A DNA stretch of 37,668 bases from a virus: the IMG/VR virus record IMGVR_UViG_3300030061_000895, positions 1 through 37,668 of that record. One strand, written 5' to 3'. Below are positions 1 through 37,668 of the stretch, piece by piece. Below the pieces are notes generated by a model, which worked only from the letters and a program-made list of their open reading frames with translations, did no database searches and was not told the origin of the DNA. Every line of letters begins with the position of its first letter. Positions within the stretch are counted from its first letter, which is position 1. A program made the position numbers and the translations under genes.

Positions 1-1289
1 CCACCTTGTCCTCCACCACCAGCTCCTCCTGAACCATTACTTCCTGCACCTCCAGGTGTTGGACCCTCAACTCCAGCTCCTCCACCTCCTGCAAAGTATC
101 TAGTAGATGAAACTGGTCCTGGTGTTCCATAAGATGGTGCTGTCGGTCCTATAATTGTATCTGCAATGTAAGTTCCTGCCCCTCCTGGTCCAGCAGTTTG
201 TCCTGAACCATTTGTACCTACTGCACCTGAACCACCACCTCCGCCACCTGCTCTATTAGCTGGTCCTTGTGTTCCAGTTCCTCCAGTATTTCCCTGTGGT
301 GGACTTACTGGGGGAGTGTTACCTGCTCCACCTGATGATGGACTTCCACTTTTTTCACCTGCTCCACCTCCTCCTGATCCACCTGCAACTCCACAATATG
401 TTCCAGTACCAACACCACCTCCTCCACCTGCTGATGAAATACTTGAAAATATTGAAGTTGAACCTGATGTTCCAACATCTGGTGATCCTCCATCAGGAGA
501 ACCTGCTCCACCTGCACCTACTGTAACTGTATAAGATGTTGTTGCAACTGATAAACCTGTTGAATTTGATAAAGGTGACATAGTTGGTGCTGGAGTAGAA
601 TATTCATTTGATAATCTTAAACCACCTGCACCTGCACCACCTCCAGTTCTACCTGCTCCACCTGCACCCCCAGCAACTACGAAATAATCTATTTTACTAG
701 AACCTCCTGGTTGTCCTGAAGAAGAAACAGTAAAAGTTCCATCTCCTGTAAATATATGAGTTTTATAATCACCAGATGTTATTGTAGCATTTCCTCCTGT
801 TGCTGCAATGTATGCTGGTGATCCTGTAACATCTGCTGTTGAATCTGTAACTGTTTTCCAACCTCGTGTTGCATCTACATAAACTAAAGAAACTGATTGA
901 CCTTTTGTTCCTAAACTAGCATTTGAACAAGCACCATTAATTTTTGATCCTCCACGACCAATAGTTACTATATTTGAATCAAATGTATTTGCATAATCTG
1001 CAATAGCAACAATGTTTCCTGCAGTTGGACTGCTCGGTAATGTAATTGTAACAGACCCACTAGTAGTATTTATAAAATATCCTTTACCATTTACAGCAGT
1101 AAAAGGTGATGTTTTTGCTGTCGTACACCAATCAACAGTTCCTGTTCTTCCCATACCAACTGTACTTGCACCACAAGCTATTATTATATTTTTACCACTT
1201 GCACCTAAAGTAATGTTAGAACCACATTTAGTTACCAATGCACTTCCACATGAATCTGATATTTTATTTACTTTTATTTCACTTGTCAT
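1..1289 (-). CDS. Glycine-rich tail fibre protein, partial (C-terminus outside window)
   Basis: The reading frame opens with ATG at 1289-1287 and runs without a stop off the left edge of the window, giving about 429 residues. The first 200 or so residues match the next gene upstream almost block for block (GRTGTVDWCTT, NGKGYF, LPSSP, GSKING, YVDATRGW). The rest is extremely rich in glycine, serine and proline, with runs such as AGGGGG. Proteins of this make-up at the end of a siphovirus tail operon are usually receptor-binding fibres whose glycine-rich tip forms polyglycine helices; that role is inferred from composition and position. It follows its paralogue by 10 bases. An adhesin-like decoration protein cannot be excluded. 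Confidence 0.75.
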   Translation of the reverse strand, partial: MTSEIKVNKISDSCGSALVTKCGSNITLGASGKNIIIACGASTVGMGRTGTVDWCTTAKTSPFTAVNGKGYFINTTSGSVTITLPSSPTAGNIVAIADYANTFDSNIVTIGRGGSKINGACSNASLGTKGQSVSLVYVDATRGWKTVTDSTADVTGSPAYIAATGGNATITSGDYKTHIFTGDGTFTVSSSGQPGGSSKIDYFVVAGGAGGAGRTGGGAGAGGLRLSNEYSTPAPTMSPLSNSTGLSVATTSYTVTVGAGGAGSPDGGSPDVGTSGSTSIFSSISSAGGGGGVGTGTYCGVAGGSGGGGAGEKSGSPSSGGAGNTPPVSPPQGNTGGTGTQGPANRAGGGGGGSGAVGTNGSGQTAGPGGAGTYIADTIIGPTAPSYGTPGPVSSTRYFAGGGGAGVEGPTPGGAGSNGSGGAGGGGQG

Positions 1290-1299
1290 AATTTAATCC

Positions 1300-2631
1300 T
1301 TATTGAAACTTATATCTTATTACTACTACACCTGAGCCACCTGCTCCTCCTGCACTAGAGTTAGAACCTCCACCTCCACCTCCACCAGTATTTGTAGTTC
1401 CAGCTGTTCCTGCACCACCATTTCCACCTGCACCACCTCCACCTGTACCTCCTGCTCCAGGAGATCCTTGACCAGGCACACCTCCACCTCCGCCACCACC
1501 TGCTCTTGCAACTGGTGATGCTGTTATTGAAGTTGTTGCTCCAGCACCTCCTGCTCCTGATGTTGGATTAGAAGCATTTGTTCCTACTGCTGTTGCTCCA
1601 CCACCTCCAGCAGACATTTGATCTGGTGATGGACTTCCACCTTGTCCTCCATTAGCTCCTTGAGGTGGACTAACTGGTGGTGTATTTCCATTTCCACCTG
1701 CTCTACCTGAGGCACTTCCACCTCCTCCACCGCCACCTGAACCTCCAGGATTACCGACTTCAACGTGTCTACCACCACCTCCGCCACCTGCTGAAATTAC
1801 TGTACTAAAAACTGAATTAGAACCAGCAGTTCCATCATTACTACTACTTGGTGGTGCTGATCCTCCACCACCTACTGTTACAGGATAACTTTGTGCTGTA
1901 ACTTCTAATCCTGCACCTGCGTCTAAAGGACTATCTGTGTATGGGTCTGAAGATATTTTTCCCTCTCTAAAACCTCCTGCTCCCCCACCACCTGCAGCAT
2001 TAGCTGTTGAAAATCCACCTGAAGCTCCACCAGCAACAACCATATAAGAAACTTGAGTATTAACACCTGGACTACATCCCACACTAGCAACAACAAAGTT
2101 TGAATCACTATTAAAAGTATGTATTCTATAATCCCCTGAATCTGTTACAGTACCACCTGTTGCTGATATAAATCCTGGATTACCTGATACGTTAGAAGTT
2201 GAGTCATGTATATCTTGCCAACCTTTTGTTGAATCAACATATATCAAAGTTACTGATTGATCATTTACTGTTAATTTAGCATCATCACATACACCATTAA
2301 TTTTTGATCCAGCTCTACCGATTGTAATATTATTTGAGTTCCAAGTTCCTGCATAATCTTTAAATGCTATAATATCACCTACACTCGGACTAGATGGTAA
2401 ATTGACAGTAATAGCACCTGATGTACTGTTAAGAAAATAACCTTTTCCATTAACACCAGTAACTGTTCCAGGACTATTTGTATAAACTGTTGTACACCAA
2501 TCTACTGTACCAGTACGACCAAAACCTGATTGTGATGCACCAGTTGCAAGTGTTACTGTTTTACCTGATGAACCTAAAGTTAAAGATGAACCACATTGTA
2601 CATCAACTGTATTTACTTCTATCTTACTCAT
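1300..2631 (-). CDS. Glycine-rich tail fibre protein
   Basis: A complete 443-residue protein. Residues 1-200 form a non-repetitive attachment region (MSKIEVNTVDVQCGSSLTLG start, then GRTGTVDWCTT, LPSSP, GSKING). Residues 200-430 are mostly glycine with serine, alanine and proline, and the end (VVVIRYKF) is typical of phage glycine-rich tail proteins. Its start ATG overlaps the stop of the upstream 62-residue gene (ATGA), so it belongs to the same translation-coupled tail operon. It is a tandem paralogue of the gene that follows. Role as side or tip fibre is inferred from composition, length and place after the tail tip gene. Confidence 0.8.
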   Translation of the reverse strand: MSKIEVNTVDVQCGSSLTLGSSGKTVTLATGASQSGFGRTGTVDWCTTVYTNSPGTVTGVNGKGYFLNSTSGAITVNLPSSPSVGDIIAFKDYAGTWNSNNITIGRAGSKINGVCDDAKLTVNDQSVTLIYVDSTKGWQDIHDSTSNVSGNPGFISATGGTVTDSGDYRIHTFNSDSNFVVASVGCSPGVNTQVSYMVVAGGASGGFSTANAAGGGGAGGFREGKISSDPYTDSPLDAGAGLEVTAQSYPVTVGGGGSAPPSSSNDGTAGSNSVFSTVISAGGGGGGRHVEVGNPGGSGGGGGGGSASGRAGGNGNTPPVSPPQGANGGQGGSPSPDQMSAGGGGATAVGTNASNPTSGAGGAGATTSITASPVARAGGGGGGGVPGQGSPGAGGTGGGGAGGNGGAGTAGTTNTGGGGGGGSNSSAGGAGGSGVVVIRYKFQ

Positions 2632-2816
2632 ACTATTACTACTGTTGCCCCTGATTCTATTGTTAATGTTCCTGAAACTGTAAATGGTCCAGCAAATACT
2701 GCATTACTACTTGCTTCTATTCTTACATTTCTTTTTAAATCTTTTTTATGATAATTTATTACGTTATCTTTTCCTGGACTTGCACCAACATAAAAAATAT
2801 AATCTTTTTCTTCCAT
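2628..2816 (-). CDS. Small tail-region protein, unknown
   Basis: A 62-residue protein with a charged first half (MEEKDYIFYVGASPGKDNVINY) and a beta-rich, hydroxylated second half ending TLTIESGATVVIV. The second half resembles the short beta-repeat stretches of fibre shafts (compare SLTLGSSGKTVTLATG in the next gene), so it may be a fibre-associated or capping protein. A GGAGGATAA ribosome binding site precedes the ATG, and its stop overlaps the start of the fibre gene. No family was recognised. Position in the fibre block is the only functional clue. Confidence 0.65.
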   Translation of the reverse strand: MEEKDYIFYVGASPGKDNVINYHKKDLKRNVRIEASSNAVFAGPFTVSGTLTIESGATVVIV

Positions 2817-2824
2817 TTATCCTC

Positions 2825-3151
2825 CTAAGATACATCTACTAATAAGCCAACTACAATATCACATAATCCACTTGAAGAAGATGATTGTGCTTTCAAAGAG
2901 TAACCTGTAGCTAATACATATTTTCCTCTTAAAATTTCAATCTTACTTGATGGTGGTATTGATACTGCTTTAGCTAATTTAAAATCATTTGATCCATCTC
3001 TTAAAGTTACATCTAAAGTTATTGATGCTGTTGTGCTTGTATTACAAGCATTTAGACCAATCATAATTTGATTATTAGATGTAGCTGTTACGATGTTAGT
3101 TTCACTTGCATTTGTAAGTGTTACCTCTGTAGATTTAAAATTATTTGCCAT
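2825..3151 (-). CDS. Conserved small beta-rich tail-region protein, unknown
   Basis: A 108-residue protein made mostly of beta-strand-like segments (STEVTLTNASETNIVTATSN, ITLDVTLRDGSNDF, IPPSSKIEILRGKYVLATGYSLKAQSSSS). Short proteins of this pattern occur beside phage fibre or capsid decoration genes, but no specific family can be named. An AGGAGGATAG site lies upstream of the ATG, and the gene is set between two other small tail genes with gaps of only a few bases. It has no signal peptide or membrane segment. Confidence 0.65.
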   Translation of the reverse strand: MANNFKSTEVTLTNASETNIVTATSNNQIMIGLNACNTSTTASITLDVTLRDGSNDFKLAKAVSIPPSSKIEILRGKYVLATGYSLKAQSSSSSGLCDIVVGLLVDVS

Positions 3152-3154
3152 TTT

Positions 3155-3466
3155 CTATCCTCCTAAAGCTATTGCAAAAGGGATAGCATTGGGATCGCTT
3201 TCCCCCTCTATTGTTACTGTTGATGGTATTGTAGCTGTTGCTGATCCAGTCGCTACTTCAAAAACTGAAACAAAAGCACTACCATTGTAATACTTAAATA
3301 TTATTTTACCTGACGTATTAGTATCAGCAAAAATTTGTCCTGAATACTTAGTTGTAGGTTCAGAAGTACCACTATTATTAGTAACAGTTGCACTCAAAGC
3401 ATTGTTTAAATCGCTTCTAAAACTAGGAAATCCTTGGTTCGCTATTATATAATCATGTTGTGCCAT
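3155..3466 (-). CDS. Conserved small fibre-associated protein, unknown
   Basis: A 103-residue protein. I chose the ATG at 3466-3464 (MAQHDYIIANQGFPSFRSDL) because GGAGG stands just upstream of it; an in-frame ATG 12 codons earlier has no such site. The N-terminal pattern HDYIIANQGFPSFRSDLNNAL, followed by a segment about a sampled sheet (YSGQIFADTNTSGKIIFKYYNGSAFVSVFEV), is seen in many marine phage proteins located after the tail tip gene. This suggests a fibre base or a trimeric attachment protein. Function is inferred from position. Confidence 0.65.
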   Translation of the reverse strand: MAQHDYIIANQGFPSFRSDLNNALSATVTNNSGTSEPTTKYSGQIFADTNTSGKIIFKYYNGSAFVSVFEVATGSATATIPSTVTIEGESDPNAIPFAIALGG

Positions 3467-3508
3467 AATACCTCCTGTATCACTTAATAAGTGTATTTTC
3501 AATCATTT

Positions 3509-6460
3509 TTATACACCTTTTGCTATATAATCAAAAGTCCTAGATATACCAGTTCCACCACTATTTTGAAAAGCTATATCAAAGCCAGTTTTTGATTTGT
3601 TAGATATAGCATATTTATCTCCTGATGCCATATCTTGAATTGATAATGTAATACCAATACTATCTAATAGAGTAAATGCTCTTGGATAAGTAACTGATTT
3701 AGTACTAGTTCCTGAAACTTGGTCATTTTGAGTTACTGTAAATGATTCTAATTGTAGTTTAACTCCAACAGCAGTAACTATAGGTGTAGCTGTATTATTA
3801 TCAGATGTTAAAAGTACTCTAAATTTAAAATATCTACCTGTATAATCACCAATAGTAAAATCTTGAAATGTTGAAAATGTACTATTATCATTTGAAACTG
3901 CTATTTGTAGTTCTGAAGCACAATTTGTATTTGCATCACCATCAAAATTAGATGGTTGATCATCAAAATCTCCACTTACAAAATCAAATATTCTTGCTCT
4001 ATCTACAACTTCTTGAGTAAGTGTTGCTGTAATTTGTGTAGTTACTATTGAACCTGCATCTATTGTATCAGAAAAAGCATAATTACCTGATGATTTAACT
4101 TGAGCATTAGAACCCCCATCAAATAAAGTAGAAGTAATTGAATCAAAATTACCAGTTACATCATCAAAAAGTTGATTACCTTTTAATATTATTGCTTTAG
4201 AACCATCTTCTAATACTGTTATTACTGTATCAGTTGTTGCACCTGTAAAATTTGGGTTTTGATTATTTTCAATTAGATCAGTAAAGTCACCTATGGTAGT
4301 AATTTGTGTTACAACACTACTAGCATTAATAGATACGTTTCCTAATTTATCTACTGCTTTAATTAAATATGTTCCTGTTTTAGCTGGAACAACTATAGAA
4401 GTTCCTGGTCTTGATAATTTTTTTACTAATACAATTGAGTTTTGCCATTCAGCACCAGTTGTAAGTGGACTATAATTTATACGATAATGTGATAAATCAA
4501 GATCAGGTATTGGATCAAAACTTAAATGTGCTTCTTTACCTACAATATTACAAGCAAAATTTGATACATCAGATGGTGGATCAATCAAACCAATAATAGT
4601 TCTTGTAGCTGTGATTGATGAAGATGTTACACCAAATATGTTCACACCTCTTGCTCTTACTTGATATTGTGCTTTATCAATTACATTTAAAAATTCATAT
4701 CTTGTTCTTTTTCCTCTACCAATTAATTTAAAATCATCTGTAACTGAATTACCATCTGCGTCAGTTAATTGTTTTACTTCAACTTCAAACATTTCAGTAA
4801 ACTGATCTGATGGTGCAGTAAGTACAATAACCATTTTAACAATTACAGTACCATCATTATATGCAACAAGTTCATCAGTAAGTGTAATAGCTGATGGTGG
4901 AGATACTTGTCTTGCTGATGTTAATGTTGTTGTTTTACCTGATGTAATAGATGAATAATCACTTGTACTAAAATCATATACAGCACTAGCTGTTTCTCTT
5001 AATTCACATCCTATAACAAGACCAGGCGCACCCTCATCATCATTTTGTGTTTCAAATCTCCAACCTGTTACTTCAAATGTTTTTGAAGAAAAACCCATTC
5101 TACTATTTGTAATTTGTACAGTATCTCCAACTTCTAATTGAAATGCTTTTAAATCAAATGTTGCAACAGTTGTTATCTGTTGTCTAGCTTTTTGTAATTG
5201 TATTTTAGCCAGTCTTTGACATGTTCTACTTGATGTTGTAAATGGAAAATTTATATCAGCAAAAATTCTTTCTGAATTATCTTCTGTTTCAAAAGTGCTT
5301 GATGTTAAAAATGGATAATCTTGTGGTTGATACAAATTTGCTGGTTCAGAATATATACCTTTGACAGCATTAAATAATTCTTTTTTTGATACTCGTGTAT
5401 TAATCTCTAAAGCACTTCTTAAATTGCTTTCATCTAAAGTAACAGATGGTGATGAATATATTGCAGGTTTTAATTTGAATAAACCATTACTATAAATTAA
5501 ATTACCACCTACTGTGCTTAAAAAATTTTCTAATATATTTTTAGGTGTTTGACTTGTTTCAAATGTACCATTACAAGTAAATCTTTTTTCTGTACCTGAA
5601 TCTAAAGTAACAGTTTCATCACATGTATTTGCTGAAGCTATAAAATTTGTGTCATCTATTTCTGAAGTACCACAAGATAAACCATAAGTAGTATCTGTAA
5701 GATAATCTCTTATACATAAAGCAGGATTACTACTAAATGCTGTTGAACTATCTCTTGGGTCAAAAACTTTTTTACCTTCTACTTCACATGTTATATTTGG
5801 AATACCACTTGGAAAAACATCATTATCAAAATTAAGTCTTACATAAAGATATGCTTTACCTCTTAATCTATGATCTGTAGTCCAATCTGTTATATCACTT
5901 ACTAAATCTGCGTCTGCTAATTGTGTACTTGTACCTAAATGTTTTTTTATTCTTACATTACCCTCAAAGGTATTACCACTTGATGGAAAAAGTCTTGCAA
6001 CACCATTACTATCACTACCATCTTGTGTCAATGGTACTTCTGTTTCATCAAAAAATACTTTTGTAATACTATTTATTTCATGACCAGCAAGTACATAAAT
6101 TATATGTATAAAATCATTATTGTTTGTAGTTTCAGCATAAACTATATTACCACCAACTCTAGTTTTGCCATAAATAGCTCTATAAGGTTTTGTTGCTTCT
6201 TTAACAGAAACCATTGTACCTTGTGATAAGTTAGTACCTAATGATGGCATGTCAGGTGCTTCAGGAGCAAATTTTCTACTTACTGATGATAATACTAATG
6301 TTGTTCCAGCAGATGCTAAAAATGTTGCTAACCCTGCTGATATTCCTCTATTAACTAAAGCACTTGCTAATGGTCCAGCACCTAATGTACCAGCAAAAAA
6401 ACCAACACCTGTTGCTACTGCACCTATTACTACTGCTTGTTTTACTGTATCTCCTGACAT
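3509..6460 (-). CDS. Tail tip / host specificity protein (central tail fibre, gpJ-like)
   Basis: A 983-residue protein, the largest in the window. The N-terminus has hydrophobic glycine-rich stretches (VVIGAVATGVGFFAGTLGAG). Residues about 80-500 carry the baseplate hub-like core seen in gpJ and GTA gp15 relatives (YRAIYGKTRVGG, IHIIYVLAGHEINSI, LENFLSTVGGNLIYSNG). Fibronectin-III-like beta segments follow at about 520-720, and beta-rich receptor-contact sequence ends the protein. It closes the tail and contacts the cell surface. I chose the ATG at 6460 (MSGDTVKQ): it shares its A with the upstream stop (TAATG) and has GGAG nine bases ahead. A TTG six codons earlier is less likely. Confidence 0.85.
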   Translation of the reverse strand: MSGDTVKQAVVIGAVATGVGFFAGTLGAGPLASALVNRGISAGLATFLASAGTTLVLSSVSRKFAPEAPDMPSLGTNLSQGTMVSVKEATKPYRAIYGKTRVGGNIVYAETTNNNDFIHIIYVLAGHEINSITKVFFDETEVPLTQDGSDSNGVARLFPSSGNTFEGNVRIKKHLGTSTQLADADLVSDITDWTTDHRLRGKAYLYVRLNFDNDVFPSGIPNITCEVEGKKVFDPRDSSTAFSSNPALCIRDYLTDTTYGLSCGTSEIDDTNFIASANTCDETVTLDSGTEKRFTCNGTFETSQTPKNILENFLSTVGGNLIYSNGLFKLKPAIYSSPSVTLDESNLRSALEINTRVSKKELFNAVKGIYSEPANLYQPQDYPFLTSSTFETEDNSERIFADINFPFTTSSRTCQRLAKIQLQKARQQITTVATFDLKAFQLEVGDTVQITNSRMGFSSKTFEVTGWRFETQNDDEGAPGLVIGCELRETASAVYDFSTSDYSSITSGKTTTLTSARQVSPPSAITLTDELVAYNDGTVIVKMVIVLTAPSDQFTEMFEVEVKQLTDADGNSVTDDFKLIGRGKRTRYEFLNVIDKAQYQVRARGVNIFGVTSSSITATRTIIGLIDPPSDVSNFACNIVGKEAHLSFDPIPDLDLSHYRINYSPLTTGAEWQNSIVLVKKLSRPGTSIVVPAKTGTYLIKAVDKLGNVSINASSVVTQITTIGDFTDLIENNQNPNFTGATTDTVITVLEDGSKAIILKGNQLFDDVTGNFDSITSTLFDGGSNAQVKSSGNYAFSDTIDAGSIVTTQITATLTQEVVDRARIFDFVSGDFDDQPSNFDGDANTNCASELQIAVSNDNSTFSTFQDFTIGDYTGRYFKFRVLLTSDNNTATPIVTAVGVKLQLESFTVTQNDQVSGTSTKSVTYPRAFTLLDSIGITLSIQDMASGDKYAISNKSKTGFDIAFQNSGGTGISRTFDYIAKGV

Positions 6461-6879
6461 TACTCTATTCTCCAACAATATTTACATTGACTATTCATAA
6501 CTAAATTAATTCCTTTTTTCCAATTAAACATGGTATTAGAACCAATACACACTCCTAATGTGCCATCCCAATCAAATTGATCTTTATAATATAAAACATC
6601 TCCTCTTTGAGCAAACTTTATATCAATTAATTTAAAATTATTCTCTTTTGCTATATATTTTGCAATATCTAATAAATCTTTTTTCTTAAGTTTTTTTATT
6701 ATTTCTTTACCATGTTTTAATGATTTCCATTTATAATCAAAAACTTTTTTACCAGTTATTGTATGAATACATTTTAAGGTAAATGTAATACAATCATTCT
6801 TACCATATTTAAAATGATCTTGATTAATTGTATCTGCTATAACTTTTTGTAATTTAGAATCCCAATTATCTACACGCAT
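6460..6879 (-). CDS. NlpC/P60-like tail protein (DUF6950-like)
   Basis: A 139-residue protein with the signature of phage NlpC/P60-like tail proteins: FKYGKNDCITFTLKCI (residues about 22-37, with the candidate nucleophile cysteine), then AQRGDVLYYK and GTLGVCIGS. The usual histidine before the last beta strand (H-x-G) is not evident, as in the DUF6950 branch, so peptidase activity is uncertain. It takes the place of GTA gp14, a cell-wall peptidase of the tail, between the gp13-like gene and the tip protein. Its start overlaps the upstream stop and its stop overlaps the tip start (TAATG at both ends). Confidence 0.75.
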   Translation of the reverse strand: MRVDNWDSKLQKVIADTINQDHFKYGKNDCITFTLKCIHTITGKKVFDYKWKSLKHGKEIIKKLKKKDLLDIAKYIAKENNFKLIDIKFAQRGDVLYYKDQFDWDGTLGVCIGSNTMFNWKKGINLVMNSQCKYCWRIE

Positions 6880-7457
6880 TAATCAGATTTTTTACCCCAA
6901 ACTAATTGTTTATCTTGTAAGTCAGGTATAAATTCAAAACCTTTATCACCAGGAAATAAATTTTTTTGATCTTCATCTGTGTATCTTCTTTCAATTGCTC
7001 TTTCTAAAGCAATTAATCTGTTTTCTAATTTTAATTCTATTGTAGATGTATCTCCTGTTTCTCTAATTATCATTACATCCATTTTACCGACAAACAAAGT
7101 GTAAACATCTGCTACAACATTTTTAGAAGTATCAAACATACCTAAAAATATTTTACCATCTCTATTTGTATATTGAGCTGATAGTGCAGTTGATATTAAA
7201 GATGATTTTACACCATTTAAAACTAAGTTAGCACCTGATGCTTGTACTGCAGATTGTTCATCAACAGGTGATAAACCACTTGCATCACCTAATCCTGTAT
7301 ATGTATTTGTACTACCTCCAGCAGTTAAACTAATATCACCATAACCATTCCAAAGATATAATGTACCTGTATTAAATGCTAATGATACTGCAAAAAATGG
7401 AATTACATTTTGAGCAGATACTGCATTATTAAAAGCTGTTGTTATATTTCTTGCCAT
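6879..7457 (-). CDS. Putative tail hub/baseplate protein (position of GTA gp13)
   Basis: A 192-residue protein starting MARNITTAFNNAVSAQNVIPFF. It contains a beta-rich core (GTLYLWNGYGDISLTAGGSTNTYTG, then ASGANLVLNGVKSSLISTALS) and the ending RRYTDEDQKNLFPGDKGFEFIPDLQDKQLVWG, which recurs in tail-assembly proteins of marine phages. It stands immediately before the NlpC/P60-like and tip genes, where GTA and related phages carry gp13 (DUF2163). The domain assignment is by position and general resemblance and is not certain. TAATG overlaps join it to both neighbours. Confidence 0.65.
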   Translation of the reverse strand: MARNITTAFNNAVSAQNVIPFFAVSLAFNTGTLYLWNGYGDISLTAGGSTNTYTGLGDASGLSPVDEQSAVQASGANLVLNGVKSSLISTALSAQYTNRDGKIFLGMFDTSKNVVADVYTLFVGKMDVMIIRETGDTSTIELKLENRLIALERAIERRYTDEDQKNLFPGDKGFEFIPDLQDKQLVWGKKSD

Positions 7458-7669
7458 TATTTATCCAATAGTTTTAATATTTTTTTTTGTCCCATGTATA
7501 CTTCTGTTTTTGCTTTTATTTTTTTACAACTAAAAACAACTCTATTAGGGTTTACTTCTCTTTGTGCTATCCTTTTAGATTTAAGACAATCACTCATTTT
7601 AGGTTTGTAAACATGCTCTATAATAGAACCATTTAAAGTTAAAATTAAAGCTACAACTATCTCTGTCAT
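7457..7669 (-). CDS. Small phage protein with hydrophobic N-terminus (family also at 33623-33838)
   Basis: A 70-residue protein: a hydrophobic first stretch (MTEIVVALILTLNGSIIEHVYK), then CLKSKRIAQREVNPNRVVFSCKKIKAKT. The layout of hydrophobic start, N-G, Y-K, then two cysteines spaced through a basic helix recurs in many short proteins of marine phages, and a distant relative appears at 33623-33838 in this window. The hydrophobic stretch could be a signal peptide. Function is unknown. It overlaps the gene before it by ATGA and the gene after it by TAATG. Confidence 0.6.
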   Translation of the reverse strand: MTEIVVALILTLNGSIIEHVYKPKMSDCLKSKRIAQREVNPNRVVFSCKKIKAKTEVYMGQKKILKLLDK

Positions 7670-7827
7670 AATACCTTACCTTTGTTTACACCCTCTTTAA
7701 TCATATATCTATGAGAACCAAACTCATTTATATTTACTTCTTTTTTATTTTTATTAAAAATTTTTTTTAATTTTTTTATTTTAAGTTCTTTTTGATGTTC
7801 TAAAATTTTTCTAGTGTTTCGTTCCAT
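7666..7827 (-). CDS. Small basic protein, unknown
   Basis: A 53-residue frame starting ATG at 7827 (MERNTRKILEHQKELKIKK) and ending in a TGA that overlaps the next start (ATGA at 7669-7666). The first 30 residues are a lysine-rich amphipathic helix; the rest reads EVNINEFGSHRYMIKEGVNKGKVL. The start lies inside the end of the upstream gene (17-base overlap), with a purine-rich GGTAAGAG site ahead of it. It fills what would otherwise be the only sizeable gap here, and the overlap at both ends supports it. No family recognised. Confidence 0.55.
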   Translation of the reverse strand: MERNTRKILEHQKELKIKKLKKIFNKNKKEVNINEFGSHRYMIKEGVNKGKVL

Positions 7828-8206
7828 TTGCTCTTACCTTATCTTTTAATTTTTCTAATGATTCTGCAATTTTATCTACATCTTTAATTAATCTTTCTAT
7901 ATTGACTTTATTATTCATCATATCATCTATTCTTGTTGTAAGTTTTTCAATATCAACAATCATATCTTCTATTAACAAAAACTGCTCACTATCTGCTGGT
8001 AGACTACCCATCTCACCTCGTGGCCACTTAATTCTAAATTCTGTATTTTTATCAACATCAGAAATCATTAATTTACCATTTGTTTCAATAGTATTTAATC
8101 TTTCTATAATTCCAAAGTATGCCCACACAGCAACTGCAACACCAGCAATAATAGATATTAAATTTCTTAATGGTAATTGTATATTTGTATTATCACTTAC
8201 TTTCAT
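7811..8206 (-). CDS. Membrane-anchored coiled-coil protein, unknown
   Basis: A 131-residue protein with one membrane segment (residues about 14-32, NLISIIAGVAVAVWAYFGI), a middle part with the motif PRGEMGSLPADSEQFLLIEDM, and a C-terminal coiled coil. An anchored coiled coil is the shape of inner-membrane spanin subunits and of some holin-associated proteins, but no lysis family was recognised. The start is joined to the upstream stop by TAATG. It is one of three consecutive genes in the tail block with an N-terminal hydrophobic segment. Confidence 0.65.
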   Translation of the reverse strand: MKVSDNTNIQLPLRNLISIIAGVAVAVWAYFGIIERLNTIETNGKLMISDVDKNTEFRIKWPRGEMGSLPADSEQFLLIEDMIVDIEKLTTRIDDMMNNKVNIERLIKDVDKIAESLEKLKDKVRANGTKH

Positions 8207-8709
8207 TATTTACCTTCAAATATTTCTCTATCAGGGTTTTCTTCTTTCCAACCATCTTTTAAAACTGTCCAATAACTGATACTAGTATCAGGTCTATGAT
8301 CATTAAAACTTACATTAGATGTAACTCCTAATTTCATGCACATATTTATTAATTCAGCAAACTCTACTGGTGGTGGATTAATTATCGGTACTCTTTTACA
8401 CTCTTTTACTAACTCAAGTTGAGTTTTTAATTTTTGTTTTTTCTTTTGTTCAGCAATATATTCTTCATCACATACTGCACCAAAAGGCATTCTAAATCTA
8501 AAACCTAATGTTTGGTCTTGATACTCATCACTTGTACCTGTTTTATATTCATGTTGTCTAACTTCTGTGTAAGTTTCCCAATGACCTCTTTCACAAGCAT
8601 ATGCTCCATCATTAAGATACTCATTACGAGCTTCTACTTTAGTTGTTAGACCAACCATAATTATTGTAAATATCAATCCTGCTATTATTAAATTTTCTAA
8701 TTCTCTCAT
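8206..8709 (-). CDS. Secreted or membrane-anchored protein, unknown
   Basis: A 167-residue protein with an N-terminal hydrophobic segment (residues about 6-22, NLIIAGLIFTIIMVGLT) followed by KVEA, which could be a signal peptidase I site. The mature part contains four or more cysteines (YACERGHWETY, GAVCDEEYIAEQ, KECKRVP, INMCMKLG) that could form disulphides in the periplasm, and a lysine-rich helix. It sits between two other genes with membrane segments. A role in lysis or exclusion is possible but not shown. Confidence 0.65.
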   Translation of the reverse strand: MRELENLIIAGLIFTIIMVGLTTKVEARNEYLNDGAYACERGHWETYTEVRQHEYKTGTSDEYQDQTLGFRFRMPFGAVCDEEYIAEQKKKQKLKTQLELVKECKRVPIINPPPVEFAELINMCMKLGVTSNVSFNDHRPDTSISYWTVLKDGWKEENPDREIFEGK

Positions 8710-8719
8710 ATAACATACC

Positions 8720-9031
8720 TTATCTATTTAAATCCTTTATATCATATTCATGCTGTCTTACTTGATCAGCTAATTGTTGAAATATATTTTCTGCCATATC
8801 CCAAGTTGCTTCTGCTCTTGCTAATCTATTTTTAATATCAGCAAGTGCTTCTTTTTTAATTTCTAAATCTTTTGTTACTTCTTGTAATATTTCTTTATTT
8901 ACTGAAATAGTATCAGTCATTGTAAATACATAACGAACTGATGTAACTGTTCCAGCTAAGATTGCTCCTATAACTGGAATTATTACTATATTTTTTTTTA
9001 AATAATCAAATTTTGATTTTGTTTTTTTCAT
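8720..9031 (-). CDS. Membrane-anchored coiled-coil protein (holin/spanin-like shape)
   Basis: A 103-residue protein: basic start (MKKTKSKFDYLKKN), one membrane segment at residues about 14-36 (IVIIPVIGAILAGTVTSVRYVF) and a long charged coiled coil (residues 45-103, EVTKDLEIKKEALADIKNRLARAEATW begins it). The start overlaps the upstream stop (TAATG). The architecture fits an inner-membrane spanin or a tail-associated membrane protein. Sequence alone gives no family assignment. Confidence 0.65.
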   Translation of the reverse strand: MKKTKSKFDYLKKNIVIIPVIGAILAGTVTSVRYVFTMTDTISVNKEILQEVTKDLEIKKEALADIKNRLARAEATWDMAENIFQQLADQVRQHEYDIKDLNR

Positions 9032-9657
9032 TATAATGCCTCCGATGCTGAAAAACTAATTCCATACTTACTTACTTCATCAGTATTCCAACCTGTTTCA
9101 TTTGAATCTAATCTCATCAATGTTGTTGTATTTGAATAGACAACAGTAGTATCATCATTTATTGTTTCTATTCCTGAACGTAATGCTGGTTCTATTTTTA
9201 CATCAGCTTCTCCTGAACCATTAGCAGTAGCATCTGTAGTAACCATGTAAACGTAAGAATTAATTTGTATATAATCTCCAGCTTTAAAAACATTTGCTCT
9301 TGAAGCAGTAAAACCATCTAATGCAACTTGATTACCTGTTTGTGATGCACCATTTACTCTTACAGTTCCTGTAGCTGTTCCTTTTATTGTTTTACAATCT
9401 TGATCACCAATTTTAAAAGTACCTCTTCTACCTCTTAATTGTAATAAAAAAGATAACCAAAGATGAGCATTAGCTTTAAGCATTGGTGGTAAACTAATAA
9501 CTGTTCTCCAAAATTCACCTTGATGTTGATGTACTTGTGTTTGAAATGTAAATGGGGAAGTAGTTACTGCTACTACTCTTGTTAAGCTAAAATTTTGTGT
9601 CTTAATACCTGTAGCTGTAGGTAATGTAAGTGGGTAAGATGGTGTAAATACTGCCAT
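9031..9657 (-). CDS. Putative distal tail / minor tail protein
   Basis: A 208-residue protein, MAVFTPSYPLTLPTATGIKT at the start. It is followed by a region built like distal tail proteins (LTRVVAVTTSPFTFQTQVHQ, WRTVISLPPMLKANAHLWLSFLLQLRGRRGTFKIGD) and a beta-barrel-like insertion on coating and uptake of small motifs (FKAGDYIQINSYVYMVTTD). It lies directly after the tape measure gene (2-base gap), where GTA gp12 or Dit-like proteins are encoded, and would form the ring joining tube and tip. The name rests on position and overall pattern. Confidence 0.65.
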   Translation of the reverse strand: MAVFTPSYPLTLPTATGIKTQNFSLTRVVAVTTSPFTFQTQVHQHQGEFWRTVISLPPMLKANAHLWLSFLLQLRGRRGTFKIGDQDCKTIKGTATGTVRVNGASQTGNQVALDGFTASRANVFKAGDYIQINSYVYMVTTDATANGSGEADVKIEPALRSGIETINDDTTVVYSNTTTLMRLDSNETGWNTDEVSKYGISFSASEAL

Positions 9658-9659
9658 AA

Positions 9660-11636
9660 TTATTTAAAAGCTTTCGCAAACTTTCCTCCTCTCATTCTTG
9701 CTTCTGCCACAGCACTTATTGTTTGGTTTTGTATTTGTGGCATAAGTGTTAAAATTTCTGCTTTTACAGTATTACTAATCCCTGTAGCAAAATTCAAGTT
9801 TTGATTTACAACAACACCATTACCACCTGATACTGCATTTGGTGTTAAACTACTTGGTATAATACGACCAGCTTGATTAGGTACAAATAACTCAGGACCC
9901 CTTTCACCTACTAAAGTAGGCATTCTACTTGATACAGCACCACCACTTGCTTTTTTTGGTGTACCAGCTATAACATCACCAATTTTTCCACCAATTGTAG
10001 TTAAACCTTCTTTAACTTGATTAAATATTAATAAATCTAAAGTCATTTTTATTAAATCTTGTGCAAGACTTTGTAATATATTTTTAAAATTTAATGCTTC
10101 TGTAGAACCTGTAACAAATGCTTTTGCTAAATTTTTAGATAAATCATCAAATTGTTTTGATGCAATTGTAGTTACATCATTAACTGCTGATTGTATTTTT
10201 TTAAATCTCTCACTTTCTTCTGACATATCTTTGAGATTTTCAGTATGTTTTTCTAATACTTTAAGAATTGCTTTTTGTTGCTCTACTTCATCAGGTACAT
10301 CTTTTCTTATTTGTGCAATTATTTTTTCTAAATCTAAACGTGCTTTTCTTTCTGAATTTGACATAAACATAATTTCTCTTTCAAGTTTATGTTTTCTGTT
10401 TAATTCATCCATTACTTTTTGAGCTTTATCTAAGGCATTATTTCTTTGCTCAACATTTTTATTACGAATGTTATACAGTTCTTCTTCTTTTTTAGCAGTT
10501 TCAATATTATCTTTTTCAATAGCATTTATAACTCTTAACCTATCTTGTAAAGATGCTAATTGTTCTTCATATTTAACAAGTTCTGAATCATCACCTACGT
10601 TAAATTCAAAGAACATACTGTCTTCTAGTTCTTTATTTCTTTGTGCTATTTTTTCTTGAGTAAGTAAGATTCTATTTATAATCTCCATTTTTCCTGATAA
10701 TGCTTCTGCGTCTTGCATAGCATCGCCCATACTATCTGCTAATCTATTCATAGCAGCAGTAAGAAAATCTACTACAGCTCTACCAATTTTTGATTTTTCA
10801 ATAAATATTGTAAACTTTTCTGAAACAGAATCTAAAGCACCAGCTAAACCTTGTGCAGATTTTACACCTGCACCACCAACTTGTTTATTTAAAGCACCTA
10901 AAATTAAATCCTGTGCTTTTGCTCTTTGTCCTGTATTTTCTAATGACTTAATTAATTTTTTTTGTTCTTCTGTAAATGAAACACCAACTCTACGTAATGC
11001 ACCTAAACCAACGATAGGTTCTTCAAGTGCTTTACCTAATTGTATTGCTCCTTGTTTAACATCGCCAAAACCAACTTGTGCTAAATCTTGTGTAAGTCTT
11101 AAAGCATTTCTAAATGTATCACCTGTAATAGATTTAAAGGTTAATAAAATACCTGCAGCATCTCTGACCTTTTGTGTTGATGCTAAAGTTTGTATACCTA
11201 TCTCTCTTGATAATTCTTCAATCTCAGTAATTGTAAGTCCTGATGCGTCACCAGTTGCTCTTAATATTGCATTTAGTTTAGCAAATTGTACTTCTGCTCT
11301 TGAAACAGTTCCAACTATAGCTCTCAAGCCAAATGTAAGTGCTGCAATACCAACTGTTATTGCGGCAACCTTTAAACCAACATTACCTATAATTGTACCT
11401 AAAGAAGTAATACGACCAGCTACTGGACCTAAAGGACCTTGTATTGCTGCAATTGATTGAGAAGCACGTCTAAATGAATCTTGTACACCTTTACCACCTG
11501 TTGCTAAATCTTTTTGTGCTTTCTTACCTGCTTTTGCAGTTTTACCTAAACTTTTTTGTGCACTATCTAAACCTCTTTTAAGGTTTTGTTGATTTGCTGT
11601 TAATTTTACTTCTACTGTTGCTGTTTGTGTTGCCAT
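9660..11636 (-). CDS. Tail tape measure protein
   Basis: A 658-residue protein with the layout of prophage tape measure proteins (TMP_2-like). Residues 1-75 form a repetitive basic helix (LKRGLDSAQKSLGKTAKAGK). A hydrophobic segment follows at about 88-110, then the conserved core AEVQFAKLNAILRATG ... REIGIQTLASTQKVRDAAGILLTF ... ALEEPIVGLGALRRVGVSF. A long charged coiled coil spans about 300-480, and the C-terminal signature is GERGPELFVPNQAGRIIP. It sets tail length and is ejected through the tube; at about 0.15 nm per residue the tail would be near 100 nm. It starts 2 bases after the chaperone frameshift product stops, as in many siphoviruses. Confidence 0.92.
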   Translation of the reverse strand: MATQTATVEVKLTANQQNLKRGLDSAQKSLGKTAKAGKKAQKDLATGGKGVQDSFRRASQSIAAIQGPLGPVAGRITSLGTIIGNVGLKVAAITVGIAALTFGLRAIVGTVSRAEVQFAKLNAILRATGDASGLTITEIEELSREIGIQTLASTQKVRDAAGILLTFKSITGDTFRNALRLTQDLAQVGFGDVKQGAIQLGKALEEPIVGLGALRRVGVSFTEEQKKLIKSLENTGQRAKAQDLILGALNKQVGGAGVKSAQGLAGALDSVSEKFTIFIEKSKIGRAVVDFLTAAMNRLADSMGDAMQDAEALSGKMEIINRILLTQEKIAQRNKELEDSMFFEFNVGDDSELVKYEEQLASLQDRLRVINAIEKDNIETAKKEEELYNIRNKNVEQRNNALDKAQKVMDELNRKHKLEREIMFMSNSERKARLDLEKIIAQIRKDVPDEVEQQKAILKVLEKHTENLKDMSEESERFKKIQSAVNDVTTIASKQFDDLSKNLAKAFVTGSTEALNFKNILQSLAQDLIKMTLDLLIFNQVKEGLTTIGGKIGDVIAGTPKKASGGAVSSRMPTLVGERGPELFVPNQAGRIIPSSLTPNAVSGGNGVVVNQNLNFATGISNTVKAEILTLMPQIQNQTISAVAEARMRGGKFAKAFK

Positions 11637-11638
11637 AA

Positions 11639-12192
11639 TTAATCAGGAAATTGTTCCATTAACTCTCTCATTTCATCTGAAGTTACTGGATTTGTTTTTC
11701 CTCCTTTACCATGTTTTAATAAATATCCCTCACAAGCTGATGTAAATTCTGCTTGTGTCATATCCCAAAAAGTTTTAGGAGAGAATCCCAAAATACCAGT
11801 TCCTACTTCTAGGTATTTTTGGATTGGGTATCTGTCGTCTTTGATTGATTCTCCCCCTCTACTAAAGGGCTGAGTTCATCTTTTGTTAAAAATAAACTGG
11901 CTAATATATTTGATGCTATCCCTGCTGAAGCAACAATACCATCATCTAATATCATTTTACCAATTGCACTTTTTTCAAATTTACCTCCTGCACCAAGTAA
12001 ACCTTGATGTATAATCTCTACAATTTGTCTTGTAGTAAATGTTTGATCAGTAATTGCTTTTGATAACTCCATTACACTTTTGCCTGTTGCGTCTTCCAAG
12101 TGTACAAGTTTTTCAAAGGTAAGTTTGAAAACTCTCTCTTTGCCTCCAAGTGAAGCTTTTATTTCACCTGCGTACTTATTATGTGTCGTCAT
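11639..12192 (-). CDS. Tail assembly chaperone, long form made by -1 frameshift (G-T type)
   Basis: If ribosomes slip -1 at 11869-11863, the first 110 residues of the short chaperone are joined to 74 residues read in the -1 frame, ending at TAA 11641-11639; total about 184 residues. The added part contains GFSPKTFWDMTQAEFTSACE and ends ELMEQFPD, which matches the Phage_TAC_6 (GTA rcc01693-like) tail chaperone family. The -1 frame is open only from a TGA two codons before the slip site, so the overlap of the two frames brackets the site exactly. In lambda the long form (gpGT) binds the tape measure and recruits tail tube subunits. The second part has no ATG with a good ribosome binding site at its beginning. 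Confidence 0.7.
11809..12192 (-). CDS. Tail assembly chaperone, short form (GTA gp10-like, gpG-like)
   Basis: A 127-residue protein read as MTTHNKYAGEIKASLGGKE, then FKLTFEKLVHLEDATGKSV and EIIHQGLLGAGGKF, the pattern of the GTA gp10 / Phage_TAC_11 family. I chose the ATG at 12192 because AGGAG lies six bases ahead; an ATG two codons earlier touches that site. It stands between the major tail protein and tape measure genes, the fixed place of tail chaperones. The last 17 codons after the slip site are hydrophilic (VEGENQSKTTDTQSKNT), like the tail of gpG. Confidence 0.8.
   Translation of the reverse strand: MTTHNKYAGEIKASLGGKERVFKLTFEKLVHLEDATGKSVMELSKAITDQTFTTRQIVEIIHQGLLGAGGKFEKSAIGKMILDDGIVASAGIASNILASLFLTKDELSPLVEGENQSKTTDTQSKNT
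11863..11869 (-). other. Programmed -1 frameshift site C CCT TTA
   Basis: Read on the minus strand, CCCTTTA is set exactly in the X XXY YYZ phase: the zero-frame codons are CCT and TTA, and the preceding codon ends in C. Slippage by -1 re-pairs both tRNAs on CCC and TTT. A purine-rich GAGGGGGAG tract begins six bases downstream on the minus strand and can pair weakly with the CCC. XXXYYYZ heptamers at this gene position are the rule in siphovirus tail chaperones; use of this one is inferred. Confidence 0.65.
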
Positions 12193-12487
12193 TTTCATCT
12201 CCTAGTGCTTTTTTCAGTTTTTTCTTAGTTTGTATTGACTTTTTTAATTCATCTTTTTCGTCTTTTATACAAATAAGCTCTGCTCTACTTTCTGTTATAG
12301 TAATTTTTTGCACTATGAGATGGTTGTAAGAATCAACTAATACTTTATCTAATGGACGACAATCAACATCTTTTCTACATTCTATAGTTATTTCACCTTT
12401 TTTGGTTACTTTTATAAAACCATGATATTGATTGTCATTAATTTCAAAGTTAATCACTTTCCAACCATTTGTCCATTCTATTGCCAT
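12179..12487 (-). CDS. Small tail-region protein, unknown
   Basis: A 102-residue protein between the major tail protein and the chaperone. It begins MAIEWTNGWKVINFEINDNQ, is beta-rich to about residue 72 and ends in a charged lysine- and aspartate-rich helix (KKSIQTKKKLKKALGDENDD). Six bases separate it from the major tail gene, and its stop overlaps the chaperone start. No family recognised. Position suggests a part in tube assembly or decoration. Confidence 0.65.
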   Translation of the reverse strand: MAIEWTNGWKVINFEINDNQYHGFIKVTKKGEITIECRKDVDCRPLDKVLVDSYNHLIVQKITITESRAELICIKDEKDELKKSIQTKKKLKKALGDENDDT

Positions 12488-12493
12488 AATATA

Positions 12494-12922
12494 TTACGCA
12501 TTAGTGTATGTTATTGTGTTTGATGACTCTAATGTTACTGAATAAGTTTCTTCACCATTAAATTCACCTGCTCTTTCATAACTTGTTATTAAGAAAGCAC
12601 CTGCAATTTTAGATCCATCTGAGAATACTAAATCATAGTTTTGTATTGCTCCATCAAAAGCAAAACCTCTTAGAATGTTTTCTGTTGATGAATCTGTAAA
12701 TACTCCACTTGCTGATATAGATAAACTTCTTACTCCACCACCTTGTAATAATGTTCTAGCTTTGTCATTACCACTTGATATAAATGCGTTTGAATCTTTA
12801 TCTGTAATATCTACCATTTCACCATTGATTGTCATTGATGTACTTCTTAGACCACCAATAGTCGCTGGTGTACCTGTGCTGTTATCTTTTAATAAAAAGC
12901 TACTACCTTTTCCTGCTGCCAT
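12494..12922 (-). CDS. Major tail protein (tail tube, GTA gp9 / TP901-1-like)
   Basis: A 142-residue protein beginning MAAGKGSSFLLKDNSTGTPA, with the tube-protein pattern STSMTINGEMVDITDKDSN ... GGGVRSLSISASGVFTDSS ... KIAGAFLITSYERAGEFNGE ... YSVTLESSNTITYTN. This is the usual sequence order of TP901-1/GTA gp9 major tail proteins, which stack as hexamers around the tape measure. A strong AGGAGG ribosome binding site stands upstream, as expected for an abundant product. It follows the tail terminator gene directly. Confidence 0.85.
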   Translation of the reverse strand: MAAGKGSSFLLKDNSTGTPATIGGLRSTSMTINGEMVDITDKDSNAFISSGNDKARTLLQGGGVRSLSISASGVFTDSSTENILRGFAFDGAIQNYDLVFSDGSKIAGAFLITSYERAGEFNGEETYSVTLESSNTITYTNA

Positions 12923-12944
12923 TTTATTTTCCTCCTATATAATT

Positions 12945-13346
12945 TTAAGTGTCATAGACTACAAAATTAAATCTTTGAACACCATGTTTTGTGATCCCAT
13001 CGGGATCAACTAGAATATCAGAAGTATCAAATCTTGCATTAACAAGACTGGCTCCTGATACTGATAAACTACTATTGTGTAATAATTCGTATACCCTAGC
13101 CATGATCTCTTTAGCTTCTTTATCGCCTCTGTATCTTGTCCAAGTATGTATCACAATAGAGTGTATATTACCATCTAAATTTTTTGTACTATTATCAACT
13201 AAACTGTCATCTCCTATTTGAATATAAGGATATGCTGTATTTTGTGGTACAAAATTATAGACATCGCTGACCAAAGATTGCAACGTACTGTCACCATCTA
13301 AGGCATTGAATATTGTTTGTTGTAAAGCAAGACTATGAGTACTCAT
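12945..13346 (-). CDS. Tail terminator / tail completion protein (DUF3168, GTA gp8-like)
   Basis: A 133-residue protein with the DUF3168 pattern: ALQQTIFNALDGDSTLQSLV at the start, then VYNFVPQNTAYPYIQIGDDS, a HTWTRYRGDKEAKEIMARVYELLH helix and the closing strand HGVQRFNFVVY. DUF3168 members cap the tail tube at the head-proximal end. It overlaps the HK97 gp10-like gene upstream by four bases (ATGA) and precedes the major tail protein, the normal order. Confidence 0.85.
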   Translation of the reverse strand: MSTHSLALQQTIFNALDGDSTLQSLVSDVYNFVPQNTAYPYIQIGDDSLVDNSTKNLDGNIHSIVIHTWTRYRGDKEAKEIMARVYELLHNSSLSVSGASLVNARFDTSDILVDPDGITKHGVQRFNFVVYDT

Positions 13347-13792
13347 ACTTTAAACTCCTTAACTTTTTCTACAACTTTATTAAAAACTGCTTTTGCTATC
13401 TTTGGAAAAGCCCTCATTGTTGCTGGGTGCATAAATGGTCTTTCACCCATTTCACTTGTTCCAAATTCTAAAAAAGCTGAATAAGGTGCTGTACTCTCTA
13501 CAATAACCTCATCTTTATTTTTCTTTTTAACTTTAATTTGACTTACTAAAAACCCTGTATCACTTGCTGGTGATTCACCTTTTGCAGAAGCTTGATGTCT
13601 TCTTCTTGGATTATACCTTTGATAGATAACACCACTCTTTGGGTCTTGTTGAATACTTCTTACTGCTTCTTTTCTTATTTCTTGTCCACCACCCTCTAAA
13701 ACTTGTTCAAATGGTTTACCAACATTAGCAACTAATTCATCCATAGCTTTTTGGACTTTTTCAAAATCTTTAATATCAACAAAAATTTTCAT
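13343..13792 (-). CDS. HK97 gp10-like tail component
   Basis: A 149-residue basic protein with the HK97-gp10-like family pattern: an N-terminal helix (IKDFEKVQKAMDELVANVGKPFEQVLE), then EIRKEAVRSIQQ, TGFLVSQIKVKKK, the hallmark YSAFLEFGTSEMGERPFMHPA and a C-terminal helix. Members act at the head-tail joint or in tail completion. It overlaps the adaptor gene upstream and the terminator gene downstream by four bases each. Confidence 0.85.
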   Translation of the reverse strand: MKIFVDIKDFEKVQKAMDELVANVGKPFEQVLEGGGQEIRKEAVRSIQQDPKSGVIYQRYNPRRRHQASAKGESPASDTGFLVSQIKVKKKNKDEVIVESTAPYSAFLEFGTSEMGERPFMHPATMRAFPKIAKAVFNKVVEKVKEFKV

Positions 13793-14133
13793 ATTGCTAC
13801 ATCCTTTTCTACAATAAGTTTTAAATAATTATTATAACTATTTGGATTTTCTATAGATATAATATTATAATTAACAGAATCATAAGTCATAATGTAACTT
13901 GTATCTAAAGTTGTTTTATCACTTCTATATCTTATTATAACTTCAAACCTTTGTGGGCTTGTTTGTTGATCACCTTGTACTCTGTCTTGAGCAACTTTTG
14001 GTTTTATTTCTGCAAAGGCATTAAAGAAAGAACTATTTGTTTTTCCAAATCCTCCATAAGAATCTGCTGATAATGTTGTAGTTTTAAAAGTAACTCTATT
14101 TCTGAGTCTACCAACTTTAGAAACTGCTGGCAT
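13789..14133 (-). CDS. Head-tail adaptor / stopper (GTA gp7, SPP1 gp16-like)
   Basis: A 114-residue protein: VGRLRNRVTFKTTTLSADSYGGF near the start, then FFNAFAEIKPKVAQDRVQGDQQ and RFEVIIRYRSDKTTLDTSY, all typical of the phage head-tail joining family (Phage_H_T_join). These small beta-barrels form the ring below the connector that stops DNA leakage. It lies one base after the connector gene and overlaps the next gene by ATGA. Confidence 0.85.
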   Translation of the reverse strand: MPAVSKVGRLRNRVTFKTTTLSADSYGGFGKTNSSFFNAFAEIKPKVAQDRVQGDQQTSPQRFEVIIRYRSDKTTLDTSYIMTYDSVNYNIISIENPNSYNNYLKLIVEKDVAI

Positions 14134-14134
14134 G

Positions 14135-14797
14135 TTAGCCTCCTAATGTTGAATTTAATCTTTTAATTTTATATGGATCAAGCATTCCTGATATTGTGTA
14201 TGGTATTCCATTAGCACTTTTATCAGTTACTGCTTCTCTATTTTCAAAAAGATGTGCTACTAATAATTTAATTGCTTGTTTAATTGGTGTTGGTACGTCA
14301 TCTCTACTACTACCATAACCTGCAACATAAGTAATTTCATAAGCATTAGCTGTTCTTAAATCACTTGCACTTGGAAATGTTTTACCTCTTTTTAAAACTA
14401 AACGACCTGGTTCTGTTTGAGTATCAACATGATAATTACTTGAAGCAAAAGTTGTTGCTGTATTATCTTCATCATAATACTTAAAATGTGTAACTGAAAC
14501 TAAAGGTGGTCTAGGTAATACAATATAACCTAATGATCTATTAATATCAGGAGCAGTAAAAAAACCTTCAGGTAAATGTATTGCATCACTTACATAAGGT
14601 AAACCATCTAAACCTAATTTTAATGTTTGGTTTGTTATTGCTCTACCTGTATATTTCTCAGCAGTAAACTGTGCAGTAGAAATAAGTGCATTTAGATAAG
14701 TGTCATCTTCACTCCCATCTATACGCAAATGTGTTTTTGCTTCTGCTAAAGTTATAGCTGTTTCAGTCCAAGCTGTTGATATTGTTAAACCTGCCAT
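14135..14797 (-). CDS. Head-tail connector (HK97 gp6 / GTA gp6-like)
   Basis: A 220-residue protein with the helical N-terminus of the gp6-like connector family: ITLAEAKTHLRIDGSEDDTYLNALISTAQFTAEKYTGR. This is followed by a proline-containing beta part (YIVLPRPPLVSVTHFKYYDED) and the closing helix PTPIKQAIKLLVAHLFENREA. Members form a dodecameric ring under the portal. Five bases separate it from the preceding small gene. The 220-residue size fits the phiE125 gp8/HK97 gp6 group. Confidence 0.88.
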   Translation of the reverse strand: MAGLTISTAWTETAITLAEAKTHLRIDGSEDDTYLNALISTAQFTAEKYTGRAITNQTLKLGLDGLPYVSDAIHLPEGFFTAPDINRSLGYIVLPRPPLVSVTHFKYYDEDNTATTFASSNYHVDTQTEPGRLVLKRGKTFPSASDLRTANAYEITYVAGYGSSRDDVPTPIKQAIKLLVAHLFENREAVTDKSANGIPYTISGMLDPYKIKRLNSTLGG

Positions 14798-14802
14798 GAT
14801 AA

Positions 14803-15093
14803 TTACTCTCCAAGAGGATTACCAGGTCTAACACAACTAACACTTATTCTACCATCTGCAGTATCTCTAATAGCATTTAAAAAAGAACCATTATCTACTT
14901 TTATAATTACTTCTTGTCCTGCTCCAATAACATTTCCTGTATTATCAGCAGTTCCTGCACTACTTGTTATAGTAAAGTAAGCATTTGTTGTAGATGCAAT
15001 TCTTATTAATCCTGATGGTACTACTAATGCAGATGTACTAGCACTTGAATTAGCTACTGCTAAACCTACTGAATTGACTATTGAATAAATCAT
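14803..15093 (-). CDS. Small beta-rich head protein, possibly decoration
   Basis: A 96-residue protein, beta-strand-rich with many small and hydroxylated residues (VNSVGLAVANSSASTSALVV, TTNAYFTITSSAGTADNTGN, GQEVIIKVDNGSFLNAIRD). Short proteins of this type between capsid and connector genes are often head decoration or fibre proteins, but no family was recognised. It has no signal or membrane segment. Neighbours on both sides are head completion genes. Confidence 0.65.
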   Translation of the reverse strand: MIYSIVNSVGLAVANSSASTSALVVPSGLIRIASTTNAYFTITSSAGTADNTGNVIGAGQEVIIKVDNGSFLNAIRDTADGRISVSCVRPGNPLGE

Positions 15094-15105
15094 TTTAACT
15101 CCTAT

Positions 15106-15360
15106 TTATTTTTTCTTTTTACCTAATATTTTTTTTAAAATATTTTTACTTTTTTTCTCAGTTTTTTTTTCCATTTCATTTACAACTTTAGTTGCTTTTT
15201 CTGCAACACCTTTTTCTGCTCTTCCATCGTTCATCCAAACAGTTGCCATTTCCATTTCTAATTTAGTTGAGATTGTGTAAGTTTGTCCAGCTTTGTACAA
15301 CATTGTTGAAGTACCATTATCAACTGCACCTATTACATCTTTTTTCATTTTTATTTTCAT
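15106..15360 (-). CDS. Small head-region protein with basic C-terminus, unknown
   Basis: An 84-residue protein. The first 55 residues (MKIKMKKDVIGAVDNGTSTM, LYKAGQTYTISTKLEMEMATVWMNDGRAE) match a short domain common in phage head operons between capsid and connector genes. The last 25 residues are almost all lysine, glutamate and asparagine, ending KKILGKKKK. AGGAGG lies upstream of the start, and the ATG overlaps the stop of the 25-residue gene before it. Function unknown. Confidence 0.7.
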   Translation of the reverse strand: MKIKMKKDVIGAVDNGTSTMLYKAGQTYTISTKLEMEMATVWMNDGRAEKGVAEKATKVVNEMEKKTEKKSKNILKKILGKKKK

Positions 15361-15434
15361 CTTAAATATCCTCCTACGATATACGTATTAATTTTTTTCC
15401 ACCACTTCTTAAAAAACTTTTTAATTTTTTTCAT
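15357..15434 (-). CDS. Tiny cationic tryptophan-containing peptide (25 residues)
   Basis: ATG at 15434 opens a 25-codon frame, with AGGAG six bases ahead and the TGA overlapping the next start codon (ATGA). The peptide reads MKKIKKFFKKWWKKINTYIV and then GGYLR. The first 17 residues would make a strongly cationic amphipathic helix with paired Phe and Trp, the composition of membrane-active peptides. It stands between the hairpin after the decoration-like gene and the next head gene. It could be a leader used for translational coupling; the good ribosome binding site favours real translation. Confidence 0.6.
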   Translation of the reverse strand: MKKIKKFFKKWWKKINTYIVGGYLR

Positions 15435-15453
15435 AAAGCTCTCCTATTTAAAA

Positions 15454-15475
15454 TGTGGGGAATTGCTCCCCCACA
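15454..15475 (-). terminator. Hairpin after capsid-operon gene, weak terminator or processing site
   Basis: TGTGGGG and CCCCACA form a perfect 7-bp stem around an 8-base loop, a notable GC-rich island in very A+T-rich DNA. On the minus strand it follows the stop of the 148-residue gene by 12 bases and is followed by ATTTTAAAT, a poor U-tract. It may attenuate transcription after the capsid genes or protect the 3' end of their mRNA. Confidence 0.55.
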
Positions 15476-15487
15476 CTTGTTTAATTA

Positions 15488-15934
15488 TTATTGATTCGCT
15501 TGTGATGAAGTTGGACCACTTAATGGTCTTCCTTTAACACCAACTACTCCAAATACAGTACCTGTTCCATGAGTACCACTAAAGTTTAATACAACTCTAG
15601 AGTATCTCTTTCCACCTACATAACCAATTGCGTAGACTGCATTACAGTCACCATTGGCATCTATAGTTTGGAAAAGACCATTAGTACCTACTGTTCCTCC
15701 AGTAACATCTGTATTAGATGTAACGTCAGTAAATGTAGCATTGTCGTCAGAATGTTCTAATTCAATTTCAACTTTGTGAGTTGTACTGAATGTAATTCCT
15801 GGCGCACCTACGTTTATAACGTGTACTACAGAAGAAAAGCCTTGAGAATCAATTGCAGTACAATTTGTATCTACATCTTTTACGATAGCATTTAAACTTT
15901 CGTCAATCGCTATACCTGATTTTCCGTCTTGCAT
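15488..15934 (-). CDS. Probable capsid-associated (decoration) protein
   Basis: A 148-residue protein encoded directly after the major capsid gene with its own AGGAGG site. The sequence is beta-rich and immunoglobulin-like: STTHKVEIELEHSDDNATFTDVT, then FQTIDANGDCNAVYAIGYVGGKRYSRVVLNFSGTH and a glycine-rich close. This pattern (VEIEHSDD...F.DV ... Y.IGY.G.KRYSRV) is common in proteins next to phage capsid genes and is thought to sit on the outer capsid surface. The role is inferred from position and fold pattern. Confidence 0.7.
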   Translation of the reverse strand: MQDGKSGIAIDESLNAIVKDVDTNCTAIDSQGFSSVVHVINVGAPGITFSTTHKVEIELEHSDDNATFTDVTSNTDVTGGTVGTNGLFQTIDANGDCNAVYAIGYVGGKRYSRVVLNFSGTHGTGTVFGVVGVKGRPLSGPTSSQANQ

Positions 15935-15954
15935 TTTTATATCCTCCTATATGA

Positions 15955-17187
15955 TTATGCTCCACATTGTAGAATTTGAATAGCTTCAGGTAAAATAACC
16001 TGTCCACCGATTCTTCTTCTTGCAATGTATCGCACGTTTCCTGATGTTGCCTGAGTGAATGGATCTCTCATTACTGAAAGTGTAGTTCTATCAACAATCA
16101 TGTACCCTCTTCTAAAATCACCAAAATAAACTGGTTTTGTAGAAGAACCTATGTCTGCAACATCTGTTGCTTCAACATAAGGCGCACCTAAAATTGTATT
16201 TGGAACACCCACTTGTAGTGAGAATCCTGCTTGAAACACATATTGTCCAGCACCATCTCTTAACTTTCTAATTAAAGCTAGAGTTGCTCTGTTGAATACA
16301 AATGTTCCATTTCTAGAATAGTCAGGTTTTACTGCGTGGTATAAGCTGATCAAAGAGTTTGCGTCAAATGTTCCTGACGATCCTGATGCAGTTGTACCTA
16401 CAGATGAGTTTTGTGCTATTCCTTCAGGTTTTCCAACTGAATTACCTGACACGAATGCATTACCCTCAGCTTTTGCAAATTGCTCTGCAAACTCTGATGA
16501 CATTTCTTGCTCAAGGTTGAAGACTGAATCTTCTAACTCTTGTTCTGAAATATCTACTAAAGCATATAGTTCATGTGTTGGTATTTCTTCTAGACCGACT
16601 GCATAGCCAGTAGTTTCACTTCTAGTTCCTTGCTCTGCCACAAAGGTTGCTGCAAAAGTTGCAGTTCTTTTTGGAATTTGCACAGATCTATTAGTTGTAC
16701 TTCTAACTCTAGCAATTGATCTAATTGGACTGATTTCAACAATACCTTTGATTAATTCTCTCACATACTCGGGTGGAGCTAAGTAACCAGCAGTATTATC
16801 ATTGGAAGCAGTAAGGACTTTCATTTCTTCAGGTCCTAAAGCTTCTTTGCCCTCTCTTAACCATTTTTTGTAGACTTCCATTTCTTTTGAATCAGTAACT
16901 AAGTTACCTCTTCCGAAATCAGGTCTAGAAATCATAGTTTCGATTCTGTTAAGTTGGTCTTTTTGTTCGTCTTGACTAAGTTTTTGTTTAGTCACCTTTT
17001 GATTAACATCTTCTAAATCATCAAGAGATTTTTCAATTCTTTTTAATTTATCAGAAGTAATAACATCAGCAGAACCTTTTTCTTTGATTTGCTTTAGTTC
17101 TTCTTGGTGAGTTTTTTTAAACTCGTCAAACGCTTTTCCAAGACCTTCAACAGCGGACTTTACTTCATTATTATCTAATGTAGCCAT
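15955..17187 (-). CDS. Major capsid protein, HK97 family
   Basis: A 410-residue protein of the HK97 (Phage_capsid) family. Residues 1-105 are a charged coiled coil, the delta or scaffolding domain. The mature fold begins around ALGPEEMKVLTASNDNTAGY and carries LAPPEYVRELIKGIVEISPIRSIARV, the P-domain segment IPTHELYALVDISEQELEDS and the closing VRYIARRRIGGQVILPEAIQIL. The preceding protease should remove the coiled coil, near residues 105-115. An AGGAGAAAAAC site precedes the ATG. Confidence 0.93.
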   Translation of the reverse strand: MATLDNNEVKSAVEGLGKAFDEFKKTHQEELKQIKEKGSADVITSDKLKRIEKSLDDLEDVNQKVTKQKLSQDEQKDQLNRIETMISRPDFGRGNLVTDSKEMEVYKKWLREGKEALGPEEMKVLTASNDNTAGYLAPPEYVRELIKGIVEISPIRSIARVRSTTNRSVQIPKRTATFAATFVAEQGTRSETTGYAVGLEEIPTHELYALVDISEQELEDSVFNLEQEMSSEFAEQFAKAEGNAFVSGNSVGKPEGIAQNSSVGTTASGSSGTFDANSLISLYHAVKPDYSRNGTFVFNRATLALIRKLRDGAGQYVFQAGFSLQVGVPNTILGAPYVEATDVADIGSSTKPVYFGDFRRGYMIVDRTTLSVMRDPFTQATSGNVRYIARRRIGGQVILPEAIQILQCGA

Positions 17188-17197
17188 TGTTTTTCTC

Positions 17198-18331
17198 CTA
17201 GATTTGTTTGTTTGTTTTTAAAATGTCAGCTACCTTATAAATAAGGTCTGCTAACTGTTTTGTGTCATCATCCCGATGATATAAAGCTTCCATAAGAGCC
17301 TTAGCTCCTACCTTAGCTTCTGATCGTGATAAACCTCCTGAATCCCTCAAGATAGTTTCCCACTCACGAATACTTTTATCTCCTTTGACTGATTGAACCA
17401 TAGCTCTTTCATTCATAGGAAATGTAACCAGCGATATTTCTAAAAGTTGAACTTCATTTAAAGTTCTTGTTCTTTTAGATTCATTATAAGTTTGTTTCTC
17501 AGGATTAGCTCTAAAACCAATAGACATACCATCTATTGCTCCCATTTTCATTAACTCATAAGTTTCTCTACCTTTTTGAGTTCCTAATGCTAATTTACCT
17601 TTTACAAATAAACCTTTTGAATCTTCAAACATATCTGTAAAGATTCCAATAGGTTGATCTGTTTTATGTTGAGATAACAGCTTAACTTTGTTTGCTGGTT
17701 TTTCTGCTAAACTTTTTGTAAATGCTCCTTTGGCAACTATATCATTACCTTGATCAACATTTCCAAACGTGGATGCATATCCACTAAAAACACCTTCTTG
17801 TTCTGTTTTTATTTCAGCATAATAAATTTGTTTTTGTGTTTCTTCACACATACATGTTCCATCAACACAATCTTTATCTTCTTCCATTTCTTTTTTCTTT
17901 GGTTTCTTTTTGTCATCATCATCATCATAACTCATTTCATCTTTTGGTTTTTTTCCTGGCTTCTCTTCATCAGGTTTATTTGATAATGCGTTCATATAAT
18001 CATCGTGTGTTTTACATGGCATATAAATTGTTTTACCATTTTCATCATGTGTATGAATACCTGAACAACCAATCTCCTTAGCTCTTGCATTTGCTTGGCC
18101 TGGATTGTCATATTCATCTTTACCTATTTCTTCTTTTTTTTTAGGTTTTTTATGATACTTTTCTTCTTCTAACATTTTACTGTCCTCCTTATTTCTATTG
18201 TCATACAAGTCGTTGCAGACTGCAAATCTTTGTGATCTGTTTGGAAAATCATCAACTGATGTTGCATCACCCATACATCTCTCTAAAAAATTCTCTCGTC
18301 TTTCTTCTTTTTTTGGTTTTACTAAAGGCAT
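17198..18331 (-). CDS. Prohead protease (HK97 gp4-like, S78 family) with N-terminal extension
   Basis: A 377-residue protein. The protease domain is C-terminal (residues about 165-340): EGVFSGYASTFGNVDQGNDIV, KLLSQHKTDQPIGIF with the candidate catalytic histidine, and GAIDGMSIGFRANPEK with the candidate serine. The N-terminal half carries two short cysteine-containing modules, RENFLERCMGDATS ... FPNRSQRFAVCNDLYDN and ARAKEIGCSGIHTHDE ... YMPCKTHDDY, joined by lysine/aspartate-rich linkers. Similar modules are often fused to phage proteases and portals. I chose ATG at 18331, which overlaps the preceding stop (TAATG) and has GGAAAG ahead, over a TTG four codons earlier. Confidence 0.9.
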   Translation of the reverse strand: MPLVKPKKEERRENFLERCMGDATSVDDFPNRSQRFAVCNDLYDNRNKEDSKMLEEEKYHKKPKKKEEIGKDEYDNPGQANARAKEIGCSGIHTHDENGKTIYMPCKTHDDYMNALSNKPDEEKPGKKPKDEMSYDDDDDKKKPKKKEMEEDKDCVDGTCMCEETQKQIYYAEIKTEQEGVFSGYASTFGNVDQGNDIVAKGAFTKSLAEKPANKVKLLSQHKTDQPIGIFTDMFEDSKGLFVKGKLALGTQKGRETYELMKMGAIDGMSIGFRANPEKQTYNESKRTRTLNEVQLLEISLVTFPMNERAMVQSVKGDKSIREWETILRDSGGLSRSEAKVGAKALMEALYHRDDDTKQLADLIYKVADILKTNKQI

Positions 18332-18438
18332 TAATCTTTCCAAATTTTTTCAAATAAAGACTTAGCCATCACCTTTATCTTATTATGAAAGAAAATACAA
18401 CCTACATAACCTATAATTATTCCTATAATTAGTTCCAT
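18331..18438 (-). CDS. Tiny membrane protein (35 residues)
   Basis: ATG at 18438 is preceded by AGGAG at good spacing, and the frame ends in a TAA that overlaps the protease start (TAATG). The peptide has a clear membrane helix (MELIIGIIIGYVGCIFF) and a basic tail (HNKIKVMAKSLFEKIWKD). It fills the gap between the head morphogenesis and protease genes. Tight coupling on one side and a strong ribosome binding site support it. Function unknown. Confidence 0.6.
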   Translation of the reverse strand: MELIIGIIIGYVGCIFFHNKIKVMAKSLFEKIWKD

Positions 18439-18439
18439 A

Positions 18440-19222
18440 TTATACTCCTGTTAAGTAATCAGGTGTTGTGTAAACAACAACACACCGACAGTTTATCGTT
18501 TCTTCAGGACCACCAGCAGGATCTCCAGGATATTTAAGTGGTACACCACCCACTACAAATCTACTGTTAATACCAACCAATTGTCCATCAGCGAAAGCAT
18601 GTGTAATTCTTGTTCTATCATCTTGAACACTTACCCATTCTTTTACTGTTCCTGCAATATTCATTTGTAATGCAGTTTGCTCATTAGCCCATGAAGCTGT
18701 TCTGTGTACTTCTGTACGTGCAATTAAACTTGCTCTCCATAAACCAAAACCTATTAAAGTATTTCTAATTCTATTACTTGTTTGAGGTAAATCTAAATTA
18801 TTTTGTGTACTAAATAAAATATCATTTGCTATAGCTTGTCTTGTTGTTTCATTTATTTCTGTAACAAGTGTAGCAACATTACCATTTATATATTGTGCTA
18901 AAGCAATTTCAAATTCTGTATCAAAATCTTTTACGTTTTGTGTTCTGTTAAGAGCATTATTTTTAAATTCTCTTGCTATAACATTATATTGTACTCTAAA
19001 AATATTTTGTAACTTAGTAAAGCTATTGTCTAAGTTATTTTGAAAGTAAACATCTTCACCTGTTTCAAAAGCTATAACAGATGATTCTGCTAAATTATTA
19101 AAATAATTTTTTAATAACCTTTCTAAATTTTTTTCATAAGGTATTCTTAATCTATTTTGTCGTTCCCATTCTAATCTTTTAATTTGAGAACCAAATCTTT
19201 TAATCTGTTTTGCATTAAACAT
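18440..19222 (-). CDS. Head morphogenesis protein (Mu F / SPP1 gp7-like)
   Basis: A 260-residue protein. The N-terminal half is helical; the C-terminal 110 residues carry the Phage_Mu_F hallmark: ASLIARTEVHRTASWANEQT, KEWVSVQDDRTRITHAFADG, VGINSRFVVGGVPLKYPGDP and the closing INCRCVVVY. The conserved His and Cys residues probably bind metal. Members are minor capsid proteins bound to the portal. The start overlaps the upstream stop (TAATG). It lies between portal and protease, its normal place. Confidence 0.9.
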   Translation of the reverse strand: MFNAKQIKRFGSQIKRLEWERQNRLRIPYEKNLERLLKNYFNNLAESSVIAFETGEDVYFQNNLDNSFTKLQNIFRVQYNVIAREFKNNALNRTQNVKDFDTEFEIALAQYINGNVATLVTEINETTRQAIANDILFSTQNNLDLPQTSNRIRNTLIGFGLWRASLIARTEVHRTASWANEQTALQMNIAGTVKEWVSVQDDRTRITHAFADGQLVGINSRFVVGGVPLKYPGDPAGGPEETINCRCVVVYTTPDYLTGV

Positions 19223-19410
19223 TAGTGTAAAGTTATTGTTTCAGGATTATGTTCAAACTTAACACCATTTTGTAAAACTAAAGCTGTTGCTAGTTCACAA
19301 GCATCTTCTTCCATTGGTAAAGAACCTAATCTTATAACAACATCAAAACCATTTGTATCTTCATTATGTTCAATGTTTAAAGTTGTTCTAATAAATTTAA
19401 TTTTTGCCAT
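19222..19410 (-). CDS. Small protein between portal and head morphogenesis genes
   Basis: A 62-residue protein, MAKIKFIRTTLNIEHNEDTN at the start, with a central acidic helix (SLPMEEDACELATALVLQNG) and the end VKFEHNPETITLH. It is joined to the next gene by TAATG and lies 8 bases after the portal gene. No membrane segment. Position suggests a head assembly accessory; no family recognised. Confidence 0.65.
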   Translation of the reverse strand: MAKIKFIRTTLNIEHNEDTNGFDVVIRLGSLPMEEDACELATALVLQNGVKFEHNPETITLH

Positions 19411-19418
19411 ATTAACCT

Positions 19419-21464
19419 CTACGTTTTAAGTGGGTGTCCACTTGGTAATAAATCTAAGTCAAACTTACCTGATCTAAATCTTCCTGTTCTTACTGCAAAA
19501 AGGAACGCATTAACACGAGCATAAGCCCATTGTTCTTCTGAAGTAACACTTGGTCTTACACTTCCAGGATTTGTTCTATAAGCACCTATACCTCTTCTAA
19601 ATACAGCTCCAAGCATTCTTAAAGTAACTCTTTTACCTTTTTTATCTCCATGCTTTTCGTTGTGTTTATCAACTTTATTTTTAAGACCTTTTTTTACTGC
19701 TGCAGTTAATTGTTTCTCTTCAAAATTTTCATCAGTAAGTTCTGATACATTTTCTAAATATTTATTTCTTTCTCTATCAAGTTGGTCAGCTTTTTTATTT
19801 GACCATGTTTGTCCAGCATCACCACCCCATAAAGCCCAAGCTATTCTACCTGCTGATGGATAACCCTCTTCTCCTGGTCTAAAACCCTCTGCTCTTTTAT
19901 CAACTTCATGTCTTGCAAAAAATGATTTCATTCTACGTACTGTAGATGGTGATAATCTTTCTTTAGCAACTATTTGACTTGCTCTTGTAGCACCTATTCT
20001 AGTACCACCTCTATTAAATTCTTTTCTCCACTCTAAACCTTTTTTAGCTTCTGTAACCATACCATCTGTTGGTACTGTATCTATATCTGATTCTGCTTTT
20101 ACAAGTTCATCTAAATCTTTATCTAAATCTAACATCATTTCTATAATGTTAATTGAATTAGTATCTTCTTCTGTTGTTGGTTCTTCAGGAGCAGTTTCAT
20201 CTTTTGGTGATTCTTCATTAACAGTATTAAGAGGCATTAAAGTTGCACTTACTAATAATTCATCTGCACCATCCATTGTGTCATAACCTAATTGTTCTCT
20301 TGCTTCGTTACGAGTTAATATACCATTCTGTACACCACTTGTTACAGACTCAAATACTCTTCGTCTTTGTTCTGCCATAGCTGGTATGCTATCAATGTCA
20401 TAACTTAATCTTAAATCATCACCAAACTGAGGTGTAAGCCACTCGTTCATATCTGACTGTAGTCTATCCATTAAAGGTAAAACAGTTTCTGTATAAAGAG
20501 CAAGTCTTGCTTCTGCAAGGTTACTATAAGTTTGTGAATCAGGTACACCAACTAATTGACTTGGTACACCATAAACAAGTGCTATATCTCTTGCACTAAA
20601 GTTTTTTAATTGTGTAAAGTCCATATCTTTTGGACTCATACCCATTGACTTCCAATCAAAATCACCCTCTAACAACATGGGTCTACCTGCATTGTTTGGT
20701 CCTTGAAATCTTGAGTTTAAATCATTTACAATTTGATTTCTTTGTGAATCTGTTAATTGTACATCACCACCTGTTTCATCTTTAGGTTTAAATACAATTG
20801 CACCACTTGGTCTTGCACCATTTTGTAATAAAGCTACGTTATGTTTATTTGACAAGTTATGTTGATCTATATCCATACTTGCAGCCATAATAGGTGACAA
20901 ACCATAATAATCATCTAATGGATTAAATAGCTTAATGTGTTTAACTTTACTTTGACCTGTTTTTCTATCTACAATATATTGATCAACAATTTTACCACCT
21001 AACATATAATTATATGCACTTGGTAAATTACCTTTTGAAGCTGGTTGTATTCTTATTCTGTCAGGTCTTAATGGGTACAGCTCTTGTGGTTCTCCTGTTT
21101 CAGGACCATTTTGTAAAATATAGCTATTACCACTAATTAATAAATAAGCATAGACTGCTTGAAAAAATTCTACTTGTCCATAATTTGGACTTGGGTTTTT
21201 TAATAAATCTAAAATTGGGTGATCTTCTAATTCTTGATCACCTCTAAAAACATTTATCTTAACTCTACTTGCCGCATTAGCAATTTCATTTACACATCTA
21301 TAAGCTACTGCATTTTCTTGGTAGCCCTCTTTTGCTAACTGGTCATACCTATCTTTTGGGTATGCGTTATAACTTAATTTATCGTAAAAAGTTATATTGT
21401 TATTACTTTGCTTTCGTGGTGTGTTAGTTCCGAAAAATTTTTTTACGTTGTCAAATATTGCCAT
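19419..21464 (-). CDS. Portal protein, HK97 family, with C-terminal accessory domain
   Basis: A 681-residue protein. Residues 1-410 are an HK97-type (Phage_portal) fold: YQENAVAYRCVNEIANAASR, DHPILDLLKNPSPN, YLLISGNSYI, ELYPLRPDRIRI, DDYYGLSPIMAASMDID, RDIALVYGVPSQLVGVPDS and GILTRNEAREQLGYD. After an acidic linker (430-480) comes an extra module, GTRIGATRASQIVAKERLSP ... FFARHEVDKRAEGFRPGEEG ... IAWALWGGDAGQTW, also found fused to other phage portal or protease proteins. The portal is the dodecameric DNA gate that nucleates capsid assembly. It follows the large terminase by one base. Confidence 0.93.
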   Translation of the reverse strand: MAIFDNVKKFFGTNTPRKQSNNNITFYDKLSYNAYPKDRYDQLAKEGYQENAVAYRCVNEIANAASRVKINVFRGDQELEDHPILDLLKNPSPNYGQVEFFQAVYAYLLISGNSYILQNGPETGEPQELYPLRPDRIRIQPASKGNLPSAYNYMLGGKIVDQYIVDRKTGQSKVKHIKLFNPLDDYYGLSPIMAASMDIDQHNLSNKHNVALLQNGARPSGAIVFKPKDETGGDVQLTDSQRNQIVNDLNSRFQGPNNAGRPMLLEGDFDWKSMGMSPKDMDFTQLKNFSARDIALVYGVPSQLVGVPDSQTYSNLAEARLALYTETVLPLMDRLQSDMNEWLTPQFGDDLRLSYDIDSIPAMAEQRRRVFESVTSGVQNGILTRNEAREQLGYDTMDGADELLVSATLMPLNTVNEESPKDETAPEEPTTEEDTNSINIIEMMLDLDKDLDELVKAESDIDTVPTDGMVTEAKKGLEWRKEFNRGGTRIGATRASQIVAKERLSPSTVRRMKSFFARHEVDKRAEGFRPGEEGYPSAGRIAWALWGGDAGQTWSNKKADQLDRERNKYLENVSELTDENFEEKQLTAAVKKGLKNKVDKHNEKHGDKKGKRVTLRMLGAVFRRGIGAYRTNPGSVRPSVTSEEQWAYARVNAFLFAVRTGRFRSGKFDLDLLPSGHPLKT

Positions 21465-21465
21465 C

Positions 21466-22821
21466 TTAACTTATTCTCCATAAAGGTTTCTGACTTCTGT
21501 TTAAACTATTGTACAATGTACTTAATACATCAACTTGGTCATCATGTACATCATTAACTCCAGTAAAACTTGCAACCTCATGTACTAAAGGTTGAGTCCA
21601 TTTTGTATTCTCAGGTAATAATACCCGACCATCATTCCAAGCTGCACTAACTGGTTGTGCCCTACTAAACTTATCTGTAGTAGCTGGTTTATCTAATATT
21701 CTTAAACCATGCTCTTTTTTTAAAAAATCTACTATGCCTCTTTCTGTACCACCGATATTCGTATGTATAGGACTATCGTATTTTAACTGATATTTTTTTA
21801 GTATTGACGCAAACTGGCTCGCATCAACTTGTCCTCTCCACCAATCTATCAGGTACAGCTTTTGGTTATACCACTTACCAACCCCTATTACCGAGTAATC
21901 ACTATACGACTTTCGTGAATATGCAAAATCTACACTTAACCCTAAAATGCCTCCTATTGGCTCGTTTCCAAAGAAATTAGCATCAGCGAACACTCTACCA
22001 CCCTTAAAGTAAGGTTGTTGTTGATACATGCTACGAAACCAAAACTCACCTACCTGTCTTTTCCTATCCTCTAATACACCTATGTTATATCTATCCTCCC
22101 ATAGAGCTTGACCTAACTTACGTCCTATAGGATCGTTCTGTTCAGCAATAGCTGGTAAAGATACAACTTCCCATTTATCTCCACCAAGTTTATCCTGTGA
22201 TATTAACCTACCAGCTAAGTCATCAGGGTGCCATCTAGTCATAATAATTATTATAGAAGCATTAGGACTTAACCTAGTAGAAGCAACTGATTGGAACCAA
22301 TCTACAGTTTTATCTCTATAAACCTGTGACATAGCTTGTTCGTTGTTCTTTACTGGGTCATCTATAATAAATACATCTGCACCCCTACCTGTAATACCAC
22401 CACCTACACCGACACAATACATGTAACCACCCTTTGATGTTTCCCAGTTTCCTTGAATGTTTACCCTCATGTTTCTTTTAGTTCCAAAGTATTCAGGTAC
22501 ACACTCATCAAATACATCTCTAGCTTTACGTCCCCAACTTATCGCATAATTAGTTTCATATGAACATAATATTACTTTCTTATCAGGATGTGTTGCTAGA
22601 TACCAAACTGGAAAGTATTTAGATGTAAATTCACTCTTGCCATGTTGAGGTGGCATATTAATAATTAATCTTTTAATCTTACCTGTAGCGACCTGTAATA
22701 ACTTCTGATTAAGAAGCTGTAAGTGAGCAGGGAATTGCCATTGACCCTGACTATGTAAGATAGCTAACCCTGCTGGTTGACTAGTTAGTATCTTTGATTT
22801 TTGCAAGTAACTCTGTGGCAA
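21466..22821 (-). CDS. terL: Terminase large subunit
   Basis: A 451-residue packaging motor protein. The ATPase domain has Walker A MPPQHGKS (residues 56-63), the adenine-side segment VILCSYETNYAISWGRKARD, Walker B VFIIDDP (near 150) and the coupling motif SIIIIMTRWHPDDLAGR. The nuclease domain shows LGLSVDFAYSRKSYSDYSVI and the late DDQVDVLSTLYN. No ATG precedes Walker A in this frame. The most likely start is TTG at 22821, within the end of the small subunit gene (41-base overlap), with GAGAG upstream. The gene order TerS-TerL-portal is classical. Confidence 0.92.
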   Translation of the reverse strand: MPQSYLQKSKILTSQPAGLAILHSQGQWQFPAHLQLLNQKLLQVATGKIKRLIINMPPQHGKSEFTSKYFPVWYLATHPDKKVILCSYETNYAISWGRKARDVFDECVPEYFGTKRNMRVNIQGNWETSKGGYMYCVGVGGGITGRGADVFIIDDPVKNNEQAMSQVYRDKTVDWFQSVASTRLSPNASIIIIMTRWHPDDLAGRLISQDKLGGDKWEVVSLPAIAEQNDPIGRKLGQALWEDRYNIGVLEDRKRQVGEFWFRSMYQQQPYFKGGRVFADANFFGNEPIGGILGLSVDFAYSRKSYSDYSVIGVGKWYNQKLYLIDWWRGQVDASQFASILKKYQLKYDSPIHTNIGGTERGIVDFLKKEHGLRILDKPATTDKFSRAQPVSAAWNDGRVLLPENTKWTQPLVHEVASFTGVNDVHDDQVDVLSTLYNSLNRSQKPLWRIS

Positions 22822-23341
22822 GTTTACTACTCTCTTCGTTTGATCCTATTTTATCTATGAAACTTGTATCTATCTTTGGTTTAACTGACAATGCTTGTAT
22901 GTCTGTCGGTTCACCTCTTGCTAATCTTTCTACATCAGTAAGTAACTTGAAAGCAGTAGCACATCTAGAAACAGTCTGTACTAAATCTGTATCACTTATA
23001 TCAGCGAAATCAAGTTTACCATTCTTATCTTTTAATCTCTTTAATAACTCTTGAGCAGGGGTAATAAGAGCAGTTATCATCTGTAAACTATAACTAGCTT
23101 GTCTCTTACCCATCTCTTTTATCTCTTTAGCCATACCCTCATAAAGAAGCTGTTGCTGATGAGTATCATACACTTCGGTTCTATGTGTCCAATCATACTT
23201 AGATGATAAGGACTCTATCCACCTTTTTGATATGCTTGTTTGCTCTGCAACCTTTGCTAAGCTCCTATTTCTGCCCATATTTTGATATACGCAGTATAGA
23301 GAATAATTCTTCTGACTTTCTTCTTCTAATCTTTCAATCAT
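22781..23341 (-). CDS. terS: Terminase small subunit
   Basis: A 186-residue protein if started at ATG 23341 (MIERLEEESQKNYSLYCVYQ), which has GGGAA upstream; longer versions from ATG 23368 or TTG 23404 are possible. It has an N-terminal helix-turn-helix (RSLAKVAEQTSISKRWIESLSSKYDW), then a long helical middle (KEMGKRQASYSLQMITALITPAQELLKRLKDKNG) typical of DNA-binding terminase small subunits, and a short C-terminal tail for TerL contact. It overlaps the large subunit gene by 41 bases. Assignment rests on the HTH, the size and the position before TerL. Confidence 0.8.
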   Translation of the reverse strand: MIERLEEESQKNYSLYCVYQNMGRNRSLAKVAEQTSISKRWIESLSSKYDWTHRTEVYDTHQQQLLYEGMAKEIKEMGKRQASYSLQMITALITPAQELLKRLKDKNGKLDFADISDTDLVQTVSRCATAFKLLTDVERLARGEPTDIQALSVKPKIDTSFIDKIGSNEESSKLATELLAKIKDTN

Positions 23342-23501
23342 GTTTTTTTCCCATGTGATACCGAACATTTGACGGTCTGGTTGTCTTCTGTGACTTATAT
23401 ACAACAGAAGTGATAATAATACAACATGTAGTAGGTTATCTTATATTACAACTATAAATTGTCTATCTTAGATGTAGTTATCCTATTATGATCTGTCTAG
23501 C

Positions 23502-23507
23502 ATTATA
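23502..23507 (-). promoter_or_regulatory. Possible -10 box for the late structural operon
   Basis: Read on the minus strand, CCCTTATAATGCT carries a perfect TATAAT about 160 bases before the small terminase start. No good -35 is at the right distance (TTGCGA is only 9 bases away), so an activated late promoter is possible. The whole stretch 23342-23540 has no convincing gene; it contains this box and an inverted repeat. Confidence 0.35.
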
Positions 23508-23514
23508 AGGGTAC

Positions 23515-23537
23515 AATCGCAAGTTTATTTCGCGATT
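23515..23537. repeat. Inverted repeat AATCGC/GCGATT
   Basis: AATCGC (23515-23520) and GCGATT (23532-23537) flank an 11-base spacer. It lies directly after the stop of the small zinc-finger gene and just upstream, on the minus strand, of the TATAAT box. It could act as a weak terminator for that gene or as an operator for the late operon; no U-tract follows on the minus strand. Confidence 0.4.
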
Positions 23538-23540
23538 TTG

Positions 23541-23759
23541 TTAATTTTGATTGTGTCTAGGGTCTTGTTGTTGTTTCTTATCTTCTTCTTTCATACATTG
23601 ATAGTGAGCATAGTTATATGTAGTTGGATCAAGTGTTTTTATCAAAGCAACAAAGCTATCAGTAGAATATATATCCTTATCACAATACATACATTTAGAA
23701 ACATATCTTTCAATATCTACTAGTTTTCTCGCCGATTTTCTTCTTTTATGATAACCCAT
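23541..23759 (-). CDS. Small zinc-finger-like protein
   Basis: A 72-residue protein from ATG at 23759 (MGYHKRRKSARKLVDIERYV). It has a probable zinc site C23-x2-C26 ... H52-x2-C55 (SKCMYCDKDI and NYAHYQCMKEED), a pattern of small treble-clef proteins, and strongly basic first and glutamine-rich last segments. It is transcribed toward the structural operon and away from the early cluster, so it might be a DNA-binding regulator of the switch; this is inference. A GTG three codons earlier is the alternative start. Confidence 0.65.
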   Translation of the reverse strand: MGYHKRRKSARKLVDIERYVSKCMYCDKDIYSTDSFVALIKTLDPTTYNYAHYQCMKEEDKKQQQDPRHNQN

Positions 23760-23838
23760 AATGGACACTTATATTAATAATAATTATTGATTTCTAATAA
23801 TAACTAATATACATATATAGATATGATAACAAAAAAAA
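23755..23838. repeat. Promoter/leader cassette, copy A (direct repeat)
   Basis: This 84-bp stretch matches 24685-24769 over its full length: both begin CCCAWAATGGACACT, continue through an A/T-rich TTGAYWW and CTAATA segment and end in ATATAGATATGAYAACAAAAAAAA. It includes the start codon of the minus-strand zinc-finger gene at one end and the leader of the plus-strand cluster at the other. Confidence 0.7.
23787..23813 (+). promoter_or_regulatory. Promoter for early gene cluster (copy A)
   Basis: TTGATT at 23787-23792, a 15-base spacer and TATACA at 23808-23813, 40 bases before the first start codon at 23853. The same architecture is repeated at 24718-24744, which raises confidence in both. 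The spacer is shorter than the usual 17. Confidence 0.5.
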
Positions 23839-23852
23839 CAAAGAGAGGCAAC

Positions 23853-24047
23853 ATGATAAACAACAAAGAAAAAGTAAACGTAATAAGAAACTTACTATTA
23901 AGCAAAGTAAAAGAAATGTTTAAAGGTCAAGACCATGACTTATTAGATGTTTTCAAGAATAGTATTAATGGTACGATTAACAAAACTGCTCATGATATTA
24001 ATATGGATATAATTGAATATGGTGAGTTTAAAGGATGGAGTAAATAA
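23853..24047 (+). CDS. Small early protein, unknown
   Basis: A 64-residue protein from ATG at 23853 (MINNKEKVNVIRNLLLSKVK). An ATG ten codons earlier lies in the shared leader ATGATAACAAAAAAAAC, which other genes use as untranslated sequence, so the inner start with GAGAGG ahead of it is preferred. The protein is helical and charged (EMFKGQDHDLLDVFKNSING, then INMDIIEYGEFKGWSK). Its stop overlaps the next start (TAATG). No family recognised. Confidence 0.6.
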   Translation: MINNKEKVNVIRNLLLSKVKEMFKGQDHDLLDVFKNSINGTINKTAHDINMDIIEYGEFKGWSK

Positions 24048-24175
24048 TGGAGATAAGAATCAAATACAATGAATTAAAAAGACAGGGTTTGCCACAATGG
24101 CAGATCCTTGTCAGACTGGTCAAAGAGTTTGGTCTTATTAAAGCTAATGAATGGTGGAAAAAGGAGGGTCTATGA
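24047..24175 (+). CDS. Small early protein (42 residues)
   Basis: ATG at 24047 overlaps the previous stop (TAATG), and its TGA overlaps the next start (ATGA). The peptide reads MEIRIKYNELKRQGLPQWQI and continues LVRLVKEFGLIKANEWWKKE; it is basic and helical with paired Trp. GGAG before the start is inside the previous gene. Overlaps at both ends support translation. Function unknown. Confidence 0.6.
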   Translation: MEIRIKYNELKRQGLPQWQILVRLVKEFGLIKANEWWKKEGL

Positions 24176-24255
24176 TTATAGGTTTATTTCTTTTTGGATT
24201 AGCAATTATATCAGTAGTTGCTTATCTAGGTATGAAAGCGACAGGAGCAATATGA
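24172..24255 (+). CDS. Tiny single-span membrane protein (27 residues)
   Basis: ATG at 24172 follows AAGGAGGGTCT, a strong ribosome binding site, and overlaps the preceding stop. The peptide MIIGLFLFGLAIISVVAYLG followed by MKATGAI is one membrane helix. Its TGA overlaps the next start (ATGA), so three tiny genes in a row are coupled. Small membrane peptides of this kind can alter the host envelope; no specific role is visible. Confidence 0.55.
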   Translation: MIIGLFLFGLAIISVVAYLGMKATGAI

Positions 24256-24419
24256 TAGTTCATTTATTATTTATTATCTTTGCTCTTATATTCGCTTTTT
24301 ATTTTGTAGCTTATGCAATGGCAGATGTACAAGATATTAAGAATAAGTTCACGAAGTATATCGGCATTAACTTTCTAAGAGGTGTTAAAGAAGATGACAT
24401 GGAGGAGATGTATGGCTAG
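24252..24419 (+). CDS. Small membrane protein (55 residues)
   Basis: ATG at 24252 is preceded by AGGAGCAAT and overlaps the previous stop. Residues 1-22 are a membrane helix (MIVHLLFIIFALIFAFYFVA), followed by a hydrophilic tail with DVQDIKNKFTKYIGINFLRG and an acidic end. The stop lies 8 bases inside the next gene. Function unknown; it is the third member of the coupled small-gene chain. Confidence 0.6.
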   Translation: MIVHLLFIIFALIFAFYFVAYAMADVQDIKNKFTKYIGINFLRGVKEDDMEEMYG

Positions 24420-24711
24420 AGGAGGATATGATAAGTCAAGAAGTAAACAAGTATGTCTTGACTTTAGAACATGGGTCAATGGTAATAAGATAGATTCTAA
24501 TACTCCAATGCTCAGCGATATTAGATGTGTTCTTGACAAAGATACATTCCGATATGTCAAGCAGGGTGGTTATTCGATTGATGACTTATTAATTCGTATG
24601 AAAGAAGATGGTTGGGTCTATGAAGATGATACTCAAGAAACTCAATTAGACTTTAATACGTTTATTGACATGTTAGATAATAATCCCAAAATGGACACTA
24701 ATGTTCAATAA
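24412..24711 (+). CDS. Early protein, unknown (99 residues)
   Basis: ATG at 24412 is preceded by GGAGGAGATGT. The protein starts MARGGYDKSRSKQVCLDFRT and has a compact helical middle (SNTPMLSDIRCVLDKDTFRYVKQGGYSIDDLLIRMKEDGW) and an acidic C-terminus. The helix pattern around SDIRCVLDK...FRYV could be a small DNA-binding fold, but this is speculative. Its last codons form the beginning of the second promoter cassette copy. Confidence 0.6.
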   Translation: MARGGYDKSRSKQVCLDFRTWVNGNKIDSNTPMLSDIRCVLDKDTFRYVKQGGYSIDDLLIRMKEDGWVYEDDTQETQLDFNTFIDMLDNNPKMDTNVQ

Positions 24712-24769
24712 TTATTATTGACAACTAATAAGACTTAATATAAAGATATAGATATGACAACAAAAAAAA
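24685..24769. repeat. Promoter/leader cassette, copy B (direct repeat)
   Basis: An 85-bp relative of 23755-23838 with the same beginning (CCCAAAATGGACACT), the same -35/-10 layout and the same leader end (ATATAGATATGACAACAAAAAAAA). Its first part is coding sequence for the end of the 99-residue protein, so the copied segment crosses gene borders. Confidence 0.7.
24718..24744 (+). promoter_or_regulatory. Promoter (copy B)
   Basis: Perfect TTGACA at 24718-24723, a 15-base spacer and TATAAA at 24739-24744, followed by the conserved leader. It would drive the genes from 24889 onward. Confidence 0.55.
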
Positions 24770-24785
24770 TGGATAAAAAAACTAC

Positions 24786-24864
24786 TGGGGTTTCTAGAAA
24801 TGTTTGTAGTTTCCATAATATTGATGTCAGAGTAAACAACAACAACGAAAGGAACGAAACCCCA
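24786..24864 (+). promoter_or_regulatory. Long-range hairpin in 5' leader
   Basis: TGGGGTTTC (24786-24794) and GAAACCCCA (24856-24864) are perfectly complementary over 9 bases and enclose 61 bases. They lie between promoter copy B and the GGAGG site of the gene at 24889. The arms are the GC-richest sequence in the neighbourhood. The region is also an open frame in phase with that gene, so a longer protein beginning at ATG 24754 is the alternative explanation. Confidence 0.45.
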
Positions 24865-24888
24865 CTAACTAAAACAATGGAGGAAACA

Positions 24889-25146
24889 ATGAACACTTTA
24901 ACTTTTAATCTTAAAGGTAGAAGTAAGACATTCACACATACAACTGTTGAGGGAGCATATGAATTGTTCTTGATTGGTTATGGTGAAGTATTGAATGAGT
25001 TGGTTGATGTTGATTTCATAGAGATTGACGATAAAGGTCAAGAGCATGAATTATCAATGACAGCTAAAACATTTAGAGAAAAGTTCAGCCACATAGAAGA
25101 CAAAGTGGGTGACAAAGTAACGACAACAATGATGGGAGGTGCATAA
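24889..25146 (+). CDS. Early protein, unknown (85 residues)
   Basis: ATG at 24889 has GGAGG five bases ahead (MNTLTFNLKGRSKTFTHTTV). The frame is open 45 codons upstream to an ATG at 24754, but that part is low in complexity and contains the leader hairpin, so the inner start is preferred. The protein is beta-rich at first and then acidic and helical (LVDVDFIEIDDKGQEHELSM). The stop overlaps the next start (TAATG). No family recognised. Confidence 0.6.
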   Translation: MNTLTFNLKGRSKTFTHTTVEGAYELFLIGYGEVLNELVDVDFIEIDDKGQEHELSMTAKTFREKFSHIEDKVGDKVTTTMMGGA

Positions 25147-25574
25147 TGGGATTAGACCAATACGCACATTTAAGAGGCAAAGAATATGATTTTGATAAGT
25201 ACAACAACGACAAGAGTGGTACTGATAATAATCAATTCTACTGGAGAAAACATGCAAGACTTCAACACTTTATGTCAGATGAACATAGACTTCAGAATAA
25301 GGATTATAAACCGACACATCCTTTAGGACACTTAGGTTTTAATTCTGATGCTGATACACCTTATGTTCTGATTACGAGTGTTGTTCTTGATAAACTAGAA
25401 AAAGCTATTGAGGAAAATTATCACAGATACTTTGCTCCTGATGGCTATTTTTGGGGTCAGCAGTTCCAAGAAGAATCAAGAGATCATTATAAAGGTCAAG
25501 ACTTGGAATTTGTAAAATGGGCAAGACAACAAATACAAGATGGAAAGGAGGTTGTATATGACTGCTCTTGGTAA
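25146..25574 (+). CDS. MGLDQYA-type conserved phage protein
   Basis: A 142-residue protein with the N-terminus MGLDQYAHLRGKEYDFDKYN, a short YWRKHARLQHFM segment and the end GYFWGQQFQEESRDHYKGQD ... VYDCSW. The MGLD-x-YA start with a WRKH motif and a closing FFWG...Y...DLEF segment is shared by many marine and T4-like phage proteins of unknown function. It is joined to its neighbours by a TAATG start and a 17-base overlap at the end. The family has no established activity that I know of. Confidence 0.7.
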   Translation: MGLDQYAHLRGKEYDFDKYNNDKSGTDNNQFYWRKHARLQHFMSDEHRLQNKDYKPTHPLGHLGFNSDADTPYVLITSVVLDKLEKAIEENYHRYFAPDGYFWGQQFQEESRDHYKGQDLEFVKWARQQIQDGKEVVYDCSW

Positions 25575-25935
25575 GGTTGAAGAAAATAGAGTACAAGACA
25601 AAGACAGACAAGTATCAATAGCGAATACTGTTAAAAGTCAGATTAGTATTTATGCTCTTATGAGTATGGGTGCTAATAAGTTTAACTGGATAAAAGAAAC
25701 AAGTAAGTATTCAGGAGGGCTTTCTTTTGAGTTCCAAAATACAAGCAAGATAAAGAAAGGTAGAATACATATTCAGCTTACATGGGCTGATGTGTATAAA
25801 GTAGTCTTGATTGGAATTGATTGGAAAAAAGAAAAAGTATTCAAGATTGTTGATGATGTCTATTGTGATCAGTTAAGTGAAACATTAGACAGACTTGTAG
25901 AAACAGACGAAATACTATCTACTTGGAAAAGGTAG
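25558..25935 (+). CDS. Early protein, unknown (125 residues)
   Basis: ATG at 25558 has a strong AGGAGG site (MTALGKVEENRVQDKDRQVS); an ATG six codons earlier lacks one. The middle has NTVKSQISIYALMSMGANKFNWI and a beta-rich part (IHIQLTWADVYKVVLIGIDW), then an acidic C-terminus. It is the last gene of the cluster and converges on the ParB-like gene with a hairpin between them. Function unknown. Confidence 0.65.
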   Translation: MTALGKVEENRVQDKDRQVSIANTVKSQISIYALMSMGANKFNWIKETSKYSGGLSFEFQNTSKIKKGRIHIQLTWADVYKVVLIGIDWKKEKVFKIVDDVYCDQLSETLDRLVETDEILSTWKR

Positions 25936-25947
25936 TGTGCCTCCAAA

Positions 25948-25978
25948 GAGCCCTCATTAGATTATTCTTTTGAGGGTT
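25948..25978. terminator. Hairpin between convergent genes
   Basis: GAGCCCTCA and TGAGGGTTC form a 9-bp stem with one G-T pair around a 14-base A/T-rich loop, between the plus-strand stop (25935) and the minus-strand stop (25962). The right arm overlaps the last codons of the ParB-like gene. A TTCTTT run in the loop and TTCTTG after the stem could serve plus-strand termination. Confidence 0.55.
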
Positions 25979-26768
25979 CTTGCAATTCATTCTTACACAT
26001 ATCTAACATTTTTTCTGCAGGTTTCTTACCAAGAACACTCCTGATTACTCCTGCCTCTGCACCACTAAAGACTAAAGAAATACGATACATATCTGAATCA
26101 GTTCTAGCCATCTGACGTTCTTCTTCTGTCTTTGCTTCTTGTAATTTCTTTTCAAGATTACGTTGCTGTTCAAGAGCATCAACAGATAATGATTTCATCA
26201 TTGTACCTCCTGATACTTTGTGTTCTGTAGCTTCAACACTATCTTGTTCTGAATCTGCGTCTGTTGGTGTCCATGCAGTAGAAAACTCTTCATTCTTTAG
26301 ACTTTCAGGAGCAGGTATATCTTCAAGCAACCTATTTACTTCTACATCAGATAACATCAATGTATCTTGCGCCCAATCCAATGCTCCTAGCTTTTCTAAA
26401 TCTCTCATTACTTGAGCAGTCAATTGTATATCTTCTGAACCTCTAGCCCTATTATGTCTTAATGTAGATACACGTCTTTGCTCATCTGTCATTTCAACAA
26501 ATACAACAGGAATTTTTTCCATATTTAATGCCTGTGATGCTCTCCATCTATGTTCACCATCAACTATTTCTTTTGATGATTTCTGCACAATTACTGGCTG
26601 AGTAAAGCCATCTTCTTTCATTGACTTAAGTAATAACTCAAAATCTCTATCTGATTGTCTGTTTGGATTGTATGAATTAGGTTTTATGTCTTTTGGTGAC
26701 ACATATGTGATATTTAAAGTTTCTAGTGTTTTATATTGCTTCGCAACATTTGTTTTAACTTCAGACAT
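25962..26768 (-). CDS. ParB-like nuclease-domain protein (IbrB-like)
   Basis: A 268-residue protein. The N-terminal domain (residues 20-120) is ParB-like: VSPKDIKPNSYNPNRQSDRD, LKSMKEDGFTQPVIVQ and the key motif DGEHRWRA at 70-77, then RHNRARGSED. The C-terminal half is charged and helical. It is probably a CTP-binding or nuclease-like ParB relative, not a partition protein: no ParA is present, and it ends an operon that also encodes a PAPS-reductase-like enzyme, the pairing known as IbrA/IbrB in E. coli. The start overlaps the glycosyltransferase-like gene by 8 bases. Confidence 0.8.
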   Translation of the reverse strand: MSEVKTNVAKQYKTLETLNITYVSPKDIKPNSYNPNRQSDRDFELLLKSMKEDGFTQPVIVQKSSKEIVDGEHRWRASQALNMEKIPVVFVEMTDEQRRVSTLRHNRARGSEDIQLTAQVMRDLEKLGALDWAQDTLMLSDVEVNRLLEDIPAPESLKNEEFSTAWTPTDADSEQDSVEATEHKVSGGTMMKSLSVDALEQQRNLEKKLQEAKTEEERQMARTDSDMYRISLVFSGAEAGVIRSVLGKKPAEKMLDMCKNELQEPSKE

Positions 26769-27459
26769 AATATTTATAATACTCCTTTGATAATGCTGAT
26801 GGACTTTTTAAAAATTTCTTATCAGACCAGTTATAATCTAAATAATTCTTATTTTCAACAAACCATCTCGCTTTTCTATTTTTATTATTATTGCCAACAA
26901 TAGATGAATCTGCACCTGCATGATTAACTAAAGATGGCATTGGACACATTGCAGGTATTTTTTGATCAACTAAAAACATGGCAAGTCTAGAATCATCCCA
27001 CTTAAAATTAGGAAGTATATGATTCTTTTCCCATTTTAAAAACTTTGCAATCATAGATTGTGGCAATACTATAGCTTGACCCCATGTTCCATCAGGTATT
27101 TGACACCACCTTATATCTTGATTTTTAGCTTCTTCACAGATTTTTCTGTTTGCATACAACCCTAGAGGGTGTTCAGGATATGTTTCTATACATTTCTTGA
27201 CAGTCTGAATAAATTGTTCACAGAGTTCTACATCATCTTGTATAACTAAATGATGTGTGCATTTTGTGGATAACCCCCACATCCAGCATTGTCTTGCATT
27301 ATACCATACTCCCTTTTGATACCAGTCTGCAAATATCTTGAAATCTTCAACCTCTTGTTGTATAGTACGCACCGAAATTTTATTTATCATATATTCTACA
27401 TGATGTCTTCTTCCAATGAAAGCTGGTGTGTGCATTAAGGCAATACTAAGACGTATCAT
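26761..27459 (-). CDS. Glycosyltransferase-like protein (GT-A type pattern)
   Basis: A 232-residue protein. It begins MIRLSIALMHTPAFIGRRHH, and residues 66-80 read KCTHHLVIQDDVELC, where DDV resembles the metal-binding DxD site of GT-A enzymes. GTWGQAIVLPQSMIAKFLKW and CPMPSLVNHAGADSSIVGNN follow, matching a phage family often annotated as glycosyltransferase. The target could be phage DNA or a host surface sugar; the sequence does not tell. It overlaps both neighbours (ATGA upstream, 8 bases downstream). Confidence 0.65.
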   Translation of the reverse strand: MIRLSIALMHTPAFIGRRHHVEYMINKISVRTIQQEVEDFKIFADWYQKGVWYNARQCWMWGLSTKCTHHLVIQDDVELCEQFIQTVKKCIETYPEHPLGLYANRKICEEAKNQDIRWCQIPDGTWGQAIVLPQSMIAKFLKWEKNHILPNFKWDDSRLAMFLVDQKIPAMCPMPSLVNHAGADSSIVGNNNKNRKARWFVENKNYLDYNWSDKKFLKSPSALSKEYYKYYV

Positions 27460-27728
27460 TTTTTTGCCTTATTTATTAATAATTGTTTAGGTCTATTTAT
27501 TTCAGTAACCCAATACTTATAATCTCCTGAATAATAATATCTATATGTTCTATTACCAAATTTTTCATCTTTGCCATAATACTCTATAACCTGAAGACAA
27601 AACTCCCACATAAAATAATCTTTACATTCTAATCTTTTTGAATACCAATGTGGTGCAGTTTTCTCATAAGTCTTTGCCCACTTCCAATTTAATTCATTAA
27701 AGCATCTGCCGATACCTGTGGTCACCAT
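27456..27728 (-). CDS. Small conserved phage protein, unknown
   Basis: A 90-residue protein from ATG at 27728 (MVTTGIGRCFNELNWKWAKT), inside the end of the PP-loop gene. A TTG six codons earlier is less likely. The pattern NWKWAKTYEKTAPHWYSKR ... FMWEFCLQVIEYYGKDEKFG ... YKYWVTEINRPKQLLINKA is conserved in short proteins of several phages, often near modification genes, but no activity is known to me. Overlaps of 7 bases and ATGA join it to the enzymes on either side. Confidence 0.65.
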   Translation of the reverse strand: MVTTGIGRCFNELNWKWAKTYEKTAPHWYSKRLECKDYFMWEFCLQVIEYYGKDEKFGNRTYRYYYSGDYKYWVTEINRPKQLLINKAKK

Positions 27729-28855
27729 GTTGGTTTTCCACCCCAAGTTCCTGCACCTTTTCTAAAAAATTCAGGTTCTATATTATGAAGTAAGCCATCT
27801 GTTTTTAAAGAAAAAGGGTCACCATTCCATAAAGCATGAGCAAGGTTTCTCCATGAACCTAATGTTCTTGACGTTCTTTCTGCAATCTTTTCAGGAAAAG
27901 GATTACTAGATACATTTGAATGTCTTTTTAATAAACTATCTCTGACTATAATTGCTCTTTCTTTTATCCAGTCAGGAGCATCATCAATACACTCTCTATG
28001 AAAACAATCTCTCCATGTTTCACCTAATTTCCTTGTTGGTGTTACTGCATGTTTTCCAAATTGTGCTGCAGTTTTGACACCAGGCAGACGTACACAAACT
28101 TGATCAAACCATTTAGGAAAAGCTTTTGCACCAAGTTCTAAATCTTTTATTCCTGCTTGGCTCATTGTTGGTGGTGCTATTCTCATTTTAGCTCTACTTC
28201 TGCCCATACGATGCATATCATCATAAGCACTACAATAATCCCAACCAAAATCAAACATAGCTTTCCAAACATCTCCAGTAGTCCAATCATATATTGGTCT
28301 TGCACTAGCATATCCTTTATTAGGTTTCGTAACAAAATTTTTAGAAGAAAAAAGACCCATACGTCTGTTTGGACTTTCTTCTACACGTAGACCAGTTACT
28401 GCATAAGTAATCTTACCCTCATCTGTAGGAAATCTTTCTTTTGTTATCAATGCTCCAATATGTTTTTCAGGAATAGACTCTGCATAAGATGGTGGTGTTC
28501 TTACCCATTGTTCTTTAGGTAAAGCTGGGTCCATAACCCAAAAATAAGGACTTTCACGATTGAATATGTTTATGATAGGTTGATGTGCTACAAGCCAATG
28601 AAAACGCACCTCAGGACGTTTAACGACCCTTTCACAGTACTCAAAGGTTCCAGGAAACATTATTTCCTCATCACGCATGACTACATCAACTGGCAGATTA
28701 CCAGTTTTTTTTGCGGCAAGTATACAAAGCTCAAGACATATTGTGCTGTCCTTACCACCACTAAAAGAAACAACTACTTTGTGTCCTGCATTATATAAAC
28801 TTTCTATTCTTTGTACTGCTGCACTAAAAACATTAAGGTTAAGATATTTTTTCAC
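27722..28855 (-). CDS. PP-loop PAPS-reductase-like protein (IbrA-like)
   Basis: A 377-residue protein of the PAPS reductase/N-type ATP pyrophosphatase superfamily. The PP-loop is VVVSFSGGKDST (SGGKDS at 32-37). RDEEIMFPGTFEYCERVV and YAVTGLRVEESPNRR follow, then ARPIYDWTTGDVWKAMFDFG, the segment that places the substrate in this family. The second half resembles the DUF3440 region of phage and IbrA proteins. It should activate a substrate by adenylation; the true substrate is unknown. The start is GTG at 28855, overlapping the preceding stop (GTGA), with GAGG ahead of it. Confidence 0.85.
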   Translation of the reverse strand: MKKYLNLNVFSAAVQRIESLYNAGHKVVVSFSGGKDSTICLELCILAAKKTGNLPVDVVMRDEEIMFPGTFEYCERVVKRPEVRFHWLVAHQPIINIFNRESPYFWVMDPALPKEQWVRTPPSYAESIPEKHIGALITKERFPTDEGKITYAVTGLRVEESPNRRMGLFSSKNFVTKPNKGYASARPIYDWTTGDVWKAMFDFGWDYCSAYDDMHRMGRSRAKMRIAPPTMSQAGIKDLELGAKAFPKWFDQVCVRLPGVKTAAQFGKHAVTPTRKLGETWRDCFHRECIDDAPDWIKERAIIVRDSLLKRHSNVSSNPFPEKIAERTSRTLGSWRNLAHALWNGDPFSLKTDGLLHNIEPEFFRKGAGTWGGKPTW

Positions 28856-28968
28856 CAGCTAAACCTCATGTATTCTAAAATTTCAATGACCATGATTATT
28901 CCTAGTTCAACTGCAAGTATCGTATGATATAGATGCCACACCAAACCTCTTGATTTTAATTTTTTCAT
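28852..28968 (-). CDS. Tiny membrane-type protein (38 residues)
   Basis: ATG at 28968 overlaps the methyltransferase stop (ATGA), and its TGA overlaps the GTG start of the PP-loop gene. The peptide MKKLKSRGLVWHLYHTILAV continues as one hydrophobic helix (ELGIIMVIEILEYM) and ends RFSW. Both overlaps keep the operon continuous. Function unknown. Confidence 0.55.
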   Translation of the reverse strand: MKKLKSRGLVWHLYHTILAVELGIIMVIEILEYMRFSW

Positions 28969-29672
28969 TTTTTTTCTGCAACTACAATAATGTATGCACC
29001 GAGATTTGGAAAGTGTTTTGATAAATATTTGTCTATTGGTGCTAAAGAATTACAAATCATTTTATTGTTATGATACTTTTTTGATAGCATATCTAAAAAA
29101 ATTGGAAACCCAGTAATCTGTTTTATTGTAAATCCATTTAATAATTTTCTAATAATCTTATCTGTATATAACAATTGAGTAGATATTACACCCTCAGAAA
29201 AAGAAACCTGTGATTGAAAATATGCCCATTTAGGAGTTAATGGCATAATAATAAATTTACCACCTGATACCAAAGACTTATAAGAATTATGAATTACTCT
29301 TTCAGGTTGTAAACAGTATGAAAAAGAACCAAATAAAGATATAATAGAATCATATCCATCTTCATAAACTTTTGAATTTGCCATATCACCAACAGAAAAT
29401 TTAGCCATTGGATATTTATATTCTGCAACATCAATCATTTCTTTTGAAATATCTATACCTTTAAATTTAAAAAAAGAATTAGGAAACCAATCTAAATAAT
29501 TACCAGTACCACATCCTAAATCAAGAACATTACCATCAGGAACATTATTGTTCTTTAGAATTGTTCTAATGTAGTTATTCTCTATTTCACATTTTAGAGA
29601 TGAATAAATATTGTCGTAATTTTTTGCTATCTTAGAATATGCTTGTTTTGGTTTAAGTATTGCCATAACCAT
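28965..29672 (-). CDS. SAM-dependent methyltransferase (class I)
   Basis: A 235-residue protein with a class I Rossmann methyltransferase core: motif I VLDLGCGTGNYL at residues 49-60, FKGIDISKEMIDVAEYKYP (motif II with the ribose-binding acid), AKFSVGDMAN (motif III) and YDSIISLFGSFSYC (motif IV). There is no DPPY or NPPF motif, so it is more like small-molecule, protein or sugar methyltransferases than adenine DNA methyltransferases. The start lies in the end of the upstream gene (20-base overlap; a second ATG two codons later is possible). In this operon it may finish a modification. Confidence 0.8.
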   Translation of the reverse strand: MVMAILKPKQAYSKIAKNYDNIYSSLKCEIENNYIRTILKNNNVPDGNVLDLGCGTGNYLDWFPNSFFKFKGIDISKEMIDVAEYKYPMAKFSVGDMANSKVYEDGYDSIISLFGSFSYCLQPERVIHNSYKSLVSGGKFIIMPLTPKWAYFQSQVSFSEGVISTQLLYTDKIIRKLLNGFTIKQITGFPIFLDMLSKKYHNNKMICNSLAPIDKYLSKHFPNLGAYIIVVAEKK

Positions 29673-30120
29673 ACAGACTTGCTAAGTCTGACAAAACCTC
29701 CCTTAATCTCTCACCCATATATCTTTCTTTTATATTTAATTTTTTTCTTGTACTTATCAAAGAAAAGTCTTCACCACAAATAAGAATAGCAATTTTATAT
29801 CCTTGTTCACCAAGCAAATCTCTAGCTGAATGTAGGTTCTGCATAGCACTAGCAACACTATTGGGTATTGAATAAACTTGATTGGATCTATCAAAATACC
29901 CTCTTTGTAAATCAGTAGATTTAAAACCACCTACAGATGCCCTTTCAAAATATTGTCTAAATTTTATTCCAGCTTTGTGCTGACTTTCTTTGATTAAATT
30001 TTTATGTAACATAAAATCTAAACCACACTCTTTGACATTTACGAAAACTCTACTTTTGACTACCTTGTTTGAAACTGGATGTATCTCTTTTATTTCTTTT
30101 TCTACTATAAACTTTTTCAT
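29653..30120 (-). CDS. DUF6456-like protein
   Basis: A 155-residue protein. The second half fits the DUF6456 pattern of alphaproteobacteria and their phages: HKAGIKFRQYFERASVGGFK, SVASAMQNLHSARDLLGEQG, YKIAILICGEDFSLISTRKK and ERLREVLSDLASLYGYG. The N-terminus (MKKFIVEKEIKEIHPVSNKV) is separate. The family is suspected to be DNA-binding but has no proven function. It is joined to neighbours by ATGA and by a 20-base overlap with the methyltransferase gene. Confidence 0.7.
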   Translation of the reverse strand: MKKFIVEKEIKEIHPVSNKVVKSRVFVNVKECGLDFMLHKNLIKESQHKAGIKFRQYFERASVGGFKSTDLQRGYFDRSNQVYSIPNSVASAMQNLHSARDLLGEQGYKIAILICGEDFSLISTRKKLNIKERYMGERLREVLSDLASLYGYGNT

Positions 30121-30254
30121 ACATCATCTTTATTCTTCTTTCTATGTCTGCCCATATACCAATCTCCAGGTTCGTAATTCCATCTTTTACCATGATGTCC
30201 TCGTATATCTGCATACCACATCCTTAATCTTACTATTATTTTTTTAATAATCAT
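30117..30254 (-). CDS. Small basic protein (45 residues)
   Basis: ATG at 30254 overlaps the stop of the helix-turn-helix gene (ATGA), and its TGA overlaps the next start (ATGA). The peptide begins MIIKKIIVRLRMWYADIRGH and ends with WYMGRHRKKNKDDV; it is rich in Arg, Lys, Trp and Tyr and could bind nucleic acid. Overlaps at both ends are the main support. Confidence 0.55.
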   Translation of the reverse strand: MIIKKIIVRLRMWYADIRGHHGKRWNYEPGDWYMGRHRKKNKDDV

Positions 30255-30862
30255 CTATTTATTTTACGTCCTCTTTGATAAACAACTGCTGTCTTCATCT
30301 TTTCTAAAAACTCTTCCCATTCTACTGGGTCTGTTAATTTATTCATTAACGCATGTCTTTTATCACTTTCCATTTCTGCGATAAATTTCCACGCATATTT
30401 TTCTAATCTTTGTCTATTTGTTAATTTATTATTTTGATTAACTTTACTTCTATAGAATATATTTGTTCTTTTTGTAACCTGTTTTATTTCCTGACTTATT
30501 ATTTCTGTTCTTACATATTTAACCTTATCCCCTGTATTTTTTGCTATAGTATTATTTAATAAATTATTAGTATTTACTTCTTGGCAAGATTTGCCATTCA
30601 AATTTAATTTATAGATGTTAGTTTTGTTTTCTCTTTGTGTCCAAGTAATCACGTTCTGATTTCTTAAACTGGCAAGACAACTTTGAACACACCTTTTCGA
30701 TAGTTTAGTTTTCATAGCAATGTACTGTATTGAAAAGTACATCTCTTTCATAAAATTATTAAACTTTATGAAAAAACATAGAACTTTTAAGTCATTTCCT
30801 GAAATGTCCATATCAAAGATAAACCTCTCAGGAAGTATTATATATCTTTTTTTCTCTTTAAT
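30251..30862 (-). CDS. Helix-turn-helix (HTH_36-like) DNA-binding protein, probable ATT start
   Basis: A 203-residue protein. The first ATG of the frame is at 30811, but the frame is open 22 codons upstream of it, and that part reads as the missing N-terminus of an HTH_36 domain (RYIILPERFIFDMDISGNDL, then VLCFFIKFNNFM, IAMKTKLSKRCVQSCLASLR). No ATG, GTG or TTG exists there; ATT at 30862 has AGG eight bases ahead and follows the previous stop by five bases. The C-terminal half is lysine- and asparagine-rich. Similar proteins act as phage replication initiators or repressors; which one is unclear. Confidence 0.7.
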   Translation of the reverse strand: MKEKKRYIILPERFIFDMDISGNDLKVLCFFIKFNNFMKEMYFSIQYIAMKTKLSKRCVQSCLASLRNQNVITWTQRENKTNIYKLNLNGKSCQEVNTNNLLNNTIAKNTGDKVKYVRTEIISQEIKQVTKRTNIFYRSKVNQNNKLTNRQRLEKYAWKFIAEMESDKRHALMNKLTDPVEWEEFLEKMKTAVVYQRGRKINR

Positions 30863-30867
30863 AAAGT

Positions 30868-31149
30868 CTACCTGTCGTTTGGATAATACATTTTACCTAC
30901 GTCATTAAAGATGTTCAATGAATCTTTTCCATATTTTTGTGGAAATTCAAAATCCATAGTAGAACTATAAGCAACAACATCAGCCCATTGACTTACTTTA
31001 TCAAATAAACTTGTTGCTGCACTTTTTACATCACCTTTTACAGAAAATGTGACCATGTTATCACTATCTCTATCAAAATAGTAAAAAGCATCTTTGTCTT
31101 CACTATATCCGACAACCTGCATTTTTTCTTCGTTACCTATATTATTCAT
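30868..31149 (-). CDS. First gene of accessory operon, unknown
   Basis: A 93-residue acidic protein, MNNIGNEEKMQVVGYSEDKD at the start. It then has AFYYFDRDSDNMVTFSVKGD, LFDKVSQWADVVAYSSTMDF and the end VGKMYYPNDR. AAAGG lies upstream at fair spacing and a strong promoter precedes it. The aromatic, acidic composition recalls small phage proteins that bind host factors, but no family is recognised. Confidence 0.65.
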   Translation of the reverse strand: MNNIGNEEKMQVVGYSEDKDAFYYFDRDSDNMVTFSVKGDVKSAATSLFDKVSQWADVVAYSSTMDFEFPQKYGKDSLNIFNDVGKMYYPNDR

Positions 31150-31172
31150 AAATATTCCTTTCTTGTTCTGTT

Positions 31173-31202
31173 ATTATATAGTTATTTCTTTGGAATAGTC
31201 AA
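31173..31202 (-). promoter_or_regulatory. Promoter for minus-strand accessory operon
   Basis: On the minus strand TTGACT (31202-31197), an 18-base spacer and a perfect TATAAT (31178-31173) form the best sigma70-type promoter in the window. The start codon at 31149 lies 24 bases after the -10 box. It is divergent from the plus-strand promoter at 31236. Confidence 0.65.
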
Positions 31203-31235
31203 TAATAATTATTATTTATTTTTATTATTTTTTAT

Positions 31236-31263
31236 TTGACATATATGTAGAATAGTTTACAAA
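31236..31263 (+). promoter_or_regulatory. Promoter for plus-strand early cluster
   Basis: Perfect TTGACA at 31236-31241, a 16-base spacer and TACAAA at 31258-31263, followed by ATATAGATAACAAAAACAAATGGAGG, the same leader seen at other early genes. It is divergent from the operon promoter. Confidence 0.5.
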
Positions 31264-31293
31264 TATAGATAACAAAAACAAATGGAGGAAAAC

Positions 31294-31737
31294 ATGAATA
31301 CAATAACATTAAGTAAAAAACAAACTTATGGGAACTTGATAAACAGGGTTGCAGAAAATGCTTGTTTGTTTCCAATTGACCATAAGGTAAAAGTAGGTGA
31401 TGGTGGTACTGAGTATATGTGGTCTGATAGAGTACCTTATTCAGTTTGTTCAGTTGATTACAACTGGAAAAACAAAGGATATGAGATCATTGGTGTACAA
31501 AGAGATCATGCAAAAAGAACAGATAACAATGGTATGAGTGAATCTCAAACGTATGAATTTACTCCTAACATTGAAGCACCAGTAAACTATCTTAGATCAT
31601 ATACTTATGAAAAAGATGGTAAGACTTGGAAATACTATTCGCCAGTTAGATGGAATAGTAAAACAAACAGATGGAACGCAGGTGGTCGTGCAGTAACTCT
31701 TGGTAGAAGAGAGAGTTATTGGGATCCATCATTTTAG
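31294..31737 (+). CDS. Early protein, unknown (147 residues)
   Basis: ATG at 31294 (MNTITLSKKQTYGNLINRVA) follows GGAGG by five bases; an ATG four codons upstream is itself part of the TGGAGG leader. The protein is rich in Tyr, Trp and Asn with strand-like segments (YSVCSVDYNWKNKGYEIIGV, TYEKDGKTWKYYSPVRW) and closes GRAVTLGRRESYWDPSF. No family is recognised. As the first gene after a strong leader it is probably an abundant early product. Confidence 0.65.
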   Translation: MNTITLSKKQTYGNLINRVAENACLFPIDHKVKVGDGGTEYMWSDRVPYSVCSVDYNWKNKGYEIIGVQRDHAKRTDNNGMSESQTYEFTPNIEAPVNYLRSYTYEKDGKTWKYYSPVRWNSKTNRWNAGGRAVTLGRRESYWDPSF

Positions 31738-31746
31738 GAGGGATAT

Positions 31747-32058
31747 ATGGGACATAGTTCAAAAAATATAGACTTGTATGATAGTGACATTGGTAAAAAA
31801 GTTTTTACCATAAAAGAAGAAAAAACAATTGTCATTGAATGGCAAGTCAAAGCTAAAGATGAAAATGAGGCATTTGACAAATGGTTAGATGCACCAAAAG
31901 ATGCAACAATGGAAGATCACAAAGTAAGGGATAATGGTGATGATGTAGTATGTACTTATGCAAAAGAATATAGTGAACTCACAGAGGGTATGAGAGAGAA
32001 AGGTACAATACAAAAGGAAGATCCTGATGATGAAGATAGTGATTTGGAGGTTGCTTGA
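31747..32058 (+). CDS. Acidic early protein, unknown (103 residues)
   Basis: A GGAGGGATAT site precedes the ATG. The protein begins MGHSSKNIDLYDSDIGKKVF, has a strand-rich middle (EKTIVIEWQVKAKDENEAFD) and a very acidic end (EDPDDEDSDLEVA). The IEWQV-KAKDENEAF pattern recurs in short phage proteins with a repeated beta-alpha unit. Highly acidic early phage proteins may mimic DNA, but nothing more supports that here. Confidence 0.6.
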   Translation: MGHSSKNIDLYDSDIGKKVFTIKEEKTIVIEWQVKAKDENEAFDKWLDAPKDATMEDHKVRDNGDDVVCTYAKEYSELTEGMREKGTIQKEDPDDEDSDLEVA

Positions 32059-32252
32059 GAGATTTTGTTGTTGTTAAAATTAAAAAAGAAACAATATCAA
32101 AAGCATATAATCAGTTTAGATTACTAAAAATTATTGGCTCATCTGTAGTACAAAAAGGTGAGCCATACACTAAATTGATTAATGAAATCAAGTCAAGTGT
32201 TCTAAAAAAACAGTCTATTTGGTCAAAAATTAAAAACTTCTTGACATTTTAA
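32055..32252 (+). CDS. Small basic protein, TTG start
   Basis: TTG at 32055 overlaps the previous stop (TTGA) with GGAGG four bases ahead. The 65 residues (MRDFVVVKIKKETISKAYNQ ... IWSKIKNFLTF) are basic and helical. The overlap and the ribosome binding site favour real translation, though an ATG is missing. The last codons contain the TTGACA box of the RNA promoter. No family recognised. Confidence 0.5.
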   Translation: MRDFVVVKIKKETISKAYNQFRLLKIIGSSVVQKGEPYTKLINEIKSSVLKKQSIWSKIKNFLTF

Positions 32253-32270
32253 AAACTATTTTGTTATTAT
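32241..32270 (+). promoter_or_regulatory. Promoter of the structured RNA locus
   Basis: Perfect TTGACA (32241-32246), an 18-base spacer and TATTAT (32265-32270). The predicted start near 32277 coincides with the first base pairs of the RNA hairpin that follows. The -35 box lies inside the end of the preceding small gene. Confidence 0.55.
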
Positions 32271-32275
32271 AAATC

Positions 32276-32408
32276 TTGGTGTGGACAGTCCACCAAAATT
32301 CATAAATGTAATGCAGGTGTGAGGTATCAGTAATGATCTCAATAGGTTAGTCGGACATCCTTTGTCCAACTCCATTACCTATGTTAGCACCTGCATACTT
32401 TATTTATG
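32276..32408 (+). ncRNA. Candidate structured small RNA (5' hairpin plus three-way junction)
   Basis: The 232 bases between the small gene ending at 32252 and the gene at 32485 contain no convincing protein frame but dense complementarity. A 5' hairpin pairs TTGGTG (32276-32281) with CACCAA (32291-32296). An outer stem pairs CATAAAT (32301-32307) with ATTTATG (32402-32408) and, after an internal loop, ATGCAGGTG (32311-32319) with CACCTGCAT (32388-32396). Inside are GAG/CTC plus ATCA/TGAT closed by a GTAA tetraloop (32321-32340), then ATAGGT/ACCTAT (32342-32347, 32377-32382) around GGACA/TGTCC (32353-32357, 32363-32367). The 5' loop TGGACA is complementary to TGTCCA (32363-32368), allowing an alternative fold. 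A regulatory small RNA or cis-acting leader of the next gene are both possible; no known family was recognised. Confidence 0.6.
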
Positions 32409-32426
32409 GATAATTAATTTTAATCA

Positions 32427-32480
32427 TTGACAATCATTTTTTTATTCGTAAAGGTAAATATAACAGAAAACAAATGGAGA
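32427..32480 (+). promoter_or_regulatory. TTGACA box and conserved leader before 32485
   Basis: TTGACA at 32427-32432 has no standard -10 box at the usual distance (TAAATA at 32455-32460 is 22 bases away). It is followed by the common leader AACAGAAAACAAATGGAGAA that ends in the ribosome binding site. A weak or activated promoter is possible. Confidence 0.4.
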
Positions 32481-32484
32481 AAAG

Positions 32485-32979
32485 ATGAATATATTTCATT
32501 TAGATACAGACCCAAGAACTTGTGCAGAATATCATTGTGATAAACACGTTTGTAAGATGATAGTAGAAACAACTCAAATGTTATGTAGTGCTTACCAAAG
32601 ATACAATGGTCGTGATGAACGTCTTTACAAAATAGGTTTCAAGAACCATCCTATGACACTTTGGGTAGGTAATAGTTTTAAACATTATGACTGGACTATA
32701 AAATTATTGTATCACTTACTACAAGAATATATAATAAGGTATCGTAAGATACATAAATCAACAGAACAGTTTGAGATACTTACTAGTATTGATTACTTTC
32801 CAAAAATGAGTTGTCTTATGCCTTGTCATTATGAGATACCTCCCCTTTGTATGCCTGACAAATATAAAAACAATCACGACTTTATAAAAGCATATCGTGA
32901 TTATTACATTGGTGACAAAAGCTATTTTGCAAAATGGAAGTTTACAGAAACACCAACTTGGTACAGACATGCAGGGTAA
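32485..32979 (+). CDS. Conserved marine-phage protein, unknown (164 residues)
   Basis: The N-terminus MNIFHLDTDPRTCAEYHCDK continues HVCKMIVETTQMLCSAYQRY, then NHPMTLWVGNSFKHYDWTIK, LLQEYIIRYRKIHKS and CLMPCHYEIPPLCMPDKYK, ending AKWKFTETPTWYRHAG. This pattern (NIF-LD-DP--CA---CDKHV-KM--E--Q-L) belongs to a widespread phage family of unknown activity; some relatives have been labelled as DNA repair proteins without proof. GGAG precedes the start. The conserved His and Cys may bind metal. Confidence 0.7.
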   Translation: MNIFHLDTDPRTCAEYHCDKHVCKMIVETTQMLCSAYQRYNGRDERLYKIGFKNHPMTLWVGNSFKHYDWTIKLLYHLLQEYIIRYRKIHKSTEQFEILTSIDYFPKMSCLMPCHYEIPPLCMPDKYKNNHDFIKAYRDYYIGDKSYFAKWKFTETPTWYRHAG

Positions 32980-33334
32980 ATTTGATTTTGATAAATATCC
33001 ACATAAAGCTGGTCATAGAGGTGTTAGAACATCAAAACAATCTGCTGAGGAAATAAATCCTAAATTAAGTAGATTGCAAAAAATGGTATTGATAGAACTA
33101 GAAAAAGTATATCCTGATGGTCTTAATACTTCTGAATTAGCAAAATTAACAAAAAAAAACTTACTTACAATTAGACCAAGAACAACAGAACTTAAATTAT
33201 TAGGTGCAATAATAGATACAGAAAAGACTAGAAAAAACGATGGTGGTAAAGCAGAAATAGTATATAAATTGAGGTCTAAAGATATACTGAAACTTATTGA
33301 GTATTATGGCATCAAAGAATTTAATAAGAAGTAG
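32969..33334 (+). CDS. Winged-helix protein
   Basis: A 121-residue protein from ATG at 32969 (MQGKFDFDKYPHKAGHRGVR), 11 bases inside the preceding gene. Residues 45-115 form a winged-helix domain: LSRLQKMVLIELEKVYPDGL, NTSELAKLTKKNLLTIRPRT, ELKLLGAIIDTEKTRKN and VYKLRSKD. The tail KAGHRGVRTSKQSAEEI before it is like that of phage proteins carrying the same fold. It probably acts as a DNA-binding early regulator or replication accessory. A longer version from ATG 32897 is in-frame but lies inside the preceding gene. Confidence 0.7.
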   Translation: MQGKFDFDKYPHKAGHRGVRTSKQSAEEINPKLSRLQKMVLIELEKVYPDGLNTSELAKLTKKNLLTIRPRTTELKLLGAIIDTEKTRKNDGGKAEIVYKLRSKDILKLIEYYGIKEFNKK

Positions 33335-33626
33335 AACACATCTAAAATTTGTATCAGAACAACCTTGTATAATTTGCTCAAGACCTGATGTACAATCTGC
33401 ACACATAAGATATGCAGGTGCTGGTATTGGTATGAAACCATCTGATCATTTTGTTGTCCCCTTATGTATAGATCATCATTCAGAACAACATCGTATGAAT
33501 GAACGTATGTTTTGGCATTTATACAAAAAAGACCCATTGGTATATGCTTTTTTCTTTTGTCTACAATCACCTGATAAAAAAATAAAGAAATCAAGTTTTG
33601 ATAAATTTAGAAATTTTTTTGAATGA
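33306..33626 (+). CDS. HNH/DUF968-like putative nuclease
   Basis: A 106-residue protein from ATG at 33306 (MASKNLIRSRTHLKFVSEQP). Motifs match DUF968/HNH-like phage proteins: C21-x2-C24 (CIICSRPDVQ), SAHIR around 31-35, GIGMKPSDHFVVPLCIDHHS (C54 and H57-H58) and EQHRMNERMFW. The Cys/His residues should bind zinc and a catalytic metal. Relatives are thought to be recombination-associated nucleases. It starts inside the winged-helix gene (29-base overlap), and its stop overlaps the next start (ATGA). Confidence 0.75.
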   Translation: MASKNLIRSRTHLKFVSEQPCIICSRPDVQSAHIRYAGAGIGMKPSDHFVVPLCIDHHSEQHRMNERMFWHLYKKDPLVYAFFFCLQSPDKKIKKSSFDKFRNFFE

Positions 33627-33838
33627 AAATAATTATTTTAGTCCTTTTATTTAATGGTGATTTAGAACAAAGGGTATACAAATTAAACCCAAAATGGACT
33701 ACATGTAGTACATTTGCAGAACAATACTACAACAAAAATGCAACACATCATTGGGATATAGATGGAGATAGAACAAAACAAGGTTTCTACTTAAATGATG
33801 GTACTGGTACTCTGCAAGGTTACATATGCAAATATTAA
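33623..33838 (+). CDS. Small protein with hydrophobic N-terminus (relative of 7457-7669)
   Basis: A 71-residue protein: MKIIILVLLFNGDLEQRVYK, then WTTCSTFAEQYYNKN and the end GTLQGYICKY. The hydrophobic start with N-G, the YK motif and two widely spaced cysteines repeat the layout of the small gene in the tail block at 7457-7669, though sequence identity is low. A secreted product with a disulphide is possible. Its start overlaps the preceding stop (ATGA). Confidence 0.6.
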   Translation: MKIIILVLLFNGDLEQRVYKLNPKWTTCSTFAEQYYNKNATHHWDIDGDRTKQGFYLNDGTGTLQGYICKY

Positions 33839-33882
33839 TGGAGGAGTATATAATAATAAAAAATATTTTTTATTTTTTGCTA

Positions 33883-33933
33883 TTGACATTTAATAAAAAA
33901 TGTTTATATTGTCAGCATGTTTAAAAAAAACAT
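33883..33933 (+). promoter_or_regulatory. Promoter with overlapping inverted repeats
   Basis: TTGACA (33883-33888), a 16-base spacer and TATATT (33905-33910). Two inverted repeats lie on it: ACATTT/AAATGT (33886-33891 and 33898-33903) across the spacer, and ATGTTT/AAACAT (33917-33922 and 33928-33933) at the likely transcript start. They look like operator sites. The gene at 33961 starts after a GGAGGG site 28 bases on. Confidence 0.55.
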
Positions 33934-33960
33934 ACTAACTAAACTAACTATGGAGGGCTT

Positions 33961-34353
33961 ATGCCACTAATAAATAAACTACCTCAAAGAGTTAATAAAT
34001 GGCTCCAAGATGGTAAGAAGCTTGGTCTTATATCAGACAAGCAACAACTTGACTTTATTTCAAAGTATGTATCTTTGAGATTGTCAGGAACACCAGTCTT
34101 AAAAAGAAAAGCTAAGACTATGGTAGAGGATCAAATTGATAAAGTTATAGATAATTTGATTCCAAAATATAATACCTTTGAAATTGATGTTCTTGTAAAT
34201 GACATTAAAAGAGATGTTAAATATGTCAGCATTACACCATCAATGATTTACCACAGAATACAAAAAAGAGTAGATGCTGGTAAGTTAGATAAGGTTGGAG
34301 TAGAGGGTACAAAAAAAGTAATCTATGCTCTAAAAAAAACATTAAATCAATAA
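33961..34353 (+). CDS. Early protein, unknown (130 residues)
   Basis: A basic helical protein: MPLINKLPQRVNKWLQDGKK, LISDKQQLDFISKYVSLRLSG, then VKYVSITPSMIYHRIQKRVD, AGKLDKVGVEGTKKVIYALKK. The C-terminal helix-turn-helix-like spacing (TPSMIYHRIQKRV) suggests DNA binding, but no family is recognised. It follows the operator-bearing promoter and precedes a ribbon-helix-helix gene. Confidence 0.6.
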   Translation: MPLINKLPQRVNKWLQDGKKLGLISDKQQLDFISKYVSLRLSGTPVLKRKAKTMVEDQIDKVIDNLIPKYNTFEIDVLVNDIKRDVKYVSITPSMIYHRIQKRVDAGKLDKVGVEGTKKVIYALKKTLNQ

Positions 34354-34410
34354 TTTACTAATAAAAATAATTAGTATATAGTTGTTGGTAATAACAAGAA
34401 AGGTGAACGT

Positions 34411-34575
34411 ATGGAAAGTCAAGTAAGAAAGAAAACAAAGACAAAAGTCTTACAAATACCATTGTCAGATGATGAGTATAGTAAGATTGTAAAAGACGCA
34501 AAAAAAAATGGTAGAACAGTTCCAAAACAAGTATATTTGGAATGCTTAGAAAAATATATAACAAAGATAGCATAA
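34411..34575 (+). CDS. Ribbon-helix-helix DNA-binding protein (Arc/CopG-like)
   Basis: ATG at 34411 follows AAAGGTG. The 54-residue protein has a basic N-terminus (MESQVRKKTKTKV), the single strand LQIPL that would form the DNA-contacting ribbon, helix A (SDDEYSKIVKDAKKNG) and helix B (VPKQVYLECLEKYITKI). This is the size and order of Arc and CopG repressors. Its stop overlaps the next start (TAATG). It may bind the inverted repeats upstream at 33886-33933. Confidence 0.7.
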   Translation: MESQVRKKTKTKVLQIPLSDDEYSKIVKDAKKNGRTVPKQVYLECLEKYITKIA

Positions 34576-34991
34576 TGGAATATTTTTTCTTAATATTGTT
34601 TGCACTTATGATTTTCTTTTGGATGATAAAAAAAGAAAGCCAAAAGATTGAACAAACCAATTTGCAACAATGGAGACATTTATATGAAAGAACAGGACAG
34701 CTAGAAAGTTTTTTTCATACATATAAAGAAGTAAATCAGTTCTATCAAACTGCTCAACAAGAGTTAGATAAAGTAAATAAAGAAATCAAAAATATGAATA
34801 AGTTAAATAGCCAACTCTCAAAAGAGTTGTATAGACTTAAAGATATGTTTGATGTTATTCCAATTCCTGACAGTAATGGTCAGAAATATGCTTGGGATAT
34901 AAAAAAACCAAATGATCATCTAAAGGTGGTTGATCTTAAAAAGAAAGGTAAAAAAGATGACAAGGGAAGTGGTAACAAGAACAATCATTGA
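34575..34991 (+). CDS. Membrane-anchored coiled-coil protein
   Basis: ATG at 34575 overlaps the preceding stop (TAATG); an earlier ATG 11 codons upstream lies within that gene. The 138-residue protein has an N-terminal membrane helix (MEYFFLILFALMIFFWMI), a coiled coil over residues 20-90, a short QKYAWDIKKPNDHLKVVD segment and a lysine-rich tail. It may tether a partner to the inner membrane. Function unknown. Confidence 0.65.
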   Translation: MEYFFLILFALMIFFWMIKKESQKIEQTNLQQWRHLYERTGQLESFFHTYKEVNQFYQTAQQELDKVNKEIKNMNKLNSQLSKELYRLKDMFDVIPIPDSNGQKYAWDIKKPNDHLKVVDLKKKGKKDDKGSGNKNNH

Positions 34992-35361
34992 AGTAAATCA
35001 ATCAATGGACAATGATAAAGTATTTCAAGTAAATCTTGGAATATTTATGAGAAACGTAAGACTAAGTAAATCAAGAACCCAAACAGACGTTGCAAATGCA
35101 ATAAAAGTCACGTTCCAACAAATACAAAAATACGAGAAAGGTAATAATGCAATAAGCATTTTTAAACTTCTTACTTGGTGGAATTATATGAAACTAGATA
35201 TTTCTATAGGAAGTGTCTTGGCTAAATGTATGGGCAACCATTATCTTCAACAAATTTTTATGAATTGTGAAGATGAAAATGCAATAGAGAAAGTAAAACA
35301 ACAAGTTATCAATAAACAAATAGATATGAAAAAATTTGATGCTTTTATTGACATCAATTAA
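34957..35361 (+). CDS. XRE-family helix-turn-helix regulator (Cro/CI-like)
   Basis: ATG at 34957 (MTREVVTRTIIEVNQSMDND) has AAAGG eight bases ahead; an earlier start is inside the preceding gene. Residues 27-75 form a Cro/CI-type helix-turn-helix: LGIFMRNVRLSKSRTQTDVA, NAIKVTFQQIQKYEKGNNAI, SIFKLLTWWNYM. The C-terminus is helical and probably mediates dimerisation. The N-terminus is 34 bases inside the preceding gene. It likely regulates early genes; targets are not visible. Confidence 0.75.
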   Translation: MTREVVTRTIIEVNQSMDNDKVFQVNLGIFMRNVRLSKSRTQTDVANAIKVTFQQIQKYEKGNNAISIFKLLTWWNYMKLDISIGSVLAKCMGNHYLQQIFMNCEDENAIEKVKQQVINKQIDMKKFDAFIDIN

Positions 35362-35374
35362 TTTATAATATATT
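35348..35374 (+). promoter_or_regulatory. Promoter for lipoprotein/recombination cluster
   Basis: TTGACA (35348-35353), a 15-base spacer and TATATT (35369-35374), the same spacing as the promoters at 23787 and 24718. A TATAAT also lies at 35364-35369 but is too close to the -35 box. The common leader GATAACAAAAAAAAATGGAG follows and ends in the ribosome binding site of 35405. The -35 box is inside the end of the XRE gene. Confidence 0.5.
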
Positions 35375-35404
35375 TTACTGATAACAAAAAAAAATGGAGT
35401 GATT

Positions 35405-35653
35405 ATGAAAAAAACATTATTGATAGTAACATTATTGTTTTTAACTAATTGTGCTTACAAACCATTGGTAAATCCTGAAACAAGTAGGGATAAATGGAGT
35501 GGTGATAACATTGCTGGTAATTATTATAAAGATTTACAAGCATGTAATTATATTTGGGAAAGGGAAACTAAGTATAAACTACCTTTTGAAAAACCTGATA
35601 TAAAGTTCATCACAAAATGTATGAATGATTATGGTTATTCAATATTGAGGTGA
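35405..35653 (+). CDS. Lipoprotein
   Basis: An 82-residue protein from ATG at 35405 with a signal sequence and lipobox (MKKTLLIVTLLFLTNCAYKP; the cysteine at 16 would be lipidated). The mature part is short and acidic, with GNYYKDLQACNYIWERETKY and FITKCMNDYGYSILR, where two more cysteines could pair. Small early lipoproteins of phages often act in superinfection exclusion; a spanin is another possibility. A GTG two codons earlier is the alternative start. Confidence 0.7.
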   Translation: MKKTLLIVTLLFLTNCAYKPLVNPETSRDKWSGDNIAGNYYKDLQACNYIWERETKYKLPFEKPDIKFITKCMNDYGYSILR

Positions 35654-35658
35654 AACCT

Positions 35659-35814
35659 ATGAGTTATCTAGAGTTTAAATTAAACCTAGAGTTAAATCAG
35701 TTTATGACTTTTGAAAAAGATAAGCTGGTTCAAAAAATGTATAATAAATATGTAAAGGAGTTTGATGACAGACAAGCCAAAAATGGAAAAAGAAACGAGC
35801 AAAGAACTAAATAG
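35659..35814 (+). CDS. Small protein overlapping next gene (51 residues)
   Basis: ATG at 35659 has GAGGTG six bases ahead (MSYLEFKLNLELNQFMTFEK). It fills the gap to the next start, ending 50 bases inside it. The peptide is helical, acidic at first and basic at the end (KRNEQRTK). The ribosome binding site favours translation, but the long overlap lowers confidence. Function unknown. Confidence 0.45.
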   Translation: MSYLEFKLNLELNQFMTFEKDKLVQKMYNKYVKEFDDRQAKNGKRNEQRTK

Positions 35815-36160
35815 ACACGCAGAAGATATAAAAGAAATATGTCATAATACTGTAAGAAAACTTGAGGGTGATGATTATTCTCTTGGTACTGTTGGATTGT
35901 TAAAACAAGCATTTAAGGTTCTTGATAATAGTCCAGTTACTACAAAAATGGATAATGAGCATTGGCAAAAACTTTTAGATATGACTCATGATCTAAGAGA
36001 ACATATTTATAAATATACGTCATTTATAAGTATGATACAACTTAGGTATACAAGTGAAAATGCTAATATCAAAAACCTTGACAAAGTTATTGAAAAAGCT
36101 AATCTAGAAATAACAAGATATACTGGACTACCAGTAGATAACAAAAAAAATGGAGATTAA
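35765..36160 (+). CDS. Early helical protein, unknown (131 residues)
   Basis: ATG at 35765 follows AAAGGAG. The protein (MTDKPKMEKETSKELNRHAE) is helical and charged, with VRKLEGDDYSLGTVGLLKQA and a leucine-containing middle (LLDMTHDLREHIYKYTSF). Its stop overlaps the nuclease start (TAATG), so it may be a partner in the recombination module. No family recognised. Confidence 0.65.
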   Translation: MTDKPKMEKETSKELNRHAEDIKEICHNTVRKLEGDDYSLGTVGLLKQAFKVLDNSPVTTKMDNEHWQKLLDMTHDLREHIYKYTSFISMIQLRYTSENANIKNLDKVIEKANLEITRYTGLPVDNKKNGD

Positions 36161-36915
36161 TGAAATTAGAAAGATATACGCATAGTTATTCATCAGCTAA
36201 TAGTTTTATGGATAATAAGTCAGCTTGGATATTAAGATATATTTTAAAACACTCATCACCTACTTATCCTGCTTTTGGTCGTGGTTTAAGTGCAGAATTT
36301 GGTGCTTATGTAATTTTAAAAAGAATGTCCCAGTTTAAAGAAACCAAAAACATAGATGACTTAATAAAATGGTATTTTGGAAAGAGAGTTACTTTACCAA
36401 AAACAGAAAAATACTATCAAGAAGTAGATAATGCAATTGCTATTGCAAAACAATTTGTTACTGCTTTACAAGAAAAACAATTAACTAGAATAAAACATTA
36501 CCAAAGAAAGATTGTAGTAGAGGGTAAAAAATATGGTCTTAAGTATGACATAATAATGTATACAGATTTTGGTTTTGACAATGTAATAGTAGATACAAAA
36601 GCTAAAACAAAACTTATGCAATGCTCTAAAGGTGAAATTAGACAACAAGCATTATATTCAAAACTAAGTGGTGAGAAAACTATGATACTTACTGCTACAC
36701 CTAAAAAATTTAGGTTTGATGATATTCTTCCAAATGATGTTGAACAAGGGTTTGAGGAGTGTTTATCCCTGTTCAAAACAATAGAAAACTTTTTGGAAGT
36801 TTGCAAAGACAAACACGATGCAATAAATATAACTCCACTTAACACAGATGGTTGGATGTTTGACGACTATACAAGAAAAAAAGCAAAGGAAATATGGAGA
36901 AACAATCAAAGGTAA
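36160..36915 (+). CDS. PD-(D/E)XK nuclease (RecB/Cas4-like, QxxxY type)
   Basis: A 251-residue protein with the features of PD-(D/E)XK exonucleases: SYSSANSFMDNKSAW near the N-terminus, the helix with E46 (RGLSAEFGAY), D130 in GLKYDIIMY, D145-x-K147 in NVIVDTKAKTK and the QxxxY motif at 162-166 (RQQALYS) typical of RecB/Cas4-type nucleases. It should process DNA ends for the Rad52-like protein encoded next; the two genes overlap by 22 bases. The common leader GATAACAAAAAAAATGGAG precedes its start. Confidence 0.8.
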   Translation: MKLERYTHSYSSANSFMDNKSAWILRYILKHSSPTYPAFGRGLSAEFGAYVILKRMSQFKETKNIDDLIKWYFGKRVTLPKTEKYYQEVDNAIAIAKQFVTALQEKQLTRIKHYQRKIVVEGKKYGLKYDIIMYTDFGFDNVIVDTKAKTKLMQCSKGEIRQQALYSKLSGEKTMILTATPKKFRFDDILPNDVEQGFEECLSLFKTIENFLEVCKDKHDAINITPLNTDGWMFDDYTRKKAKEIWRNNQR

Positions 36916-37391
36916 AAACAGAAGATTTATTGTTTAAGCTATCAAGACCATTCCCTACTGACTCTATAGAGTGGAGATCACAAAGAGTAAGTAAAGATAA
37001 AATGGGTAACAATGTTGCTATGATGTTAGCTTATGTAACAGTAAATACTGTAAGAGATAGACTTGATGAAGTCATGGGTTATAATTGGCAATGTAAACAT
37101 GAAGTATTTGGGTCAAAAACTATTTGTCATCTTGGTTTAAAATTAGATGGAGAGTGGATATGGCGATCTGATGGAGCAGGTGATACTGCTTATGAAGCAG
37201 ATAAAGGTGCAATATCAGATAGTTTAAAAAGAGCAGGGGTTTGTTGGGGTATTGGAAGACATCTTTACAATATCAAATCAGCTAATGCTAGTGGTCAAAT
37301 ATGGATTAAGTGTGAGGTAACACCTAATGGCAAATTTAAGAAACCATTAGAAGATCCATGGACTAAAGTAAGGAGTGATTTTGATGGTTAA
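36894..37391 (+). CDS. Rad52-like single-strand annealing protein
   Basis: A 165-residue protein with the Rad52/Rad22 family pattern: MLAYVTVNTVRDRLDEVMGY, NWQCKHEVFGSKTICHLGLK, SDGAGDTAYEADKGAISDSL and KRAGVCWGIGRHLYNIKS. Such proteins (Sak-type) pair single strands in phage recombination and can replace RecA-dependent repair. It overlaps the nuclease gene, an exonuclease plus annealing protein pair as in lambda Red, but with different folds. Confidence 0.85.
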   Translation: MEKQSKVKTEDLLFKLSRPFPTDSIEWRSQRVSKDKMGNNVAMMLAYVTVNTVRDRLDEVMGYNWQCKHEVFGSKTICHLGLKLDGEWIWRSDGAGDTAYEADKGAISDSLKRAGVCWGIGRHLYNIKSANASGQIWIKCEVTPNGKFKKPLEDPWTKVRSDFDG

Positions 37392-37548
37392 ATTTGCAAT
37401 AATTAAATTATCAGATATAAAATCTAGTCCTAATCTTAGGTTAGATGCAAAATATTGGGTTCAAAAGAACCTACTAAAAGAAAGGAGTAAAAATGGCAAT
37501 AGAAAAACCAGTATGGATAGGTCTTTTAAAGTTCAAACCAAAAGGTGA
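37384..37548 (+). CDS. Small protein, unknown (54 residues)
   Basis: ATG at 37384 lies 8 bases inside the end of the Rad52-like gene, with GGAG ahead (MVKFAIIKLSDIKSSPNLRL). The motif SPNLRLDAKYWVQ is followed by a basic tail that overlaps the next gene's start by 56 bases. SDI...PN.RLDAKYW resembles short phage proteins, but no role is known. The overlap with a good downstream start lowers confidence. Confidence 0.5.
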   Translation: MVKFAIIKLSDIKSSPNLRLDAKYWVQKNLLKERSKNGNRKTSMDRSFKVQTKR

Positions 37549-37668
37549 TAGACCAAATCCAAAAGCACCATTATATACCAGCAGTAAGTTCAAGCTAATG
37601 CAAGACTTACCAAAAGGTGAATATGATGTAGCTTTTTTTGATTGGGGAGAAACAACTCAAGGTGGTAT
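37493..37668 (+). CDS. Early protein, partial (3' end outside window)
   Basis: ATG at 37493 has AAAGGAG five bases ahead (MAIEKPVWIGLLKFKPKGDR). The 58 visible residues include APLYTSSKFKLMQDLPKGEY and VAFFDWGETTQGG and run to the window edge. It follows the recombination genes closely, so it may belong to the same operon, for example a DNA-replication accessory; no family was recognised. Confidence 0.6.
   Translation, partial: MAIEKPVWIGLLKFKPKGDRPNPKAPLYTSSKFKLMQDLPKGEYDVAFFDWGETTQGG

Follow-up and report, generated by a model that had tools for sequence, protein, structure and literature searches.

Small RNAs encoded by phages are a known kind of molecule. By binding the elongation complex of RNA polymerase, the put RNA of phage HK022 suppresses transcription termination; it is about 70 nt in length, is composed of two stem-loops, and acts in cis on E. 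coli RNA polymerase. The c4 antisense RNA (RF01695) and the sar RNA of phage P22 target phage mRNA by base pairing close to its ribosome binding sites. The putL element of HK022 is located directly downstream of its promoter (PMC9378689). In marine cyanophages, the structured wcaG, manA, and glnA motifs were found by comparative analysis (Weinberg 2010, PMC2864571), and other phage small RNAs have also been reported (PMC12197685). The three cyanophage motifs, all in Rfam, were proposed to be cis-regulators of metabolic genes. Here we describe an RNA locus on a stretch of virus DNA of 37,668 nucleotides (IMG/VR record IMGVR_UViG_3300030061_000895, positions 1 to 37,668; hereafter the window), of which both the RNA family and the architecture appear to be new. 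Like putL and putR, the predicted RNA is folded, would be transcribed early and is indifferent to the gene that follows, and it lies just 3' of an early promoter as judged from the promoter consensus, but it folds into a hairpin plus a three-way junction instead of the two stem-loops within about 70 nt. By using the covariance models of Rfam 15, no family was detected at or above the gathering threshold, neither the c4 model RF01695 nor any of the cyanophage motifs giving a match, and the E-value mode yielded only sub-threshold matches that were unrelated and inconsistent. Neither cloverleaf nor tmRNA was found in the RNA by ARAGORN. In the literature covered, mostly papers outside subscription and including PMC12197685 and PMC2864571, no described RNA was recognised as that of the window.

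The RNA locus is situated in an intergenic gap at 32253-32484, in agreement with the first-pass annotation, which had described here a gene-free stretch with a TTGACA-18-TATTAT promoter; this promoter is indeed present in the window (Table 1). The fold energy of the 133-mer was -42.7 kcal/mol, with a z-score of -4.3 against dinucleotide shuffles, none of which was equally stable, and the 133-mer starting at 32275 was the most stable among 1138 plus-strand 133-mers scanned throughout the 37.7-kb genome. Another segment, 24190-24322 in a region of small ORFs, was also among the strongest plus-strand folds after correction for GC content. As folding alone is weak proof of an RNA, homologues were sought.

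Table 1. Features of the RNA locus and its surroundings, in window coordinates
Feature	Position	Strand	Basis
Promoter 1: TTGACA (32241-32246), 18-nt spacer, TATTAT (32265-32270), TG ahead of -10	32241-32270	+	box positions seen in sequence
P0, 5' hairpin UUGGUG/CACCAA, expected start at +1	32276-32296	+	fold; hairpin in every member
P1, 5' strand AUGCAGGUGU	32311-32320	+	compensatory changes at 5 of the 9 P1 pairs modelled
P2 arm with invariant GUAUCAGUAAUGA (32324-32336)	32321-32340	+	all members share an unchanged apex; covariation in lower stem
P3 arm, variable, with invariant CUCC (32370-32373)	32342-32382	+	alignment; covariation
Junction GUUA, invariant, joining P3 to P1	32383-32386	+	alignment of members
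P1, 3' strand GCACCUGCAU	32387-32396	+	P1 covariation
A/U-rich 3' flank, likely region of RNA 3' end	32397-32426	+	presumed 3' end; search for intrinsic terminators negative
Putative promoter 2: TTGACA, weak -10, for downstream genes	32427-32454	+	consensus match only
Downstream gene Pyr_excise/phrog_624 (164 residues)	32485-32979	+	context, outside the RNA

A sole close copy of the window RNA was detected in IMG/VR, on contig 3300030372_002592 (L001, also G001). It shares 121 of the 122 bases of window 32276-32397, as against 51-90% identity at the third codon positions of neighbouring genes on the two contigs; this near-identity shows constraint on the RNA sequence but yields no covariation. 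No sequence other than L001 was recovered with a first model built from this near-identical pair. Relatives of the terminase led to longer contigs, and two of these, G023 and G015, were found to carry a structured region with GTATCAGTAATGA and the identical promoter layout. Scans for a pattern of the GTATCAGTAATGA motif plus CTCC, followed by a relaxed version, added G041, G045, G042, G044, G046, G047, and G043, of which G045 duplicates G041 and G043 duplicates G023. Altogether, seven distinct divergent members on nine further uncultivated phage contigs stand beside L001, and the family set consists of nine distinct sequences including the window and L001. Among 84,980 bacterial and archaeal genomes, no pattern match scored with the family model, and seven pattern matches in bacterial genomes were rejected on this ground. 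When the window and two other members served as queries, no convincing nucleotide match was obtained in 50,697 phage records, and three named phage records searched in full gave none. Weak matches of 16-18 bits (L309, L290, and L277) were taken as chance, as were those of a scan with the P1 helix only, one of which was a tRNA-Leu.

For the test of covariation, the covariance model R2 was built from the seven divergent members, leaving out the window and L001. Within these seven training sequences, 98.7% of the cells were paired, and two-sided changes were found in 9 of 22 pairs. When applied to the window, R2 gave a single match on the plus strand at 32308-32397 (45 bits, E 1.7e-9). After addition of the window and L001, pairing was 99.0%, with two-sided, compensatory changes in 12 of 22 pairs (40 cells). 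The covariation score of this alignment was reached by no shuffle, and pairing fell to 32-47% when one strand was slid by 1-3 bases as control; the nine rows were fitted to the model and lean towards its structure, a bias of which the blind R2 match is independent. Two-sided changes were observed even between close sisters: two for G015/G047 with no pair broken, two for G023/G041, and three for G042/G046; the comparison of G023 with G015 was left out, the P1 strands entered for G015 and G047 being one base too long. G-U pairs occur at several conserved positions of the plus strand and would read A-C on the minus strand, indicating that the plus strand is the RNA. The comparison thus shows that the three-way junction of P1, P2, and P3, together with the 5' hairpin P0, is selected as an RNA on the plus strand, and the covarying stems in homologues, which the first-pass annotation had proposed as a check, were observed in the inner stem as well as in each of the two arms.

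The family is marked by the covarying three-way junction, P2 with GUAUCAGUAAUGA, CUCC, GUUA, and a promoter in register. The hairpin P0 differs in sequence by lineage (UUGGUG/CACCAA, UGAGAG/CUCUCA, or AGGUG/CACCU). P1 closes the junction, ending there in a U-G or U-A pair, and its pairs four and five from the junction are G-C and never vary. Above the covarying lower stem of P2, the two bulged bases UA, the UCA/UGA stem, and the GUAA tetraloop never vary. The CUCC is located on the 3' side of P3. The fold proposed earlier is borne out for the 9-bp helix ATGCAGGTG/CACCTGCAT, both arms, and the GUAA loop, all of which are kept in the relatives. Its 7-bp outer helix CATAAAT/ATTTATG is broken by a deletion and a substitution in L001, which is 96% identical, and was not seen in the other members. 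Two mutually exclusive folds had also been suggested from complementarity between the TGGACA loop and a stem strand; this is conspicuous in the window and, to a lesser degree, in G015, but in no other member, and a switch between the P0 loop and P3 is not supported as a mechanism, the complementarity not being conserved across members.

It is very improbable that the locus is not an RNA gene but encodes a small protein, serves as a DNA operator, or folds by chance. An open frame does span the RNA in the seven members besides the window and L001, and P2 holds a short DNA palindrome. The frame differs by lineage, however, being frame 0 in G023, G042, G044, and G046 and frame 2 in G015, G047, and G041, and its ATG lies 5' of the predicted transcript start in most members; the window carries stops in all three frames, and no reading frame through the RNA is conserved among the members. 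Compensatory changes in three helices argue against this explanation, which the covariation of the aligned sequences practically refutes.

In each of the nine members, the -35 box begins 35-36 nt 5' of the first P0 base, the spacing expected if P0 starts at +1. The box is TTGACA, or TTGACT in G044, and the -10 boxes differ in quality. In two of the genomes this spacing is met at about 1% of positions, a figure to be read with the relatedness of the nine members, whose agreement does not amount to nine independent draws. The fold, the family, and the fixed register of the predicted promoter with the fold are shown by sequence, whereas the transcript and what it does are inferred. Six members carry a further TTGACA or TTGACT at a comparable position behind the RNA, the G042/G044/G046 lineage having weak matches only, which suggests that the RNA forms a separate transcription unit. 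Another strong promoter-like site, TTGACA-16-TATATT at 33883-33910, is found in the gap 33839-33960, which is without significant fold.

These observations bear on the main rival explanation, that a nascent RNA would modify RNA polymerase in cis and cause antitermination of the early operon in the manner of HK022 put. Its location at +1 of an early promoter and its retention whatever gene comes next would be in accord with such a role. The two stem-loops of put differ from the three-way junction, however, and the RNA lies inside the early gene block and not at the block start (a divergent promoter region near 31150-31282). The second promoter-like site behind the RNA also speaks against it, and no intrinsic terminator to be suppressed was found at 30800-34000 of the window. 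We consider this role rather unlikely.

The gene context differs between lineages. Pyr_excise follows the RNA in the window and L001 only; in G023, G015, and G047 its place is taken by the gene of an MITMRINGK protein, in G041 by that of an MKAKDVDIYK protein, and in the G042/G044/G046 lineage by that of a small protein of the MLQIPV type. On the other side, relatives of the 103-residue upstream gene precede the RNA in several members. With four different downstream genes, the proposal of the first-pass annotation that the RNA controls the 164-residue gene is not supported, and the constant downstream gene or pathway of a metabolite riboswitch or leader is not seen. An antisense RNA or leader for the adjacent gene, comparable to c4 RNA or a riboswitch, is unlikely. 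It would find support in the match of CUCCAU to the downstream Shine-Dalgarno sequence AUGGAG in the window, L001, and G023, and in the rank among UTRs of the predicted duplex with the downstream UTR (4 of 43 in the window, 4 of 56 in L001, and 1 of 28 in G023). In G041 and G046, however, the ranks are 20 of 48 and 19 of 26; the downstream gene changes between lineages, a second promoter-like site intervenes between RNA and gene, and the RNA has no match in Rfam.

Structured regions are also found before other Pyr_excise genes. Those of L004, L035, L038, and L042 at first resembled the RNA described here, but the records of L004, L035, and L038 gave no match with the family model, R2 excluding both L035 and L004 from the family. 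The region of L004 (2888-2986, z -3.7), a distant relative of the window phage, lies directly before the Pyr_excise start codon, and that of L035 (541-691) has counterparts in L180 and L181, which carry two extra long hairpins that L035 lacks. The structured region before the Pyr_excise gene of L042 was set aside after comparison with the first, narrow model only.

The RNA might be part of a replication origin in which a structured primer transcript precedes an A/T-rich stretch, and the A/T-rich flank between two promoter-like sites and the minimum of the cumulative GC skew at 31162, 1.1 kb 5' of the RNA, would fit this view. The minimum is accounted for by the switch of coding strand at this point, however, and no other sign of a replication origin was observed, making this role highly doubtful. 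Position 31162 falls in the divergent promoter region between two gene blocks.

The best explanation, which we hold with about even confidence, is a small phage RNA that would be transcribed early as a discrete molecule and act in trans. This agrees with one of the readings of the first-pass annotation, a promoter-driven structured phage RNA of no known family; its homologues covary, and Rfam gave no match. The RNA would be about 120 to 140 nt in length, would be transcribed from its own sigma70-type promoter in the early region, and would be carried by a lineage of uncultivated tailed phages. No intrinsic terminator was found behind it, so that a discrete 3' end is presumed. The likeliest role of P2 with its invariant apex is to dock a protein or a second RNA; a recognition surface is suggested since the paired bases of the apex never change. 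No site complementary to P2 and conserved across the phage genomes was seen. The invariant CUCC is the complement of the Shine-Dalgarno core, and together with the following bases it could pair with Shine-Dalgarno GGAG and so lower the translation of early mRNAs of the phage or of mRNAs of the host, perhaps with the next gene among the targets. Such pairing is plausible from the sequences: AUGGAG is a common Shine-Dalgarno sequence in the genomes of CUCCAU members (window, G001, G023, and G041), and AAGGAG is the dominant one in those of CUCCUU members (G042, G044, and G046), with G015 and G047 as exceptions. The complementarity is short, sits in an arm that is partly paired, and comes from few lineages, and the downstream UTR is not always among the top-ranked partners in predicted duplexes. 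Compared with c4 and sar RNAs, the downstream gene is inconstant and the pairing with Shine-Dalgarno sequences is weakly supported.

For Pyr_excise the best named protein match was Pelagibacter phage HTVC115P (43%), and for the major capsid protein it was Rhizobium phage RHph_X2_25 (48%); from these we would guess an alphaproteobacterial host. No close cultured relative of the lineage was found. The window also carries a cassette of ParB-like, glucosyltransferase-like, and PAPS-reductase-like genes at 25962-28855, perhaps for DNA modification.

The present results add to this phage lineage an RNA family that is backed by covariation and has its own promoter. The covariance alignment, together with the short list of invariant elements (the P2 apex, CUCC, and GUUA), makes single-site mutation possible and the role in infection directly testable. 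A more speculative and, to our judgement, doubtful reading of the invariant P2 is that the RNA, independently of any protein, docks on host machinery such as RNA polymerase, the ribosome, or an RNA chaperone and diverts that machinery early in infection. If true, it would represent a host-takeover RNA of a new class.
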